From: an uncultured Pirellulaceae bacterium
Lineage (GTDB): Bacteria; Planctomycetota; Planctomycetia; Pirellulales; Pirellulaceae
Assembly: GCA_937941455.1 (NCBI GenBank)
Contig: CALDHM010000037.1
Coordinates: forward strand, 1-64,000
Reading direction: 5' to 3'
Length of the DNA stretch: 64,000 nt
The notes under the pieces are model-generated. The model searched no databases, was not told where the DNA came from, and saw only the letters and a program-made list of their open reading frames with translations. The translations under genes were made by a program, and so were the position numbers. This document shows positions 1 to 64,000 of this stretch, one piece after another. How positions within the stretch are numbered: position 1 is the stretch's first letter; the number at the start of each line of letters is the position of its first letter.

Positions 1-125
1 GAGTAATCCCGGCCCGTTTTCTCGTCTTTTCCAGCCAAAAAGGCCCTGCGTACGCACCTCTGAATGGCGTGCACGATGCACACCTCCCCAGCCCCAAACT
101 GCTCCACTCGCAACGGTCGTCCCAT
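1..125 (-). CDS. REP-associated / Y1 (IS200-like) transposase-type protein, N-terminal fragment
   Basis: Only the first 41 codons lie in the window; the gene runs off the left edge on the minus strand. The ATG (complement of 123-125) is preceded by a strong GAGGAGGA ribosome binding site at about 133-140. The peptide begins MGRPLRVEQFGAGEVCIVHA and continues with an Arg/Cys-rich stretch (IQRCVRRAFLAGK). This opening resembles planctomycete proteins annotated as IS200-like or RAYT transposases, single-copy HUH endonucleases linked to short palindromic repeats. The HUH and Tyr motifs would lie outside the window, so the family call rests on recalled resemblance of the N-terminus. Confidence 0.5.
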   Translation of the reverse strand, partial: MGRPLRVEQFGAGEVCIVHAIQRCVRRAFLAGKDEKTGRDY

Positions 126-196
126 AGAAAGTCCTCCTCAACGATTTTCAGAGTGTAACAAATTTCCAGAGGATGTCAACAAAAAGATGGATGGCA

Positions 197-224
197 CTAA
201 AATAATTATTCTAAAATAATTATT
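197..224. repeat. perfect tandem duplication of a 14-bp AT-rich unit
   Basis: The unit CTAAAATAATTATT occurs twice back to back (197-210 and 211-224). Each copy contains the 10-bp palindrome AATAATTATT. It lies between the end of the helicase gene and the start of the RAYT-like gene, both on the minus strand, in otherwise GC-richer DNA. It could be part of the RAYT promoter or a weak hairpin. No function can be assigned. Confidence 0.6.
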
Positions 225-274
225 AAGCTGGCACCTGAAATAAGCCAAAATTTGGAAGTGGGGAGGGAAGCGGT

Positions 275-2254
275 TTAGGGGGCGGTCGATTGGCAGGATT
301 TTTGGTAGTTCGGGTGATCGCTTTTGCCGAATAGTTCATAGACGAAGCGGCTGGGGAGGCGCGGGCGGGGTTTGCCCCATTTCATTCTGGTTAGGGCCAT
401 GCTGAGGGTCAGGGTGTCTTGGGCGCGGGTCACGCCGACATAGCACAACCGTCGTTCCTCATCGACTTGGCGAGCGTCCTCATCCATGCTGCGGTGATGC
501 GGCAAGATACCTTCCTCGAGCCCAACGAGAAAAACTTCGGGGAACTCGAGTCCCTTGGAGGCGTGGATGGTCATGAGAAATACCGAGTTTTTCCGAAGTT
601 GCTTTTCCTTCTCGTGATCGATATCGCGGTCGCCGAGGAGGAGGTCGTCCAGAAACTCTATGAGCGTGGGTTGCCGGGCGTCTCGTTCGTAATTTCCGAG
701 GGCGTCCACGACTTGTTGGACGACGTTCCAGCGAGATTCGCGTTCTTCGGTGTCTGTGTAGAGACGCTCGATTTCCGCTTTGTAATCCACGCTTTCGAGA
801 TAATTGAATACTGGTTGGACGAGCGATTTCGCCTGTGCGATACTCCGTCGCGCGGCATCGACATTTGAAAGCAATTGATCGAGCCCTCGCTCAGCAGCTT
901 GACCGAGGCCAGCGGGGCGGCAGGTAGGATTACAGACAATTTTCCAGACCGGTACGGACCGGGAAACGCTTGCATCGAGCAATGCCTCGGCTGCTTTTTT
1001 GCCGACTCCCCGCGGAGGCCGGTTGAGAATGCGGAGTACGGAAGGATCGTCGGGATCGTCGCCGAGCAGCCTCAAGTAGCAAACGACATCCTGAACTTCC
1101 TTGCGGTCGAAAAACGACATCCCACCGATCAAAACATAAGGCAATTTTGCCTTGCGAAACGCCGCCTCGAAGACGCGTGTCTGCTCGTTTGTCCGGAACA
1201 GTACAGCGAAATCCCGCGGTTGCCGGTGTTCATTCCTGATTTTGGCTTGGATTGCTGCCACCACGCCGTCTGCTTCCTTATTTTCGTCGGGGAATTGATT
1301 GAAGACCGGAGGGGGGCCGCCTTGGCGATCAGACCGCAGGACTTTGCCGTGCCGCAGACGATTGTGCTCGATCAGTCGATTGGCAACATCGAGAATCGCT
1401 TGAGTCGAGCGGTAGTTATCAATCAATCGGACAGTTTCCGCGTCGGGCCAATCCCGTTTGAAGTTCAGAATGTGTTCGATCTCGGCGCCTCGCCAACCGT
1501 AGATCGACTGGTCGTCGTCCCCCACCACGCACAGATTGCGGTGCTCGGCCGCGAGCGCGCGGACGATCTGATATTGGGTGCGATTGGTGTCTTGGTATTC
1601 GTCGATCAGGATCTGGTCGAAGCGTTGGGCCTCGGCGAGCCTTGCATCGGGGAATCGTTGGAACAGTTGAGCGGTCAGCAGCAAGAGATCGTCGAAGTCT
1701 ACGGCCCCCAGCTTTTTCAGGGTTTGCTGGTAGCGGCGGTAAGCGATCGCTGCCAGCGTTGCTTCGTCGGAAACGGCATCTTGTTGGGCTTGCTGATAGT
1801 TCAAGCCGCGGTTTTTCCAATTGCTGATGTGGTACATCAGTTGCCGGGGTGCCAGCGTCGTGTCGGAAACCTTGATTTCTCTCAGCACGGTCCGGGCCAA
1901 GCTTTCCTGATCGCTGGCTGCGTAAATCGCAAATTTTTCAGGGTAGCCTAATTTGGTGCTATGGCGTCGGAGGATCCGCACGCATAGGGAGTGGAAGGTC
2001 GACAACAGTGGCCGCGCGGAATTTCTTTTTCGCCGTTTACCCAACAAGAGTTCCAACCGATCTTGCATTTCTTGGGCGGCTTTATTGGTGAACGTCACGC
2101 CGAGGATTCGCTCGGGGGGAACGCCTCGCGAGATCAGCCGTGCGATGCGAAAGGTGATCACTCTCGTTTTTCCCGTGCCGGCTCCGGCCAGAACCAGAAG
2201 CGGACCGTGCACGTGGTTTACGGCAAGTTGTTGCGGCGGATTCAAGTTGGCCAT
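275..2254 (-). CDS. uvrD: UvrD/PcrA-family ATP-dependent DNA helicase (SF1A)
   Basis: A 659-residue superfamily 1A 3'-5' DNA helicase for nucleotide-excision/mismatch repair or rescue of stalled forks. Visible motifs in order are the Q motif (LNPPQQLAV), Walker A (AGAGTGKT, residues 23-30), Walker B (LIDEYQDT), motif III (VGDDDQSIYGWRGA), motif IV (DNYRST) and motif V/VI (TIHASKGLEFPEVF, then VTRAQ). The reading frame is open a further 21 codons upstream to 2317, but the methionine at 2254 starts directly before the conserved MANLNPPQQ opening, so it is preferred. The length is slightly short for PcrA (about 720), mainly at the C-terminus. No neighbour is functionally linked. Confidence 0.93.
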   Translation of the reverse strand: MANLNPPQQLAVNHVHGPLLVLAGAGTGKTRVITFRIARLISRGVPPERILGVTFTNKAAQEMQDRLELLLGKRRKRNSARPLLSTFHSLCVRILRRHSTKLGYPEKFAIYAASDQESLARTVLREIKVSDTTLAPRQLMYHISNWKNRGLNYQQAQQDAVSDEATLAAIAYRRYQQTLKKLGAVDFDDLLLLTAQLFQRFPDARLAEAQRFDQILIDEYQDTNRTQYQIVRALAAEHRNLCVVGDDDQSIYGWRGAEIEHILNFKRDWPDAETVRLIDNYRSTQAILDVANRLIEHNRLRHGKVLRSDRQGGPPPVFNQFPDENKEADGVVAAIQAKIRNEHRQPRDFAVLFRTNEQTRVFEAAFRKAKLPYVLIGGMSFFDRKEVQDVVCYLRLLGDDPDDPSVLRILNRPPRGVGKKAAEALLDASVSRSVPVWKIVCNPTCRPAGLGQAAERGLDQLLSNVDAARRSIAQAKSLVQPVFNYLESVDYKAEIERLYTDTEERESRWNVVQQVVDALGNYERDARQPTLIEFLDDLLLGDRDIDHEKEKQLRKNSVFLMTIHASKGLEFPEVFLVGLEEGILPHHRSMDEDARQVDEERRLCYVGVTRAQDTLTLSMALTRMKWGKPRPRLPSRFVYELFGKSDHPNYQKSCQSTAP

Positions 2255-2547
2255 AAAAAATCGATCAAGAGCCCGGAGGAAATTCAGCGGTAAAGCCCTG
2301 GATAACTTGAGGATCAACCTCTGGCTGGGGTTGCCACCGCGTCGCCGCGAAACAGTTTTGCATCGGCTCGTTGTGCCGAGTGTTCGCCGTTGCCAAGCGG
2401 CAGAAATTCTGGGCTGCCCAAAACGCTGGATTTTAATTACAATTCTCGGCTTAGGTCGAGGGGCGGCATCCTACCGCAAACTGTCGCCGCGTCGGCATGA
2501 AAGTGCCGTCGTCTAGCGATGCAACCGTCAAAGTCAAACCGTTAATC

Positions 2548-3363
2548 ATGAATCAAAAAACGCACGAATTAGAAAAAAACGAGTTGGTCGAGTGGGCCAA
2601 AGAGAACTTAGGCTTTTTGGGGCCGCACCTCCGCACAATTGTGATCTGTCTGATTGGCTTGGTTGCCTTGGTTATCGGCTTGAGCTATTACTTCCAGTTG
2701 CGGCAGCAATTTGCCGAAACGCAGTGGCGTGAATTTCATTCGGCACTTTACAACATGATGCAAATGCAGAACGCTAGCGGTCTGCAGATGATTCATGATC
2801 AAGCTCCGGACACTCCGATCAGCCATGCGTCGATGTTGTTTGCAGGGGATAACTTTTTGCGGCTGGGATTGCAAAAGGGGATCAGCGACCAGGCAGGGGC
2901 TGCGAAAGATCTGAAAAAAGCCAAGGAGTCGTTGCTGACGATCGTCCAGTCGACCAAGGCCCCGGATCCGTTAATTGAAACCCGTGCTCTGTATCTGTTG
3001 GGTTATGCCTGTGAAAGTCTGGGTGAATTCGACGAAGCCAAAAAGTACTACACGCAGCTCAACGAGCGGTTTCCTAAATCGGCCTTCGCCAAGCAGGCGC
3101 GGCGAGGCTTGGAACGCGTGGCTGATTCGAATGTTCGCAAGGTATTTGAGCAATTCAAAACCGTCGGTGTCGCTCCCGGGGCGAACTTGCCGGCGCGGCC
3201 AGATTTGAGTTTCCCCGATCTGGATGGTGACAAAGGCGCGGCGGAGACACCAAGCGGGGAATCTGGAGAAGCTCCCCCGGCACAGCCGACGGGCCAATCG
3301 GGTCAGAATGCGGATCAGACTGGCGGCGAGGCTGCGGACCAGCAATCCAGTAAAGATGGTTAA
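2548..3363 (+). CDS. membrane-anchored tetratricopeptide-repeat protein
   Basis: About 271 residues. A charged N-terminal segment (ELEKNELVEWAKEN) is followed by one membrane helix at roughly residues 32-52 (TIVICLIGLVALVIGLSYYF), then a helical region with TPR character (ALYLLGYACESLGEFDEAKKYY, then FPKSAFAKQA). A Pro/Gly/Glu/Gln-rich tail of about 60 residues ends the protein. The topology resembles YfgM-type proteins, with a short cytoplasmic N-terminus, one helix and a periplasmic TPR, but homology is not certain. The ATG at 2548 is chosen because it gives the compact membrane-anchor N-terminus; an upstream ATG at 2497 is possible. The stop overlaps the start of yraN by 8 bases, implying translational coupling. 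Confidence 0.75.
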   Translation: MNQKTHELEKNELVEWAKENLGFLGPHLRTIVICLIGLVALVIGLSYYFQLRQQFAETQWREFHSALYNMMQMQNASGLQMIHDQAPDTPISHASMLFAGDNFLRLGLQKGISDQAGAAKDLKKAKESLLTIVQSTKAPDPLIETRALYLLGYACESLGEFDEAKKYYTQLNERFPKSAFAKQARRGLERVADSNVRKVFEQFKTVGVAPGANLPARPDLSFPDLDGDKGAAETPSGESGEAPPAQPTGQSGQNADQTGGEAADQQSSKDG

Positions 3364-3796
3364 TTGGCGGAAAATTTTCTATTCCGTTTTGTTGAACCGA
3401 TTGACTTGCCAACTCATTGATCGTTGGCGACCACCAAAGAATATTGGCCAGTTCGGGGAGCGGATGGCTGAGCGCCATCTGCTACGGTCTGGTTACTGGA
3501 TCGTCGAGCGGAACTATCGGGGATCGAGGGGAGAGTTGGATTTGGTCGCGGTTGACGAAAAAACGGTTGTCTTTGTCGAAGTCAAAACCCGCGATTCCGA
3601 TCAAATAGTTGGTGCCGCCGAAGCGGTTGACGAGCGCAAACAACAGCAGATTACCAGAACCGCGAGCGAATTTGTGGCGTTTCACGATTTGTCGAAAGTT
3701 TCGAAGCGGTTCGATGTGATTGCAATTGCGTGGGACGGCAAGCGACCTGTGCTCCGACATTGGAAGAATGCCTTTGAGAGCGGCTTGGACGATTGA
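3356..3796 (+). CDS. YraN / UPF0102-family endonuclease-like protein
   Basis: A 146-residue protein with the full UPF0102 signature: the GQFGERMAERHL helix, then GYWIVERNYR, the nuclease-like core GELDLVAVDEKTVVFVEVKTR, and a C-terminal FDVIAI strand. The E-LD-(X)n-EVK arrangement is the restriction-endonuclease-like metal site of the PD-(D/E)XK fold; the biochemical role of the family is poorly defined. The start ATG at 3356 lies inside the last codons of the TPR gene (8-base overlap). An alternative upstream start at 3224 would overlap far more and is not preferred. The N-terminal 20 or so residues (MVNWRKIFYSVLLN) are longer than usual for the family. Confidence 0.88.
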   Translation: MVNWRKIFYSVLLNRLTCQLIDRWRPPKNIGQFGERMAERHLLRSGYWIVERNYRGSRGELDLVAVDEKTVVFVEVKTRDSDQIVGAAEAVDERKQQQITRTASEFVAFHDLSKVSKRFDVIAIAWDGKRPVLRHWKNAFESGLDD

Positions 3797-4445
3797 GAAT
3801 CGGTGCGGATGTCCCAAGTGATCACCCCAGCGATTTTGGTCGATCCGCTTGTTTACCTTGGCCTTGAAACGACGGCTGAACTTGGCGACTCTGTACTTTA
3901 AGCCTACCCAAAAACGAGTCTTCGCTTACGCTTCGGGCTAAAACTGCTGACGGTTTGGGGAAGGGTACGTGGCCTCTAAATGGAGCTGGTGTTGGTTCTT
4001 GGAAATTCAGTTGGGACTTTCACAGGTTCGATTCACGTGATATCGCGCAGCGCGGTGGAGCGGGACTTTGAAGCGGAGGGTACCACGATATTCATCCCAT
4101 TCAACTTTGCGATCATCAATGCGCTGCTGTCCGCGGGGCATTCGGGAACCCCTACCTTCGCCGACCCGGGCGTTTTCGCTAAAATTTGCGGCATGGAGGG
4201 GCAGGAAGATTTGCGATTTGCGCAAAATGAAGGGTTCCCGCTCGCCGCTACAGGAACCCTTCTAGAATTGGCTGTCCGAATCCAAGGTTTTTGACCTTTT
4301 CTCGGAGACCCACAGCCAGTACTGAGTATCGGGCACCGGGAAACGAAAGCTTTAGCTTTCAAATTTCGTAAGGAAATCGAGTCCAATCGTTACAAACTAA
4401 CAGGCTCGGCAACACACAATCGGCCCAAACCGCAAAGTTAACTCG
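3797..4445. other. intergenic region, 649 bp, between yraN and carA
   Basis: No convincing gene was found; the open frames here (about 104-117 codons on either strand) have no recognisable motifs. It holds copy A of a dispersed 35-bp repeat (3901-3935) and an inverted repeat, AAGGGTTCC...GGAACCCTT, at 4230-4261 with a 9-bp stem and 14-nt loop. The hairpin is not followed by a T-run, so it is not a typical terminator. The carA promoter is presumably in the last 150 bases but was not resolved. Confidence 0.6.
3901..3935 (+). repeat. dispersed 35-bp intergenic repeat, copy A
   Basis: The sequence starts AGCCTACCCAAAAACGAG and ends TTCGCTTACGCTTCG. It aligns without gaps to copy B (complement of 34210-34244) at 29/35 positions; copy C at 56357-56391 shares 29/35 with B. 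It lies 105 bases downstream of the yraN stop, in the same orientation as that gene. Confidence 0.7.
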
Positions 4446-5588
4446 ATGAATCACAGCATACCCGCGAAGGTCGCGCTCGAGGACGGTACCATTTTCGCTG
4501 GCTCACTGATGGGAGCGGCCGGAACGTCGTTCGGCGAAGTCGTGTTCAATACGTCGATGACCGGCTATCAAGAGATCCTAACGGACCCGAGCTATCGCGG
4601 TCAGATCGTGGCGATGACGTATCCGGAAATCGGCAACTACGGTTGCAATGCCGAAGACCATGAGCACCACATTCCCTTTCTCGCCGGTTTCGTCGTGAGG
4701 AACGTCAGCGAGATCGCCAGTAATTTTCGCGCGGAGTCGACGCTTGACGAGTATCTGCGTCGGCATGGAATCACGGGAATTTCCGGGGTGGATACCCGCC
4801 GCTTGGTACGCAAAATTCGAAGTCGGGGTGCAATGCGTGGCGCGATCACCACCGAAATCATGGACGATGACCGATTGATCGCCGCAGTGCGGAATTCCTC
4901 GTCGCTGATCGGACGCGACTTGGTGTCGGAAGTGATGCCCAAACTGGCATCGCGGTGGGACGAACCGCTGAGCCGATGGTGGCGAGGGGACGGGATCGTC
5001 GGCGGCACAGATGCACCGAAGATTGTGGCGATGGACTTCGGCATGAAGTGGAACATCGCGAGGCACCTTGTGGACCAAGGTTTTGAGGTCCACGTCGTTC
5101 CCGGCACGACGACGGCTTCGGAGATTTTGGCAATGGAGCCGCAAGGGGTGTTTTTGTCGAACGGTCCGGGTGACCCGGGACCGCTTTCCTACGCAATCGA
5201 AACCATTCAGCAGCTCCTGGGCAAGGTGCCGCTGTTCGGTATTTGCCTCGGCCATCAACTGTTGGGTTTAGCCTGCGGCGCCAAGACCTACAAGATGAAA
5301 TTCGGCCATCGCGGAGCGAACCAACCCGTGCTCAATTTGGCGACACATCGCGTCGAGATCACCACTCAGAATCATGGATTCGCGGTCGCCGACGAGGATT
5401 TGCCCGATTGCCTCGAGGTCACTCACCGCCATATGAACGATCAGACGATTGCTGGCTTTCGCCATCGGAGTTGCCCGGCGTTTGCGGTGCAGTACCATCC
5501 CGAAGCCTCGTCAGGGCCGCACGATAGCCAGTACTTGTTTTCTCAGTTTCGCGAGTTGGTGCTGGCTTTTCAGGCTGCTTCGCGATAG
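4446..5588 (+). CDS. carA: carbamoyl-phosphate synthase, small (glutaminase) subunit
   Basis: A 380-residue CarA of typical length. It hydrolyses glutamine and channels ammonia to the CarB subunit for carbamoyl phosphate, feeding pyrimidine and arginine synthesis. The N-terminal CPSase small-chain domain is clear (ALEDGTIFAGSLMGA, FNTSMTGYQEILTDPSY). The class I glutamine amidotransferase domain has the nucleophile Cys267 in FGICLGHQ and the His-Glu pair in VQYHPEASSGPHDS. Translation starts at the ATG at 4446, directly before MNHSIPAKVALEDG. carB is not in the window, which is common in planctomycetes. The next gene, hom, begins about 105 bases downstream. Confidence 0.97.
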   Translation: MNHSIPAKVALEDGTIFAGSLMGAAGTSFGEVVFNTSMTGYQEILTDPSYRGQIVAMTYPEIGNYGCNAEDHEHHIPFLAGFVVRNVSEIASNFRAESTLDEYLRRHGITGISGVDTRRLVRKIRSRGAMRGAITTEIMDDDRLIAAVRNSSSLIGRDLVSEVMPKLASRWDEPLSRWWRGDGIVGGTDAPKIVAMDFGMKWNIARHLVDQGFEVHVVPGTTTASEILAMEPQGVFLSNGPGDPGPLSYAIETIQQLLGKVPLFGICLGHQLLGLACGAKTYKMKFGHRGANQPVLNLATHRVEITTQNHGFAVADEDLPDCLEVTHRHMNDQTIAGFRHRSCPAFAVQYHPEASSGPHDSQYLFSQFRELVLAFQAASR

Positions 5589-5695
5589 TTTAATTGCGGC
5601 GAATCGCGAGTTTCCGCGTCGAGCGACTCGGCATGGCTCCGTCGTTTCCCTTCCAATCGTGGCAAGCAAATCCTCTATCGGATTGGTCGATACCT

Positions 5696-7006
5696 GTGGA
5701 AAAAAGTTTTGTTGGCATCGTCGGGATGGGGACCGTGGGAGCGGGAGTCGCGCGTTTGTTGCTGGATCATGGCGACCGCACGGCTCGGCATGCCGGCCGG
5801 ACTCTTTGGCTCCAGCATGTCGTGGTTCGCGACGTGCACAAGAAACGCGATGTCGATTTGCCGGCTGGAGTTTTGACGGACGATTTGGACCGCTTGCTGA
5901 ACGATCGGCAAGTTTCGCTCGTGGCGCTCTTGGTGGGGGGGATCGAACCGGCCCGGACGATTGCAGTCAAGATCTTGGAGTCGGGCAAGGATTTGGTGAC
6001 GGCGAACAAGGCGCTGTTGGCCGAGCACGGTCCGGAGTTGTTCGATCGTGCTCGCGACCTCGGCCGCTCGATCGCCTTCGAAGCCGCGGTGGCCGGCGGT
6101 ATTCCGATTATCACGAATTTGGCTCAGTGCTTGAACGCCAACAAAATTCTCTCGGTCAGCGGCATTCTGAATGGAACGACGAATTACATCGTTTCGCGGA
6201 TGGATCGAGGCCAGGGGGATTTTGCTTCGTCGCTGGTGCAAGCCCAACGTTTGGGGTTTGCCGAGGCCGACCCGACCATGGACATCGACGGCTCTGACGC
6301 GGCTCAGAAATTGGCGATCCTGGCCCATTTGGCGTTTGGAGCGCAAGTCCATTGGGCCGACATCCCGCGGCGGGGGATCGAGCAGTTGCAGGTCGACGAT
6401 TTTCGGTATGCCCAGCAGTTGGGATACCGTATCAAGTTGATTGCGTTGGCCGAATTGACCCGCAGCGGTCTGCAACTGTCTGTCTCGCCGATGCTGGTGA
6501 AACTGGGGACGCCGCTGGCCGAGGTGCAAGACAACTTCAATGCGATTCGAGTGGTCGGCGATGCCGTGGGCCCTGTATTCTTTCACGGCCAAGGAGCTGG
6601 GCAAATGCCGACCGCTTCGGCCGTCGTGGCCGATATGATCGACACCGCAGTGGGGCGAACGAAGATCACGTTTCAAACCCTCAAACTGTGGTCGGATACG
6701 GCGCCGAGTATCGAAATCGCCTACCCTGGTGACGCGCGGGCTCGATACTATTACCGGCTGAATATTACGGACCAGTCGAATGTCCTGGCTCCAGTCTCGG
6801 AAATCATGGGGCGTTACGGAATTTCGATCGCCAGTGTCTTCCAGCATGACGATGATCGCAGTGATTCGAATGTCGTGCCGCTGGTGATCATGACCCATGA
6901 GACAACCGAACAGAATGCGGCGGCCGCATTTCGCGAAATCAACCAATTGGACTTTGTCCACCCTGCGGCGCAGCGATTAAAAGTGTTAAACTCTACAGGC
7001 GGGTGA
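5696..7006 (+). CDS. hom: homoserine dehydrogenase with C-terminal ACT domain
   Basis: About 436 residues. It reduces aspartate semialdehyde to homoserine for threonine and methionine synthesis. The Rossmann nucleotide-binding motif GMGTVG is at residues 10-15. The catalytic domain contains the characteristic TANKALLAEHG, AAVAGGIPII and ILNGTTNYI stretches and EADPTMDIDGSDAAQKLAIL, and an ACT regulatory domain (LNITDQSNVLAPVSEIMGRYGISI) closes the protein, suggesting feedback by threonine. The GTG at 5696 places the glycine motif at the usual distance from the start; an ATG at 5633 would add 21 residues of unusual composition. No strong ribosome binding site decides between them. The downstream phosphoglycerate-mutase-like gene is probably functionally linked. 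Confidence 0.94.
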   Translation: MEKSFVGIVGMGTVGAGVARLLLDHGDRTARHAGRTLWLQHVVVRDVHKKRDVDLPAGVLTDDLDRLLNDRQVSLVALLVGGIEPARTIAVKILESGKDLVTANKALLAEHGPELFDRARDLGRSIAFEAAVAGGIPIITNLAQCLNANKILSVSGILNGTTNYIVSRMDRGQGDFASSLVQAQRLGFAEADPTMDIDGSDAAQKLAILAHLAFGAQVHWADIPRRGIEQLQVDDFRYAQQLGYRIKLIALAELTRSGLQLSVSPMLVKLGTPLAEVQDNFNAIRVVGDAVGPVFFHGQGAGQMPTASAVVADMIDTAVGRTKITFQTLKLWSDTAPSIEIAYPGDARARYYYRLNITDQSNVLAPVSEIMGRYGISIASVFQHDDDRSDSNVVPLVIMTHETTEQNAAAAFREINQLDFVHPAAQRLKVLNSTGG

Positions 7007-7200
7007 GGGGCGTGGAGACTGCTCGACCACCGCCCATGCGAAAGACAGTCCCGACGTTGCTCGGTCCCGAATCCTCCGAACCGTTGGAGACTAGCCCATG
7101 GCCCCTGTGAAAAACGAGCGCTGATGCATGTCGGCGATCAGATGTTGGGCAAAGTCCATCCGCTTTTCCCCATCAGTCTCGAGGAAGGATATAGCTGCCG

Positions 7201-8430
7201 ATGAAATATGTGATCGTGATACCTGACGGATGTGCTGATGAGCCCCAATCGAGTTTGGGTGGGCAGACGCCACTTGCCGCCGCGCGTACGCCAGCGATGG
7301 ACTTACTGGCCGCTGAAGGTGTTGTCGGCCGGGCGAACCATTCGCCTGCCGAATTCCCACCAGGCTCCGATGTCGCGAACCTGAGCCTTTTTGGCTACGA
7401 TCCGCGGACATACTTCACTGGGCGGGCACCACTGGAGGCCGCCGCACAACGGATCGAGATGGGGGACAGCGATTGGGTTGTGCGTTGCAATCTGGTGACC
7501 ATCGAAGATCAGATCATGCGCGACTTTACGGCCGACCATATCGGTACGGACGAGGCTCGTGAATTGCTGGCAACTGCACAACGCGAGGTTGATTCACTGG
7601 GCGGGATTCGCTTTTGCACCGGAGTGAGTTATCGCAATCTGTTGGTGGTCTCCGGGGAGAAATATGGAGATCTGTTCAGTCGGGATACACGCACGACACC
7701 GCCGCACGATCTGACCGACCATTTGGTGACCGATGGCTATCCCCGCGGGCCGGGAAGCAAATTCCTTTGCGAGCTCATGCAACGGAGCGCCCAGTGGTTC
7801 CTCGCGCATCCGACGAATGTCGCGCGGCAAGCGGCTGGGCGATTACCCGCGACCAATATTTGGTTGTGGGGGTTGGGGCGCAAGCCGAAGTTGCCAACTT
7901 TTTCTGAGCGATTCGGATTGCTCGGTGCGATGATCACAGGAGTCGATTTGTTGCGCGGGCTGGCGAACCTGTTAGGGTGGACGCCGGTCCATGTTCCGGG
8001 GGCTACCGGTTACCTCGATACGGATTACCATGGCAAGGGGCAAGCGGCAATCGCCGCCTTGGCCGACCACGATGTTGTGTGTGTCCATATCGAGGCGCCC
8101 GACGAGGCGGCTCATATGGGCGATGCCGGCGAGAAAGTCAAAGCGATCGAGGCCATCGACCGGGAAATTGTGGGGCCCATCCACGCGGCCTTGCGGCACT
8201 ACCCGGCATGGCGAATGCTCGTGTCGCCGGACCATCCGACGCTGCTGTCGACGAAGACCCACAGCCACGGCGATGTCCCCTTTGTGATTGCCGGCACGGG
8301 TGTTCCCCAGGGGGCCTTCTCGGCTTACAACGAAGCAGTCGCCGCTGCGTCGGCGATCGATTTTTCGCAGGGACATCTGCTGATGGAACAATTTCTATCG
8401 GGCACGTTGACCCTGGCCGAAATCTCCTGA
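7201..8430 (+). CDS. cofactor-independent phosphoglycerate-mutase-like protein; proposed homoserine kinase
   Basis: A 409-residue alkaline-phosphatase-superfamily protein of the archaeal-type ApgM group. Metal and nucleophile positions are visible: Asp9 in VIPDGCADEP, Ser56 in PPGSDVANLSLFGYDP, and later HIEAPDEAAHMGD and the metal-binding SPDHPTLLSTKTHSHGDVP. ApgM proteins interconvert 2- and 3-phosphoglycerate, but a bacterial subgroup (TIGR02535) has been proposed to act as homoserine kinase in genomes lacking ThrB, because it sits beside hom and thrC. Here it follows hom on the same strand after a 194-base gap, which supports that reading. A ribosome binding site (GAGGAAGG) precedes the ATG. 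The family call is secure; the substrate is inferred from context. Confidence 0.88.
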   Translation: MKYVIVIPDGCADEPQSSLGGQTPLAAARTPAMDLLAAEGVVGRANHSPAEFPPGSDVANLSLFGYDPRTYFTGRAPLEAAAQRIEMGDSDWVVRCNLVTIEDQIMRDFTADHIGTDEARELLATAQREVDSLGGIRFCTGVSYRNLLVVSGEKYGDLFSRDTRTTPPHDLTDHLVTDGYPRGPGSKFLCELMQRSAQWFLAHPTNVARQAAGRLPATNIWLWGLGRKPKLPTFSERFGLLGAMITGVDLLRGLANLLGWTPVHVPGATGYLDTDYHGKGQAAIAALADHDVVCVHIEAPDEAAHMGDAGEKVKAIEAIDREIVGPIHAALRHYPAWRMLVSPDHPTLLSTKTHSHGDVPFVIAGTGVPQGAFSAYNEAVAAASAIDFSQGHLLMEQFLSGTLTLAEIS

Positions 8431-8517
8431 CCGTTGGTCGGCGACCTCCACTTTGCGGCGTTTGCCCCGCGGTCTTGCCAAAGTATTTGATTCGATAGTT
8501 CTGGCTGACATTCGCCC

Positions 8518-9780
8518 GTGTTTTCATTCATCCACGCCGCTGATTTGCATATCGACAGCCCATTGCACGGGCTGGAGCAATACGAAGGCGCACCCGTCGA
8601 CGTCTTGCGGCATGCGCCGCGGCGGGCTTGCGAAGCGCTCGTCGATTTGGCTGTCGATCGTCACGTCGACTTTGTGTTGATTGCGGGGGATTTGTACGAC
8701 GGCGATTGGAAGGACCACACGACCGGGCTCTTTTTTTGCCGCCAGATGTCGCGACTCCGTGAGGCGGGGATTCCGGCCGTTTTGATTTCCGGCAATCACG
8801 ATGCGCAAAGCAAGATCACGCGGTCGTTGAAGTTGCCGGACAATGTCCTGCACCTCAGCGCTGATAGGCCCGAAACGGCCCGCCACCCCAAATTCGCTGA
8901 GTTGGGAGTTGCGATCCATGGTCAGTCCTTTGCACGGCAGGCGGTGACCGAGAACATCGCGCGGGATTACCCTGCCGCTCAGCCCGGAGTGTTCAATATT
9001 GGAATGCTGCACACGTCGCTCGACGGCATGGAAGGGCACGATAATTACGCGCCTTGTTCATTAGATGACTTGCTGCAAAAAGGCTACGACTATTGGGCTT
9101 TGGGCCACATTCACAAGCGGCAGGTGTTACACGAAGTGCCGTGGATCGTCTACAGCGGCAACGTCCAAGGCCGCCACATGCGCGAGACAGGGGCCAAAGG
9201 CTGCTATTTGGTGCGGGTCGAGAGCGGCGACGACGTGAGCCTCGAGTTTTGTCCGCTCGATGTGATTCGCTGGCAACTCGCCGAGGTGAACCTGGATGCC
9301 GCAGCGGCATCGGCCGATGACTTGCTCAAACGTTTCCACGAAAGTTTGAAGGATTTGCTGCGCGAGGACAACGATCGACCGCTGGCAATTCGTGTGTTGG
9401 TCAAGGGGACGACGCGATTCCATCACGAATACTTGGCCGATCAAGAACATTGGCTCAACAACCTTCGCGCGGTGGCAATCGATGCCGGAGTCGATCGTGT
9501 ATGGATCGAAAAAGTTCAATTCCTGACAGCATTGCCGACGGCCGCGGTGGGAGCCGGCGAGGTGGGCGGGCCCTGGGAAGGCGTCGCTGCCGCCCTAGAG
9601 CAGTTACGAACCGACGCTGAGTATCGCCGCGAAGTTTTGAACGAGTTCGACGAGTTAATCCGTAAACTTCCCGAGCCCTTGGCCCAGGAATATCGAATCG
9701 GGGCTTCACCCAACGAAAGGTGGGAGTCGATTTTCGCAGTGGCCGAGGCAATCTTGCAGCAGCGTTTGCGGGGAGGGTAA
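8518..9780 (+). CDS. SbcD/YhaO-family DNA repair exonuclease (metallophosphoesterase)
   Basis: A 420-residue calcineurin-like phosphoesterase of the Mre11/SbcD/YhaO type. The metal-binding motifs appear in order: ADLHIDSP (Asp9, His11), LIAGDLYDGD, ISGNHDAQSK, GMLHTSLDG and ALGHIHKRQ, then YSGNVQGRHMRETG. The C-terminal 170 residues are the capping/partner-binding region. The start is a GTG at 8518. The next gene starts 2 bases after its stop, so the nuclease and its SbcC/YhaN-like ATPase are co-translated. The pair is expected to form a Mre11-Rad50-like complex that processes DNA ends or hairpins. Confidence 0.9.
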   Translation: MFSFIHAADLHIDSPLHGLEQYEGAPVDVLRHAPRRACEALVDLAVDRHVDFVLIAGDLYDGDWKDHTTGLFFCRQMSRLREAGIPAVLISGNHDAQSKITRSLKLPDNVLHLSADRPETARHPKFAELGVAIHGQSFARQAVTENIARDYPAAQPGVFNIGMLHTSLDGMEGHDNYAPCSLDDLLQKGYDYWALGHIHKRQVLHEVPWIVYSGNVQGRHMRETGAKGCYLVRVESGDDVSLEFCPLDVIRWQLAEVNLDAAAASADDLLKRFHESLKDLLREDNDRPLAIRVLVKGTTRFHHEYLADQEHWLNNLRAVAIDAGVDRVWIEKVQFLTALPTAAVGAGEVGGPWEGVAAALEQLRTDAEYRREVLNEFDELIRKLPEPLAQEYRIGASPNERWESIFAVAEAILQQRLRGG

Positions 9781-9782
9781 CC

Positions 9783-12700
9783 TTGCGGATCAACCGGCTC
9801 GATTTGATCGCGTTTGGATGTTTTACGGATCGCCGCTTGGATTTCTCGGGGCAGCGGTCGGCGTTGCATTTGGTGTATGGACCGAACGAAGCGGGGAAGA
9901 GCACTTGCCTGCGAGCGATCACGGTGTGGCTTTTCGGTTTCAGCTTTGCGGTGACCGACGATCATCTGCACAATGCCAGACAATTGAGAATCGGTGGCGA
10001 ACTCGAAGGTCATGACGGTCGTCGGCTCCCGTTCATTCGCCGCCGCGGTTCGATCGCGAATTCCCTGCGCGGTCCGGACGATCAGACGCCGGTGTCCGCA
10101 AAACTGCTCGAAGAATTGTTGGGGGGCGTCGATCAAGCGATGTTTACGCGGCAGTTCGGCTTGAATCACGAGACACTGCAAAGCGGTGGAAGGGAGTTGG
10201 CGGACGGCAAAGGTGAGCTGGCGGAAATTCTTTTTTCAGCGGGTGCCGGAATTCAGAACCTGCGGCAAATGCAGAATGGTTTGCAGGAACAAGTCGATGC
10301 GTTGTACAAGCCGCGGGGACAAAATCCAAAAATCAACGCATCGCTTGCCATGCTGAAGGAATCGCAAGAGGCTATCAAGAAATCGTCCCTGCCGACCGAG
10401 GTCTGGCGGCGAAAACAAGAGGAGCTTGAGCAGCGGTTGTCCGAGCGGGCGGCCCTGAACCGACGCATCGCGGAGCAGAGAGCCGACTGGAAGCGGCTAG
10501 AAAATCATCGCGATGCGATTCCGTTGGCGATACGGCTGCGCCAAAATCGGAGGCAGTTGGCAAATCTCGGTACAATTCCGCTCCTGGACGAGCAGTTCAG
10601 CGAGCGACGTATCACCGCCGACACATCCCTGAAGAATGCCCGAGCGAATTTCCAGAAAGGGACCGAAACACTGGACGCAGTGAAGCGGCAGATTGCAGAA
10701 CTTGATCGGCCTGAACCCGTGCGGGAGCATCGAGGGGCAATCACCGCTTTGGTGGGCGATCGGGGGTTGTATCGCGAGGCGATTCGAATTCGCTCCACGC
10801 TGGAGCGGGATGTCCAGTTGGCGAGGCAGCAAGCGGCGGAGATCCTCTGCGGTTTGCGGTTGCATGAGGATCTCGAAAAAGCATCACAGCGGTCCCTTTC
10901 AGTCTTTCAACGGCGACGACTTGAAAAACTGGCCAGTGATTGGCACAAATTCCAGCAAAAACGGAGCGATACGGAGCAGGAACTGGCGAGGCTCGAGGAC
11001 CAAATCCGCAGCGCGAAGAACGAAGAAGTTGCCACTGTCGACGAGCAATCCATCAAGGTGCTCCAACTTGCGATCAAGCATGGGCATCAGGAAAGTGGAA
11101 CCGAGCGGGAACTGGAGAAGTTGCAACGCGACCTGGCTGACCGCGATGCGGATCTTTCCGCGCAGCTGGCGAGATTGCCCCTATTTTCGGGAACGTGGGA
11201 GGAGCTTGAACAGGCAAAAGTTCCCTTGCAGGCCACGGTAGAGGAATTCCATGATCGATTCGCAAAAATCGACGGCGAGATCCAGGCCTTGGAAAAGTTC
11301 ATCAGTGATAGTCAAAAGAAACGAAAGAAACTTGAACGCGACGTACTGTCGCTGATGCGCGATCAACAGGTTCCCACGGAAGCTGTTTTGAAAACGGCAC
11401 GCGAGCGCCGTGATCGGCTTGTAAGTTACTCGCTGCAAGTGCTTCGCGGTGAACGCGCGCTGGGAGAATCGATTCCCGACGATGGTGCCGGCGCGACCGC
11501 AAACTTAAAAAATATGGGCCTCGACAAGGCCTTGCTCGATTCCATAGCGGAGGCCGATCGGATCGTCGATCACATGCGCCGCGATGCGGAACTCGTCGCC
11601 AATTTAGCCGCGTTGGAACATCAAGTGGCCGACTTGGATCACGAAATCGAAGAGAGTACCCAGCGCCTAGAGGATTCGCGTTCGCACCGTGCAGCGCTTA
11701 AGTCGGATTGGACTGCGTTATGGAGCGAAGCGGGGATCAGCCTGCGATCGACTGCCGAAATGCGTGCATGGTTGCTGCGCAGGGACGAGATCCTCGCGTT
11801 GGCCAGGGAGCGACGCCAAATCCAACTCAACTTGGATTCGCTGCGAGGAACTCTGGCAACGCGGCGACGCGAATTGAGCGAAAGCTTGGCGGCTTGCCAG
11901 CAAGCTGCAGCGGGGGGCGACCAAAGTTTGACGGCCCTGTTGTCGATGGCCGAGCGATTCCTGGCAGAGCATGAACGCGCCCGTCAGGAATTGAACCATA
12001 ACCGTCAGAAACGGGATTTGCACGAATCAGAGGCCAATCGCAAACGCCAGGAACTACAACAAATCGAGCAATCGCTCGTGCAGTGGAAACAAGATTGGCG
12101 GTCTGCTGTCGAGCACTTGCCGACCGGTTGTGACAGCAGTCCCGAAAATGTTCAACTTTTGGTCGAGCAATTACAGAAATTCGACGAATTGCTGAACCGG
12201 GTCCGAGAAAAGGAGCAAAATCTCGCGGACGTGCAGCAGCAGATCAACGAGTTTACCCAGCGGGTTGGCGACTTAGCCAAGCAGTTGAGCCTGCCGGTGG
12301 GCGAGCGCCCCGATGAGATGATCGTCGAGTTTCAAAAACTGCTGGAAGAAGCCGACGAGCGGTACAACCGTGTGGAATCCTTGCGGCTGCAGCTGACGAA
12401 TCAGAATCAAAAATTGCAGGAGGTCCACAACGAAATTCAGCGCTGGGAAAATGAACTGGCCGAGCTGTGCCGACAGGGAGAATGCCAGGATCCGCAAGAA
12501 CTGCCCCAGCGAGAACAAACCTCACGAAATCGCCGCGAACTGGAGTCTTGTATCGCGGCGGACGAAGCCGAATTGATCAAATTGGCGGCCGGTCGCCAGC
12601 TTGACGAATTTTTGCAGGCGCTTGAGGGATGCGACGCAACTAAATTAGAAGTCGATATTCAAGAGACCAAGGCTCGGTGCGACGAAGATAGTCAATCGCT

Positions 12701-13313
12701 TGAATCGATCAACCAGCAAATCGGACGTCTGCAGGCTGAACTGGAGGCGATGGATCGCGAATCGAATGCAGCGGATGAGCAGTTGAAGTTGGAGGGACTG
12801 AAGGAAACGCTCACGCGGCAGGTCGATGAATATTTGGCCAAGTCGCTCGCGATCGGCTTGTTGCGAAGTGGCATGGAACGGTTTCGTGAACGCCATCAGG
12901 CCCCCGCCTTGCGACGCGCTAGTAAAATTTTCGAGGAATTGACGGGTGGAGCGTTCCGGGAGATCCGAGTCGATGTCGATGAAGAGGGGACGCCGCATTT
13001 GGCAGCCGTTCGTCGAAGTAGCGGCATCATGTTGGGCACAACCGGCTTGAGCCAAGGAACCTGCGATCAGATGTATTTGGCTCTGCGCATCGCATTACTC
13101 GAGGAGCACTGCAGTGAGCGTTCTCCGATTCCCGTCATCCTCGATGATATTTTGATTCATTTCGATGACGTCCGCGCCGCGGCAGCCTTGCGGGTGTTGG
13201 CGAATCTGACAGCGAAAACCCAGGTGATTCTATTCACGCACCACCGTCACCTCGTCGAAATCGCCAGAAAATCGTTAGACGATCACTTGCTGGCGGTACA
13301 CGAGCTGGAGTAG
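9783..13313 (+). CDS. YhaN/SbcC-like SMC-type AAA ATPase
   Basis: About 1176 residues. The N-terminal half-ATPase has Walker A GPNEAGKST at residues 33-41. A long coiled coil with heptad-rich Glu/Arg/Gln/Leu sequence spans roughly 190-1040. The C-terminal half carries the signature LSQGTCDQ, Walker B (PVILDDILIHFDD) and an H-loop-like ILFTHHRHL. This is the Rad50/SbcC architecture, closest in layout to YhaN. The start is a TTG at 9783, two bases after the nuclease stop and preceded by GGGAGGG; the frame is open upstream but that part is the nuclease in another frame. No CxxC zinc hook is obvious at the coiled-coil apex, consistent with YhaN rather than SbcC. Confidence 0.9.
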   Translation: MRINRLDLIAFGCFTDRRLDFSGQRSALHLVYGPNEAGKSTCLRAITVWLFGFSFAVTDDHLHNARQLRIGGELEGHDGRRLPFIRRRGSIANSLRGPDDQTPVSAKLLEELLGGVDQAMFTRQFGLNHETLQSGGRELADGKGELAEILFSAGAGIQNLRQMQNGLQEQVDALYKPRGQNPKINASLAMLKESQEAIKKSSLPTEVWRRKQEELEQRLSERAALNRRIAEQRADWKRLENHRDAIPLAIRLRQNRRQLANLGTIPLLDEQFSERRITADTSLKNARANFQKGTETLDAVKRQIAELDRPEPVREHRGAITALVGDRGLYREAIRIRSTLERDVQLARQQAAEILCGLRLHEDLEKASQRSLSVFQRRRLEKLASDWHKFQQKRSDTEQELARLEDQIRSAKNEEVATVDEQSIKVLQLAIKHGHQESGTERELEKLQRDLADRDADLSAQLARLPLFSGTWEELEQAKVPLQATVEEFHDRFAKIDGEIQALEKFISDSQKKRKKLERDVLSLMRDQQVPTEAVLKTARERRDRLVSYSLQVLRGERALGESIPDDGAGATANLKNMGLDKALLDSIAEADRIVDHMRRDAELVANLAALEHQVADLDHEIEESTQRLEDSRSHRAALKSDWTALWSEAGISLRSTAEMRAWLLRRDEILALARERRQIQLNLDSLRGTLATRRRELSESLAACQQAAAGGDQSLTALLSMAERFLAEHERARQELNHNRQKRDLHESEANRKRQELQQIEQSLVQWKQDWRSAVEHLPTGCDSSPENVQLLVEQLQKFDELLNRVREKEQNLADVQQQINEFTQRVGDLAKQLSLPVGERPDEMIVEFQKLLEEADERYNRVESLRLQLTNQNQKLQEVHNEIQRWENELAELCRQGECQDPQELPQREQTSRNRRELESCIAADEAELIKLAAGRQLDEFLQALEGCDATKLEVDIQETKARCDEDSQSLESINQQIGRLQAELEAMDRESNAADEQLKLEGLKETLTRQVDEYLAKSLAIGLLRSGMERFRERHQAPALRRASKIFEELTGGAFREIRVDVDEEGTPHLAAVRRSSGIMLGTTGLSQGTCDQMYLALRIALLEEHCSERSPIPVILDDILIHFDDVRAAAALRVLANLTAKTQVILFTHHRHLVEIARKSLDDHLLAVHELE

Positions 13314-13430
13314 TGAGGTTGCGAGCCCAACGACAATCAGTTCGCGGGGCGACGGCCAGGTAAAATCGGTGAGCAATCCGGATGAAGATTCGACGGTCGA
13401 CGATGATTTACACTGGTGGCTGACATCAGG

Positions 13431-14645
13431 TCAGAAATCCATCTGTGGGTGTGGAAAAAAATCATTGACCCGCGATCGTGCTTCCGCGAGCGGTACCGCT
13501 TGCCAAGCTCCGTCGCTTGTCGGCTCGGCCAGGCGATATCGTTGCAACTTGCCGAGTGCATCGTGGATATCGAAGACGAACTTTTGCTGGGTCCAGTCGG
13601 CCAGGAGCCGCGCCGCCTCGACATCGAGTTGTTCAATCGTCAATCCCCGTGGCTGTGCGAGCAAGAGACAATAGACCAGAATCGTCTCGCAGACCTCTTG
13701 TTCTTCCGCCTCGCGAAACAAGCGGTAGATCACGCCGAGATTGTTGTCCAAGTTTTTTAGGTACAAATTCCGTGTCAGTCCGAATTGGTACTTGTCCTTG
13801 GTCCGCAGGTAACTGAGCAGTCCGCGAATCAGATAAAACCCGAGGACTCCGGCGAACAACAGCCAATGATACACGGCCGATAACGTGAAAAGCGTCACGA
13901 GCATGGCACCCCGCGTGATCTTGTATGCCGCCATGGCCACGCCCGAAAGCGAGGGGATCAAAATCTTGCCCCGAGCCAGCAAACCGAGCTTAATCTTCGC
14001 GCCAGGCAACAGGATTTCAAGTTCGTCTTCGGGGATGTTTTTGAAAATTTTCAAGTAGACGACGTCGGAACGCATGGTTGGATTCAGTTGGACCGATTCT
14101 CGCAGCTGAAAGGCCAGCACGAGGCGATGGAATTCGGGAAACTCGATTTCTTCCAACCTGAACAGATTCAACAGGCGGCGACGTTTCCGTTTCACCTTGC
14201 GGTAGCCGCGCGCGAACACCTCGAGCCGTTTGAAAATCGTCAGATCGAGACTGAGTTGTGCTCCCCAGAGCCAACCGAGCGTTACCGCCTGGTTCAATTC
14301 GTTCTGGTTCAGTTGGTGATAATGGGCAGCCCGCAACACGCGAGATAATTTACCGAACAGCGTGGCGTTGTCCAACGGTTGTCCATGGTTCGCTGGCGTT
14401 GAGTTGGATGCTCGATCGTCGTCGGGATCGAAGGGTTCGTAGAGATCCTCGAGAGCAAGCAGTTGTTGTCGATGCTCGTACTGAAAGGCGATGGTGAGAG
14501 CGTGGAAAAGACCATGCAATTCGCCCACCTTGATGGAATCACGCTGGCCAAGCCAATCCACCAGCCGCGCGATCAGGGCGCGGTGCCGGAAGGGAATGAA
14601 ATTCTCTCCGATGTTTTCAGTGGCGTGGCGTGCAGGATCTATCAT
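13431..14645 (-). CDS. DUF3754 / TMEM143-like membrane protein
   Basis: About 404 residues. The protein has an N-terminal soluble region, a helix ending in LEEIEFPEFHRLVLAFQLRE, and the family-typical block FKNIPEDELEILLPGAKIKL. Two to three membrane segments follow (about residues 235-285: GVAMAAYKITRGAMLVTLFT, VYHWLLFAGVLGFYLIRGLL), then the conserved NLYLKNLDNNLGVIYRLF and EAEEQEVCETILVYCLL. This matches DUF3754, shared between bacteria, plants and mitochondrial TMEM143; its function is not established. The methionine at 14645 is preferred over 14687, but both are possible. The gene converges on the YhaN-like gene with a 117-base gap. Confidence 0.72.
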   Translation of the reverse strand: MIDPARHATENIGENFIPFRHRALIARLVDWLGQRDSIKVGELHGLFHALTIAFQYEHRQQLLALEDLYEPFDPDDDRASNSTPANHGQPLDNATLFGKLSRVLRAAHYHQLNQNELNQAVTLGWLWGAQLSLDLTIFKRLEVFARGYRKVKRKRRRLLNLFRLEEIEFPEFHRLVLAFQLRESVQLNPTMRSDVVYLKIFKNIPEDELEILLPGAKIKLGLLARGKILIPSLSGVAMAAYKITRGAMLVTLFTLSAVYHWLLFAGVLGFYLIRGLLSYLRTKDKYQFGLTRNLYLKNLDNNLGVIYRLFREAEEQEVCETILVYCLLLAQPRGLTIEQLDVEAARLLADWTQQKFVFDIHDALGKLQRYRLAEPTSDGAWQAVPLAEARSRVNDFFPHPQMDF

Positions 14646-14833
14646 TAACTTTAATATCGTGTCGTCTGCATTGTCGCGATGCAACATGGCAGTGCGAACA
14701 AACAGGGTCAGCTAACTCCAACAAGTGCTACCCAGCTTTTTCAGAAACGACAGTCGCCTCAGCCAATGCCGAGTTACGAGAACGGTCCAATGAGACTCGC
14801 TATCGACAAATTCGCCACCAACCTGTTGGTCGA
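14646..14833. other. upstream region of the DUF3754 gene
   Basis: This 188-base stretch lies between the DUF3754 start and the rpmF terminator. It should contain the minus-strand promoter for the DUF3754 gene. No gene, clear promoter boxes or repeat could be identified. Confidence 0.4.
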
Positions 14834-14862
14834 CAAAAAAAGGAGGCTAACGATGAGCCTCC
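14834..14862 (-). terminator. Rho-independent terminator, probably of rpmF
   Basis: On the minus strand the stem GGAGGCT / AGCCTCC (7 bp, 7-nt loop, 14842-14862) is followed by a run of eight T (complement of 14834-14841). It lies about 150 bases downstream of the rpmF stop with no gene between, so it most likely ends the rpmF transcript. Confidence 0.7.
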
Positions 14863-15012
14863 GCTACGAATCGATTGTTCTGATGGTGTGCAAGTAGACA
14901 GGTGATGCTCGGCTTTGCGTCAAAACCGGCCAGCGGTGGGACGCCAACTCGCGGTTCAAGGGAAGGCCAGCCGATAACATTTCCCGGCCAAAAATTATTG
15001 TAGAAACAAAGC

Positions 15013-15198
15013 CTAGGTTTCTTCTTCGACGGGCACAACAACGCGGCTCATGTAGTAGCCACACTTGGGGCAAATGACATGAGGCGGATGGGCTTCGCTG
15101 CACTTGGGGCAGATCTTCAAGTTTTTGGCTCGCAGCGCGTCATGCGAGCGGCGTTTTCCCGAACGGGAATTCGAATGTTTTCTCTTGGGTACGGCCAT
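15013..15198 (-). CDS. rpmF: 50S ribosomal protein L32
   Basis: A 61-residue L32 of normal length. It begins MAVPKRKHSNSRSGKRRSHD, the conserved basic N-terminus, and carries the zinc-ribbon Cys pairs CPKC and CPKC (in KICPKCSEAHPPHVICPKCG), so it is the four-cysteine (zinc-binding) form. The ATG at 15198 is fixed by the family N-terminus; the frame is open 16 codons further upstream. The usual plsX-fabH neighbours are absent: downstream is only a terminator, upstream a repeat tract. Confidence 0.97.
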   Translation of the reverse strand: MAVPKRKHSNSRSGKRRSHDALRAKNLKICPKCSEAHPPHVICPKCGYYMSRVVVPVEEET

Positions 15199-16257
15199 GT
15201 TCGGGCTACCTAAGTTGGAGTGGTGCTCGAGAATCGAAAGCTGCAAATTCTAGCAAAAACGGCTGGTTTCGCAACAGGTCTGCTGCGTCGGATTGGCTCT
15301 GGTTCCGTAGAAACTATTTTTTGCACGTAAATAACGTTCCGCCCCTTCGCCGGTTCTTCTTTCGTGGACGACTCGGCCCCAAACGGCCCGGGTTGACAAG
15401 ATGACGCTCTGACCTCGGGTTAAACGCGTGAAGACAAAAAATGCCGGGATGGCAAAAAATGGGGCAAAAAGTGGACCGCCGCAAAATGTGGATGGTCGCC
15501 GCAAAAGGCGGGTCGCCGCAAAAGGTGGGTGGTCGCCGCAAAAGTGGGTGGCACAATTTGGGCGCTGGCACAATTTGGGCGCTGCACAATTTGGGCGCTG
15601 ACCTTGGGTTAAACGCGTGAAGACAAAAAATGCCGGGAGGGGCTTTCCACAAAAAGGTGGGTGGCACATTTTTGGCGTGCATTTTTGGCGTGGCACATTT
15701 TGGGCGCATTGGGCGCACAGCACATTTTGGGCGCACATTTTGGGCTTTCGCACAATTTGGGCTTTTCTTTGGGCTTTTGGGCTTTCTTTGCTTTTTGGGC
15801 TTTTGCTCGAGTGTTTCGGCGAATCGTTGAGGGACAACGCCAAGTGTCCACATTGAATCCTTGGCTGTTGAATCGGCAGCACGAGATTGCCTGCGATTTG
15901 AGTTCGCGATTCGAGCGCGTTCAAATTTTTTACGAGCAAATTTGGGGCGTTCCGGTGAGTTGCGGAGATTGACGGAGTTGTTTCTTAAGCGTATTTGAGA
16001 TGCTTGCAGTCACGTTGATAGCGTGCTGGCATGCCAAAAAACCGATGCGCCGGAAAATTTCGGGAAATCGTCAAAGTTTATCTATGGCAGCGCCGATGAT
16101 TGATGCAGACGTTCTAACGTGCAGAGATTTCCTGTCGGAATTCTCGCGCGTTGGAGCGCGGGGGGTTCGATCACTTGGCCATTGAATTGGCCGGTGCTGA
16201 TATTTGGCTTGCGATGGGCCAGTCAGTTTTCGAACGACAGCAGGATATGGAAGTCCA
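15199..16257. other. non-coding region of about 1.06 kb around a low-complexity repeat tract
   Basis: No gene is supported. Open frames up to 229 codons on the minus strand and 103 on the plus strand translate the repeat itself (strings such as KAQ, PKC, PTFCG) and have no protein-like character. The middle part is the repeat tract described separately. The last 250 bases should contain the promoter of the TolC-family gene, not resolved here. Confidence 0.6.
15406..15815. repeat. low-complexity tract of nested short repeats
   Basis: A 44-bp direct repeat occurs at 15406-15449 and 15595-15638 (two mismatches, spacing 189), containing GGTTAAACGCGTGAAGACAA. Between the copies, GTCGCCGCAAAAG-type units repeat four times, and the unit CACAATTTGGGCGCTG repeats three times in a row (about 15551-15600). 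After the second copy the unit drifts through GCACATTTTGGGCGCA to GGGCTTTTGGGCTTT. The gradient of related units looks like slippage or recombination growth from one seed. No coding function is apparent on either strand. Confidence 0.75.
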
Positions 16258-18693
16258 ATGCGCTGCTCCCCTAAATTCTTCGGTTTCGTTTGCCTGGTTT
16301 GCGTTTTCGTGACCGGGTGCTTTCCTACCCAACCGCGTTACTGGCGTGAGCCGCTGGGCGGTGATCTCGACTACTATCTTGATCATGCGACCGCGATCGA
16401 GTACCCCGACGTCGATGCTCCTAGCCTCGAAGAGGTCACGCAATCACGGCCGCCGATCACGGTGGTTGATCCCGATTTCGAACGATTCTATGACCTGACT
16501 CTGGAGGAATGCGTCAGCATTGCCTTGCAAAACAGCAAGGTCATTCGCGGCTACGGGACGCCGGGTTTGCAAGGCTCGCGGGTAACTCCCGGCATTGATA
16601 ATTTGACGAATGGAATCGCCGGTGTCGGAACCTTGTACAACGTCGCCATTCGCGAGACGGAACCTGGTTTTATCGGACTCCCTGGGCAAATTCAGAACCC
16701 TGGTTTCCTACTCTCCAATACCGCACTCGATGCCAACCAAGGGGTCGAGGCGGCGCTGGCCGAGTTCGATGCTCAGTACACGGCGCAAGCGTTCTGGGGG
16801 CGCAGCGATGAGCCGCGCAACACGGTGGCACCGTTCGATCAGCTGGCTTTCCGCCAAGATCAATTTACCTTGCAGCATCAACTGGCCAAGAAATCTGCTG
16901 AAGGGACGCAGTTTTTTCTGCGCAATTCGACGATCTACACCGACAACAATATCCCGCTCGTTAGCGGCGGCGGTTTCCAATTGTTTCCTTCGTGGTGGCG
17001 GACCAACGTCGAATTCGAGGTGCGTCAGCCACTGCTCCGTGGTCGAGGAGCTTTCATCAATCGCATGCCTATCGTGATTTCGCGGATCGGCACCGATCAA
17101 GAAATCGCCAATCTCGAGGGACAATTGCAGAACATGGTGACGAACGTCGAAATTCGCTATTGGGATCTGCAACTGGCCTATCGTTTACTCGAGGCATCGA
17201 AGGATGGCCGCGATGCCGCTTTGGAGACCTGGCGGATCGTTAAGTCGAAGTTCGATGAGAAGGCGGACGTGAATATTCAACAGGTCGCCTCCGCCAAAGC
17301 TCAGTATCATTTCTTCGATGGCCAGGTCATCGATGCCTACAACAATCTGTTGACCGCCGAGGCCGATCTGCGATTTTTGCTGGGGATTTCGCAATCCGAT
17401 GGCCAATTGATTCGGCCGATCGACGAGCCGGTCGTGGCTCCGGTCGAATTCGACTACTGCTTGTCACTGGAAGAAGCCCTGGAGTTCCGCCCCGAGCTGC
17501 GTCAGCAAAAATGGGAAATCAAGAAACAACAATTGGCACTCGCCTATGCGAAGAACAGCTTGCTCCCCAGCCTCAACGCGACCGGTTTGTATCGTTGGCA
17601 AGGGATGGGCGATCAGCTGACCAACTACAGCAGCAGTCCGCCAGCATGGCCGAATGCCAACAGCGGCGCGACCAACGAGCTGCTGCACGGCCGCTATCAA
17701 GAGTTCCAACTCGGTTTGGACTACGCCGTGCCGGTGGGCCTGCGCCGCGAGATGGCCAACGTCATGAACGCACAGATCAAGGTGGCTCGGGAGCAAGCCC
17801 GGCTGGAGGATCTGGAATTGGATACATCGCGTGAGCTGCAGCAAGCCTTGCGAGCCATCGCCGTGAACCGCAACCTGATGCAAACCGCCTTCAATCAATG
17901 GGTGCAAAACTCGATCGAGGTCGAACACTTCGAGGAATTGGCTGCCCAAGGAACCGCGACCATCAATATCGCTCTCGACGCCCAACGGAGTCGGGCACAG
18001 GCCCAACAATCGTTCTACTCGGCGTTGGCGGAGTACAACAAAGCGATTGCCCTGTTCCATCGACGCAAAGGCACGATTCTGGCCTACAACGGAATCTCGA
18101 TGGGCGAAGGTCCATGGACGGGCAAAGCCTACCAAGATGCTGCCGAACTGGCTCGCAAACGAGCCGCCAGCCGCCAAGTCAATTACGGCTGGACTCGTCC
18201 CGAGGTCATTAGCCGCGGCCCGGGCGGTCCCTGGTTGAACCTCGGTACACTGCACCAAGACCTGGAAGCCTACCCGTCGATGCCGACTGTCGATGATTTG
18301 TTCTCGCCGGCACAACCGGGTGACGGAGCAATTCCCAGCAACGAAGAGATGATTCTCGAAACAGAAGACCCGATGATCATCGATTGGGGCGCAAGCACCC
18401 AGCGAGACGGGCAGATTCGCCAAGTCCAATATGAACCATCATCGTACGTTTATTCGGCTCAATCCGCAGCCGAAGACTTTCGCCGCCGCCTGCCGACGAA
18501 TACTTGGGGCAATCGCGACAGCGACGGTGCAGGAACTCGGATGCAACCACCCCAACGAGACGAATTCACCGCACCGAATAAGCTCCGCAGCGAAGGGGCT
18601 AGCGTGCACGATGTTGACTGGGGCCGCTTCGGGTTGTCGAAACCGAACCTCAACGACGGCAGCGTGAACGCCACCATCAAAGCCCCCCGATGA
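16258..18693 (+). CDS. TolC-family outer-membrane efflux lipoprotein
   Basis: About 811 residues. The N-terminus is a lipoprotein signal peptide with lipobox VTGC, cleaved before Cys21. Two OEP repeats follow, with TolC-like features: YDLTLEECVSIALQNSK, FEVRQPLLRGRGAFINR, NVEIRYWDLQLAYRLLEASK, SLEEALEFRPELRQQKW, YAVPVGLRREMANV and FYSALAEYNKAIALFHRRKG. The last 200 or so residues are a Pro/Ser/Gln-rich tail, longer than in classical TolC (about 430-490 residues in total). No inner-membrane or adaptor partner is adjacent. The ATG at 16258 is chosen because it starts the signal peptide. A hairpin terminator and a second small lipoprotein gene follow. Confidence 0.88.
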   Translation: MRCSPKFFGFVCLVCVFVTGCFPTQPRYWREPLGGDLDYYLDHATAIEYPDVDAPSLEEVTQSRPPITVVDPDFERFYDLTLEECVSIALQNSKVIRGYGTPGLQGSRVTPGIDNLTNGIAGVGTLYNVAIRETEPGFIGLPGQIQNPGFLLSNTALDANQGVEAALAEFDAQYTAQAFWGRSDEPRNTVAPFDQLAFRQDQFTLQHQLAKKSAEGTQFFLRNSTIYTDNNIPLVSGGGFQLFPSWWRTNVEFEVRQPLLRGRGAFINRMPIVISRIGTDQEIANLEGQLQNMVTNVEIRYWDLQLAYRLLEASKDGRDAALETWRIVKSKFDEKADVNIQQVASAKAQYHFFDGQVIDAYNNLLTAEADLRFLLGISQSDGQLIRPIDEPVVAPVEFDYCLSLEEALEFRPELRQQKWEIKKQQLALAYAKNSLLPSLNATGLYRWQGMGDQLTNYSSSPPAWPNANSGATNELLHGRYQEFQLGLDYAVPVGLRREMANVMNAQIKVAREQARLEDLELDTSRELQQALRAIAVNRNLMQTAFNQWVQNSIEVEHFEELAAQGTATINIALDAQRSRAQAQQSFYSALAEYNKAIALFHRRKGTILAYNGISMGEGPWTGKAYQDAAELARKRAASRQVNYGWTRPEVISRGPGGPWLNLGTLHQDLEAYPSMPTVDDLFSPAQPGDGAIPSNEEMILETEDPMIIDWGASTQRDGQIRQVQYEPSSYVYSAQSAAEDFRRRLPTNTWGNRDSDGAGTRMQPPQRDEFTAPNKLRSEGASVHDVDWGRFGLSKPNLNDGSVNATIKAPR

Positions 18694-18712
18694 GCACGCG
18701 GGGCGCTGCACG

Positions 18713-18742
18713 AAGGGGCAAGCCAATTGGCTCGCCCCTTTT
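18713..18742 (+). terminator. hairpin terminator after the TolC-family gene
   Basis: The arms AAGGGGCAAGCC and GGCTCGCCCCTT form a 12-bp stem with one A-C mismatch around an AATT loop, ending in TTTT. It begins 20 bases after the TolC-family stop. It may attenuate rather than fully block transcription into the following lipoprotein gene. Confidence 0.7.
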
Positions 18743-18822
18743 GGCGAAGATGCGAAAAAAGAATTGAACGGGCCGAAACCAGACGAATATTCATCTCGAA
18801 CGAATCCAAGCGAGTACCATCC

Positions 18823-19191
18823 ATGAAGCGAGTTGCCACCCCTGCCCTACTGTTGTGTGCCGCCGTTACCTTAACCGGTTGTGCGATGTGCTGCGGGCCT
18901 TACCTCGACCATTACCCAACGTTCGGCGGCAAAGTGCAACGGTCCGATCCGGCCTGGGGTCGAGTCGGCTCGATCTTTACCGATCCGTATACAGCCGGCA
19001 CGGGACCGTTGGCCGATTCGAATCTTGAGATCTACAAACCAAAGTCTCCCACCGATCGAGTTCCACTGATCGACGAACAAAAGGGTCCCGAGCCCGAGGA
19101 TCTTCCCTCGCCGCGGCGCGATTCTCAGACTAACCGCCAGTTGCCCGCCGCGCCGCCTGTGGGCTGGCGAGCAGGTTCGGGAGTTCGGTGA
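18823..19191 (+). CDS. small planctomycete lipoprotein of unknown function
   Basis: A 122-residue protein with a clear lipoprotein signal: MKRVATPALLLCAAVTLTGC, lipobox LTGC with Cys20 as the lipidated residue, followed by further cysteines (AMCCGPYLDHYP). The rest is Pro/Asp/Arg-rich and unstructured in appearance (DRVPLIDEQKGPEPEDLPSP). No domain is recognised. It follows the TolC-family gene on the same strand and ends in its own strong terminator, so it may be an accessory of the outer-membrane channel, but this rests only on position. The ATG at 18823 is set by the signal peptide. Confidence 0.75.
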   Translation: MKRVATPALLLCAAVTLTGCAMCCGPYLDHYPTFGGKVQRSDPAWGRVGSIFTDPYTAGTGPLADSNLEIYKPKSPTDRVPLIDEQKGPEPEDLPSPRRDSQTNRQLPAAPPVGWRAGSGVR

Positions 19192-19242
19192 TTCCCAAAT
19201 TTGCACTGATCCACTTGCGCAATGTTCAAATTAGGGGGGAAG

Positions 19243-19274
19243 CTGCCGACCGCATGCGGTCGGCAGTTTTTTTA
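19243..19274 (+). terminator. strong Rho-independent terminator after the small lipoprotein gene
   Basis: A perfect 11-bp inverted repeat, CTGCCGACCGC / GCGGTCGGCAG (19243-19253 and 19256-19266), with a minimal loop, is followed directly by TTTTTTT. It lies 52 bases after the lipoprotein stop and is the clearest terminator in the window. Confidence 0.9.
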
Positions 19275-20434
19275 TGCTGAGTTGTCTCTTTGCCGTCGTT
19301 TCGATTTAGAGACTGTCCCAAAACCAACTCACTGGCGGAATGCCCGTGCCACAACTTGGCGGTTTTGGAGCAGGATCTGATGCCGAATTGCAGCGAGGGG
19401 TGCTTGATGGGGGCAGGAAATCGCGTCAAGCAACACAGCTTTGAGGGGCGGCTTGTTGATGGTCCGGTCTTATCCGCGTCCTTGTTAAGCCATTGTTTGA
19501 GCGTCGACATCATCGTGGCAATCGGTCCGCTATTGATGGATTGCCGCAACAGGCGCGGTTGGGGTTGCCACGCGTTTTTTCATGCTGTGGGGGATGACGC
19601 ACTCAAAAACGCCTGTACATTTGCTCCCTGAGCGTTAAACCGTTAGCCGAAGGCGCACGAGATTACTGTATTTTTTAACATCCTTAGAGCGTACGCTTAG
19701 AACGAAAGCCGGCGGCTAGCGGTTAAACGACTAGGGCACTCCCGAACGAAAGGACTCAAAAATGCTTGTCGCTATGGTTTCTTATTTCTGCCGCATCGGC
19801 TGGCCGTAGGATATGCAGCAATGTGTTGCACGCGTAACCTGATGTAAAAAGCTGGATCACCACAAAAAAGGTCTCAGCCGTTACCGATCGTGGCGTTTCG
19901 TCATTAAAAAGTGACCCAGAGCGAATTGGAAACGAAGAATGCGTCGCTGTCGAAGTGGCGCATTTGGCAAATTCCCGGCGGGTAGCATAACACGGCGTGA
20001 AAGGTTACGAATCGTCGCGTCGAGCTGTTCGGTCTTTGGGGGCTACAAAAGCGAATTTGGTCTATTGTCGGAATGATGACCATCGAGTCACTAAGTGTTC
20101 CTCGAGCCGCTATTGTCTTGTGTCTTGTTCGAGAGTAGCCGATTGGCTACACTACGCAAGATGTTGAGGGCTCGTTGATTGGCCGTTTTTGTGGACCGCA
20201 TTTGCCAACATAAATTTCTCGCCAGGGCGTGTCCGCGCGGGGCTGGGCAGGGCGGTCTAAAGGTTCCCTAAAAGGACTTCCGGTAATTGTCGCCAAGTTA
20301 GGGTGATTCTGATTTTCGAAGCCGAGCTCATCGAGCGAACAGGTCTCAATGGAAAATAAATCCGTTGATGATGAAGATCGGCGAGCGTTGACGGTTACCC
20401 ATTGCAGAGTTAGTCAGCAGGATGAGGACGGTTC
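19275..20434. other. 1.16-kb non-coding stretch upstream of tRNA-Ser
   Basis: No gene is supported; frames of about 107-113 codons on both strands near 19226-19631 have no recognisable motif. It contains a sequence at 19306-19325 (TTAGAGACTGTCCCAAAACC) that resembles the outer end of the IS at 47309, and a REP-like inverted pair at 19634-19728. The rest (19740-20430) shows no repeat or RNA structure that I could recognise. Confidence 0.5.
19634..19728. repeat. REP-like inverted repeat pair (family 2, copies a and b)
   Basis: Copy a at 19634-19655 reads GTTAAACCGTTAGCCGAAGG; copy b is its near-complement at 19708-19728 (GCCGGCGGCTAGCGGTTAA on the plus strand). They face each other across about 52 bases, like a BIME unit of bacterial REP elements. 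Related singles are at 42338-42358 and 48280-48300. Confidence 0.55.
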
Positions 20435-20521
20435 GGATGGATGGCTGAGTGGTTTAAGGCACCGGTTTTGAAAACCGGCGTACTCGTAAGGGTACCGGGG
20501 GTTCGAATCCCTCTCCATCCG
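20435..20521 (+). tRNA. tRNA-Ser (anticodon UGA)
   Basis: An 87-base class II tRNA. The acceptor arms GGATGGA (20435-20441) and TCCATCC (20514-20520) pair fully, with discriminator G at 20521. The D arm (GGCTGAGTGGTTTAAGGC), anticodon stem-loop CCGGT-TTTGAAA-ACCGG with anticodon TGA, a long variable arm (TACTCGTAAGGGTA) and the T arm GGGGGTTCGAATCCCTC are all present. The 3' CCA is not encoded. Confidence 0.97.
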
Positions 20522-20616
20522 CTTCAACGCTTATTTCAATAGCTAAACCGTCTCCGCAAAACCGATTACTCCCTTCTTCTCTCAACAGCAAATAGTCTGG
20601 CGAATAGGGCGACTCG

Positions 20617-22071
20617 ATGACCTATGATTTTTATCCGGTGAACGATTTCGGCCCCGTGATGAAGGGGATGGCGATCGGGGGCCTGGGAATCCTCCATGTG
20701 TTCCTGGCACAGTTTGCGATCGGTGGCGGCTTTGTGATGTGCTACCTGCAGTGGTTGTTGATGACCGGTCGCAGCCAAGCGGCGAGACTTTTTCTCGACA
20801 GCTTTTTCAAATTTTTGGTGTTGGTCAGCTTTGTGCTCGGGGCCATCACCGGCGTCGCGATGTGGTTTACATCGATCCAGGTCAGCCCGCGGACGATCGG
20901 CTTGATGGTCCAGTCGTTTCACTGGGTTTGGGCCACGGAATGGACGTTTTTCTCGCTCGAAGTTGTGAGCGGTTATGCATTTTACCGCTACGGCAAGTTT
21001 TTGAATGATCGCGCTCGGCTCACTCTGCTTGTGATCTACTCGCTGGCCGCGTGGTTCAGTCTGTTCTGGATCAATGGCATTCTGAGTTGGCAGTTGACTC
21101 CCGGCTCGTGGATCGAGACGCAGCGCGCGTGGATCGGTTTTTTCAATGCAGGTTTTTGGCCATCGCTGTTGTATCGGACGGTTGCCTCTGTGGCGGTGGC
21201 CGCGCTGATTGCCTTGGTCGTCGTCAATGCGATTCCAAATCTTGAGCGTTCCGATCGAGAACAACTGGTGGGCCATGTCTCGGTGTTGCTCGCGCCGATG
21301 CTGCTCATGCCGTTCCTCGGCTTGTGGTATTTGTTGTCCATGCCTGCCGATAGCCGAGCTTGGGCCACTGGCGGCTCGGTGGCCATGACGATGTTTTTGA
21401 CGATTGCCGTCGGTGCATCGTCGCTGATTGGTTGGTATAGTTTGGTGGCTTTTTGGTACGGCAGGTTGTATATCAACGGAGCGACTGCGGGCCTGTTGAC
21501 TTTGCTGGCATTTGCGGCGACGGGCGGCGGGGAATTCGTCCGCGAAGGGGTCCGCAAGCCGTTCACGGTCCGTGAGACGCTCTATAGCAATGGGATTCAC
21601 CGCGACGAAGTTGCCGAGTGGCGACGGATCGGCATGAGCAACGCCGCCGAGGAATATCCGTTGCGAACGAATCAAGTTCATGCCAGCCCGATCATCAATC
21701 AAGGGGCGATCGTCTTTCGACAGCAATGCAGCGTTTGTCATACGCTCGGTGGTGTCAATGCGGCGGATGAATTATCGCGGGGCTGGTCTGACGAGCAAAT
21801 GCGAATCAACATTGCCCAGTTGCAGCGGACCAAGCCCTTCATGCCCCCCTTTGCAGGAACGGCCGAGGAGGTAGAAGCGCTGGTGCAGTTTCTGCGTTGG
21901 CATCAGCAGGGAAAACCGGAAACTTGGTCGTTGCCCGCGGATGAAATTCAGCGAGAGACGTTAGCGAGAATCCAAGCCTATTTGGACCAAGCGGGAACGG
22001 AACCGTCCGACATGGCTCAACGGAACGCCGCGATGCGTGCATCGGCTGGTTTATTTACCCAGAAGAGATAA
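20617..22071 (+). CDS. cytochrome bd-superfamily subunit I-like protein with a C-terminal heme-c domain
   Basis: A 484-residue membrane protein. The first 320 or so residues contain about nine hydrophobic helices with CydA-like features: His27 in GLGILHVFLAQ, the GAIT motif at 75-78, and FHWVWATEWTFFSLE with Glu114. The CydA quinol-binding Q loop is not evident. The C-terminal 130 residues form a mono-heme cytochrome c domain with CSVCH at 371-375 and a later PFMPPFAGT that could give the distal Met. Within the cytochrome bd superfamily, members lacking the Q loop and carrying heme c (OR-C type) are thought to take electrons from a cytochrome c-like donor instead of quinol. The 382-residue partner gene follows after 5 bases. 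Oxidase activity is inferred, not shown. Confidence 0.8.
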   Translation: MTYDFYPVNDFGPVMKGMAIGGLGILHVFLAQFAIGGGFVMCYLQWLLMTGRSQAARLFLDSFFKFLVLVSFVLGAITGVAMWFTSIQVSPRTIGLMVQSFHWVWATEWTFFSLEVVSGYAFYRYGKFLNDRARLTLLVIYSLAAWFSLFWINGILSWQLTPGSWIETQRAWIGFFNAGFWPSLLYRTVASVAVAALIALVVVNAIPNLERSDREQLVGHVSVLLAPMLLMPFLGLWYLLSMPADSRAWATGGSVAMTMFLTIAVGASSLIGWYSLVAFWYGRLYINGATAGLLTLLAFAATGGGEFVREGVRKPFTVRETLYSNGIHRDEVAEWRRIGMSNAAEEYPLRTNQVHASPIINQGAIVFRQQCSVCHTLGGVNAADELSRGWSDEQMRINIAQLQRTKPFMPPFAGTAEEVEALVQFLRWHQQGKPETWSLPADEIQRETLARIQAYLDQAGTEPSDMAQRNAAMRASAGLFTQKR

Positions 22072-22076
22072 CGTCC

Positions 22077-23225
22077 GTGGACACGATATTTCCCTTCGGC
22101 TTTCCCTCGGCTACGGCGTTTTATCTGACGTTGTTCGTCGGTACGTTGATCCTGCATGTCCTGTTCATGAATTTCGTTGTCGCCGGGACAGGATGGCTGG
22201 CTTGGGCGAGCCTGAGAGGTCAACTATGGTTCGCCAAATCCGTGAGCGAATCCAACAAGCTTCCGGCGACAGGCACCTCCCTGTTAGCCGATTGGATTCC
22301 TTCGATGTTGTCGGGAGCGATCACGGCTGGAGTCGCGCCGTTGCTGTTCGTTCAGATTCTCTATCAAAAAGAGTTTTACAGTGCGAATCTGTTGTTGTCC
22401 CATCGTTGGATGAGCATCTTGCCGGTGCTAATTCTCGGCTTCTATGCGTTGTACATTTTGAGGACGGGCTGGTTGGCGCGGCGCAGTGTTTGGGTGAGGA
22501 CCCTGACCGCACTGATTCCGTTTGCCTGCGTTGCGTTTGTGGCTTATTCCTGGACCGAGAACCATTTGCTGAGCACGAGTGGCGTGGACAACTGGCGAAG
22601 ATTTTACGTTGAAGGGAAAACATGGTATTTCGAACCTCAAATGCTTGCTCGGCTGGCGACCTGGGGAATCGGATCGATTCCCACCATGTGCGTGTGGTTG
22701 GGATGGATGGCACATTATCGGCTCGTACGTGATTTGCCTGTCGATCCGAGCATCGCACGACAGTTGCCGCGTCTCGCGCTTGTGGGGGTTGGTGCTTCGC
22801 TGCTGTGCGGAGTCGCTTACATCGTCGCGGCTCCGCAGTTGACCGGTGTTTTCGTGGGGCCAATGGCGCTCCCGTATTTTGTGTTGGCGATCGTGGGGAT
22901 AGTGTTGCAAATAGCGGGGTGGACGATCGCAGCTCGCAACTCGTCCGCGGCTGGCGGCTTGCCGTACAGTGCTCTAGCGATGGCCAGTGCGGGGGTGCTG
23001 GCGACGCTTGCGGGCATGACGGTTTGCCGCGAAGTCATTCGCTTGACGGCCCTCGGTGCCGCACGTCTTGAGCAGTTGTATTCGCGACATCAGGCGGCGC
23101 AAGAGGTGGAGGGGTTCTGGGTGTTCGCCTTTTTCTTGATCCTCAATGCGGGATTGATCGCCTGGTGTTTCCGTTTGGTAAGGATAAACCAAGCGGCAGT
23201 GAAATCGCATCATGAGAGGGGCTAA
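22077..23225 (+). CDS. CydA-like membrane partner (subunit II / CydA' type)
   Basis: A 382-residue polytopic membrane protein with about nine helices, starting at a GTG 5 bases after the preceding stop. It appears to be a divergent paralogue of the upstream protein rather than a CydB: both have His at residue 27 in a LILH/GILH context, both have GAIT (80-83 here) and both have an H-(R)W pair (109-111 here). It lacks the heme-c domain. The two genes are evidently co-translated and probably form the two subunits of one terminal oxidase-like complex. Which hemes it binds cannot be told from sequence alone. Confidence 0.72.
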   Translation: MDTIFPFGFPSATAFYLTLFVGTLILHVLFMNFVVAGTGWLAWASLRGQLWFAKSVSESNKLPATGTSLLADWIPSMLSGAITAGVAPLLFVQILYQKEFYSANLLLSHRWMSILPVLILGFYALYILRTGWLARRSVWVRTLTALIPFACVAFVAYSWTENHLLSTSGVDNWRRFYVEGKTWYFEPQMLARLATWGIGSIPTMCVWLGWMAHYRLVRDLPVDPSIARQLPRLALVGVGASLLCGVAYIVAAPQLTGVFVGPMALPYFVLAIVGIVLQIAGWTIAARNSSAAGGLPYSALAMASAGVLATLAGMTVCREVIRLTALGAARLEQLYSRHQAAQEVEGFWVFAFFLILNAGLIAWCFRLVRINQAAVKSHHERG

Positions 23226-23448
23226 AAATCTTAAGTGCTGGATACGTAAGCCCATTTACGGCAGAACCTACCGGAGGGATCCAAACGCGGATCGTCGCGG
23301 AAACAATAATCGGCACAAATATTCGAGCCTGCGTTGCGAAGAGATGGTTATTCGCGTCGGCATCGTTGATTGACAGCAGCGACTTGTTGCCGCAATAATA
23401 GCCAAGAGAGTTTTTGTCGGCATAACTCTGAATTGTGGAAGCCCATCG

Positions 23449-24408
23449 ATGAATCGGTTACGAGCGAATTTTTTCTGGTTTTCTATCCGTGTCACCTGTT
23501 TGCTGATGGGTATCGATTTCGTTGTTCAAAACGTCAGTTCAGCGCAAGAGCGAACCTGGAAGGATAAAACCGGAGAGTATCGGCTTGCCGCGTCGTTGGT
23601 CGGCCAGAACGACGAATTGGCAATCCTAAAAAAAGCCGACGGTGAACTCGTGGCATTCCCAATCAAGGATCTTTCGGACGAAGATCGAGAGTTTTTGCGA
23701 TCGGAAGAAGGAATGAAAATCACTCAGGTGAAGCGGTCGCAGACCTGGACCTTCCGCGATGGTCGGAAAGTCAATGCTGAGGTGATCGGTCACGGCGACA
23801 AAGACGTCGTGATTCATCAACGGCGGGGCAAAGTTTACGTGAATGATCGGCTCTTTGATAACCTGCCTGAAGCCTATCAAACCATTGTGCCGGCCGTGGT
23901 CAGCCATTTCGAGAAACGTGAATTCAAGGACGTCGAAGACTTCAAGAAATTTGTCATGCGGCACGGCAACCGCAAACTCAAGTACCATTGCGAAGGTGTG
24001 ATTTTGGAGCTTGACAATGGCGATGAGTACGCAGTGCCCTATTTTTTATTCAATGACCGGGATCGGAAGATTCTCGAGGCTGGCAGCGAGGAATTCCGTC
24101 GAGCAACAACCACGGACCAGGAACGTGAAAACCACGACCTGTGCATGCGCAGTTTGGCCTATGAATACCAAATGCGTCGCGAACTTGAGCAATTGCAAAT
24201 TCAGCGGTTACAGTTGGGTTTGCTGGCGACCAATGCGGGGGTTACCGACATGTGGGAAGTCTCCATGATTCCGCCGAATGGCAACTTTTACATGGCACAG
24301 TCCGTGGTCGTCTTTGCCCGGGACAGCCGGCAGGCGTCATTGCTGGCGTCACAGCAGTGGCCCGGGTACACGGTTGGGCCTGTACGGCGAGTCAACCGCA
24401 ATTGGTAG
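23449..24408 (+). CDS. secreted SHD1-domain protein
   Basis: A 319-residue protein with an N-terminal hydrophobic signal segment (about residues 8-33). Two tandem SHD1-like modules follow, beginning RTWKDKTGEYRLAASLVG and QTWTFRDGRKVNAEVIGHGD, each with the pattern W-x-D/R-x-G...V/L-x-G...DLSDEDREFL or a degenerate version. SHD1 (SLA1 homology domain 1) is strongly expanded in planctomycetes, where its ligands are unknown. The C-terminal third (EYQMRRELEQLQIQRLQLGL) looks helical and ends in a beta-rich stretch. The ATG at 23449 gives the signal peptide. It converges with the ThuA gene with a 27-base gap. Confidence 0.78.
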   Translation: MNRLRANFFWFSIRVTCLLMGIDFVVQNVSSAQERTWKDKTGEYRLAASLVGQNDELAILKKADGELVAFPIKDLSDEDREFLRSEEGMKITQVKRSQTWTFRDGRKVNAEVIGHGDKDVVIHQRRGKVYVNDRLFDNLPEAYQTIVPAVVSHFEKREFKDVEDFKKFVMRHGNRKLKYHCEGVILELDNGDEYAVPYFLFNDRDRKILEAGSEEFRRATTTDQERENHDLCMRSLAYEYQMRRELEQLQIQRLQLGLLATNAGVTDMWEVSMIPPNGNFYMAQSVVVFARDSRQASLLASQQWPGYTVGPVRRVNRNW

Positions 24409-24435
24409 TCCGCAATACAACGTTACTCCAGCCGC

Positions 24436-25416
24436 TCACCTCGCGGGCTCGGTGATTCTCTGCTTGGCCTTTTCGAAGTCGTAGTTTTCAGGCACGGGGA
24501 AGTCCTGATTTTGTTTGAGCTCGTCTAAGCCAATCGGCCCAGAGCCGATCCCATCGGCGGGAACCTCGCCACCCGCGCACCAGAGAATCGCATTGAGCAC
24601 GATTTTGCGGAATTCAGAATGTCCCCAATTCCAGTGATCGTGGCCACCAGTGAAACCGAAGCTGCGGCCCCCCCCTGCTCGCTCAGTCGCCCAGGCCACG
24701 TGTTGGGGAATCTTTTTCTCGACTGCCGCTCGCGCGTGCGGGTTGCCGCTGTGCGGCCCGTCAGGTCGAGACATCGTTTCAGGGGGGGGAACGGCTGACA
24801 AGATCGGAGTGACTCCTAGCATCTCGGCCGGGAATCGCATGTGGAAATACCATTCGTCTTGCAAGTGGAACGGGCGAACACCGCGCGAAATGGGATGATC
24901 GGGGAAAGCTTCGAATTTCGCGACCCAGTGCGGATTGACCGACCAATGCGTTTCAAAGTAGCCACCGAGCAAGGGGAGGAAGCGATCGCCAACCTCCCCC
25001 TTGGGCACTTCGACCGCGTAGTGCAAGCAGACCAAACCTACGCCGCGCGCCGCCAAACGTTCCAGTTGGTCCAAGTGGGGGATGGCAGGGTGCCCTGCTC
25101 CACCGTCAGCGTAAATGACGATGCAATCGAAGCCATCCAAGGCTGACGGATCATCCGGCCAGGCATGCTTGAACACCGTGCATTCGACATTCGGAACAGC
25201 CTGCTCCAAGTGGCGAGCCAACAGAGCGCAGCCGGCATAATGTTCATGCGCACCATAACCGTGGCTCATTTTGCCGGCAATGAAAGCGATTTTTTTCCCG
25301 GCCTGAGAGTCTACCGGGCCAGCGTTAACGCCTTGTCCGCAGGTTCCACCGAGGTTGGCGATCGAGGCTGCTAAATACAAACAAATCCACATGAAACGGC
25401 GCGAAACAAGCGACAT
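24436..25416 (-). CDS. secreted ThuA-domain protein
   Basis: About 326 residues. The signal peptide lies at residues 1-30 (MSLVSRRFMWICLYLAASIA...). The ThuA/trehalose-utilisation fold (class I glutamine-amidotransferase-like) follows: KIAFIAGKMSHGYGAHEHY, DCIVIYADGGAGHP, GVGLVCLHYAVEVPKG and GRSFGFTGGHDHWNW. Planctomycete genomes carry many such extracytoplasmic ThuA proteins, often beside PVC-type cytochromes and sugar dehydrogenases; their substrates are mostly unknown. The ATG at 25416 is fixed by GGAGGAG 7 bases upstream; the frame is open 27 codons further. It stands alone between convergent SHD1 and divergent uxs genes. Confidence 0.86.
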   Translation of the reverse strand: MSLVSRRFMWICLYLAASIANLGGTCGQGVNAGPVDSQAGKKIAFIAGKMSHGYGAHEHYAGCALLARHLEQAVPNVECTVFKHAWPDDPSALDGFDCIVIYADGGAGHPAIPHLDQLERLAARGVGLVCLHYAVEVPKGEVGDRFLPLLGGYFETHWSVNPHWVAKFEAFPDHPISRGVRPFHLQDEWYFHMRFPAEMLGVTPILSAVPPPETMSRPDGPHSGNPHARAAVEKKIPQHVAWATERAGGGRSFGFTGGHDHWNWGHSEFRKIVLNAILWCAGGEVPADGIGSGPIGLDELKQNQDFPVPENYDFEKAKQRITEPAR

Positions 25417-25797
25417 AAGCGACTCCTCCGAGAACGTTAACGTTGAGCGAAACAGGAAACTTGCCAGCGATCGTCGCCGGGCTTTTGCCGAGAGCATCGC
25501 AACGTCACTACTGTATTAGAACGATTGACTGAGGTGTTGGCAATCGAAGAGGGAAGTCGGACATTGCCGCCAGAAGTGGGGCGATTTGTCCTGCGAAAAC
25601 TCGATTTTCGTCCAGCATCATGCCGTTTATACTAGGGCCACTTGCCGACAATCTCGTTTTACCTGCCGTCCGGCCCGAACCACTGTGCTGTTTGCGAACA
25701 GCAACGGCGCCAATACTGCGATGGGAGCACGATGAGGTGAACCGAAATCAAGACGGGACGCGCAAGCATGGTTCGATGTTGAGAGCGTGGAGGAATT

Positions 25798-26772
25798 GTG
25801 TCAAAGATTAAGCGGATTTTGGTTGCCGGTGGTGCCGGATTTTTAGGATCCCATCTTTGTGAGCGACTTGTGGCCGATGGGCATGACGTTATTTGCATCG
25901 ATAATTTTTTTACGAGCCAAAAGTCCAATGTGGCGCATCTGCTCGAGCGTCCCAATTTCGAACTGATCCGCCACGACATCGTGCAGCCCATCTGGCTGGA
26001 GGTCGATGAAATCTACAACTTGGCCTGCCCCGCCGCGCCGGGGCATTACCAATACAACCCGATCAAAACGATGAAGACCAGCGTCGTGGGATCGATGAAT
26101 TTGCTGGGGATGGCTCGGCGATGCAACGCTAAAATTTTCCAAGCGTCCACCAGCGAGGTGTACGGCGACCCGGAGGTACATCCCCAACCAGAGTCTTATC
26201 GCGGAAGTGTCAACCCGATCGGTGTGCGGGCGTGTTACGACGAGGGAAAACGAGCGGCGGAAACGCTGTTCATGGATTATCACCGCATGCATAAAATGAG
26301 GATTCGCATTTGCCGCATCTTCAACACTTACGGGCCGCGGATGCATCCCTTTGATGGCCGCGTCGTTTCGAATTTCATTCGGCAGGCGCTTCGCGGGGAG
26401 GACATCACGATCTTCGGTGACGGCTCGCAAACACGATCCTTTTGTTATCGGGATGATCTGGTCGAGGGCTTCCTTCGCCTGATGGCCGCTCCGGACAGCG
26501 TCAACTTTCCGGTGAACCTCGGCAATCCGGGAGAATACACCATCAAACAACTTGCAGAATTGACGATCGAGCTGACCGGCAGCAAATCGAAGTTGGTCTA
26601 CCGACCGTTGCCGGCCGACGATCCGACACGCCGCCGTCCTGATATCAAGCTGGCGAAAAAGCATCTCCAGTGGGAACCGACGATTCCGCTCCGCGAGGGT
26701 TTGCAGAAAACGATTGATTGGTTCAAGACGATCGACTTCGAGCAATATCGACCCCCGACTCCGAACTTCTAG
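25798..26772 (+). CDS. uxs: UDP-glucuronate decarboxylase (UDP-xylose synthase)
   Basis: A 324-residue extended short-chain dehydrogenase that converts UDP-glucuronate to UDP-xylose and CO2 for surface polysaccharide. Features are the NAD-binding [10 protein letters not shown], the UXS-typical [19 protein letters not shown], the catalytic [10 protein letters not shown] and YDEGKRAAE (the YxxxK pair), [20 protein letters not shown] and [11 protein letters not shown]. These conserved strings distinguish UXS from generic epimerases. The start is GTG at 25798 with GGAGG 5 bases upstream; this start matches the family N-terminus. The next gene begins 11 bases after its stop, implying co-transcription with solA-like and sthA genes although no pathway link is obvious. 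Confidence 0.95.
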
Positions 26773-26783
26773 GGTTTCCGTAC

Positions 26784-27944
26784 ATGACCCGCGAATACGA
26801 CTTGATTGTCTTGGGGGTCGGCGGCATGGGGAGCGCCGCCATGTTCGCGGGGGCCGAGCGCGGTTGGCGTGTGCTGGGGATCGAGCAGTTTGGCGTCGCG
26901 CACGATCGGGGCAGTTCGCATGGCCAAACCCGCATCATCCGGGCCGCTTACTATGAGCATCCGAACTACGTGCCGCTGGCTGTGGAGTCGCTGGCTCAGT
27001 GGCAACGCATTGAGCAACTGGCTGGAGAGCGGTTGTTCTTCGCCACGGGGTTGCTCCAAATCGGTTCTGCGGATTCCGAGATCATCGCTGGGGTCCGCAA
27101 AAGTGCTGCGCGGCACAGCTTGCAAGTCGTCGAGATGACTCCCGGCGAAATCGAGGGCCGCTGGCCCTACTTTCAAGTGGGCGGGGGCTACTTCGGCTTG
27201 TTCGAGCCAGGTGCAGGCTATTTGAGAGTCGAAAAATGTGTCGCCCACATGACGAAACTCGCACTGGCCCGCGGGGCTTCGCTGGCCACCAATAGCCGCG
27301 TTGTCGCCTGGGAGCTAGGCCATGATGGCACGATCGAACTGCAGACTGAGAAGGGAGATCGCTATCGAACCCGTCGTCTGGTGATTACGGCGGGGCCTTG
27401 GTCGCCAGCAATTCTCGAGGGGGTGCCAGTCGGCTTGCAGGTGATGCGCAAGCAGCAGCAGTGGTTTCAAATAGATCGCCACGAAATCCATCAAGCAAAC
27501 GGTGGTTGCTGCTTTCTGGTGGATACTCCCGCAGGTTGCTTCTATGGGTTTCCGCAAATCGATCGCTTGGGAATGAAGGTGGCGGAACACAGTGGTGGCC
27601 AGCCGACAGAAGCTCCTGAGGAGTTGCATCGCGGACTTGATATGGAAGACTTGACGCGGGCTCAAAAATTTGTGCAAACCTGGTTCCGTTTCAGCAAGAT
27701 ACGCCTGGTGCATTACAGCGTTTGCATGTACACCATGTCCCCGGATCAACACTTCATTGTCGATCGCTGGCCAGGATGCGAAAATGTCGCGTTCGCGGCC
27801 GGTTTGTCGGGGCACGGATTCAAATTTGCCCCGGTGATCGGGCGGCAATTAGTCGACCTCGTCGACGGAGGTGGGCGTCCGGACTGCCAGTTTTTAAGTT
27901 TGCAGCGTTTTCAAAGGAAGACCGACGATGGAACGCGAGTTTGA
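26784..27944 (+). CDS. sarcosine oxidase / N-methyltryptophan oxidase-like flavoprotein
   Basis: A 386-residue FAD-dependent amine oxidase of the monomeric sarcosine oxidase (MSOX/MTOX) family. The dinucleotide motif is [12 protein letters not shown], followed by [20 protein letters not shown]. The typical covalent-flavin cysteine lies in [15 protein letters not shown], and the C-terminus has [16 protein letters not shown]. These are the main MSOX landmarks, including the attachment Cys. Substrate is likely a secondary N-methyl amino acid, not determinable here. Its 3' end overlaps the sthA start by 17 bases, so the two are co-translated; upstream uxs is 11 bases away. The ATG at 26784 fits the family start. 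Confidence 0.88.
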
Positions 27945-29307
27945 TGTGATCATCATTGGGAGCGGGCCTGGGGGCGAAGGGGCTGCCATGCAGCTGGCCA
28001 AGGGGGGCAAGCGGGTCGTGGTGATCGAACGTTATCACCTGATCGGCGGAGGTTGCACCCATTGGGGCACGATTCCAAGTAAGGCCTTGCGGGCCGCGAT
28101 CTATCAATTGACCGAGGCGCTGCGCAATCCCCTGCTGCAGCGGGCCGGCGTCCACGCGAACGTCTCGGTCGCCGAGTTGCGTCGCAGCGCCCAGTCGGTG
28201 ATCAGCCAACAAGTCGCGCTCCGTCGAAAATTCTACGAACGCAATCGGGTGGAAATCCTGCACGGTGAGGCCAGGTTCATCGATCCCCAACGTGTGGAGG
28301 TGAACGGCGAAATCATTCGCGGCTCTCACGTGATCGTGGCGACTGGCTCGCGACCCTATCGGCCACGAGAGGTCGACTTCGGCCACCCACGGATTTTCGA
28401 CAGCGATACGATTTTGAATCTGGAGCAACCCGTATCATCCCTGACGATTTATGGTGCCGGGGTGGTGGGCTGCGAATACGCATCGATGTTCCGCAATCTT
28501 GATTGGAAGATCAATCTGGTGAACAACCGCGGCAGGTTGCTCGATTTTCTCGACGATGAGATCAGCGACGCCCTCAGTTACCACATGCGGGAACGGGGGG
28601 TCGTAATTCGACACAACGAGGAGTTCGAGCGAATCGAGGCCACCGACTCGGGGGTCGTTTTGTTTTTGAAAAGTGGCAAGGAAATTCGCTCGGATATCTT
28701 GCTTTGGGCTGCCGGGCGAACGGGCAATACCGATCGGTTGGCATTGGAGAGCGTCGGCTTGGCTGCCGACAGCAGAGGTTATCTGAAGGTCGACGAGCGG
28801 GGGCGGACGGAGGTATCCGGGATTTACGCCGTGGGCGACGTGGTTGGCTTTCCGTCGTTGGCTAGTGCCGCCTACACGCAGGGCCGGTCGGCTGCCAGAG
28901 ATATTCTCGGTTTGGGGGAATCTATCGGTCATTCCGATCAGATCCCCTCGGGAATCTATACCAGCCCGGAGATCAGCTCGATCGGCAAGACCGAGCGGCA
29001 GTTGACCGAGGAAAAAGTCCCCTACGAAGTCGGTATTGCCCATTTTAAAAGTATTGCGCGGGCCCAGCTGACGGAGCAAACTTCGGGAGTGCTCAAGCTG
29101 CTATTTCATCGAAAAACCCTGGAAATTTTGGGTGTCCACTGCTTTGGGGCCAATGCGACAGAGATCATTCACATCGGTCAGGCGATCATGGCCCAGCCGA
29201 AGCCCGGCAACACGTTGCGTTACTTCACGGACTCGACATTCAATTACCCCACGATGGCCGAGGCGTATCGAGTAGCCGCTTTGAACGGATTCAATCGATT
29301 GTTCTGA
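27928..29307 (+). CDS. sthA: soluble pyridine nucleotide transhydrogenase
   Basis: A 459-residue FAD protein that transfers hydride between NADPH and NAD+ and rebalances NADPH in the cytosol. It matches SthA closely: [44 protein letters not shown], the second NAD(P) motif [33 protein letters not shown] and the C-terminal dimer interface. The family lacks the second redox Cys of disulfide reductases; here too CTHWGT has Thr where they have Cys, as expected for SthA. The gene overlaps the flavoprotein upstream by 17 bases. Confidence 0.95.
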
Positions 29308-29473
29308 TTGCCTATCAGAGCCCACGATTTATTAGGGATTTTGGCTTTTGGCGGGGGGCTTTCCCGTAAAAATTCCATTGAAAAAACTCGATTTTCAAAT
29401 AAAATGGGGTTCCAAAGCGTCCATTCCGACGACGACCCATGGCATGCGATTTTTACGCTTTAAGGAACATTGA

Positions 29474-32188
29474 ATGCCTCCGATTCTCACGCCCACAGCG
29501 ACCAAGTACGTCCTTTTGAATACGGCGATCAATGCCTCCGAACTGTTTTCGGTTGATCACCCGAACGACGAGCCGATCACGCGATACAGTTTCTGGGATC
29601 AATTGAATTCAGCGACCTCCGGATTCTTTCGGTTGGGCAGCAATCCGCTGGGGAATGGGCAAAAGCATTTTGTAGCATCTTCGGAGCTTTCGTCACTGCA
29701 GTTTGTGGCGGGGAGCCAAGTAGGTTTCGAGGACATCCGCATCCAAGCCCGCGACCTTGTGAATTGGAGCCGAGAACTAACCGTCCGTGTGTTTTTCGTT
29801 CGCCCCAACACGACGGCTCCCAACGCGGTCGGCCGTTCGATTTCGTTGCTCGAAAACGAGCGCGTGTTTTTGCCGGAGGTGATCTCGGCATCCGACCCGG
29901 ACGGTTGGCCGATCACGCGGATCATGGTTCGCGATGCAAATAGTGGCGATAGCGGCTTCTTCCAAAGTGGCGACCGTCGCACGGACTATCCGCAAACTGT
30001 GGCGCAATACTTTACTCCAGCTCAATTTGCCGACACTACCTACGTGGCTCGGCGCGGTGGCGAACGAGAAGTCATCGAAACATTTGCCTACGACGGCGTG
30101 CAATGGAGTCCGCGGGCAACCTTTACCATTACGACGATCCCCAACCAGAATCGTCCGACCGCTCACTTCAATACGAAGATCGTCGGCATTCAAAAAGAAA
30201 CGTTCATCGGCGACTTGTTCACCTTCTCGGATCCGGATGGGAACACCGCGAAAATTTGGGAAATTTTCGATACCAACGCTTCTCCGGCCTCCGGTTCCTT
30301 CGCACTCAACAATCAGGTGTTCGCACCGCAGACTTGGTTCCGCATCACCGAGGAAAATCGATCCGCACTACGGTACATCGGTGCCAACGATGCAATGCAA
30401 GAGGAAGTCCGCTTCCGCGTGTGGGATGGCAAATTCTGGAGCGACATCCAGTCGGCAGTCATCACCAATTTGGTTCGGCCAACTTTTGCCATCCAGCCGA
30501 TCAGCGTCAACACCGATTTGACGTTGATCCCGATGTCGCAATTCTTGACCAAGACCGATTCGGGCCCCAACTATATCTGGTACGAAGTCATCGATCGCAC
30601 GGTCGGATTCAATACCGGCAAATTAGCACTGGGAGAGAACATCACCGGGATACTGGCTGAAAACGTCGTGCATCGCTTTACGCCGCAACAGTTTGCGAAC
30701 TTGTATTTCCGAACCGGGCGTCTGGATACCGTTTACACCGACGATATTTCGATTCGTGTCAGCAACGGGATTTTTACCTCGCCGTGGCAAAAAATCCGGC
30801 ATTTTACGATTCCCAACTACCCAACCTTCGTCCGCAATCGCGAGGACGCCGGCGCCCCGTTCGGCAACCGCAACAATCACAATGATTGGATCGATTGGAC
30901 TGGCAATCGAACCGTGACCTACGGCTTCGGTGGCTTTACCGAGCATACGTCGCCGGACGCGGTGACGGCCGATATGACCAGTAGATTCAATCTGCAGCAA
31001 CGAACTGGTGTGCGGCGGGGTTTCCAGATGTTGGCCGAATTCGTCAATCTGCGATTCGAGGAAGTAAATCCTGGCGTGCAAACGCCCATGATGAACTTCT
31101 ACAACTACAACAATCCGCCGCCTGATGCAGGGTCGGGTCGATTTCTGGGGTATGCTTGCCAACCCCTCAGCCTGCAAGACGAACCGTATGGCGGTGATGT
31201 GTTGGTCAATACTGCGTTTTTGCCTCTGTCCTTGAATTGGTTGCCTGGAAGTAATTCCTACGGCTGGCGGGCGCTCCTGTCGGGCATGTTGACCGGTTTG
31301 GGCGTTGTTCCGTCTGGAATCACTCTGGGCGGTACCCGCTATTACACCGGCGGAACCCCGATTTTAGATCCCCCATCATCACCACCGTTTTATGAGTTAG
31401 CGGTTGACGATCCGATCCCGCTGACACTAATGCTCTGGGATTTCCATGCCTTGCAGACCATTTACGGCGCGAACATGCAGACGCGAACGGGCGATGACAC
31501 CTACAGCGTCTCAACGCTGCTAGGTGGCGATCTCAACGGCACGGCTTTGATCTGGGATGCGGGTGGCAACGATACGATTTCTGCCGAAGCGACGGGGCTT
31601 ACACGTGGGGCCACCATCGACCTCCGCGAGGCGCACTTCAGCTCGCTGGGAAGTGGAACGAATAACGTGGTCGTCGCTTTCGGCGTTTCGATTGAAAATG
31701 CGATCGGATCGCAATTTGCCGACACGATCAACGGCAATCATCTCGATAACGTGATCCGGGCCGGTGCCGGGAATGATACGATTTGGGGCAATGCCGGCAA
31801 CGATTTGGTATTCGGCGGTGCCGGAAACGATACGTACATATTTGAACCGGGTGATGGTTTCAACATCATCAATGAGGAACGTTCGGGTGGCCGCGATACG
31901 ATCCAGATTCGTTCCGTCCCAGGAGGTCTGTCTGGCTTTAGTTCCGATTTCACCTTCTATCGCCGGTTCCGGGATTTGTTCATTGATTTGACGCTTAACG
32001 GCGGTGATACGGAAGTGACGATTCAAATCAAAGACCAGCGTTGGGGACGCTCGCAAATTGAGACGCTCGAATTTGGTACGACTCGCGTCGATCTCACCAG
32101 TGTCTATGCCCTGACGACTTCGACGCCGCAGCGTTTCCAATTGACTTCCGATTCTAATGCCTTCGGGTTCATTGCGGCCCCGCTATAA
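29474..32188 (+). CDS. RTX protein with inactivated serralysin-like (M10) domain
   Basis: A 904-residue protein with no N-terminal signal peptide, consistent with type I secretion. Residues about 1-460 form four roughly 100-residue beta-rich repeats with recurring features (ISASDPDG, FSDPDG, FQSGD, FTPAQFADTTY, FTPQQFANLYF). Residues about 490-690 resemble the M10 serralysin catalytic domain: QMLAEFVNLRFEEV, GGDVLVNTAF and MLWDFHALQTIYGANMQTRTG. The zinc helix is replaced: residues 603-613 read SGMLTGLGVVP where HExxHxxGxxH is expected, so all three His and the Glu are missing. RTX nonapeptides (GAGNDTIWGNAGNDLVFGGA) start at about residue 770. It is probably a Ca-binding secreted adhesin or decoy rather than a protease. 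Confidence 0.75.
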   Translation: MPPILTPTATKYVLLNTAINASELFSVDHPNDEPITRYSFWDQLNSATSGFFRLGSNPLGNGQKHFVASSELSSLQFVAGSQVGFEDIRIQARDLVNWSRELTVRVFFVRPNTTAPNAVGRSISLLENERVFLPEVISASDPDGWPITRIMVRDANSGDSGFFQSGDRRTDYPQTVAQYFTPAQFADTTYVARRGGEREVIETFAYDGVQWSPRATFTITTIPNQNRPTAHFNTKIVGIQKETFIGDLFTFSDPDGNTAKIWEIFDTNASPASGSFALNNQVFAPQTWFRITEENRSALRYIGANDAMQEEVRFRVWDGKFWSDIQSAVITNLVRPTFAIQPISVNTDLTLIPMSQFLTKTDSGPNYIWYEVIDRTVGFNTGKLALGENITGILAENVVHRFTPQQFANLYFRTGRLDTVYTDDISIRVSNGIFTSPWQKIRHFTIPNYPTFVRNREDAGAPFGNRNNHNDWIDWTGNRTVTYGFGGFTEHTSPDAVTADMTSRFNLQQRTGVRRGFQMLAEFVNLRFEEVNPGVQTPMMNFYNYNNPPPDAGSGRFLGYACQPLSLQDEPYGGDVLVNTAFLPLSLNWLPGSNSYGWRALLSGMLTGLGVVPSGITLGGTRYYTGGTPILDPPSSPPFYELAVDDPIPLTLMLWDFHALQTIYGANMQTRTGDDTYSVSTLLGGDLNGTALIWDAGGNDTISAEATGLTRGATIDLREAHFSSLGSGTNNVVVAFGVSIENAIGSQFADTINGNHLDNVIRAGAGNDTIWGNAGNDLVFGGAGNDTYIFEPGDGFNIINEERSGGRDTIQIRSVPGGLSGFSSDFTFYRRFRDLFIDLTLNGGDTEVTIQIKDQRWGRSQIETLEFGTTRVDLTSVYALTTSTPQRFQLTSDSNAFGFIAAPL

Positions 32189-32219
32189 TTGCACAAAAAA
32201 ACTAGATCGAACAAACCGG

Positions 32220-32295
32220 CCCATTCTCAAGTTCGCGCGATGGCGACGCCTTGGCTCAGCCAGCGTCTCCCGAGAACCTGAGAATGGGTTTTTTT
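32220..32295 (+). terminator. long-stem terminator after the RTX gene
   Basis: CCCATTCTCAAGTTC (32220-32234) pairs with GAACCTGAGAATGGG (32273-32287), one mismatch in 15 bp, and is followed by eight T. The 38-nt loop between the arms may form further structure. It starts 31 bases after the RTX gene stop. Confidence 0.8.
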
Positions 32296-32437
32296 GCTGG
32301 AATGGCATTCTTGCATCCGTTGAGATGGCAGGCTGGCAACGGAAGCGGCTCAAGTGAAATCCGGTGATAATTATTGGACTGATTCGATGTGATTGTTACG
32401 TTGACGCGGCGACATGTGACGCGTGATCAATGATCGG

Positions 32438-33193
32438 TTACCTTGCATCGTTTCTGAACGCTCGCGGAGCGATCCCAGTTTCTGCCCAGGTCGAGCGAAA
32501 GACGGGATGATTCGCCAAATCATCGTTGGCACAGCCGAATTCAACCCGCGGATCGCGAAAACCCCACCGCTGACGCAAGTCGACGAGTTCTCGCATTTGT
32601 TCACCGCTGAAATAACGAGGTGGGGCCAGAGCACGCGTGTTGATGAGAACGCGGCAATAAGCGTCAAGGATTTCGGTAAGCCAGTAACTCCTTTCGAGCC
32701 CCATGCCATAGCTGACGACGCCATGATTCGCCAGCACGATGACGTTGGTGCGGAGAACGAAGGGCATGATCGATTCAGCAAACGCTAGTGTCCCCGGTAG
32801 CACGTAGGGCGCTGTCGGGACCTCCCCCAAGAAAATCTCCGGCTCTGGAAGCAGTCCGCTCGGAATAGGTTCTCCCGTGATTGCAAATGCAGTGGCGTGA
32901 GGCGGGTGGCAATGGACGACGCTGTCAACATCCTCGCGGTTTTTGTAAATCTGCAAGTGCAGGAGAATTTCGCTGGTTCGCTGGTTTTGGCCAGCGAGTT
33001 GGTTGCCGTCGAGATCGACAAGGCACAAATCATCGGGTTTGAGAAAGCCCTTGCAATGCAGCGTCGGCGTGCAGAGCACACGCTCCCGGTCCAGACGCAC
33101 CGAAATGTTTCCTTCGTTGGCCGCGCAGAATTGCCGCTGATACATGCGGCGGCCGATTTCACAGATTTCCTCTCGCAGTTGATCCTCGCGCAA
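32438..33193 (-). CDS. class II aldolase/adducin-family protein
   Basis: A 251-residue zinc-dependent aldolase of the FucA/AraD family. Visible are AANEGNISVRLD near the N-terminus, LHCKGFLKPDDLCLVDLDGN, the zinc ligand pair in VVHCHPPHATAF, and ANHGVVSYGMGLERSYWLTE with the third His. These match L-fuculose-1-phosphate aldolase and related enzymes; the sugar substrate cannot be assigned. The start is TTG at 33193, supported by AGGAG 7 bases upstream. It is the last of a minus-strand series (ileS, purN, aldolase) but is separated from purN by about 340 bases. Confidence 0.86.
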   Translation of the reverse strand: MREDQLREEICEIGRRMYQRQFCAANEGNISVRLDRERVLCTPTLHCKGFLKPDDLCLVDLDGNQLAGQNQRTSEILLHLQIYKNREDVDSVVHCHPPHATAFAITGEPIPSGLLPEPEIFLGEVPTAPYVLPGTLAFAESIMPFVLRTNVIVLANHGVVSYGMGLERSYWLTEILDAYCRVLINTRALAPPRYFSGEQMRELVDLRQRWGFRDPRVEFGCANDDLANHPVFRSTWAETGIAPRAFRNDAR

Positions 33194-33530
33194 TCGTTTT
33201 CTCCTGGCGTCTATGACTCGCAGTTCGGTAACGGGAATCGGTTCAATTCGATTCTAGCAAGTTCCTTGTGAGGCTGTCAGTGACCGATTCGATGATGTAT
33301 GGCACAACGGCATGTCGGGATTCCATCCGATGTTTCCATGTTGATAAGGGTTTTGACAAACCAGCGAGCTAAGTGAGCAGAACGTTTCCCGGATTTAGTT
33401 GGGTGGAACCAAACAAAAGGTGGAACCAGAGAACGACACGGAACGATTCGGCGCATGAACTCATCGACCCCTAAGTCCGCAGTTATGAAGCACTGCGACG
33501 ACTCTTTTTTTCTCGACGGCAACGTCGCGG
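33194..33530. other. 337-bp intergenic region upstream of the aldolase gene
   Basis: It should contain the aldolase promoter on the minus strand. An 81-codon minus-strand frame (33277-33522) shows no recognisable motif and is taken as spurious. No repeat or terminator was found. Confidence 0.5.
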
Positions 33531-34172
33531 TCAGAACGGGGGCGCGTCAAACAGTACCCGGCGACCGATAACTCGGTAGTTATGGGTCAGCAATCGGTTG
33601 ATGGTTTGTGGGTAGATTTGGCATTCTAGCGCGAAGACGCGGGCGGCCAGGGATGCAGGGCTATCGTCGTCGAGTACAGGAACCGAACCCTGGGCAATGA
33701 TGGGGCCGTGATCGAATTCGTCATCGACAAAATGAACGGTGCAACCGCTGACTTTGCAGCCGAAGTCGAGTACCGCCGCGTGAACTTTCAAACCGTAAAA
33801 GCCGTACCCGCAAAAACTGGGAATGAGACTGGGATGGATGTTGACGACCCGCTGCTGATAACTTGCCGGAATGATCAGTCGTTTCAGAAATCCTCCCGCT
33901 ACCACCAGGTCAACGGCATAAGCATCGAGAATTTCGAACAATTGGCAATTCAATTTGGAAATATCGCGCGATGAATTCCAATCTACAACATGCGATGGCA
34001 TGTCCGCCTCGCGGGCATAATCGAGCCCTTTGGCATCGAAACGACTCGAAATCACACAGGCGATTTTTGGAACCAGACGCCCCTGGCCTGCCCAGTCGAT
34101 CAGATTTTTGAGCGTCGTACCTCCCCCCGAGATCAAGACAGCGATCGTTTTTTGGCGGGTCGATTCGTTCAT
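33531..34172 (-). CDS. purN: phosphoribosylglycinamide formyltransferase
   Basis: A 213-residue folate-dependent GAR transformylase that makes FGAR in purine synthesis. Substrate-loop ISGGGTTLKNLID, then VVAGGFLKRLI, the catalytic RVVNIHPSLIPSFCGYGFYG (Asn and His of the triad) and TVHFVDDEFDHGPIIAQ (Asp). It has SGGGTTL where SGxGSNL is usual, and Cys-Gly-Tyr-Gly in place of the common F-x-G-x-x-A, deviations seen in planctomycete homologues to my recollection. ATG at 34172. It follows ileS on the minus strand with a 151-base gap containing a dispersed repeat. Confidence 0.9.
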   Translation of the reverse strand: MNESTRQKTIAVLISGGGTTLKNLIDWAGQGRLVPKIACVISSRFDAKGLDYAREADMPSHVVDWNSSRDISKLNCQLFEILDAYAVDLVVAGGFLKRLIIPASYQQRVVNIHPSLIPSFCGYGFYGLKVHAAVLDFGCKVSGCTVHFVDDEFDHGPIIAQGSVPVLDDDSPASLAARVFALECQIYPQTINRLLTHNYRVIGRRVLFDAPPF

Positions 34173-34209
34173 CGAGTTCTCTTTTGTTTAGCAATCGTAG
34201 CTGGTGTAT

Positions 34210-34244
34210 CGAAGCGTAAGCGAGAGCTGGTTTTGGGATAGGCT
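34210..34244 (-). repeat. dispersed 35-bp intergenic repeat, copy B
   Basis: On the minus strand it begins AGCCTATCCCAAAACCAG and ends CTCGCTTACGCTTCG. It is 29/35 identical to copy A and to copy C without gaps. It lies 80 bases downstream of the ileS stop, in the same orientation as ileS. Its outer 21 bases (to 34249) also match the outer end of the IS at 47305-47325 at 20 of 21 positions. Confidence 0.7.
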
Positions 34245-34323
34245 CTAAGTTTGGTTTTGACAATTTACGAGGAGTTCGCCGCATGGCAACTGGCCGGATA
34301 GAGCTTCCCGATTGCGCCCGCCA

Positions 34324-37300
34324 TCAGACTCGTTGTGCTTGCAACGATTTTTCAACCAGCAGGTCGATGGTATAGTCCCCAACCTCGCAGGTTACTTTCT
34401 CGGGACTCTCGATCGAAGCCCATTCCAGCGTGTCCGCCAGTGTTTCGCCTTTGATGTAGTCGGCCCAGTGAGCGACTGCTCGCTGGATTTCTTCGACGTC
34501 GCTCGCCAGGTAGACGCGAATTCGATCGGTGTAATCGAGGGCCAATTTCTTACGAGTGTCTTGGATGGAACGGATGATATCGCGAGCGATACCCTCCTCG
34601 ATCAGTTCCGTGGTCAATTCGGTGGCGAGAACGACGACGCAAGAATGACCTTGGGCGGCCATCCAGCCTGGTTTGGGAGTCATCCGGACCTGGATTTCCT
34701 CGGGTTCCAAGCGAATGGTTTGCCCGTCAACCGCGACGTTGACGTGGCCTTGCTGTTGGAGGGCGATCAGCAGATCGCTCCCTTTGGTCTCGCCGAGTTT
34801 CGACTTCAAGGCCGGAAGCAGCTTGCCAACTTTCGGACCCAACACTTTGAAATTGGGCAAAACTTGGTAGGTGACGTACTCGCCGGCATCAGCGATGAAC
34901 TTGACCGCTTTCACGTTCAATTCATCACGCAAGATGGCGTCGTGTGCCTGCAGCCAGCTCAGGTGCTGTTTGGAATTGAGGGCCACGGTCACCCTCGTCA
35001 AAGGTTGCCGGACCTTGAGTTTAGCTTCCATGCGAGCCGCGCGACCGAGCGAAGCAATTTCGCGGATCAGTTCCATTTGCTCCGATAGCGTGCTGTCGAT
35101 TTCGGCCGGGTCCGCTGCGGGGAAATCGGTGAGGTGCACACTTTCAGCAACTCGGTCAGCAAGATCGCACGTGAGGCGTCGCCAAATCGTTTCGCTGATG
35201 AAGGGCACGAACGGAGCGATGATTTTCGAGAGCGTGAGGAGACACTCGTACAGTGTCCAGTAGGCGTCCAGTTTATCAGCGCTTTCTTTGTCGGGGCTCC
35301 AAAAACGCTCGCGATTGCGGCGCACGTACCAGTTACTTAGCCCATCGACAAAGTCATTGATCCGTTGGCAAGCGCCGTAACTGTCGTAGGCATCCATTCT
35401 GGCGGTGACATCGGCTGCGAGTCGATTCAACTCGCTGAGAATCCAGCGATCGATTTCGCCCCTTTCAGTTGTGGGCCGACAGCTTGGGGCCGAACGCAAT
35501 TCGGCATGGGTCAAATCATACAGATTCCCTCGCAGTTCTTTGGCCGGATCGAATCCGTCAGAAATCGCGTAATTCACGAAGAAGCTGAAGACGTTCCACA
35601 GGCGAAGAATGAATTCCGGGATGCTGTCCTTGATGGTCTGTTCACGGTAGCGGATTTCGGTCCACGGCGGTTGCTTGGCATAGAAGTACCAGCGGAGTGC
35701 ATCGGCGCCGTAGCGATCGAAAATCTCATTGGGTTCGCGGTAATTCCGTTTTGACTTGGACATTTTTTGCCCGTCCTCGCCAAGCATCAAGCCCAAGACG
35801 ATGCAATTGCGGAACGGGCGTGGAAATGGCTTGTCCTCGAACAACATCGTGCTGATGGCGACCAAACTATAGAACCAGCCACGGGTTTGGTCGAGGGCTT
35901 CGCTGATAAAATCGGCAGGGAATTGAGTCTGGAAGACCTCGGAGCCTGATTGGGGATAGCCCCATTGAGCGAAGGGCATCGCTCCACTGTCGTACCAGCA
36001 GTCGATGACCTCCGAAACGCGACGCATCCGCGCGCCAGGAACGAAGGGGGAATCGTAGGTGATGTGATCGATGTACGGTTTGTGGACTTTGAGATCGTCA
36101 ACTAGGTCAGGATTAGCTTGTTTAGCCGCCTCCCAGACTTCAGTACCCGCGACTCCAGGTTTGTCGAGCAGTTCTGCATAGCTGGCGATCGCTTCCATTT
36201 TCCCTGACGAATCGCAAACCCAGATCGGTAGCGGGGTCCCCCAATAGCGTTCGCGCGAGAGGGCCCAGTCCACATTGCTTTCGAGGAAATTACCGAAGCG
36301 GCCATCGCGGATATGTTCGGGAAACCATTGGATAAGCCGATTGTTTTCGAGCATCTTGTCGCGGAAAGCGGTGGTTCTGATGAACCAACTTTTGCGAGGA
36401 TACTGAATTAGCGGATCATTGTCGGCTCGCCAGCAGAAGGGGTAGTCGTGCAGGTACTGCTCTTGGTAGTAGAGCAGACCCTTGTCCTTGAGTTGGCGGA
36501 CGATCAGTTTATCGGCATCCTTGATCCACTTGCCGGCAAAGTCAGAAATTTCGGGAACGAATTTGCCGTTGGGGCCAACACCGCAGATCAGTTCGGGACC
36601 TTGGCCCTCGACGAATCGAGCTTGTTCGCTCTGCAGCAGTTCGAAGTCGACCTCGCCAAATGCCGGGGCCTCATGGACTGCTCCCGAGCCGCTGTCGGTG
36701 GTGACGAAGTCTGCCGGAGCGATGCGCCAGGCGATATGTTGTTCGCCACCGTCGCGCAGTTTGCCTGTCTTTTCGCCCAGCGTTTTGTAGTAGTAATCGA
36801 AGGGGGGTCGATAACGTTTGCCGATCAGATCCTGGCCGCGGCAGATCGATTCGATGTTGAGTTCCCGTTTGATCTTGGCCGAGATCACTTCGACCAAATC
36901 CTTGGCCATGATCAACCGCCGATCGATCAAGGCATCATAGACAGTGGCGTATTCCAAATCCGGATTGACGGCCGCGAATTGATTCGACGGGAGCGTCCAG
37001 GGTGTCGTGGTCCAAACAAGGAGTGCCGTATTCGGGGTGTCGAGCAAAGGGAACAAGACGAAGACGCTGGGGTCGGCGACCTTTTTGTAGCCTTGGCCGA
37101 CCTCGCCGCTGGACAGGGCGGTGCCACCCTGAGCCCACCACCAAACGATCTTGTGCCCCTGATACAGCAACCCGCGATCGAAGAGTTGCTTCAGCGACCA
37201 CCACACCGACTCGACGTAGCTTTGGTGGTAGGTCACATAGGCTTCGTCGAGTTTGATCCAGAATCCGAGTCGCTCGGTAAGCCGCTCCCATTCTTGCATA

Positions 37301-37680
37301 TAACGCCAGACGCTGCGCTGGCATAATTGAATGAAGGGCTCGACGCCGTAAGCCTCGATCTCTTCTTTGGAGTGGATTCCTAATTCCTTGCAGACTTCGA
37401 CTTCGACTGGCAAGCCGTGAGTGTCCCAGCCAGCCTTGCGCGTGCAGAGCTTGCCCCGCATCGTTTGATAGCGTGGAAACAGGTCCTTGATGGCCCGCGT
37501 TAGGCAATGCCCCGGATGTGGCATCCCGTTGGCAGTCGGAGGACCTTCGAAAAAGACGAAGCTTTCGGCTCCTTGCCGACGTTCGAGGGATTTGGCGTAG
37601 ATGTTCTGCTCGCGCCAAAATTGCAACACGTCCTGTTCGAGCTTCGGGAAGCTGACGTTATTCTCAATCCGAGCAAACAT
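34324..37680 (-). CDS. ileS: isoleucyl-tRNA synthetase, eukaryote-like (IleS2-type)
   Basis: About 1118 residues, longer than bacterial IleS1 (about 940) and close to the eukaryote-like IleS2 form that is often mupirocin-tolerant. The HIGH motif reads PHPGH within [20 protein letters not shown], and KMSKS is intact in [16 protein letters not shown]. The editing domain (CP1) contains [11 protein letters not shown] and the [15 protein letters not shown] block. The C-terminal anticodon-binding domain has [13 protein letters not shown] and continues through the IleS2-typical extension. The ATG at 37680 ([19 protein letters not shown]) is preferred; the frame begins 6 codons upstream at 37698. It is followed by the dispersed repeat and purN. 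Confidence 0.95.
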
Positions 37681-37954
37681 TCGGGAATCCTTTTCCAAGA
37701 GAATCTACGCGATAGATGAACAGCGAATCGGTTCTCGAATCCGAGTCTGATGGCGGTGAGTGTCGGTGAGAGCCTATGAGAGTAACATTCCGGGACAGAT
37801 CGGCTTAAGATCGACTCTTCTCAGTAAATCGACAGGTCCTAGCGTCTTGATTGTGTCTGACCCGCGCGTCGCCTCCACACCCCCATCAGAGTCGGTGTTA
37901 GGAAACCACGTAGGCGGGTTGCACCGGTCGGCCATCGCAACGAGCCTCGGTCGA

Positions 37955-38242
37955 TCAGTCGCCATCCAACAAATCGATATCGTCGTCGAGTGATGCATCA
38001 TCTTCCTCGAGATGGCCGAATTCCTCGCGAAATTCTTGGCCGTACTTGTCGTCTTCGAGTTCGTATTCGCTTTCGACCTCTTCTTCGAAATCGTCGTCGA
38101 AGTCTTCGTCAAAGTCATCTTCGTCGAACTCCGACAAGATGTCCTCGGCGAGGTCCGTAGCGTCATCGGCGGGGTTCGGAAACTCCGCCATCTCGCCAAA
38201 ATCATCATCGTCGAGGGAATCAAAATCGTCGTCGTCGCTCAT
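37955..38242 (-). CDS. small, extremely acidic protein
   Basis: A 95-residue protein in which Asp and Glu make up about half of the residues, starting MSDDDDFDSLDDDDFGEMAE and ending DDIDLLDGD. It has almost no basic residues, a predicted disordered character and no recognised domain. The ATG at 38242 is clean and the frame has no Lys/Arg-rich alternative. The purine/pyrimidine bias of this segment creates many artefact frames on the plus strand. Function unknown; DNA mimicry or a metal/ion buffering role would be guesses. It precedes ileS on the same strand with a 274-base gap. Confidence 0.7.
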   Translation of the reverse strand: MSDDDDFDSLDDDDFGEMAEFPNPADDATDLAEDILSEFDEDDFDEDFDDDFEEEVESEYELEDDKYGQEFREEFGHLEEDDASLDDDIDLLDGD

Positions 38243-38941
38243 CGTGTTTTCCTGAAAAGATCTCCAAACCCTAATTATTGCGGCAATAGCCCAGTTTGGG
38301 TAGGACGGAGGTGGGAGCGAGGTGGCCCGAGCGCACGAAAAAAGGGCAAGCCAAGACCCATAAAAATGCCTCGACTTGCCCTGTCACGGGGGCTTGTGGA
38401 AATGACGCGGCGAATCGCTGCGTCGGGTAAACGTAGGTTTCTGGAAAATAGGCGTCAAAAGAAAAGAGCGGAAATTTTTTAAGGTTTTGCGCGACATTCG
38501 TCGGTGGATAGGAATCACGCCGAGACTTCCGGAAATAGTGACTATCCAAGCGTTGTTTCTGCTCTAATCGAAATAAATAGCCCTAGAAAAGCCTCTTACA
38601 AATGGAAACACCGGACCACTGAACGGTCAAATCGCTTCCTTAACGCTAAATCTCGGCAAACATGGGCCCTCTCGTGGACTGCCGACTGGTGGCTGCCCCG
38701 CCACCTCGATTTGGCTATTTGCAGGGACACCATTTTTTGATAAAGCGGAGCAAATTGGGCGGAAGCTCGATGAATTGGCCCTAAGTCTGATTACAATGAA
38801 GGTTATCGAAATTTTCGTAGCCGATCCCGAAGCGGAGCTTAGCCGTGGGTCTGCCAACACGGTGCTGCCCGGATTTTTAGGGAGCGGCGAATTTTCATTT
38901 TGATTCGATCGTTGCAAAAAATTGACTCGCCGGTATCACAC
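38243..38941. other. 699-bp divergent intergenic region upstream of the PEP-CTERM gene
   Basis: No gene is supported; frames of 78-96 codons on both strands lack motifs. It contains an orphan hairpin at 38337-38382 and should hold promoters for both the acidic-protein gene (minus) and the PEP-CTERM gene (plus). The long leader may include a regulatory 5' region for the 3.3-kb PEP-CTERM gene, but no boxes were resolved. Confidence 0.5.
38337..38382 (-). terminator. possible orphan terminator hairpin on the minus strand
   Basis: On the minus strand AGGGCAAG (38375-38382) and CTTGCCCT (38343-38350) pair over a 24-nt loop and are followed by TTTTTT (complement of 38338-38343). No minus-strand gene ends just upstream, so it might end a small non-coding RNA, or be accidental. 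The 8-bp stem with a large loop is weak evidence. Confidence 0.3.
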
Positions 38942-41900
38942 ATGAAAACATTCTTTTCCAAATCCATCATCACGTTGGGACTAATTTGCGGCGTTGCGCT
39001 TGCCGCGCCTATCACGGCCTATGCCCGAGTTAATGAGGACCAGGCCTCGACCGGCACGAATGGCACCAATGGCGCCAACGGAGCTTCGGGCAACCCAGCC
39101 AAAGACGGAGCCTCAGGTGGCAACGGCGGCCTGGCGGAGGCAAACGCGGTATCACTGACCGGCAATGCGACGGCGCGAGCATTCGGCGGTAACGGCGGCA
39201 AGGGTGGTAACGGCGGCAACGGTATCGGCCCCAACGTCGACGGCGGACAAGGTGGTAACGGTGGCCGAGGCGGTCGAGCTAAGGCTTGGGCCGAAAGTTC
39301 GGCGACCGGCGGGAAAACTTTTGCTCGCGCCGTCGGAGGACGCGGCGGACAGGGAGGCGAAGGCGGCAATGCCAGCGGATCGGGCATCAGTGGCTTCGGT
39401 GGCTACGGCGGTCAAGGCGGCATGGCGATGGCTCGCGCGGTAACGCTTAACGGACGCTCCGCAACCGCGATCGCCGTAGGGGGCCGCTCCGGCAACAGCG
39501 GCGGCGAGCCGTTCAGTACGTCCTTTCCCGGCGGCGCAGCGAGTGCCTTTGCTCAGGCAACCAACAACGCGGGTCCGGTGACCATCATCGCGCGTCAATT
39601 CGGCGGCAACGGCGGCACCACTGGTGGCAACGGTGCAGCTTCGAACATCGTCAATGGTGTCGTTGGTAGCTCCTCGACTAATCTGGTGTTCGAACAGAAT
39701 GCACGCGGCGGTCACGGCGGTGCAGGATTAGAAGGGCCTGGTGGTAACGGCGGCGGAGCCTTCTCAGGCTTTCGCAGCGGTACGCTGACGGGTGGCAATT
39801 ACGTCAACGGGACAGTCTTAGCGACGGCCGGAAACGGTGGTGCTAGTTCCCTGGCGCCATACAATGCCGGTGCGGGGGGCAATGCCGGAGTCTCGTACTT
39901 CAACACCAACAAAAATCAAGGGATCAACCTGAGGGCGATTGCGGGGCATGGCGGTGACCATCTCGCCGGTCGTTTTGCTGGCAATGGGGGAACGGCCTAC
40001 TTGGATTCGACCACCATCGGAGTGCAAAACGGCGGCAATATCGATCTGCGCGGGCTCTTTATCGGTGGCAATGGCGGTTCGACACTGATGGATGCGAAAT
40101 TGAACCAAGCCCGCGGCGGACAAGCTCTCATCAACAACACTTTGAATCTCGATTCATCAGCATCGACGAGCGGTGCGAATTCGATTCGAGCCATTTTGAA
40201 CCTCCGGGGCGGCAACGGCGGATCGTTTGGCGATGTCAATCGACTTGATCGTTATGTCGGATTGGCGGGATCGGCGATCGGTCGCGTCGATGAAACGGCA
40301 GATGCGCTGCAGAAACATATCCGTATCAATGCCTTCGGTGGACAAGGCGCAAACTTCGTCAAGGACGATCCCGAATCGACCCTCGACTGGGCTGGTGGCA
40401 ATGGAGGAAGAGCCGAAGTCGATATCAAGTCCACCAATGCCAGCGGATCAGTCTTGGTCGAGGCCAACGCGACCGGCGGCAACACCGGGACAGGTGGCCA
40501 AAACTTGTTTTCACCATTGGGCTTTCTCGGGTTCGGCGGCGAAGCGATCGCCCGTGGCACGGGGACTTCATCAGCAGTTGGCGCCGATGTCAACGTGATC
40601 ACCAAAGCCGTCGGTGGGCTCGGTCTCAATTCGGTCGCCCTCAACGGCGGAGGCGGTGCCAAGAGTTATGCGACGGCCATCGGAAACAGCGACAACCAAG
40701 TCGATGCCCTCGCGTTTTCAACGGCGACCAACAGCAGCGACGGCGCCTATTCCGATGCCAAAGCTGATTCAGGGAGCGGATCGGCCAACGCGCTGGCTTC
40801 AGCCGACGGAAAACCGCAAGATGCTCGAATCGATGTTCTCGGTTCGACGGCCGAAGCCAATGCAAACTCACGCGCGCTCCTGGGCAACGCAACGGCCCAG
40901 GCCAACGCCGTTGCGGGCAACTTGCAAACGGCCTACAGCACGGCGACGTCGCTCGGCACCAATTCCATCGCTTCGGCTAGTTCTGTTGGAGGGAATTCGC
41001 TGTGGTCGCTCAGCGGCATTCGAGGGGGTAATGCGAACAGTACAGCCAGCGCCGACGCATCATTCACTGGACTCCCGACGACCAGCCAAGCCAATGCCTA
41101 CTCGAAGGCTGGTGATATCGATATCTCCACAGGGATTACCGGGATAGGTGGTTTCTCGATCGCCACGGCGAACGCGACATCCCAATCGACGATAGGAGCG
41201 GAGGTGACCGCTACGGCCCATTCGATCGCCGGTAAGGGGTCGAATTACTTGACGGCCGACGGTCGCGATGGCCGAGCCGACGCACTGGCGACGGCAAACC
41301 TGCCGGCGACCATGGGCCGCACGCAGGCCTTGGCCAAGGCTGAATCGAGTTATTTCGGTAACGCCGTGGCCAACGCTCACGGTGGCCAATCGGCCCTCGC
41401 CACAGCGGAGGTCTCGCAAGGTGGTGGGGGATTCGCTCGAGCGTTGAGCTCCACCAACAACATGTCCAGCGGGATGGCGCAATCGATCGCCCGCTTTGTG
41501 GGCCCCAGCACGACAATCGGGTCGCAACGCGGTACGGTGCTGGCTGACGCCTCAACGGTTGGGACAGAAATCTCGAAAGCGGAATTGAAGGTTTCGGGCG
41601 TGCTCGACGCCTTCAACCCCAGTCTTGTCAATTTTGGAACGGCACAAGCGGTCGTGGGCCATCGCAGCAGCGTGGCGGATGTCATGGGGGTGGTGGTCGA
41701 GCCGAGTGCGGCCTTCACGCACTATCAGTTGTCGCCATTGACGGAAGTTGTGGATGCCTTTATGGCATCGGCTCCGACGGTTCGCAATGAATTCAACAAT
41801 GTTCTGGGAATCGGCATGCTGGGGAATACAGCCGGCATTGACACGGCGTTCCGATCGAAATTCGATTTGACGATGGACATCAGCATGACGGACCAGGACA

Positions 41901-42265
41901 TCAAGGTGGGGTTCTTCGATAATCAATCAACGGGGACGGGCTTCGACACGCTGCGTTTGAAGATGTGGCTGGAGGGGAACATGGTAGTGGATCAGACCTT
42001 TATGGACTTGGCGTCTGCCAACACGTTCTTCAACGGTAACGTGATCAGCCTTGGGGCCGTAGCGAGTGTGACGGGTCCGATGGACTTTGAGGTCGAATGG
42101 CTGATGAACACGAACCCGAACAGTTCGTTTATGGTGAAGCTCGCCTTTGGTTCCGGCAACAGTCTCTCCTCGATGATGATGCCGGTGCCCGAGCCAAGTG
42201 GCTTGGCGATGTTGATGCTCGGCACACTCGGACTGGCCTTCCGCCGTATCCGCCGCCGCGGCTAG
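38942..42265 (+). CDS. giant Gly/Asn-rich PEP-CTERM protein
   Basis: About 1107 residues. A signal peptide (MKTFFSKSIITLGLICGVAL...) is followed by a region of about 500 residues made of GGNGG-type units (GGNGGKGGNGGNG, GGQGGNGGRGGR, RGGQGGEGGNASGSG). The next 400 residues are rich in Ala, Asn, Ser and Thr with A-x-A alternation. A more ordinary beta-type domain covers the last 180 residues (FNNVLGIGMLGN, FDLTMDISMTDQDIKVGFF, DTLRLKMWLEGNM). It ends in a PEP-CTERM sorting signal: VPEPSGLAML, hydrophobic helix, RRIRRRG. PEP-CTERM proteins are handled by exosortase and are typically tied to exopolysaccharide. The Gly-rich part could fold as a polyglycine-II-like layer. Start ATG 38942 is set by the signal peptide. 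Confidence 0.85.
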   Translation: MKTFFSKSIITLGLICGVALAAPITAYARVNEDQASTGTNGTNGANGASGNPAKDGASGGNGGLAEANAVSLTGNATARAFGGNGGKGGNGGNGIGPNVDGGQGGNGGRGGRAKAWAESSATGGKTFARAVGGRGGQGGEGGNASGSGISGFGGYGGQGGMAMARAVTLNGRSATAIAVGGRSGNSGGEPFSTSFPGGAASAFAQATNNAGPVTIIARQFGGNGGTTGGNGAASNIVNGVVGSSSTNLVFEQNARGGHGGAGLEGPGGNGGGAFSGFRSGTLTGGNYVNGTVLATAGNGGASSLAPYNAGAGGNAGVSYFNTNKNQGINLRAIAGHGGDHLAGRFAGNGGTAYLDSTTIGVQNGGNIDLRGLFIGGNGGSTLMDAKLNQARGGQALINNTLNLDSSASTSGANSIRAILNLRGGNGGSFGDVNRLDRYVGLAGSAIGRVDETADALQKHIRINAFGGQGANFVKDDPESTLDWAGGNGGRAEVDIKSTNASGSVLVEANATGGNTGTGGQNLFSPLGFLGFGGEAIARGTGTSSAVGADVNVITKAVGGLGLNSVALNGGGGAKSYATAIGNSDNQVDALAFSTATNSSDGAYSDAKADSGSGSANALASADGKPQDARIDVLGSTAEANANSRALLGNATAQANAVAGNLQTAYSTATSLGTNSIASASSVGGNSLWSLSGIRGGNANSTASADASFTGLPTTSQANAYSKAGDIDISTGITGIGGFSIATANATSQSTIGAEVTATAHSIAGKGSNYLTADGRDGRADALATANLPATMGRTQALAKAESSYFGNAVANAHGGQSALATAEVSQGGGGFARALSSTNNMSSGMAQSIARFVGPSTTIGSQRGTVLADASTVGTEISKAELKVSGVLDAFNPSLVNFGTAQAVVGHRSSVADVMGVVVEPSAAFTHYQLSPLTEVVDAFMASAPTVRNEFNNVLGIGMLGNTAGIDTAFRSKFDLTMDISMTDQDIKVGFFDNQSTGTGFDTLRLKMWLEGNMVVDQTFMDLASANTFFNGNVISLGAVASVTGPMDFEVEWLMNTNPNSSFMVKLAFGSGNSLSSMMMPVPEPSGLAMLMLGTLGLAFRRIRRRG

Positions 42266-42587
42266 GCCAACGAATTCATTTTGCTCCCTTCCGCGAGAGC
42301 GAAAAACGTTACGCGAATTTAACTAACCAAGAAACTCGTTTAACCCGCAGCCGAAGGCAAGGCAGCCAATGCGCAAGCGATCGCATGCCTTGTTGGTTCC
42401 TATTTTTGCGGGGTTGATTTGCTGCGAAAAAAATGGCGAAGCAATAATCGTATGGGTCGATGTTTTGTTGGCCAGTGGGGCCGAAACATAGGACTTCGCC
42501 CGAGCAACGGTCTCAGCCCAGACCACACACACGGGGTCTTCGCTGGGAGTGCCCCTTTCCTCGTGATCGACCGGTGAATTTCGGTCG
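42266..42587. other. 322-bp convergent intergenic region
   Basis: Between the PEP-CTERM gene and mqnC, which converge. It carries a copy of the REP-like family (42338-42358) and, overlapping it, the hairpin arms CAAGGCA / TGCCTTG (42358-42392) followed by a broken T-rich run, a possible weak terminator for the PEP-CTERM gene. No gene seen. Confidence 0.5.
42338..42358 (+). repeat. REP-like element (family 2, copy c)
   Basis: GTTTAACCCGCAGCCGAAGG resembles copies at 19634-19655, the complement of 19708-19728, and 48280-48300. It lies 73 bases downstream of the PEP-CTERM gene. Confidence 0.45.
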
Positions 42588-43751
42588 CTATGTCAATTCA
42601 ACTAGCGGACGTGGTTGTCTCTCGAGCGACTTCCTCGCGCGGTGGTTGACCCAGTTGCGATTGGCCGCAATGGCCCGCTCTTGCAATTCGCGCGGGACCA
42701 GTTGATAGTGCACATTGCGTTGTCGAGGCTCGAACCCAAGTTCGCTGATCGATTGGCGAATTTCGTCTAGCGTCAGGTAGTGCACCGTACCCGCCTCGGC
42801 AACTACATTTTCCTCGATCATGAGGCTCCCCATGTCATTGGCACCGAATTGAAGTGCCAACTGGCCAACCTTCAGACCTTGGGTTACCCAACTCGACTGC
42901 AAGTTGTCAAAGTTGTCCAAATACAAGCGAGAAACAGCCAACATTTGCAAATAGGCGTGGCTCCCGGCGGGCGGAATATGCGCCATGTCGGTATGTTCGG
43001 GCTGGAATGTCCAGCAAATGAAAGCCGTGAAGCCACCCGTCTCATCCTGCAACTGCCGCAACCGCTCGAGGTGCTCGATTCGCTCCGCCAAAGTCTCGAC
43101 GTGGCCGAACATCATCGTCGCGCTGCCGCGACCTCCCAGGCGATGCCAGACGCGCATCACATTTAGCCAATCGTCGGACATGACCTTGCCGCGGGTGATC
43201 GCCGAGCGGACGCGATCGACGAGAATCTCAGCCCCGCCACCTGGCAACGATCCCAACCCGGCGTCGCGCAGGCGAGCCAGGACAGTTTCGAGCGGCAGCT
43301 TGTTAACCTTGGTGAAATGATAAATCTCTGGGGGACTAAAGCCGTGGATGTTGACTTGGGGGTATTTCGCCTTGATGCCACGGAGTAAATCTTCGTACCA
43401 AGCCAGGTCGAACCGCGGATGCAGACCACCTTGGAGCAAAATTTGCTCGCCTCCCAGCGCGACCGTTTCCTCGACCTTGGCGAGAATCTCGTCGAGCGAC
43501 AGAACGTAACCCTCGGGGTCCTTGGGGCCCCGATAGAAGGCACAGAAATCGCAAACTGCCGTGCAAATATTGGTGTAGTTAATGTTGCGATCGATGTTGT
43601 ACGTGCGGTAGTTCTCGGGATGTTTACGACGGGACACGGCATCTGCGGCTTTCCCCAATAAGGGCAGGTTGTGGCAGTGCAACAATTCCAAGCCTTCGGC
43701 GGGGCTCAATCGTTCCCCCCCAACGGATTTATCAAGCAATTTGGCAATCAT
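42588..43751 (-). CDS. mqnC: cyclic dehypoxanthine futalosine synthase (radical SAM)
   Basis: A 387-residue radical SAM enzyme of the futalosine route to menaquinone; it cyclises dehypoxanthine futalosine. The [4Fe-4S] cluster motif is CTAVCDFCAFYRG (Cx3Cx2C). MqnC-specific strings follow: ILLQGGLHPRFDLAWYED, VNIHGFSPPEIYHF, GLGSLPGGGAEILVDRVRSA and FICWTFQPEHTD; MqnE differs at these positions. ATG at 43751, inside the last codons of mqnA (20-base overlap), so the two are translationally coupled on the minus strand. mqnB and mqnD are not in the window. Confidence 0.93.
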   Translation of the reverse strand: MIAKLLDKSVGGERLSPAEGLELLHCHNLPLLGKAADAVSRRKHPENYRTYNIDRNINYTNICTAVCDFCAFYRGPKDPEGYVLSLDEILAKVEETVALGGEQILLQGGLHPRFDLAWYEDLLRGIKAKYPQVNIHGFSPPEIYHFTKVNKLPLETVLARLRDAGLGSLPGGGAEILVDRVRSAITRGKVMSDDWLNVMRVWHRLGGRGSATMMFGHVETLAERIEHLERLRQLQDETGGFTAFICWTFQPEHTDMAHIPPAGSHAYLQMLAVSRLYLDNFDNLQSSWVTQGLKVGQLALQFGANDMGSLMIEENVVAEAGTVHYLTLDEIRQSISELGFEPRQRNVHYQLVPRELQERAIAANRNWVNHRARKSLERQPRPLVELT

Positions 43752-44550
43752 AAAAACGAAGTTGTGGTTTGCAGGTTGTCAGACCAAGTTCATCAGCGAG
43801 GGCTGCGAATTGCGACATCGACTCCCGTTCATCCTCGCCGAGATAGAAATTAAGGTAACGGGTGAAGTAGCTCCGGCAAGTGTCCGGGGCGAGTCGATAT
43901 CTTCGGTGGTGTCTGGCAATGATTTCGTCGATCGAGTGCAATCCCTTGTCCCGCGCGATCGAAAGCTCACGTTCCAGAAAGGCAAAGTCTGCCTGCGGGG
44001 CCGCAGCCCAGACGGCAAACACGAACGGCAACCCTGTCCAGTCGTGCCACACCTCACCCAGATCGTAGTGATGATCGAAGCTGGCATCGACGTGCATCGC
44101 GCGGTCACCGATGATCAAAACCGCGTCCGTTCTCGCCTGCCGATAGTCGTGACTCAGCGGTAGTAGTTCGGTCTGCGGCGCGATCTTCCAGTGGAACGCC
44201 ATGAGAACCTTGCTCAAGGCCACGCTGGTTCGAGACCCTTCGTCCAGGGCAATCGATCGGATTTCACGTATCGGCCTCCGCGACAAAATTTTGACGCTCC
44301 AAACAGGACCGCGGCAACCGATACAAGCATCGGAGACGACTTGATATTCAGGTCGATTGATCACCTCAATGGTCGGGATAAGGGCACATTCCATTTCACC
44401 CCGTGCCATGGCGTCGGCCAAGCGACTGGGTACGTCAAGCTTCAAAATGTAGCGGTTCCGCAGGTCCTCGAAATGTTCGATCAGGGGAACGGTGTTGAGG
44501 TAACTTACCGCCCCCACGAACCGTTTGGTCGAATTCATCGAAAAGCTCAT
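43732..44550 (-). CDS. mqnA: chorismate dehydratase
   Basis: A 272-residue periplasmic-binding-protein-like enzyme that dehydrates chorismate to 3-[(1-carboxyvinyl)oxy]benzoate, the first step of the futalosine menaquinone pathway. Typical MqnA features: GAVSYLNTVPLIEHF near the N-terminus, CALIPTIEV, DEGSRTSVALSKVLM, VLIIGDRAMH and DLGEVWHDWTGLPFVFAVWA. It overlaps mqnC by 20 bases. ATG at 44550 is used; the second Met (44538) is nearer to the conserved region and also possible. Confidence 0.93.
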   Translation of the reverse strand: MSFSMNSTKRFVGAVSYLNTVPLIEHFEDLRNRYILKLDVPSRLADAMARGEMECALIPTIEVINRPEYQVVSDACIGCRGPVWSVKILSRRPIREIRSIALDEGSRTSVALSKVLMAFHWKIAPQTELLPLSHDYRQARTDAVLIIGDRAMHVDASFDHHYDLGEVWHDWTGLPFVFAVWAAAPQADFAFLERELSIARDKGLHSIDEIIARHHRRYRLAPDTCRSYFTRYLNFYLGEDERESMSQFAALADELGLTTCKPQLRFYDCQIA

Positions 44551-44889
44551 GATTGTTGTCGATTAGCCGTAGGCTTTTGCATCTGCCACGCTGGGGCCTC
44601 GTCGCTCTGAGGCTTCCACCACGCCAAAGTCGAGCCTCGTCACACGCGCCTCATTTTAGAACCAACCTTTCCCTGTCGTAAATGACCGTAATCCGGGGGC
44701 GTGAAGCAACGCCGCGGGCAGCCTTCTGGCAATCTGTGACAGTTTTACCGATCGGCCAATCCACGGAATCCATCCGAGTCGTAACCAATCTGCCATGGTT
44801 ACAGGCTCCAGCGGACTTGCTGGCGATGCGGGGCCGATATGACTCATAGCCGTTGCAATCCAAAGCGCCGTTTCATCCGCGAAACTCCT
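44551..44889. other. 339-bp divergent promoter region
   Basis: It separates mqnA (minus) from the small secreted-protein gene (plus) and should contain both promoters. Minus-strand frames of 70-134 codons (44651-45060) overlap the downstream gene and show no motifs. No repeats or RNA structures were recognised. Confidence 0.45.
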
Positions 44890-45525
44890 ATGATTCGATG
44901 TGTTTTTTCGATGACAACTGTGGTTCTTGTCGTGTTGATCGCTGGCGAGGCGACCGGACAAATCCGGGATTTCGGCCTGGAAGCGCGGCGAACCTATCAT
45001 TACGCCCCGGAACTGCCCGGGGGCATCAAGGGCTGGATCTACCGGGAAACAACCGGTCAAAACGGCCGCTTCTACAACTGCGATGGCGAGGAAGCCAAAC
45101 GCTATTCACCCTACATCGATTGGTCCACGAATTGCCACTGCGAATATTTGCCAACATGGGGCACCGTGCTGCGACGCGATATCCGAGAGGTGAAGGAGCG
45201 AGTGCGCAGCGGGGCTTGCCGCGACGGAAATTGCGTCGATGTCTCGAGTATGGCCACGTCGGACTATGCCGTAACGCATCAACAGATCGCCAAAAGTAGT
45301 GATCGCCCAACGTCCTCGGATTCAGCGCGAGAACTGGGCCGCATGAAAATGGCAAGCTCAGCAACGAGCGCCGTGAAGAATAACGCCGTCACCGTGAAGA
45401 CGACTGCTGATGCGTCGAAGAAAAGCGAATCCGCCAAGGCTGCTTCGGCGACGTCTCAAACCTCCGCCAACCGAACTGCCTCGTCAAGCTCAAGCGCGCT
45501 CGAGCGCTTGTTCAAGGTCCGCTAG
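44890..45525 (+). CDS. small secreted Cys-containing protein, unknown function
   Basis: A 211-residue protein from ATG 44890 with a signal peptide (MIRCVFSMTTVVLVVLIAGE). The mature N-terminal 110 residues are rich in aromatic residues and Cys (YHYAPELPGGIKGWIYRETT, FYNCDGEEAKRYSPYID, TNCHCEYLPTW), the rest is a Ser/Thr/Ala/Lys-rich tail that looks disordered. It may be an extracytoplasmic protein tethered or processed via the tail. No family is recognised. The stop lies 36 bases inside the convergent metB-like gene. Confidence 0.65.
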   Translation: MIRCVFSMTTVVLVVLIAGEATGQIRDFGLEARRTYHYAPELPGGIKGWIYRETTGQNGRFYNCDGEEAKRYSPYIDWSTNCHCEYLPTWGTVLRRDIREVKERVRSGACRDGNCVDVSSMATSDYAVTHQQIAKSSDRPTSSDSARELGRMKMASSATSAVKNNAVTVKTTADASKKSESAKAASATSQTSANRTASSSSSALERLFKVR

Positions 45526-46692
45526 GAGATCCTCGGCGTTTTCGATTCCTGCCGCGATGCGAATCATGCTGTCGGAAATGCCGAACTTCTGCCGATTTTC
45601 CGGTGTTTGCGTGTAGTAGCTCATCACCAGCGGCTGCTCGATCAGCGAATCGACTCCGCCAAGGCTGGGTGCGATGCGGAAAATGCGGCAGGCGTCGACG
45701 ACGCGCGCCGCGGCGCGCCAATCTTGATCGAGCAATTCGAAGGTCACGAGGCCACCGAAGCCTCGCATGGTTTTGGTGGCGATTTCATAGCCAGAATGAC
45801 TTGACAAACCTGGATAGTAAACGCATTTGACCTTGGGGTGTTTCGATAAAAACTCGGCAATCCGCTGACCGTTATCGTTGTGGCGTTGCATGCGCAGCTC
45901 GAAAGTTTTTAGCCCCCGCTGCAGCAAGTAGCAATTCCACGCCGAGCTGATGCAGCCTAAAATCCCGCGAAGGTTCTCGACGTCGGCGAGTTTTTGCCGC
46001 GAGCCCAACAGGACGCCGGCCAGCAGATCGTGATGCCCTGCCAGATACTTTGTAGCCGAATGCAGGACATAGTCGACGCCGTAAGTGATCGGTTGCAAAT
46101 TGTAGGGCGTCGCCAGCGTTGCATCGATCAGCGTTTCGACTCCGTGACGCCGACCGACGTCCACGAAGCGTTCCAAGTCGATGACGCTCAGGTGCGGGTT
46201 GGTTGGCGATTCACTAATCAACAGCTTGGTCCGCGAATTGATGGCTCGCTCCATAGCCGAGAAGTCGCCGGTTTTCACTTGATGCGTCGTCACGCCGAAC
46301 CGCGACATGTGCTTGGTGCAGAATTCTCGACTGCGGTGATAGCACTCGTCGAAGAAGACGACTTCGTCGCCGCTGTTGAGTTTGGTCATGAGCAAGCAGA
46401 CTAGTGCCGACATGCCGCTGGAAAACAGCAGCCCTCGCTCGGCTCCCTCCAGCGCCGCCAATTTTCGCTCGACGATCTTCTCGTTTGGGTTGCCGTAGCG
46501 ACCGTATTCGCCACGATCTTGGTTCTGCTCGATGAAATCGATGACCGCTTGAGTATTTTCGAACGAATAGGTCGCCGCGCAGACGATCGGGTCAGGCACG
46601 GCATACGCCAGCTTTTGCCGTACCTCTCCCCCTTGAACGGCGATCGTCGACATCCGCTGCTGCGGCTCAATCTGAGTATTTTCTGGATTCAT
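45490..46692 (-). CDS. cystathionine gamma-synthase/lyase-family PLP enzyme
   Basis: A 400-residue Cys/Met-metabolism PLP enzyme (MetB/MetC/MGL family). Features include YGRYGNPNEKIVERKLAALE, the phosphate-binding SSGMSALVCLLM, ESPTNPHLSVIDLERFV, and the PLP-lysine motif LHSATKYLAGHHDLLAGV. The C-terminus has RIAPSLGGVDSLIEQPLVMS. The family cannot be split confidently into synthase or lyase without alignment; a gamma-synthase is my first choice. ATG at 46692 gives the family N-terminus; the frame is open 64 codons further upstream but that part is not protein-like. Its 3' end overlaps the secreted-protein gene by 36 bases, convergent. Confidence 0.88.
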   Translation of the reverse strand: MNPENTQIEPQQRMSTIAVQGGEVRQKLAYAVPDPIVCAATYSFENTQAVIDFIEQNQDRGEYGRYGNPNEKIVERKLAALEGAERGLLFSSGMSALVCLLMTKLNSGDEVVFFDECYHRSREFCTKHMSRFGVTTHQVKTGDFSAMERAINSRTKLLISESPTNPHLSVIDLERFVDVGRRHGVETLIDATLATPYNLQPITYGVDYVLHSATKYLAGHHDLLAGVLLGSRQKLADVENLRGILGCISSAWNCYLLQRGLKTFELRMQRHNDNGQRIAEFLSKHPKVKCVYYPGLSSHSGYEIATKTMRGFGGLVTFELLDQDWRAAARVVDACRIFRIAPSLGGVDSLIEQPLVMSYYTQTPENRQKFGISDSMIRIAAGIENAEDLLADLEQALERA

Positions 46693-47308
46693 GAATAAGC
46701 TTGAATAAAACTTCAGAGTCTTCGACAGATCGTTCGGCCATTGGCTGACCCGATTGGAGTTTTTGGTCCGATCGACATGTTGCTGCCTTAAGGAAACATT
46801 TAACAGCACGATCTCAGCGTCAGACCGTGCCGATTTAATATTCCATGCGCCATCACCCGAATCAAGTGCTCCAGCAGGCCCCACCCTTTTTGCCGCACGT
46901 ACGCCAAGTCTCGAAACAGGGCTAGGCTTTCAGCGCTCTGGATCTACATCAATAGCACGGCCAATCGATCAGACTGAAAATTACAACATTGTCAGTTTGG
47001 ACGAGACCGGCCGACTGGGACCCTTAAAAGGCATTTGTCTGATCATTCCTCCCGGCAACTCGATTGACAGTTGGAAGCTCCGTCAAATGACCACTTCCGT
47101 CTTGTGCGAATAGCATAGCAACCGTCCGATATGTTTTCTGTCGGTGAAAAGTATTGTCATGAGCTAAGTTCACGCTAGACCGAGGACCTGGAACACAAGG
47201 AGCCGTAGTCCAAAAGTCTGAGGTTGCGGATGTCGAATTGAAAGCAGGTTCACAATATTTAGGTTTGATGGAAAGCTTGTTCAGGGATCCGGCGGCGAGG
47301 GAGTCTTA
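46693..47308. other. 616-bp region between the metB-like gene and the IS
   Basis: No intact gene. A 119-codon plus-strand frame (46754-47113) has no recognisable motif. The last 145 bases contain an open stretch without start codon (about 47165-47308, containing ADVELKAGSQYLGL and SLFRDPAARES) that reads like a protein C-terminus and stops at the IS boundary; this might be a gene remnant. The metB promoter is presumably in the first part. Confidence 0.45.
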
Positions 47309-48242
47309 GAGCCTATCCGAAAACCCCTGATCTAGCATATGTAAGATATGCATATGCGAGATGCAGGCAAGCAATATGATTTTGTACTTGCGTTTCCCAG
47401 CGAATGTGTATTCCCCGGAATCGATTTAGCCAACCGTGTGTTCGCTCGAAAACCCATCGCCTAGCCTTCTTTCGACAACCCCGTGCGGCGTCTTTGGATT
47501 CATCACCGTGAGACTTGATATGAGCGATGTATCCGTACACAGTTTCAAGCCTCTCTCGAACTGCTTTAGAATCATATCCTTGATCTAAAACGAGGTGCTC
47601 CTCGAGGCCCTCCTCAGTTTGTGGTAAGCACTCCCAAGCATCGTCTATTGTCTGTTCCAGCAGTCGGATGTCGTGCACATTGGCACCAGCTACAGCCAGT
47701 CCCAGTGGGATACCGTTGGCGTCGGTCATCAATGATCTTTTCGTTCCTTGCTTGGCTCGGGCCGTTGGGTTTTTCCCCGTCTTTTAATAGCCCAAAGGGG
47801 CTTTGGTCATTGCACCGTCCACGCACTGACATCGCAGATCCAATCCGACCAGATCGTCATAGTCCGCTAATGCCTCCTGCTAAAGCAGGCAGAATACACC
47901 GGCCTCTAACCACTCCTGAAAGTACTGATGCGCTGAGCTGCCAGGAGCCAATTCCTTCGGAATGGCATTTCATTGACAGCCCGTTCGCAAACGGCAGAGG
48001 ATGGCATCTGCAGCACGTCGTAAATCCGCTTGCGGATGCCCCCCCTCGGTATTTTCGGGGTGTTTCGGTACAAGGGGTTCCTTTAGTTCCCAGAGCCCGT
48101 CTGGCATGAGGTAGTCATCATAGCGGCTCGCACCATCCATGGTGAGTCCTTTGTGTTTGAGTTGTTTTTATGGCCACTTTTCAAATACACGGGACGCACC
48201 GGTGCAGCAAGCTTATTTCAGTTCTAGGTTTTCGGATAGATA
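47309..48242 (-). mobile_element. degenerate IS5-family insertion sequence (about 934 bp)
   Basis: Terminal inverted repeats are CTATCCGAAAACC (47313-47325) and its exact complement (48227-48239). A TTA triplet flanks both ends (47306-47308 and 48243-48245), matching the short target duplication of IS5-group elements. The single transposase frame reads toward the left end and its TAG stop lies inside the left repeat, as in compact IS5 elements. The transposase is inactivated by three stops, so the element is dead unless helped in trans. Confidence 0.8.
47313..48140 (-). pseudogene. IS5-family DDE transposase, broken by three in-frame stops
   Basis: A single 276-codon frame runs from ATG (complement of 48138-48140) to the TAG at 47313-47315 with no frameshift. 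The protein starts MDGASRYDDYLMPDGLWELK and has DDE-family segments: GLDLRCQCVDGAMTKAP, NGIPLGLAVAGANVHDIRL, LVLDQGYDS, and the C-terminal RRWVFERTHGWLNRFRGI. It is interrupted at a TGA after RLRTGCQ, a TAG after AGVFCLL and a TAA after TKAPLGY. The first two stand where IS5 transposases normally have Trp. These are nonsense mutations, so this is decay rather than programmed frameshifting. Confidence 0.85.
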
Positions 48243-48279
48243 TTAAATACAAAAACCTCCAGCACCAATGGAACCCTAA

Positions 48280-48300
48280 TTTAACCGTTTGCCGCAGGCG
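48280..48300 (+). repeat. REP-like element (family 2, copy d)
   Basis: TTTAACCGTTTGCCGCAGGC, 38 bases outside the right end of the IS; related to the copies at 19634, 19708 and 42338. Confidence 0.45.
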
Positions 48301-48404
48301 TGCGTGAAATACATAAAGACGGGTACGCATATAATGTACAGGTTTGCCTGCAGCTAACTGTTAAACGAATTTCGTGTCGGAAGCCGCTCGTCTCAACTTT
48401 ATCT

Positions 48405-48915
48405 ATCACACCAGCCCATCTCATAATCGTTCAGCACGATGAAATTCGCTCCGCGGCCACCAAGAAGGTGGACGAAATCATTGAGGCCGTCTGTGCGGGC
48501 CAAGCGGGTGAGCTGTTTCCCCTGCCGCTCAAACTTCAAGCCGAGCCGATTGTCGGACGTCGATTTTCAGAAATACGCTCAGGCTACTCAAACCCAGCTG
48601 GCGCAATCGAAAGTAGTAAAGGTTTCGGCTCTTCCGTGGAAACGCGGCGACCTGGACGCCGGCGGCTTTCGCATTCTTGCCGCCGTCCGCCGCGTTTTCC
48701 CGCAAGTCAAAAGCCTGCTGATGGATCTGCCTACGTTTGAACTCTATCGCCATCGTGCCGTTGTCGAAAGCGACCGCCAGTTCGAAGTTCGGGCGACATT
48801 GACCGAACCAGAATACAACCTCTCGCAGTATCTCGCCCAAGAAAACCTTCGTCTTGAGCAAGACGCCTTGCGCGACAGTCATGTTAACGCCGAAATTCGC
48901 CGAGTATTGGGCTAA
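48405..48915 (+). pseudogene. internally deleted JetD-like (Wadjet, DUF3322/DUF2220) remnant
   Basis: Two pieces of one gene lie in different frames. The first (about 48430-48580) reads HDEIRSAATKKVDEIIEAVC and AGELFPLPLKLQAEP, resembling the N-terminal DUF3322 domain of JetD. The second (about 48595-48915) reads LPWKRGDLDAGGFRILAAVR, FPQVKSLLMDLPTFELYRHR and LAQENLRLEQDALRD, resembling the C-terminal Toprim-like DUF2220 domain with its GDxDxxGF motif. Intact JetD has about 380-400 residues; here the middle two thirds are missing. JetD is the nuclease subunit of the plasmid-restricting Wadjet system. No jetA, jetB or jetC remains beside it. The family call is from recalled motif similarity. 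Confidence 0.6.
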
Positions 48916-49078
48916 AAGATCATAAGTTTACCTGGCCTTAACAGCGAATAACATGATGATCACGATTCGCCCGATAAAGTCGCGAATGTGTTCCGCTTGC
49001 TACAAAGGGGGCTCGCCAGAGTTCCTTACCGATCGTTAAAAACATTGATGGGACGGTACTGTTACGGTGGGGTTCAAG

Positions 49079-49522
49079 ATGTCGTATTGTTACGAATATC
49101 CGCGACCGGCAATTAGTGTGGACATTGTGGTGGTACGGCGGATGGCCGATGGTTTGGAGGTGGTTCTGATCCGCCGGGATCGCCCTCCCTTTGAGGGCTG
49201 TTGGGCATTGCCGGGCGGGTTTATGGATATCGATGAAACGGTCGAAGCCGCTGCCGCTCGAGAATTGCGTGAGGAAACAGGGCTGATTGCCCCTAAACTC
49301 AAGTTGATCGGACCGTTTTCTGCGGTTGATCGGGATCCACGCGGCCGAGTCGTATCGATCGCGTTTGTCACTGTGATCGATCCACTGCAAGTCCCGCGGG
49401 CAGGAGATGACGCGGCGGAGGTGCAATGGTTCAAGGTTGGCGAGCTGCCGCCGCTGGCCTTTGATCACGATCGCATTCTCGAAGCAGGTCTGGAAGTCAG
49501 CCGTTCGATATTCGGCGACTGA
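49079..49522 (+). CDS. NUDIX hydrolase
   Basis: A 147-residue NUDIX protein. The NUDIX box is complete: GGFMDIDETVEAAAARELRE continuing ETG (pattern Gx5Ex7REUxEExGU). It starts MSYCYEYPRPAISVDIVVVR, similar to ADP-ribose pyrophosphatase or NrtR-like N-termini, but no HTH follows, so it is an enzyme rather than a regulator. Substrate unknown (nucleoside diphosphate derivative). ATG at 49079 is used; GTG at 49067 is a near alternative. It is the first ordinary gene after the degenerate IS/JetD patch. Confidence 0.87.
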   Translation: MSYCYEYPRPAISVDIVVVRRMADGLEVVLIRRDRPPFEGCWALPGGFMDIDETVEAAAARELREETGLIAPKLKLIGPFSAVDRDPRGRVVSIAFVTVIDPLQVPRAGDDAAEVQWFKVGELPPLAFDHDRILEAGLEVSRSIFGD

Positions 49523-49781
49523 GGCCGCCCACGGTAATGCAGCGGGCCAAATCCAGTACAGTGTCAAACATCAAATTCCGGTTGAGCCACATTGCTCGCG
49601 TCGCGTTTGACGGCGGAATAACGAGAGCTGGCGATAAGGGCTAGGACATGTGGGAACAAAATGACCTGCGCGGGGCCGTTGTCCGCGGTAATGATATTAA
49701 CGGGACGCTAGCGCGTTGGGCGAATTGTTTTTTGGAAACGACCTAACTTGGCAATTTTTTGCTGATTGATTTCACTGGCAA

Positions 49782-50471
49782 CTAGGGAAGGACAATTTGA
49801 AAGGAGCCGGAGCGGGGTTGGTCGGCAGTGTCGGGGCGGTCTAGTTGGATGGTGACGAGTTCTCGCTCCTTGGGTTGCAATGAGCGATAGAGGCCGTCGC
49901 GGGCGTTGTCCTCGCCGAAGTCCGAGAAATAGCATTGAGTGATCAGCCGCTTGCGCTCGGGCGCATCGATTCGAAAGTGAATGTGCCGAGCGGTGCGGCC
50001 GGGATATTTGCCAGGGATGATCGTTTTGAAGGAGTAAGTGCCGTCGTCACCGGTGATCGCACGTCCCCAAAACTGAAAATTGTTATCGAGCAAGGCCCGA
50101 TTGTTGGCGTCGCGATCATGATGGTAACGGCCTGACGCGCAGGCTTGCCATATTTCAACGACGGCATTGGCGAGCGGTTTGCCTTGACAATTTTTCACCG
50201 TACCGCGGACAACGATTCGATCGCCCTTGGCGAATTCATGGCCGGCGATTCTTTGGATCAGGTCGGTGTCATTGAACAGTTGCTGATCAATCGAGGGGAC
50301 CGGGTAAAACGGGCCCTCGGTTTGAGCCGGGGTCAACGGCAGGTCTTCGTCGGGCCTCCACAAGCCGTTGCCAGCGAGAGCCCAGCCCGGTACCGCGAAA
50401 CTGATTCCGCCGGTCAATAGTTGCAGGAAGCGGCGACGATGTGCCTGGAAAAAATCCTGGGGAGCGTTCAT
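49782..50471 (-). CDS. secreted intradiol ring-cleavage dioxygenase
   Basis: A 229-residue intradiol dioxygenase-like protein. The N-terminus has a twin-arginine-like signal (RRRFLQLLTGGISFAVPGWA). The catalytic domain starts TPAQTEGPFYPVPSIDQQLF and has the non-heme iron ligands: Tyr in GRYHHDRD, Tyr in IIPGKYPGR, and the two His in TARHIHFRIDAP. This matches the protocatechuate 3,4-dioxygenase/catechol 1,2-dioxygenase family, but many planctomycete homologues carry export signals and have no aromatic-degradation neighbours, as here. Substrate is therefore open. The ATG at 50471 is chosen because it precedes the signal peptide directly. Confidence 0.82.
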   Translation of the reverse strand: MNAPQDFFQAHRRRFLQLLTGGISFAVPGWALAGNGLWRPDEDLPLTPAQTEGPFYPVPSIDQQLFNDTDLIQRIAGHEFAKGDRIVVRGTVKNCQGKPLANAVVEIWQACASGRYHHDRDANNRALLDNNFQFWGRAITGDDGTYSFKTIIPGKYPGRTARHIHFRIDAPERKRLITQCYFSDFGEDNARDGLYRSLQPKERELVTIQLDRPDTADQPRSGSFQIVLP

Positions 50472-50638
50472 GAGTTGATTCTCGATTCGGCGTGGGATGG
50501 ATTTCCGCGATTGCAGCGGGTGGCGATTCACACGATTGAATCGTCTCCATGGTCGCATGAATCAGCAAGCGAGACCATCGACAAACTTAATTTTCCGAGC
50601 CGCCGGAATTCCGTACGACGGATGCGGGAGATGCGTCC

Positions 50639-52174
50639 TTATTGCCAGATCTGCCGGTCGAGTTGGCGGTAATTGACGGCCTCTTGGAGATGTTCCAGTC
50701 GAATGTGGGCGGCATCGTCCAAGTCGGCGATCGTACGCGCCACGCGGAGAACCTTGTCGTGAGCTCGGGCGGAGAGTCCCATTTCATTGACACTTGCCTT
50801 CATCAAAGCCATGCCCGCATCGTCCAGGCGGCAGAACTCGCGCAGCTGTTTGCTGCTCATTTGGGCGTTGTACAGGATTTTGTATTTGGCGAACCGTCGG
50901 GCTTGGATTTCGCGGGCTCGCAAGACTTGCTCGCGGATCACGGCACTGCTGGTTCCTGGAATCGACGAAGCGAGTTCTTTGTATTCGGCCGCGGGGACTT
51001 CGACATGCAAGTCGATGCGGTCCAGCAGGGGTCCAGAAATTTTGCCCATGTATTTTTCGATTTGCTGCGGAGTGCAATTGCATTCGCGTCGCGGATCGGT
51101 GCGATAGCCGCAGGGGCATGGGTTCAGCGCAGCGACGAGCATGAAGTTTGCCGGAAACGTCGTCGAGTTGAGCGCCCGGCTAATGGTGACGATGCGATCC
51201 TCGAGCGGCTGGCGGAGGACCTCGAGGGTTCGGCGATTAAACTCCGGAAGTTCGTCCAAAAACAAGACGCCATTGTGGGCCATGCTGATTTCGCCGGGGG
51301 TGGGGGTGCTGCCTCCACCGACGAGTCCCGCCTCGCTGATCGTGTGGTGGGGTGAGCGAAACGGGCGGCGCGCCATCAACGGCTGGCCCGGTGCGAGGCG
51401 GCCCAAGGCGCTGTAGATGCGCGTCGTCTCGATCGACTCCTCGGGCGTCAATTGAGGCAGGACGGTAGGGATCCGCTTGGAGAGCATCGTTTTGCCGGAA
51501 CCCGGCGGCCCGAGCATCAAAAGGTTGTGCGCGCCAGCGGCTGCGATGGTGATGGCTCGTTTGGCGAGCTCTTGTCCGCGGACGTCGGCGAAGTCTTCGT
51601 CGTAGATCGAGAATTCTTGAAAGATTTCGGCGAGCCGCGAAGGGGTAGGTTCGATGATCAACTCACCCGTAAAAAATCCGATCGTCTGGGTAAGACTATC
51701 GACGGGGATGACATCCAGGTTGCTGACCACGGCGGCCTCGGGAGCATTTTCGCGAGGCACGACGAGCCCGCGCAGGCCTTGTCGAGCTGCCGCGATAGCC
51801 ATTGACAGGACTCCCTTGGCGGGGCGCGTGTGCCCCTCGAGTGCTAATTCGCCAACGACGGCATAGTCGGCGAATTTATCCGATGTAATCTGCCCACTGG
51901 CCGCAAGGATTCCCAAGGAGATCGGCAAGTCGAATGAAGCGGCTTGTTTCGGCAATTCGGCAGGTGCGAGATTGATGACAACACGGTCGGCCGGGCGCTC
52001 GAATCCGGAGTTGGCCAGCGCTCGGCCTACGCGATGCGTACTTTCGCGAACGGCCGCCTCGGGCAAGCCGACCAGGATGGTCTTGGGCATCGCCACGGGA
52101 GAGACGTCGACCTCGACCTCCACCGGTTCGGCTTCGATACCGACGAGCGAAAACGTTTTCAATTTGGCAAGCAT
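50639..52174 (-). CDS. comM: YifB/ComM-family Mg-chelatase-like AAA+ ATPase
   Basis: A 511-residue protein: N-terminal ChlI-associated domain (MLAKLKTFSLVGIEAEPVEV, ILVGLPEAAVRESTHRVGRA), Walker A GPPGSGKTM, Walker B region GVLFLDELPEFNRRTLEVLR, sensor and the Cys-rich insert CPCGYRTDPRRECNC, and the C-terminal ChlI domain. ComM is a hexameric helicase that promotes branch migration during natural transformation; YifB proteins without competence are also widespread. The ATG at 52174 gives the conserved start; the frame is open 48 codons upstream. It is divergent from the moxR operon. Confidence 0.93.
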   Translation of the reverse strand: MLAKLKTFSLVGIEAEPVEVEVDVSPVAMPKTILVGLPEAAVRESTHRVGRALANSGFERPADRVVINLAPAELPKQAASFDLPISLGILAASGQITSDKFADYAVVGELALEGHTRPAKGVLSMAIAAARQGLRGLVVPRENAPEAAVVSNLDVIPVDSLTQTIGFFTGELIIEPTPSRLAEIFQEFSIYDEDFADVRGQELAKRAITIAAAGAHNLLMLGPPGSGKTMLSKRIPTVLPQLTPEESIETTRIYSALGRLAPGQPLMARRPFRSPHHTISEAGLVGGGSTPTPGEISMAHNGVLFLDELPEFNRRTLEVLRQPLEDRIVTISRALNSTTFPANFMLVAALNPCPCGYRTDPRRECNCTPQQIEKYMGKISGPLLDRIDLHVEVPAAEYKELASSIPGTSSAVIREQVLRAREIQARRFAKYKILYNAQMSSKQLREFCRLDDAGMALMKASVNEMGLSARAHDKVLRVARTIADLDDAAHIRLEHLQEAVNYRQLDRQIWQ

Positions 52175-52388
52175 CAACAAAGTCCGTCGTTCGCGAGGGG
52201 CGAGTGGTCCGCGTATCGAAACGCGGTGCTCGATATTGTAATGCATCGGTTCTGCTTGGGGAGTGTTCACCGCGACTCGCTGATCCCGCCGAAAAAGCCA
52301 AAATTTAATCGATGCCAAGACTGGAAAAGGGATATGCCGATTGTCACAATAAAAACTCCCTCAATTGAGCTCATCGGAGCGAAGGAAC

Positions 52389-53390
52389 ATGAATCACGAT
52401 ACGCTGCACGAGCAGGCGGAGCAGTTTCGCTCGCGTTACCAAGCGATCAAGGATGAAATCGGCAAGGTGATTGTCGGACATGACGAAATTGTTCATGGAG
52501 TCCTGACCTCGCTGATGATCGGCGGGCATTGTTTGCTGGAAGGGGCGCCAGGTTTGGGGAAGACTTTGCTGGTAAAGACTCTTGCTGACGCTTTGAGTCT
52601 CGACTTTAGCCGCATCCAGTTCACCCCCGACCTCATGCCCGCCGACATTCTTGGGACGAACATGATCGTGGAGACGCCGGAGGGGAAACGAGCATTCGAG
52701 TTTCAGAAGGGACCGATCTTCACCCAGATTTGTTTGGCAGACGAAATCAACCGCGCGACGCCGAAGACCCAATCAGCACTGCTCGAAACGATGCAGGAAG
52801 GGACCGTGACCGTTGCCGGCCAGCGATTTGTTCTGAAAAAACCTTTCTTCGTGATGGCGACGCAAAATCCCATCGAACAAGAGGGAACCTATCCGCTCCC
52901 TGAGGCGCAACTCGACCGATTCCTGTTCAAGCTGATCGTCGATTATTCGACTCGCGAGGAACTGGCGACGATCATCGACCGCACCACCCGCGGCATCAAG
53001 ATCGAAACGAATGCGGTGATGGATAGCACCGAGATCTTGAACTGGCAGCAGTTGATTCGACAGGTCATCCTTGCCGACCATGTCCGCGACTATATCGTGC
53101 GGTTGACGATGGCGACGCATCCGTTTGGCCCGCAAGCGATCGATCAGACGAACAAGTATCTCCGCTGGGGCAGCAGTCCCCGGGGGGCACAGACTCTGGC
53201 GTTGGCGTCGAAGGTCCGGGCCCTGCTCGAGGGGCGATTCAACGTCAGCTTCGAGGATGTACGACGAGTGTACCTGCCTGCCCTGCGGCATCGGGTGATT
53301 TTGAACTTCGAGGCCTTGGCCGAAGGAATAACCGCCGATCAGGTCTTACTCGACATTCTCAACACAGTGCCGCAAAAGGCAGATGCTTAG
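52389..53390 (+). CDS. moxR: MoxR-type AAA+ ATPase
   Basis: A 333-residue MoxR ATPase: Walker A EGAPGLGKTLLVKTLA, Walker B LADEINRATPKTQSALLETM, sensor 1 MATQNPIEQEGTYPLPEAQL, then the lid. MoxR proteins act as chaperones with VWA/DUF58 partners. It begins the co-directional set moxR - DUF58 - VWA. ATG at 52389 precedes MNHDTLHEQAEQF; the frame is open 8 codons further. The DUF58 gene follows after 74 bases. Confidence 0.94.
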   Translation: MNHDTLHEQAEQFRSRYQAIKDEIGKVIVGHDEIVHGVLTSLMIGGHCLLEGAPGLGKTLLVKTLADALSLDFSRIQFTPDLMPADILGTNMIVETPEGKRAFEFQKGPIFTQICLADEINRATPKTQSALLETMQEGTVTVAGQRFVLKKPFFVMATQNPIEQEGTYPLPEAQLDRFLFKLIVDYSTREELATIIDRTTRGIKIETNAVMDSTEILNWQQLIRQVILADHVRDYIVRLTMATHPFGPQAIDQTNKYLRWGSSPRGAQTLALASKVRALLEGRFNVSFEDVRRVYLPALRHRVILNFEALAEGITADQVLLDILNTVPQKADA

Positions 53391-53464
53391 CCGATCGCCT
53401 CTCAGAGACCGCCCTACCCTCCCCTGTCGCTCCGCAAAATCTTGGCCTCCAGAGTTGTTGATCG

Positions 53465-54352
53465 ATGAAAAAGCCGACACCTGACAACCTGTTGAGCCCG
53501 CAGTTGCTGGCCCAGCTCGAACGGCTGGAACTGGTCAGTCGCAAGATTTTCCGCGGGCAGCTCAAGGGGGAACGTCGTAGCCGCCGCAAGGGGCAAAGTG
53601 TCGAGTTCGCTGATTATCGCAATTATGTGCCGGGGGATGACCTGCGTTTTCTCGATTGGAATTTGTACGCGCGGTTGGACAAGTTCTTCTTGAAGTTGTT
53701 TCTCGAAGAAGAAGATTTGCATTTTTACGCGCTGGTGGATTGCAGCGAAAGTATGAATTTCGGCGAGCCGAGCAAACTATTTTACGCGCAACAGTTGGCG
53801 GCCGCACTGGGCTATATCGGCCTTGTCAAAGCGGACCGGGTGAAGATCGAAGCCTTGGGGGCCAATCTTCCCTCGCCTGTGCTGCGCGGCCGCGGCAGCT
53901 TGTTTCGCATGGTGCAACACGTTTGTTCCTTCCCGCAGCGAGTGAACGTGCCTCTTCACGAGGCGATTAAGTCATTTTCGTTGCGGAATTCCGGCAAGGG
54001 GATCGTGGTTCTGATCAGCGATTTGATGGACAAGCAAGGGTATGACCAGGCGCTGCGCTATCTGGTAGCTCGCGACTTGGATATCTACGTGATTCATGTC
54101 CTGTCGCCGATCGAAATCGAACCCGATCTTGTGGGTGATCTGAAACTGATCGATTGCGAAGACGGCGACATCGCCGAAATCAGTGTCAGCCAGCGGCTGA
54201 TCGATCGGTACCGCGCGACGCTGGCCCGATTCATCGAATCGGCTCGCGAGTATTGCAGCCGCCGCGGCATCGTCTACATGATGACCAGTACCGAGCGACC
54301 GGTAGAAAAATTAGTGTCGCGGTATCTAAGGCAGCGGGGGCTGGTGCGATGA
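53465..54352 (+). CDS. DUF58 (VWA-like) protein
   Basis: A 295-residue DUF58 protein: RKIFRGQLKGERRSRRKG, then the family block VEFADYRNYVPGDDLRFLDW and NLYARLDKFFLKLFLEEEDL, the MIDAS-like VDCSESM, and ISDLMDKQGYDQAL. Such proteins are usual substrates or partners of MoxR ATPases. The stop overlaps the start of the VWA gene (ATGA), so they are translationally coupled. Confidence 0.9.
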   Translation: MKKPTPDNLLSPQLLAQLERLELVSRKIFRGQLKGERRSRRKGQSVEFADYRNYVPGDDLRFLDWNLYARLDKFFLKLFLEEEDLHFYALVDCSESMNFGEPSKLFYAQQLAAALGYIGLVKADRVKIEALGANLPSPVLRGRGSLFRMVQHVCSFPQRVNVPLHEAIKSFSLRNSGKGIVVLISDLMDKQGYDQALRYLVARDLDIYVIHVLSPIEIEPDLVGDLKLIDCEDGDIAEISVSQRLIDRYRATLARFIESAREYCSRRGIVYMMTSTERPVEKLVSRYLRQRGLVR

Positions 54353-56355
54353 GTTGGATGAGCGCACTGGGGGCTTGGGGCTGGGCCGCCTTGCTGGCGG
54401 TGCCGCCGCTGATCGTCCTGTTGTATTTTCTGAAATTGCGGCGTCGTCCCGTCGAGGTTCCCAGCACCTATTTGTGGAAGAAAACGCTGGAGGATTTGCA
54501 CGTCAACAGTCTGTGGCAGCGGCTGCGCAACAATTTGCTGATGTTTCTGCAGATTCTGACGGTGTTGTTGGTGGCCTTGGCCTGTTTGCGTCCCAGTTGC
54601 CGCAGCACAGATTTGTTGGGCAATCGTTATATATTTTTGGTGGATCATTCCGCCAGCATGTCGGCTACGGATTCGGATCGTGGTACGCGGCTCGCGGAGG
54701 CGAAGGAAAGGGTCGCGGCACTAATCGATCAGATGAAGCCTGGCGATTTGGGGATGTTGATTTCGTTTTCCAATCAGGCCGAGGTCGTCCAATCGTACAC
54801 CGAAAGTCAAAGCCTGTTGAAACAAAAACTGGCAACGATTACCCAGACGCAGCGATCGACCGACATCACCGAGGCGTTGAACGCCGCGTCGGGATTGGCG
54901 AACCCTCCGGCTGTCCTGACCGATGATGGTTACCAGCAGGTCACCGAGGGAAAAGAGGCGGCACTGATGATCGTGACCGACGGCGGATTTGATCCCATCG
55001 ATGATTTTACCTTCGGGAATCTGCGACCAAATTATCTGGCGGTAGGGTCGATCGAGGTCCCCGTCAACGTCGGGATCACGGCCTTTGCGGTGAATGATGA
55101 TTTAGGGGGGAGTGCGAAGCGTGAGGCCTTCGCTCAGTTGCGGAACACGTCATCGACCGACCAAGAGGTCGATGTATCGTTGCTGGTCGAAGATCGTTTG
55201 TTCGACGCCAAGAAAAATGTCAAAGTCCCGGCCGGACGGTCGGTCGGCATCAATTTTCCGGTCAGCGGCCTGTTCGAGGGCTTGGGGCGAGCGACCCGCA
55301 TGAAATTGGTGATCGAGACGCCGGATATCTATCTGCAAGACAATGTCGCCTACGCTGTCGTCAATCCCCCGCGTAAATCGCGCGTGCTCGTGATTACCGA
55401 CGGCAATCCTTATTTGGAATTGGCATTGAATACAGAGCCCATCCAGCAAGTCGCCACGCCCGTATTCCGACCCGAGAGCTTTCTGAACCAAGAGGAATAC
55501 CAGAAAAAAAGTGTGCTCGGGGAGTATGATTTAATCATTTACGACCGTTGCCAACCGAAAGTGATGCCCAATTGCAACACGGTGTTCATTGATCATGTGC
55601 CCCTGGGCCAAGAGTGGAAATTCGGCGAACGGCGATTTCCCACGCCGCTGGTCGATGTGCGGCGCTCGCATCCTCTGATGACAACGATGCAGTTGACGGG
55701 CGTCATGGTTCTGGAAGCGCGGCCGGTAAAGGGACCGCCGGGTACGATTTCGCTGCTGGATTCCACGTACGGATCGATCATGGCGATCGGACCGCGGGGC
55801 GGACATCAGGATTTGGTCATCGCGTTTCCGTTTTCGCAAACCAATGAGGCGGGAGAGGTTCAGGTAAATACCGACTGGCCGAGCAAACTCAGTTTTCCGT
55901 TATTTGTTCAGAGAGTCGTCAGCTTTTTAGGGGAAGGCGGCAAGTTTTTGGCGGGAGATACGATCTCGCCCGGGAGCACTGCCAAACTGAGACCGGCGGC
56001 CAGTGTCAGCAAGGTTTCGATCAAGACGCCCAGTGCCGCGACGTACGAGGTGTCTCGCGACACGAAAAATCAATTCTTGTTCTCGCAAACCGAGATGTGC
56101 GGCATTTACGAGGTGATTTCACGCGAATACTCGACCCCTGTCGCTCCCGATACGCACCTGTTTGCGGTCAACTTGTTCGATCCGCGTGAATCAGACATCG
56201 CGGTGCGGGAGTCCCTGGGAATCGGCTTCGAAGAAATCTCGGCGGAACGGGAGCGTGTGCCGCGGATTCAGGAATATTGGAAATGGCTGGTAGCGCTGGC
56301 GATTCTCGTCTTGGTGCTCGAATGGTATGTGTTCAATCGGCGTGTTCTGATTTAA
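54349..56355 (+). CDS. BatA-like VWA-domain membrane protein
   Basis: A 668-residue protein. Its N-terminal BatA-type membrane helices are at residues about 8-30 and 64-80 (WAALLAVPPLIVLLYFLKLR, then LQILTVLLVALACLRP). A VWA domain follows with the MIDAS motif D99-x-S101-x-S103 (VDHSASM). Central regions are beta-rich extracytoplasmic domains and a C-terminal helix (WKWLVALAILVLVLEWYVF) anchors the protein. It shares an ATGA overlap with DUF58. The set moxR/DUF58/VWA is the Bat-type operon. BatB and BatD-like genes are absent here. It is followed at once by the dispersed repeat copy C. Confidence 0.86.
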   Translation: MSWMSALGAWGWAALLAVPPLIVLLYFLKLRRRPVEVPSTYLWKKTLEDLHVNSLWQRLRNNLLMFLQILTVLLVALACLRPSCRSTDLLGNRYIFLVDHSASMSATDSDRGTRLAEAKERVAALIDQMKPGDLGMLISFSNQAEVVQSYTESQSLLKQKLATITQTQRSTDITEALNAASGLANPPAVLTDDGYQQVTEGKEAALMIVTDGGFDPIDDFTFGNLRPNYLAVGSIEVPVNVGITAFAVNDDLGGSAKREAFAQLRNTSSTDQEVDVSLLVEDRLFDAKKNVKVPAGRSVGINFPVSGLFEGLGRATRMKLVIETPDIYLQDNVAYAVVNPPRKSRVLVITDGNPYLELALNTEPIQQVATPVFRPESFLNQEEYQKKSVLGEYDLIIYDRCQPKVMPNCNTVFIDHVPLGQEWKFGERRFPTPLVDVRRSHPLMTTMQLTGVMVLEARPVKGPPGTISLLDSTYGSIMAIGPRGGHQDLVIAFPFSQTNEAGEVQVNTDWPSKLSFPLFVQRVVSFLGEGGKFLAGDTISPGSTAKLRPAASVSKVSIKTPSAATYEVSRDTKNQFLFSQTEMCGIYEVISREYSTPVAPDTHLFAVNLFDPRESDIAVRESLGIGFEEISAERERVPRIQEYWKWLVALAILVLVLEWYVFNRRVLI

Positions 56356-56706
56356 GAGCTTATCCCTAAAGCAGCCCTGGCTTACGCTGCGGGTTACGGT
56401 CGCTGTCGGAGTTGGGATCGGCCAAAAGCTCGAACTTGGTTCATCGAGCCTTACCGCCGCGGTTGCGTGGGAAACGGAAGCGCTCTGTGATTTTCGGTAT
56501 GCTTGGTTGGCCGGCAGCATAACCCGCGGTGGAGCTCGATGGCGAGAAAGAGCGTGCAGCTGAAGAGGCTCCGTTTCGCATTGACGGCGAGCCTGCGAAG
56601 CGGTTGGAGGTTTAGGAAAACAAGTATGGGTGGCTGTGGAATTGTGCCGGATGGTTTTTAATAGTACCTTCGCTTCGATTACTGTCATTATTGATGGGTA
56701 GTGTTC
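56356..56706. other. 351-bp intergenic region with dispersed repeat copy C
   Basis: It holds the 35-bp repeat at 56357-56391, starting directly after the VWA gene stop. The remainder (56392-56706) has no gene or recognised RNA and presumably carries the promoter of the Lon-like gene. Confidence 0.5.
56357..56391 (+). repeat. dispersed 35-bp intergenic repeat, copy C
   Basis: It begins AGCTTATCCCTAAAGCAG and ends TGGCTTACGCTGCG. It matches copy B at 29 of 35 positions without gaps and starts 2 bases after the stop codon of the VWA gene, in the same orientation as that gene. Confidence 0.65.
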
Positions 56707-59202
56707 ATGAATTTGTTGTCTGATCTGCGGCTGGCCCCGGCGAAATTGCGTTGGCGTTGCAGTCCCGATGTATTCGACTTTGAAACGACGGAGGAACTGA
56801 CGATCGAGGACACGGTTGTGGGTCAGGATACGGCGCGGGAGGCCTTGACCTTCGGAATCGAATGTTTGGCGCACGGGCAGAATGTCTACGTCCGCGGTGC
56901 ACGAGGAACAGGGCGGATCACGATGGTGCGGCAGCTGTTGCGCGAGATGCGGCCGACGACGGACAAGAAGCGTGATCGGTGTTTCGTCAATCATTTTGCG
57001 AGGCCCGATCGGCCCCGCCTCGTCACCTTGCCGGCGGGACAAGGGCCTGTGTTCAAACGCCGGATGCAAAAGTTCGCGGACTTCGTTGCCGAGGGGCTTC
57101 GCAAGGCCCTTGATAGCGAACCCCATGTGTCGCGGCGCGAGGCGGCTCGTGCTCGCTTGCAGGAAGAAATGCGGGCGATACCCGCACAGCTCGAGGAAAA
57201 CCTCGCGAAGAACAACCTGGCGCTGGTCACGCTCAATCAAGGCTCGATGAGCAACACCGTGATCGTGCCGACGGTCGATGGGCAACCGGTGCCTGCGGAG
57301 CAGTTGGCGGAGTTGATCAAGGAAGGGAAGCTGTCCGAGGAGGTGATGCAGGATTTTCAAAAGAAAGTCCCAGCATTTCAAAAGGAGCTGGAACGGGTAA
57401 GCCGTGAAATGAACAGCTTCCTGCGCAAGGCCAAAAACGAAATGGACGAACTGCAGCATGCCGCAGCGCGGGACGTCTTGACGCCGCTGGTGCAGCATTT
57501 GCTGCAAGAATTCCCCTTCCCCGAAGTGCAGGCGTTTATCGATGAAGTCGTCAAGGACATCGTAGAGAATCGGCTGGAACAAAACGACGAGTCGGTCGAT
57601 TTCTCGACCTTGTATGGCGTCAACGTCGTGTTGCATAACGATAAGGGGCCCTATGCACCGATCATCGAGGAAATCGTGCCGAGCATGATCAATCTGCTGG
57701 GGACCGTCGACATCGCCTGGAGCCCGCAAGCGTTGCCGACATCGGATTATCGGGGGATTCGCGGTGGAGCCTTGCTGAATGCCGACGCCGGATTCTTGTT
57801 ACTGGAGGTCGAGGATCTCCTGTCCGAGCCAGGGGCGTATCGCGCACTGATGCGGACGTTGCGGACAGGGAAACTCGAAATCGTGCCCCCAGAGGCGGGC
57901 TGGATGCGACCCTATGTCGTGATTCAACCGGAGCCCATTCCCGTGGATTTTCGCGTCATCTTGATTGGCGACGCGCAGACGTTTTACAGCTTGGACTATT
58001 TCGACCCCGATTTTCGTGAACTGTTCAAAGTGCTGGCCGATTTCGAGGACCAAGTGCCTCGCAATCAAGAATCCTTTCAGCAGTATGCGATCGTCGTCGG
58101 GCGGTTGATTAAGGAAGAGGGGCTGCTGCCGTTTCACCGATCGGGCATCGCCCGATTGATCGAGCATGGGGCGAGGATCGTTGCCCGCAACGAGCGACTA
58201 ACGGCGAAGTTCGGCCGAATCGCCGATATTGCTCGCGAAGCAGCATATCTGGCCAAAAAATCGGGCAAGTCCTCGGTCGATCACGAAGACGTCCGACTCG
58301 CAGTTGCTCGCACCAAGGCCCGAGCGAACCTGCCGAGTCGCCGTTTCCAAGAGCTCGTCGACAACGGCACGATCATCATCCGCACGCAAGGGTCCGCGGT
58401 GGGGCAAATCAACGGTTTGGCGGTGATCCATTCCGGCCCGTTGACGTACGGGTTCCCTGCGCGCATCACAGCCTCCATCGGACCGGGAACGTCGGGCTTG
58501 ATCGATATCGAAAGCTCAGCGCGGATGAGCGGATCGATTCATACCAAGGGGTTTCACATTTTGGGTGGCTTGCTGAGACGGTTGCTGCATACTAATCATC
58601 CGTTGTCGTTCAGCGCGTCGCTGGCCTTCGAGCAAAGCTATGGTGGCATTGATGGGGATTCGGCGAGCGCCGCTGAGATGGTTTGCTTGCTAAGTGCCCT
58701 GACCGATATTCCCATTCGGCAGGATCTGGCGATCACCGGAGCGATCGACCAGCATGGTCACATTCAGGCGATCGGCGGAGTCAACGAGAAAATCGAGGGC
58801 TTTTTCGATACGTGCCGAGCAGCAGGATTGACCGGCTCGCAAGGAGTCGTGATTCCCAAAGCCAATGCCGACGACCTGATGCTGCGTGAGGATGTCGTGG
58901 AGGCGGCCGAACAAGGACTGTTCCACATCTATACGATCGAGAACATTTATCAGGCGCTCGAATTGTACACGGGAATCCCGACCAGTCCAGACGATGCGGG
59001 GAATTACGATCGCAACTCAGTCCTCGGCATCGCCGTGCGTCGCGCGAGGGAGTTTTGGGAGAAAACCTTGGCAGCTCCGACGCGGCTGACCCAAGCGGCG
59101 GCGGCCGTCGCTCAAGTCGATGACGCGGTGCCCGTTCCGCCGACCAACGACGGGAGGAACCCGCCGCGTACAACGAGCCAGGCTTTGTTCCGAAACGATT
59201 AG
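56707..59202 (+). CDS. Lon-like (LonB/LonC-type) ATP-dependent protease
   Basis: A 831-residue protease from ATG 56707 (an in-frame GTG lies 6 bases earlier). The N-terminal AAA domain has a Walker A-like GARGTGRIT (residues 64-72) in which the usual Lys is Arg; a coiled-coil insertion follows (QDFQKKVPAFQKELERVSRE), then the second part of the AAA module with GGALLNADAGFLLLEVEDLL. The C-terminal Lon protease domain has Ser652 in GGIDGDSASAAE and Lys695 in GGVNEKIEG. The 43-residue spacing equals that of the Lon Ser-Lys dyad, so the protease site is intact. It belongs to the COG1067-type group rather than classical LonA. Target and role unknown. Confidence 0.87.
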   Translation: MNLLSDLRLAPAKLRWRCSPDVFDFETTEELTIEDTVVGQDTAREALTFGIECLAHGQNVYVRGARGTGRITMVRQLLREMRPTTDKKRDRCFVNHFARPDRPRLVTLPAGQGPVFKRRMQKFADFVAEGLRKALDSEPHVSRREAARARLQEEMRAIPAQLEENLAKNNLALVTLNQGSMSNTVIVPTVDGQPVPAEQLAELIKEGKLSEEVMQDFQKKVPAFQKELERVSREMNSFLRKAKNEMDELQHAAARDVLTPLVQHLLQEFPFPEVQAFIDEVVKDIVENRLEQNDESVDFSTLYGVNVVLHNDKGPYAPIIEEIVPSMINLLGTVDIAWSPQALPTSDYRGIRGGALLNADAGFLLLEVEDLLSEPGAYRALMRTLRTGKLEIVPPEAGWMRPYVVIQPEPIPVDFRVILIGDAQTFYSLDYFDPDFRELFKVLADFEDQVPRNQESFQQYAIVVGRLIKEEGLLPFHRSGIARLIEHGARIVARNERLTAKFGRIADIAREAAYLAKKSGKSSVDHEDVRLAVARTKARANLPSRRFQELVDNGTIIIRTQGSAVGQINGLAVIHSGPLTYGFPARITASIGPGTSGLIDIESSARMSGSIHTKGFHILGGLLRRLLHTNHPLSFSASLAFEQSYGGIDGDSASAAEMVCLLSALTDIPIRQDLAITGAIDQHGHIQAIGGVNEKIEGFFDTCRAAGLTGSQGVVIPKANADDLMLREDVVEAAEQGLFHIYTIENIYQALELYTGIPTSPDDAGNYDRNSVLGIAVRRAREFWEKTLAAPTRLTQAAAAVAQVDDAVPVPPTNDGRNPPRTTSQALFRND

Positions 59203-59455
59203 CCGGAACGCGGTAGGCTGGTTGCAATTGAAAACATACCGTAGCTACCGTCGCCAGAAGGTAGTCTCGCTTGGCATCTACGATCCGGCAAAGGTAACTC
59301 CCTATCTGCCGCTCACCCTAGCGTTCGATTTTCGCGAGAACTGCGGGCTAGCGCCATGCGGCTGGCGGGTTGCCGTACATGGCCGGGCCGCCACACAGAG
59401 CCGTGGCCAGCGCGTGGCGGCCCTACCGTGGGCCGCATTTGTCGCCGGCAGTCAC

Positions 59456-62400
59456 TTATTTCACCGATGCATGCGACGAGGCGTCGGCCACCACCGCATC
59501 CCGCTCGTTGTACAGGAAGGCGAACAGATCGGCGATTTCTTGTCGTGACAGTTCATTCAGCAACCCTTCAGGCATCGACGATTGTTCGACGAATTTTTGT
59601 TCAACGATTTCGCTTTTGTTGAGCCGGACGCGATCACCCGAGGAAACGATCAACGTGATCGAGCCGTCGTTGTTTTCGACCTTGAGTCCGACAAAGGTCA
59701 GTCCGTTTTCTGTTACGACCATGGTGCTGCGATACTGGTCGGACACGATTTTCGACGGCTCGATGATCGCATCGAGCGTATCCCGTTTCGAAAATCGTTT
59801 CGCGACGCTGGTCAAATCCGGGCCTGATGAGGAGCCCGTCGACCCGAAGCGATGGCATTTCGCGCAGTCGGCCTTGGTGAAGACGTGCAAGCCCCGTTCG
59901 GCGTTGCCAGCCAGCGTCCGCTGCTCGAGCATGTTGAGAATTTCCTCTCCGTGAGCGAAGCTCACGCTGACCGCCTTGGCTTGGGGAATTTGAATGGGTT
60001 GTTCGTTCGGCCAGGTTTCATGAAACCAGCGCGTCCAATGAGCCAGGTGTTGCTCCCAAGTTTGTCCGTCCAGTTTCGGTTCGGTTTCGGTCCACATCGC
60101 CAAGATTTGCGAAACCTTCATCGCATGGTGATTGCGCAGCCGATAGCCCAACTCGATCAGTTCGCGGAAGTGTTGTGCGTCAACTGGGCGGAGGGAGACT
60201 TGTTCAATGCAATTAAGTATGTCCCCGGCGGTCAAATCGTTGACGATCGGGAGGCTCGCGATGAGATAGGCCCAGTTCTCAGGGGTAGCGCGTTGCGCGA
60301 GGCCGATGGCCAGATCGCGGCGCCGGTCGGGTTCGACGACCCACTGCTTGCGGAGATATTCGTGCCCAGCATCCGTCTTACCTTCGGCCAGTAACGCGAT
60401 GATCCCCATCCGCGCTTGGGCAATAACATCCTTTTTGCCATTGGGTTGCAACCGTTGGTCGAGGGCAACCAATTGGGGCGTCAGCTCGGCCATGTCTTGA
60501 GTCGACAATCGATAAAAGGCTGGCACGAGGGCGTAAGGCCATTTGTCACCGTTTTCGATGATTTCCGTAATAACCGGTTTGGACACGGCCTCGGTCAGAG
60601 CGCGGATCGAGCGCGACAGATACAAGCGAAACGTTCCGGCTTGATTGTCCCCCAGGCCGTGGTGCAGCGAGTCGATCAAGGCCACGCGGGTCGCATCATT
60701 CCAAAGCTCAGAATTGGTTGCACAGACCATCGCCACGAGGATCTTGGTCTCCTGATCGTCGGAATGGTTGCGCAGGTAGTCGACGATCACGTCTTGAATC
60801 TCACTGACGCGGAGATAAGTCAGGAGGCGAATCAATTCGCGGTTCAGCAACGAATTTGAGGTGGGAAACTCGGCGGCGATCAGTCGGCCGAAGGTCTCAA
60901 CTTGTTTTGGATCGAGGTTCGCGCGAGCCAAGGCGATTTGCGAGATTCGCAGCAGATGCACGAAATCGCGGTCACTGAGGAAACCATCCAGGAGTTTCGT
61001 GGAGCGATTGATGATCGCCAGGGAGTTGTTCGTGGTTGGCTCGACGCGGAGTAGCGACAAAGCACCGTAACAGAAAACGCGAGGTTCGGGATGATTGACG
61101 ATGGTTTGCCGCCATTGGCTGGCCGGTGCTTGTTCGAGCAGGCGGGTACCAAGCGAGGCCAGCGTATCGTCGTCGTCGGCCAGCAAGCGGACGATGTCGT
61201 TCAGGGAAACCGGTGTGTTGGTTCGCAATAACGATTCCGCGGCTCGGCGGCGAACGTATTTGAAATCGTCAGCCAGCAAGGGCGTGCAGATGGGAGCCCA
61301 TTTGGGATTGGTTCCGCAAAAGTAGGCGATCTTGGCTCGAATTTGCGGCAGGGGATCCTTGGCCAGTGTGATCAAGGTCTTTTCGCTGAGATGGCCGTAG
61401 AGATAGAGATTTTCGATCGCTTGGCAGCGCACGTTCGGGGTGTTGCCACTATCGAGGGCCACGCCAGTCAATTTGGCAGCGTTTTGCGCTGGATCCCGAT
61501 AGAAGATTTCGGCCAAGTTTTGACGCGCCCATGCCGCCGTCGGCTGCGGTTGGCGAACAAGGCGAGCGATGTCGGTTTTGAATTGCATGACGGAGTCGGG
61601 AACGTGTCCCTTCCAAGCCACGCGATAGACGCCGCCGCTGGTACCGCGGCCTCCGGTGGCCAAGTACAACGCTCCGTCCTCGCCAACGTCCAAGTCGGTG
61701 ACGTTCAGCGGGCGGCCCTTCAGGAATTCTTCGACCTCGGTCACATACGTCGCATCGCGAACCGTCTGCCGCACGGCGAGAACACGCCCCTCGGACCAGT
61801 CCGCCAGAAACAGCGCGCCGTGGTACCGTGCTGGAAAATTGATGTGGGTATAGCAAACGGCGCCGCTCGGCGAGCCGCGGCCGGTGGTGGCGACGGGTTG
61901 TACGGTATCGAGGTAGTAGTAGGGATATTTGGCCCAGCCGCTGCGCCAACCGATGTCGGCGCCGTCGGTGACATGGTAAATCGCGGTGGGGCGGTACCAT
62001 GGAAGTCCGAGGTCCGATTCCATGTCACTGTCATGGATGAACAGATCGCCGTGGGCATTGAAGGCCAGATCGTAGGCGTTGCGAATCCCGCCAGCCATGA
62101 TTTGCGGATTCGAACCGTCCAAACCCAACCGCAAGACAATTCCAGCGGGAGCACGAACACCATTGGAATGACCACTGGGGTCCTCGATGCGCGGCGCAAG
62201 ATCGATTTCCAGGGGATAGCGGTACGGCCCGGCGACTTTTTCGGGGGTCTCGATGCCGGTGCCATTGCCGACGATGCAGTAGATCATGCCGTCGGGGCCG
62301 AGCGTCAAGCCGTGGGGCCCGTGCTCGTTGGCCTCGCCCTTGAATTTCACGAGTAGTTGGGCCACTTTCATCCGTGTCGATTCCGGAGAGATTCGCTCCA

Positions 62401-63544
62401 GAACGTACAGTCCCAAGCCTTGCGGTCCGGTGCCGGTGACGTATAAGCGGCCGTTGAGCGGCAAGAGGCCTTGGCAATTTTCGACTTCATCGCAGAGCGT
62501 CGCCACGCGTTGTTCGCCGTAGGGGATCGAAAGGTCGGCAATCTTCAGATGTCCGCCTTCTTGTGAGAAAATCAAGTAGCCCCATTCGTCGAAAGCCATC
62601 GCGATGATCGACCCGCATTCGTCGCTCCCCAGTACGGGATCGATTTCAAATTCGTCACCCAGTTCGAACCGGGGCTCGGCGGGTTTCGCCGCGACGTCAG
62701 GGCCGGGTTGGGGGCGATTCGGTTCTTGCGGGCCGTCGGTCGTCACCAAGAGGTTGCTCGCCGGTCCGTCGCGGTGGCTGGCGACGGCGGTCGTCGGTGC
62801 CGCTGTTTCCACTGCGGCTATTCCAGTTGTTGCGGCCGACGCGGTAGGGGATGTCGCCAATCGTTGCTCGACGACCGAGACAGGTTGCGGCGCCACGGAG
62901 GTCGCAGCGGAATCGCGGGACATGGCGGGAGTCGGCTGGCCCGGCGAATTCGTTGCGGCCGCAGTAGCCAACATTTTACCTTCACCGGGAAGTCGATCCT
63001 CGGCGACACGAGTTGCGGCCAAAATCGCTGCTGGTGCGGCAGGCAGCCAGTCCAAATCGCGAAATCGCTGCTTCTGCCAATCTTCTAAGGGGGACTGGTG
63101 CGTCAACCAGCTTTCGTCGAGAGACATGGCTCGCCAGCGGGCTTCGTATTTTTCCTTGACTCGAAACCGCAGGGCGAGGCCCGGTGTTTTGTCGGGCGTC
63201 GAATTGACTTCGACCGCGATGACGTTGACACCGGGAAATACGAAGCGAGCGGTGTCGAACGTTTGATAGGAATTGCTTCCGGCTCCGGAGGCCACCAAAC
63301 GACCGTTCAGGTAAAGGTTGTACGAGCCGCTGGCCGCAATCAGGACTTCGCAGAGGTCGGGGGCGACAAGCGTCATTTTTTTTCGGAAATAGCAGACATT
63401 GGGCTGCTCTTGGTTGGCGACGACCGGCGTCCAGTAGAAATCGCGTTCCTCTTGGGCTTGCAAGCACTGCGAACAGGCGATGCCGACCAAAACGATCGCT
63501 GCGACAATCGCTTGGCGGCGTACACCGCAGATAGATCGAGTCAT
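59456..63544 (-). CDS. PVC-type heme-binding CxxCH protein
   Basis: A 1362-residue secreted protein. The signal peptide (MTRSICGVRRQAIVAAIVLV...) is followed by a galactose-binding-like jelly roll (YFRKKMTLVAPDLCEVLIAA, then SYNLYLNGRLVASGAG), a Pro/Ala/Thr linker, a TIGR02604-like beta-propeller with Ca-type loops (HGPHGLTLGPDGMIYCIVGN, LFIHDSDMESDLGLPWYRPT), HEAT-like helical repeats, and the C-terminal TIGR02603 heme-c domain with CAKCH (59852-59866) in FTKADCAKCHRFGSTGSSSG. This arrangement is typical of planctomycete and verrucomicrobial cytochromes of unknown substrate; the jelly roll at the N-terminus is an extra module. The ATG at 63544 is set by the signal peptide. Confidence 0.9.
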   Translation of the reverse strand: MTRSICGVRRQAIVAAIVLVGIACSQCLQAQEERDFYWTPVVANQEQPNVCYFRKKMTLVAPDLCEVLIAASGSYNLYLNGRLVASGAGSNSYQTFDTARFVFPGVNVIAVEVNSTPDKTPGLALRFRVKEKYEARWRAMSLDESWLTHQSPLEDWQKQRFRDLDWLPAAPAAILAATRVAEDRLPGEGKMLATAAATNSPGQPTPAMSRDSAATSVAPQPVSVVEQRLATSPTASAATTGIAAVETAAPTTAVASHRDGPASNLLVTTDGPQEPNRPQPGPDVAAKPAEPRFELGDEFEIDPVLGSDECGSIIAMAFDEWGYLIFSQEGGHLKIADLSIPYGEQRVATLCDEVENCQGLLPLNGRLYVTGTGPQGLGLYVLERISPESTRMKVAQLLVKFKGEANEHGPHGLTLGPDGMIYCIVGNGTGIETPEKVAGPYRYPLEIDLAPRIEDPSGHSNGVRAPAGIVLRLGLDGSNPQIMAGGIRNAYDLAFNAHGDLFIHDSDMESDLGLPWYRPTAIYHVTDGADIGWRSGWAKYPYYYLDTVQPVATTGRGSPSGAVCYTHINFPARYHGALFLADWSEGRVLAVRQTVRDATYVTEVEEFLKGRPLNVTDLDVGEDGALYLATGGRGTSGGVYRVAWKGHVPDSVMQFKTDIARLVRQPQPTAAWARQNLAEIFYRDPAQNAAKLTGVALDSGNTPNVRCQAIENLYLYGHLSEKTLITLAKDPLPQIRAKIAYFCGTNPKWAPICTPLLADDFKYVRRRAAESLLRTNTPVSLNDIVRLLADDDDTLASLGTRLLEQAPASQWRQTIVNHPEPRVFCYGALSLLRVEPTTNNSLAIINRSTKLLDGFLSDRDFVHLLRISQIALARANLDPKQVETFGRLIAAEFPTSNSLLNRELIRLLTYLRVSEIQDVIVDYLRNHSDDQETKILVAMVCATNSELWNDATRVALIDSLHHGLGDNQAGTFRLYLSRSIRALTEAVSKPVITEIIENGDKWPYALVPAFYRLSTQDMAELTPQLVALDQRLQPNGKKDVIAQARMGIIALLAEGKTDAGHEYLRKQWVVEPDRRRDLAIGLAQRATPENWAYLIASLPIVNDLTAGDILNCIEQVSLRPVDAQHFRELIELGYRLRNHHAMKVSQILAMWTETEPKLDGQTWEQHLAHWTRWFHETWPNEQPIQIPQAKAVSVSFAHGEEILNMLEQRTLAGNAERGLHVFTKADCAKCHRFGSTGSSSGPDLTSVAKRFSKRDTLDAIIEPSKIVSDQYRSTMVVTENGLTFVGLKVENNDGSITLIVSSGDRVRLNKSEIVEQKFVEQSSMPEGLLNELSRQEIADLFAFLYNERDAVVADASSHASVK

Positions 63545-63876
63545 AGGTTGACCTGCCGACGAATGGTGGGGTGGCAACGGGAGCAAGGCACCCGCTGTAG
63601 GTAGACAATCACGTTCCTACCATCGGCAAAACTAACTCTACGGGTTTGGTAAACTCTGACGATTGTGGCGAAAATTTGCCGGACGGGGTTTGATCGACCG
63701 CGCGATGCTCTGGAATGCGGGTTTTTCCAGTAAATTTTGGGGTTTTGGGAAATTCAGACCAAGTTTTTTGATTGCAGAAGCGTCTTATCTTGATAAAAAT
63801 GAAAAGAAACCCCGGAACAACCTCCGAATATTCCTAGTACCAAGCCTAAACCCAGAAAATCCAAGAGAATTTCGCC
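63545..63876. other. 332-bp divergent intergenic region
   Basis: Between the PVC-type cytochrome gene (minus) and the partial gene at the right edge (plus); it should contain both promoters. No gene, repeat or hairpin was identified. The stretch is AT-richer than its surroundings (for example GATAAAAATGAAAAGAAACC). Confidence 0.45.
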
Positions 63877-64000
63877 ATGCTGACCTTTGGCCAAAAGCTT
63901 TGTTCGTACCTGTGGGGGTATCGAGAAATCACGGTACGGCCGACTTCGCAAACTATCAACCCGTTCGAATTCAACGAACTGGAAGCACGCAAACTGCTGG
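63877..64000 (+). CDS. unidentified protein, N-terminal fragment (runs off the window)
   Basis: An open frame of 41 codons from ATG 63877 to the edge, starting MLTFGQKLCSYLWGYREITV and continuing PTSQTINPFEFNELEARKLL. It has no stop and lies at a sensible distance from the divergent gene, with a purine-rich AAGAGAA before the ATG. No family can be assigned from this part. Confidence 0.5.
   Translation, partial: MLTFGQKLCSYLWGYREITVRPTSQTINPFEFNELEARKLL

Follow-up and report, generated by a model that had tools for sequence, protein, structure and literature searches.

Three dispersed repeats in a planctomycete contig are very probably worn copies of a 69-bp MITE with a broken IS5-type candidate parent

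The stretch of DNA analysed here (the ‘window’: positions 1 to 64,000 of contig CALDHM010000037.1, from the uncultured Pirellulaceae assembly GCA_937941455.1) raises a simple question: what is the short repeat that lies behind three unrelated genes, each time pointing the same way as the gene? A preliminary description had reported three gap-free 35-base matches, at 3901-3935 (plus), 34210-34244 (minus) and 56357-56391 (plus), here called copies A, B and C, lying downstream of genes that it named yraN, ileS and VWA, and had read them as a REP-like, 3'-UTR or terminator-like element. From the sequence itself, and on recomputing, the three matches exist with the identities claimed (29/35 for both A-B and B-C), the remaining pair, A-C, standing at 25/35 in gap-free alignment; all three are intergenic, and each runs in the same direction as the gene just upstream. 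They are also more than chance, as had been supposed: the core CTCGCTTACGCTTCGGG, allowing up to 3 mismatches, matches three times in the window (0.22 in shuffles) and 199 times in the 4.04-Mb genome, where the reversed pattern, our control in all genome counts, matches 24 times.

We conclude, with high confidence, that all three are decayed members of a genome-wide 69-bp MITE family, the burst of which would be over and the candidate IS5-type driver of which is broken. The features of the window on which this reading draws are as follows.

3900..3968, plus strand: copy A, full-length 69-bp MITE, decayed, 53/69 to the consensus; core at 3921-3937
19309..19377, plus strand: probable further copy, shell only, uncertain; ends 15/17 and ~13/17, TTA/TGA flanks
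34208..34245, minus strand: copy B, truncated to its left half of 38 bp, of which 35/38 agree with the consensus; preceded by TTA
47309..48243, minus strand: broken IS5-type IS, 935 bp, candidate parent, from its transposase matches and ends
56356..56424, plus strand: copy C, full-length 69-bp MITE, 57/69 to the consensus

Aligning the flanks of core matches in ~630 kb of the same genome gives the consensus GAGCCTATCCCAAAACC-AGCC-CTCGCTTACGCTTCGGG-TTACGGCTGCTGTC-GGTTTTGGGATAGGCTC, a palindromic element of 69 bp (exactly so in 60 of 82 full copies) whose 17-bp terminal inverted repeats are perfect in the consensus. The 17-bp end is found at 189 places in the genome, against 9 for the control, and its commonest pairing is at a spacing of 52 bp; more than 90% of the cores in this genome lie within such a shell, 5 of 72 being without one. 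The element is thus short, non-coding and multi-copy, as a MITE should be, with ~100-200 copies by pattern, the copy statistics that follow resting on stretches sampled around pattern matches. The 35-mer is therefore a real repeat but not the whole unit, being only the left half of the palindrome; this half is the better conserved and was the sole part seen, which is why it alone had been reported.

Copies A and C are both recovered by nhmmer, the former at 3894-3972 (E=2e-17), the latter with E=6e-18. The TAA that ends the VWA gene abuts the first base of copy C and fits the TNA target described below. Copy B has lost its right half, where the match to the consensus (8/31) is at chance level, and ~36 bp downstream of it the next gene begins (purN-like, as read from the translation alone). 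The uncertain copy at 19309-19377 has an interior unrelated to the core, and overall agrees with the consensus at 40 of 69 positions.

How the element moved can be read from its flanks. In the 74 copies with recognisable ends these are TNA on both sides, the middle base agreeing between the two sides in 47 (26.3 when shuffled, p<2e-4) and all three bases in 15 (6.4 expected, p=7e-4); duplication lengths of 1, 2, 4 and 5 give no flank-agreement signal, and the local target preference is RYTNARY. A 3-bp TNA duplication implies that the copies arose by DNA transposition, with a DDE-type enzyme, and hence that the element is a MITE. The duplications are not intact in copies A (TTT/GTG) and C (TAA/AAA), and the IS described below has TTA/TAA flanks, points that tell against this reading. 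Sister species carry the same ends and TNA-type flanks around other interiors, with middle-base agreement in 8 of 18 copies against 5.4, not significant alone. Stop codons are not significantly preferred as TNA targets (4 of 56, against 4.3% of intergenic TNA sites).

A candidate source of the enzyme lies in the same window. The IS at 47309-48243 matches PF13340 (4.6e-10), PF01609 (2.1e-16) and NF033580 (2.2e-32), and in this 96%-complete genome it is the only above-cutoff match to NF033580 (E=7.8e-57), with 3 internal stops. Its left end, GAGCCTATCCGAAAACC, agrees with the MITE end at 16 of 17 positions, and its flanks read TTA...TAA. A resemblance between copy B and the end at 47309 had already been pointed out, and the match is 20/21 as claimed (CTTAGAGCCTATCC[C/G]AAAACC); it has turned out to be the key to the identity of the element. 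The parental link is one of similarity, since only one end of the IS gives the 16/17 match and the right end is worn, with 4 mismatches to the left. TNA-type targets are known for some IS5 subgroups. On the strength of its ends, this IS is the best candidate for having driven the MITE.

Synthesising these observations, we suggest that an IS5-family IS whose ends were nearly identical to those of the MITE supplied a transposase that acted in trans on the terminal repeats, and that copies would have been inserted at TNA trinucleotides (RYTNARY) with the duplication of 3 bp. Insertions within genes would then have been purged, so as to leave copies intergenic and, occasionally, exactly at a TAA stop. 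With its sole clear candidate parent (47309-48243) broken, the burst would now be over and the copies decaying independently. Both the mobilisation in trans by this particular IS and its subsequent loss of activity are steps that we infer. Decay itself is visible in the copies, which are 17% diverged and star-like, at a median of 12/69 from the consensus and 12.5/69 from the nearest relative; as they differ about equally from the consensus and from one another, the burst is an old one and its copies are now decaying.

The element is ordinary in kind, namely a MITE with a dead IS5-type candidate parent in the same window. It resembles bacterial MITEs such as RUP, NEMIS/Correia, Nezha, ERIC and others listed in PMC3733652 in being short, non-coding and intergenic, with terminal inverted repeats in the 15-30 bp range, a target duplication and ends that match a resident IS, but its 69 bp place it at the bottom of their usual size range (70-300 bp) and, unlike them, it has at its centre a motif common to unrelated elements class-wide. 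With the IS5 family (NF033580, PF13340 + PF01609) it shares the ends GAGCCTATCC[C/G]AAAACC, but it has no coding region, and the resident IS is broken.

One property fits a plain MITE less well. When 51 copies are selected on one end only, identity to the consensus is 88% in the core but 81% in the end not used for selection (Wilcoxon p=5e-4), which counts against a plain MITE, since the decay of a dead one does not predict a core better conserved than its ends. This may be a modest sign of constraint or homogenisation. It also speaks for a rival reading, in which activity resides in the core, as a module that is mobile or bound by a protein and that enters the centres of palindromes, the 17-bp ends being just one shell of many. 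We regard this as unlikely; part of the case for it comes from other Planctomycetia.

The core 17-mer is present, at up to 2 mismatches, in 51 of 60 relatives and, with a looser pattern, is patchy but reaches hundreds of copies across the class. We had considered that it might be confined to Pirellulales (the strict pattern is found in 2 of 294 genomes), an idea given up on account of the looser pattern, which is at high copy elsewhere in the class. The core is abundant in relatives that lack the 17-bp ends, and in other planctomycetes at large it occurs singly, as inverted pairs (TTAACCCGAAGCGTNAGCGAGG...CCTCGCTNACGCTTCGGGTTAA) or as tandem arrays; in one genome (G051) such arrays have periods of ~29-41 bp and run to as many as eight units. 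Among named genomes, outer inverted repeats surround 54 of 112 exact inverted core pairs, against 3 of 336 control positions, and belong to at least eight unrelated sequence types (counted by eye, not by clustering), several of which recur within one genome; examples are GCTAGCGGGCTGTTGATTTAGTC in Neorhodopirellula pilleata and GTTTTGAAGTTGCGCTTTT in several genera. The converse is also seen, as the shell with ends GAGCCTATCCCAAAA has other centres in sister species and, in rare cases, in this genome: there are 102-bp forms with GGGGTCAGACCC, 67-68-bp forms with GGACGAGACGT and 78-bp forms with CCCTTCTCCCC..GGGGAGAAGGG. The last of these interiors was tried as a widespread repeat in its own right in these relatives, and was not supported as such. 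With the core in varied shells and the shell around varied centres, it follows that shell and centre recombine in evolution, and the core is a module common to many small palindromic elements of Planctomycetia, not one specific to the 69-bp element.

A neighbouring case may be mentioned here. In a genome of the same genus (G001), several ~1.6-kb IS copies, with a 477-aa DDE_Tnp_1 transposase, sit at a GGGTCAGACCC palindrome that itself lies within a 102-bp MITE with GAGCCTATCCCAAAA ends; this IS seems to target the centre of another MITE.

It is conceivable, if on balance improbable, that Planctomycetia possess in the 17-22-bp core a module in its own right, free of RAYTs, which has repeatedly colonised, or been recruited into, the centres of unrelated MITEs. 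Either a hypothetical enzyme would copy the core into palindromes, or elements with the core would be favoured by a conserved DNA-binding protein of the host. Both the enzyme and the binding protein are hypothetical, however, and the conservation gap is modest; in this genome, moreover, nearly all cores lie in the shell, and as it is the shell that has the TNA duplications, the shell is what moved here. We keep to the MITE as the explanation of copies A, B and C. What the comparison does bring out is that, in the small palindromic elements of Planctomycetia, different genera keep the centre but vary in the ends, whereas MITEs would be expected to do the opposite; if a full survey bears this out, the core must be acted on by something. 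It is this core, nested and class-wide, that deserves follow-up, and in the open-access literature we found no precedent for it, no mention of the motif, and no REP or MITE work on Pirellulales.

A second rival is that of a RAYT-type REP, a hairpin of 20-40 bp that occurs as singlets and inverted pairs and is spread by a REP-associated tyrosine transposase. High copy number and an extragenic position, which this family shares with REP/REPIN/BIME elements (PMC3733652, PMC2817692), bear out that much of the earlier ‘REP-like’ label, and the inverted pairs and clusters of cores in relatives add to the likeness, such pairs being absent from the 69-bp element itself. The rest of the label fails. 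A lone core unit forms no hairpin, folding no better than shuffles (z +0.68 as DNA, -0.38 as RNA), and there is no GTAG/CGTC tag, as defined in PMC3733652, at the end of the unit CCCTCGCTTACGCTTCGGGTTA. Core and RAYT counts correlate weakly over 59 genomes (rho 0.40), but this is largely shared with genome size (0.37, 0.48); one genome has many cores and no RAYT (G030), another 26 RAYTs and no core at up to 2 mismatches (G033). Linkage is what rejects a RAYT-driven REP, as there is no core near 69 of 70 RAYT loci: none within ~1.5 kb of the 30 top RAYT genes, and cores near just 1 of 40 further loci in core-rich genomes, with 2 copies where density predicts 4.4. The copies in this genome carry, besides, the TNA duplications of a DDE-type enzyme, and its only Y1-type (RAYT/IS200-like) transposase match, at G000:C22:3841-4188, is interrupted by an in-frame TAA. 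We consider a RAYT-type origin very improbable. In Pseudomonas, REPs are found nested in larger inverted repeats beside RAYT genes (PMC3733652, Fig. 8B), which is similar in having a repeat motif within outer inverted repeats; those, however, are linked to RAYT genes and to GTAG motifs, whereas the planctomycete core is independent of RAYTs, class-wide and found within many outer repeats.

The remaining rival, for which we see next to no prospect, is the one closest to the initial impression: a terminator, an RNA-stabilising 3'-UTR element or some other selected hairpin downstream of genes. We sampled 102 copies, with genes called by a codon-usage script rather than a published caller; of the 100 that could be placed, 98 fall between genes, as do 22% of positions drawn at random, and 98 lie in classifiable gaps. 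A bias of orientation relative to genes, the absence of which had been named beforehand as refuting, is not seen: in tandem gaps 27 copies run with the genes and 25 against them, and the gene end closest to a copy is as often 5' (49 cases) as 3' (49). A position downstream of a gene and in its orientation, true as it is of A, B and C, is consequently not a property of the family, and their shared orientation is a coincidence of three. Convergent gaps are slightly enriched (26/98, against 17.6% of intergenic space) and divergent gaps depleted (20/98, against 31%), which might be taken to favour a selected hairpin, as might the strong folding of the consensus (RNA -38.5 kcal/mol, z -6.7; DNA z -7.0). 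Against this, neither copy A nor copy C surpasses its shuffles in folding or has a terminator-like site, and across 74 copies the stem has no excess of pairing or of compensatory change (paired fraction 0.765 against 0.761; 17 compensatory changes against 15.1 shuffled); T-rich tails are near background (4.7% against 3.3%), and no Rfam family matches. Orientation, covariation, folding and T-runs together thus reject an intrinsic terminator or 3'-UTR element.

The false lead of a terminator-like 3' element is in this way replaced by a dated event, a MITE burst now dead whose candidate driver lies broken in the same window. Annotators should be warned that repeats of this kind will easily be mistaken for 3'-UTR signals or for short hypothetical proteins. 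Separately from the repeat family, a hairpin, GCTGCCGACCGCATGCGGTCGGCAG, with a T-run behind it lies at ~19241-19275 in the window and resembles a terminator; on one side of it is the gene that ends at 19191, on the other the probable degenerate copy of the shell.
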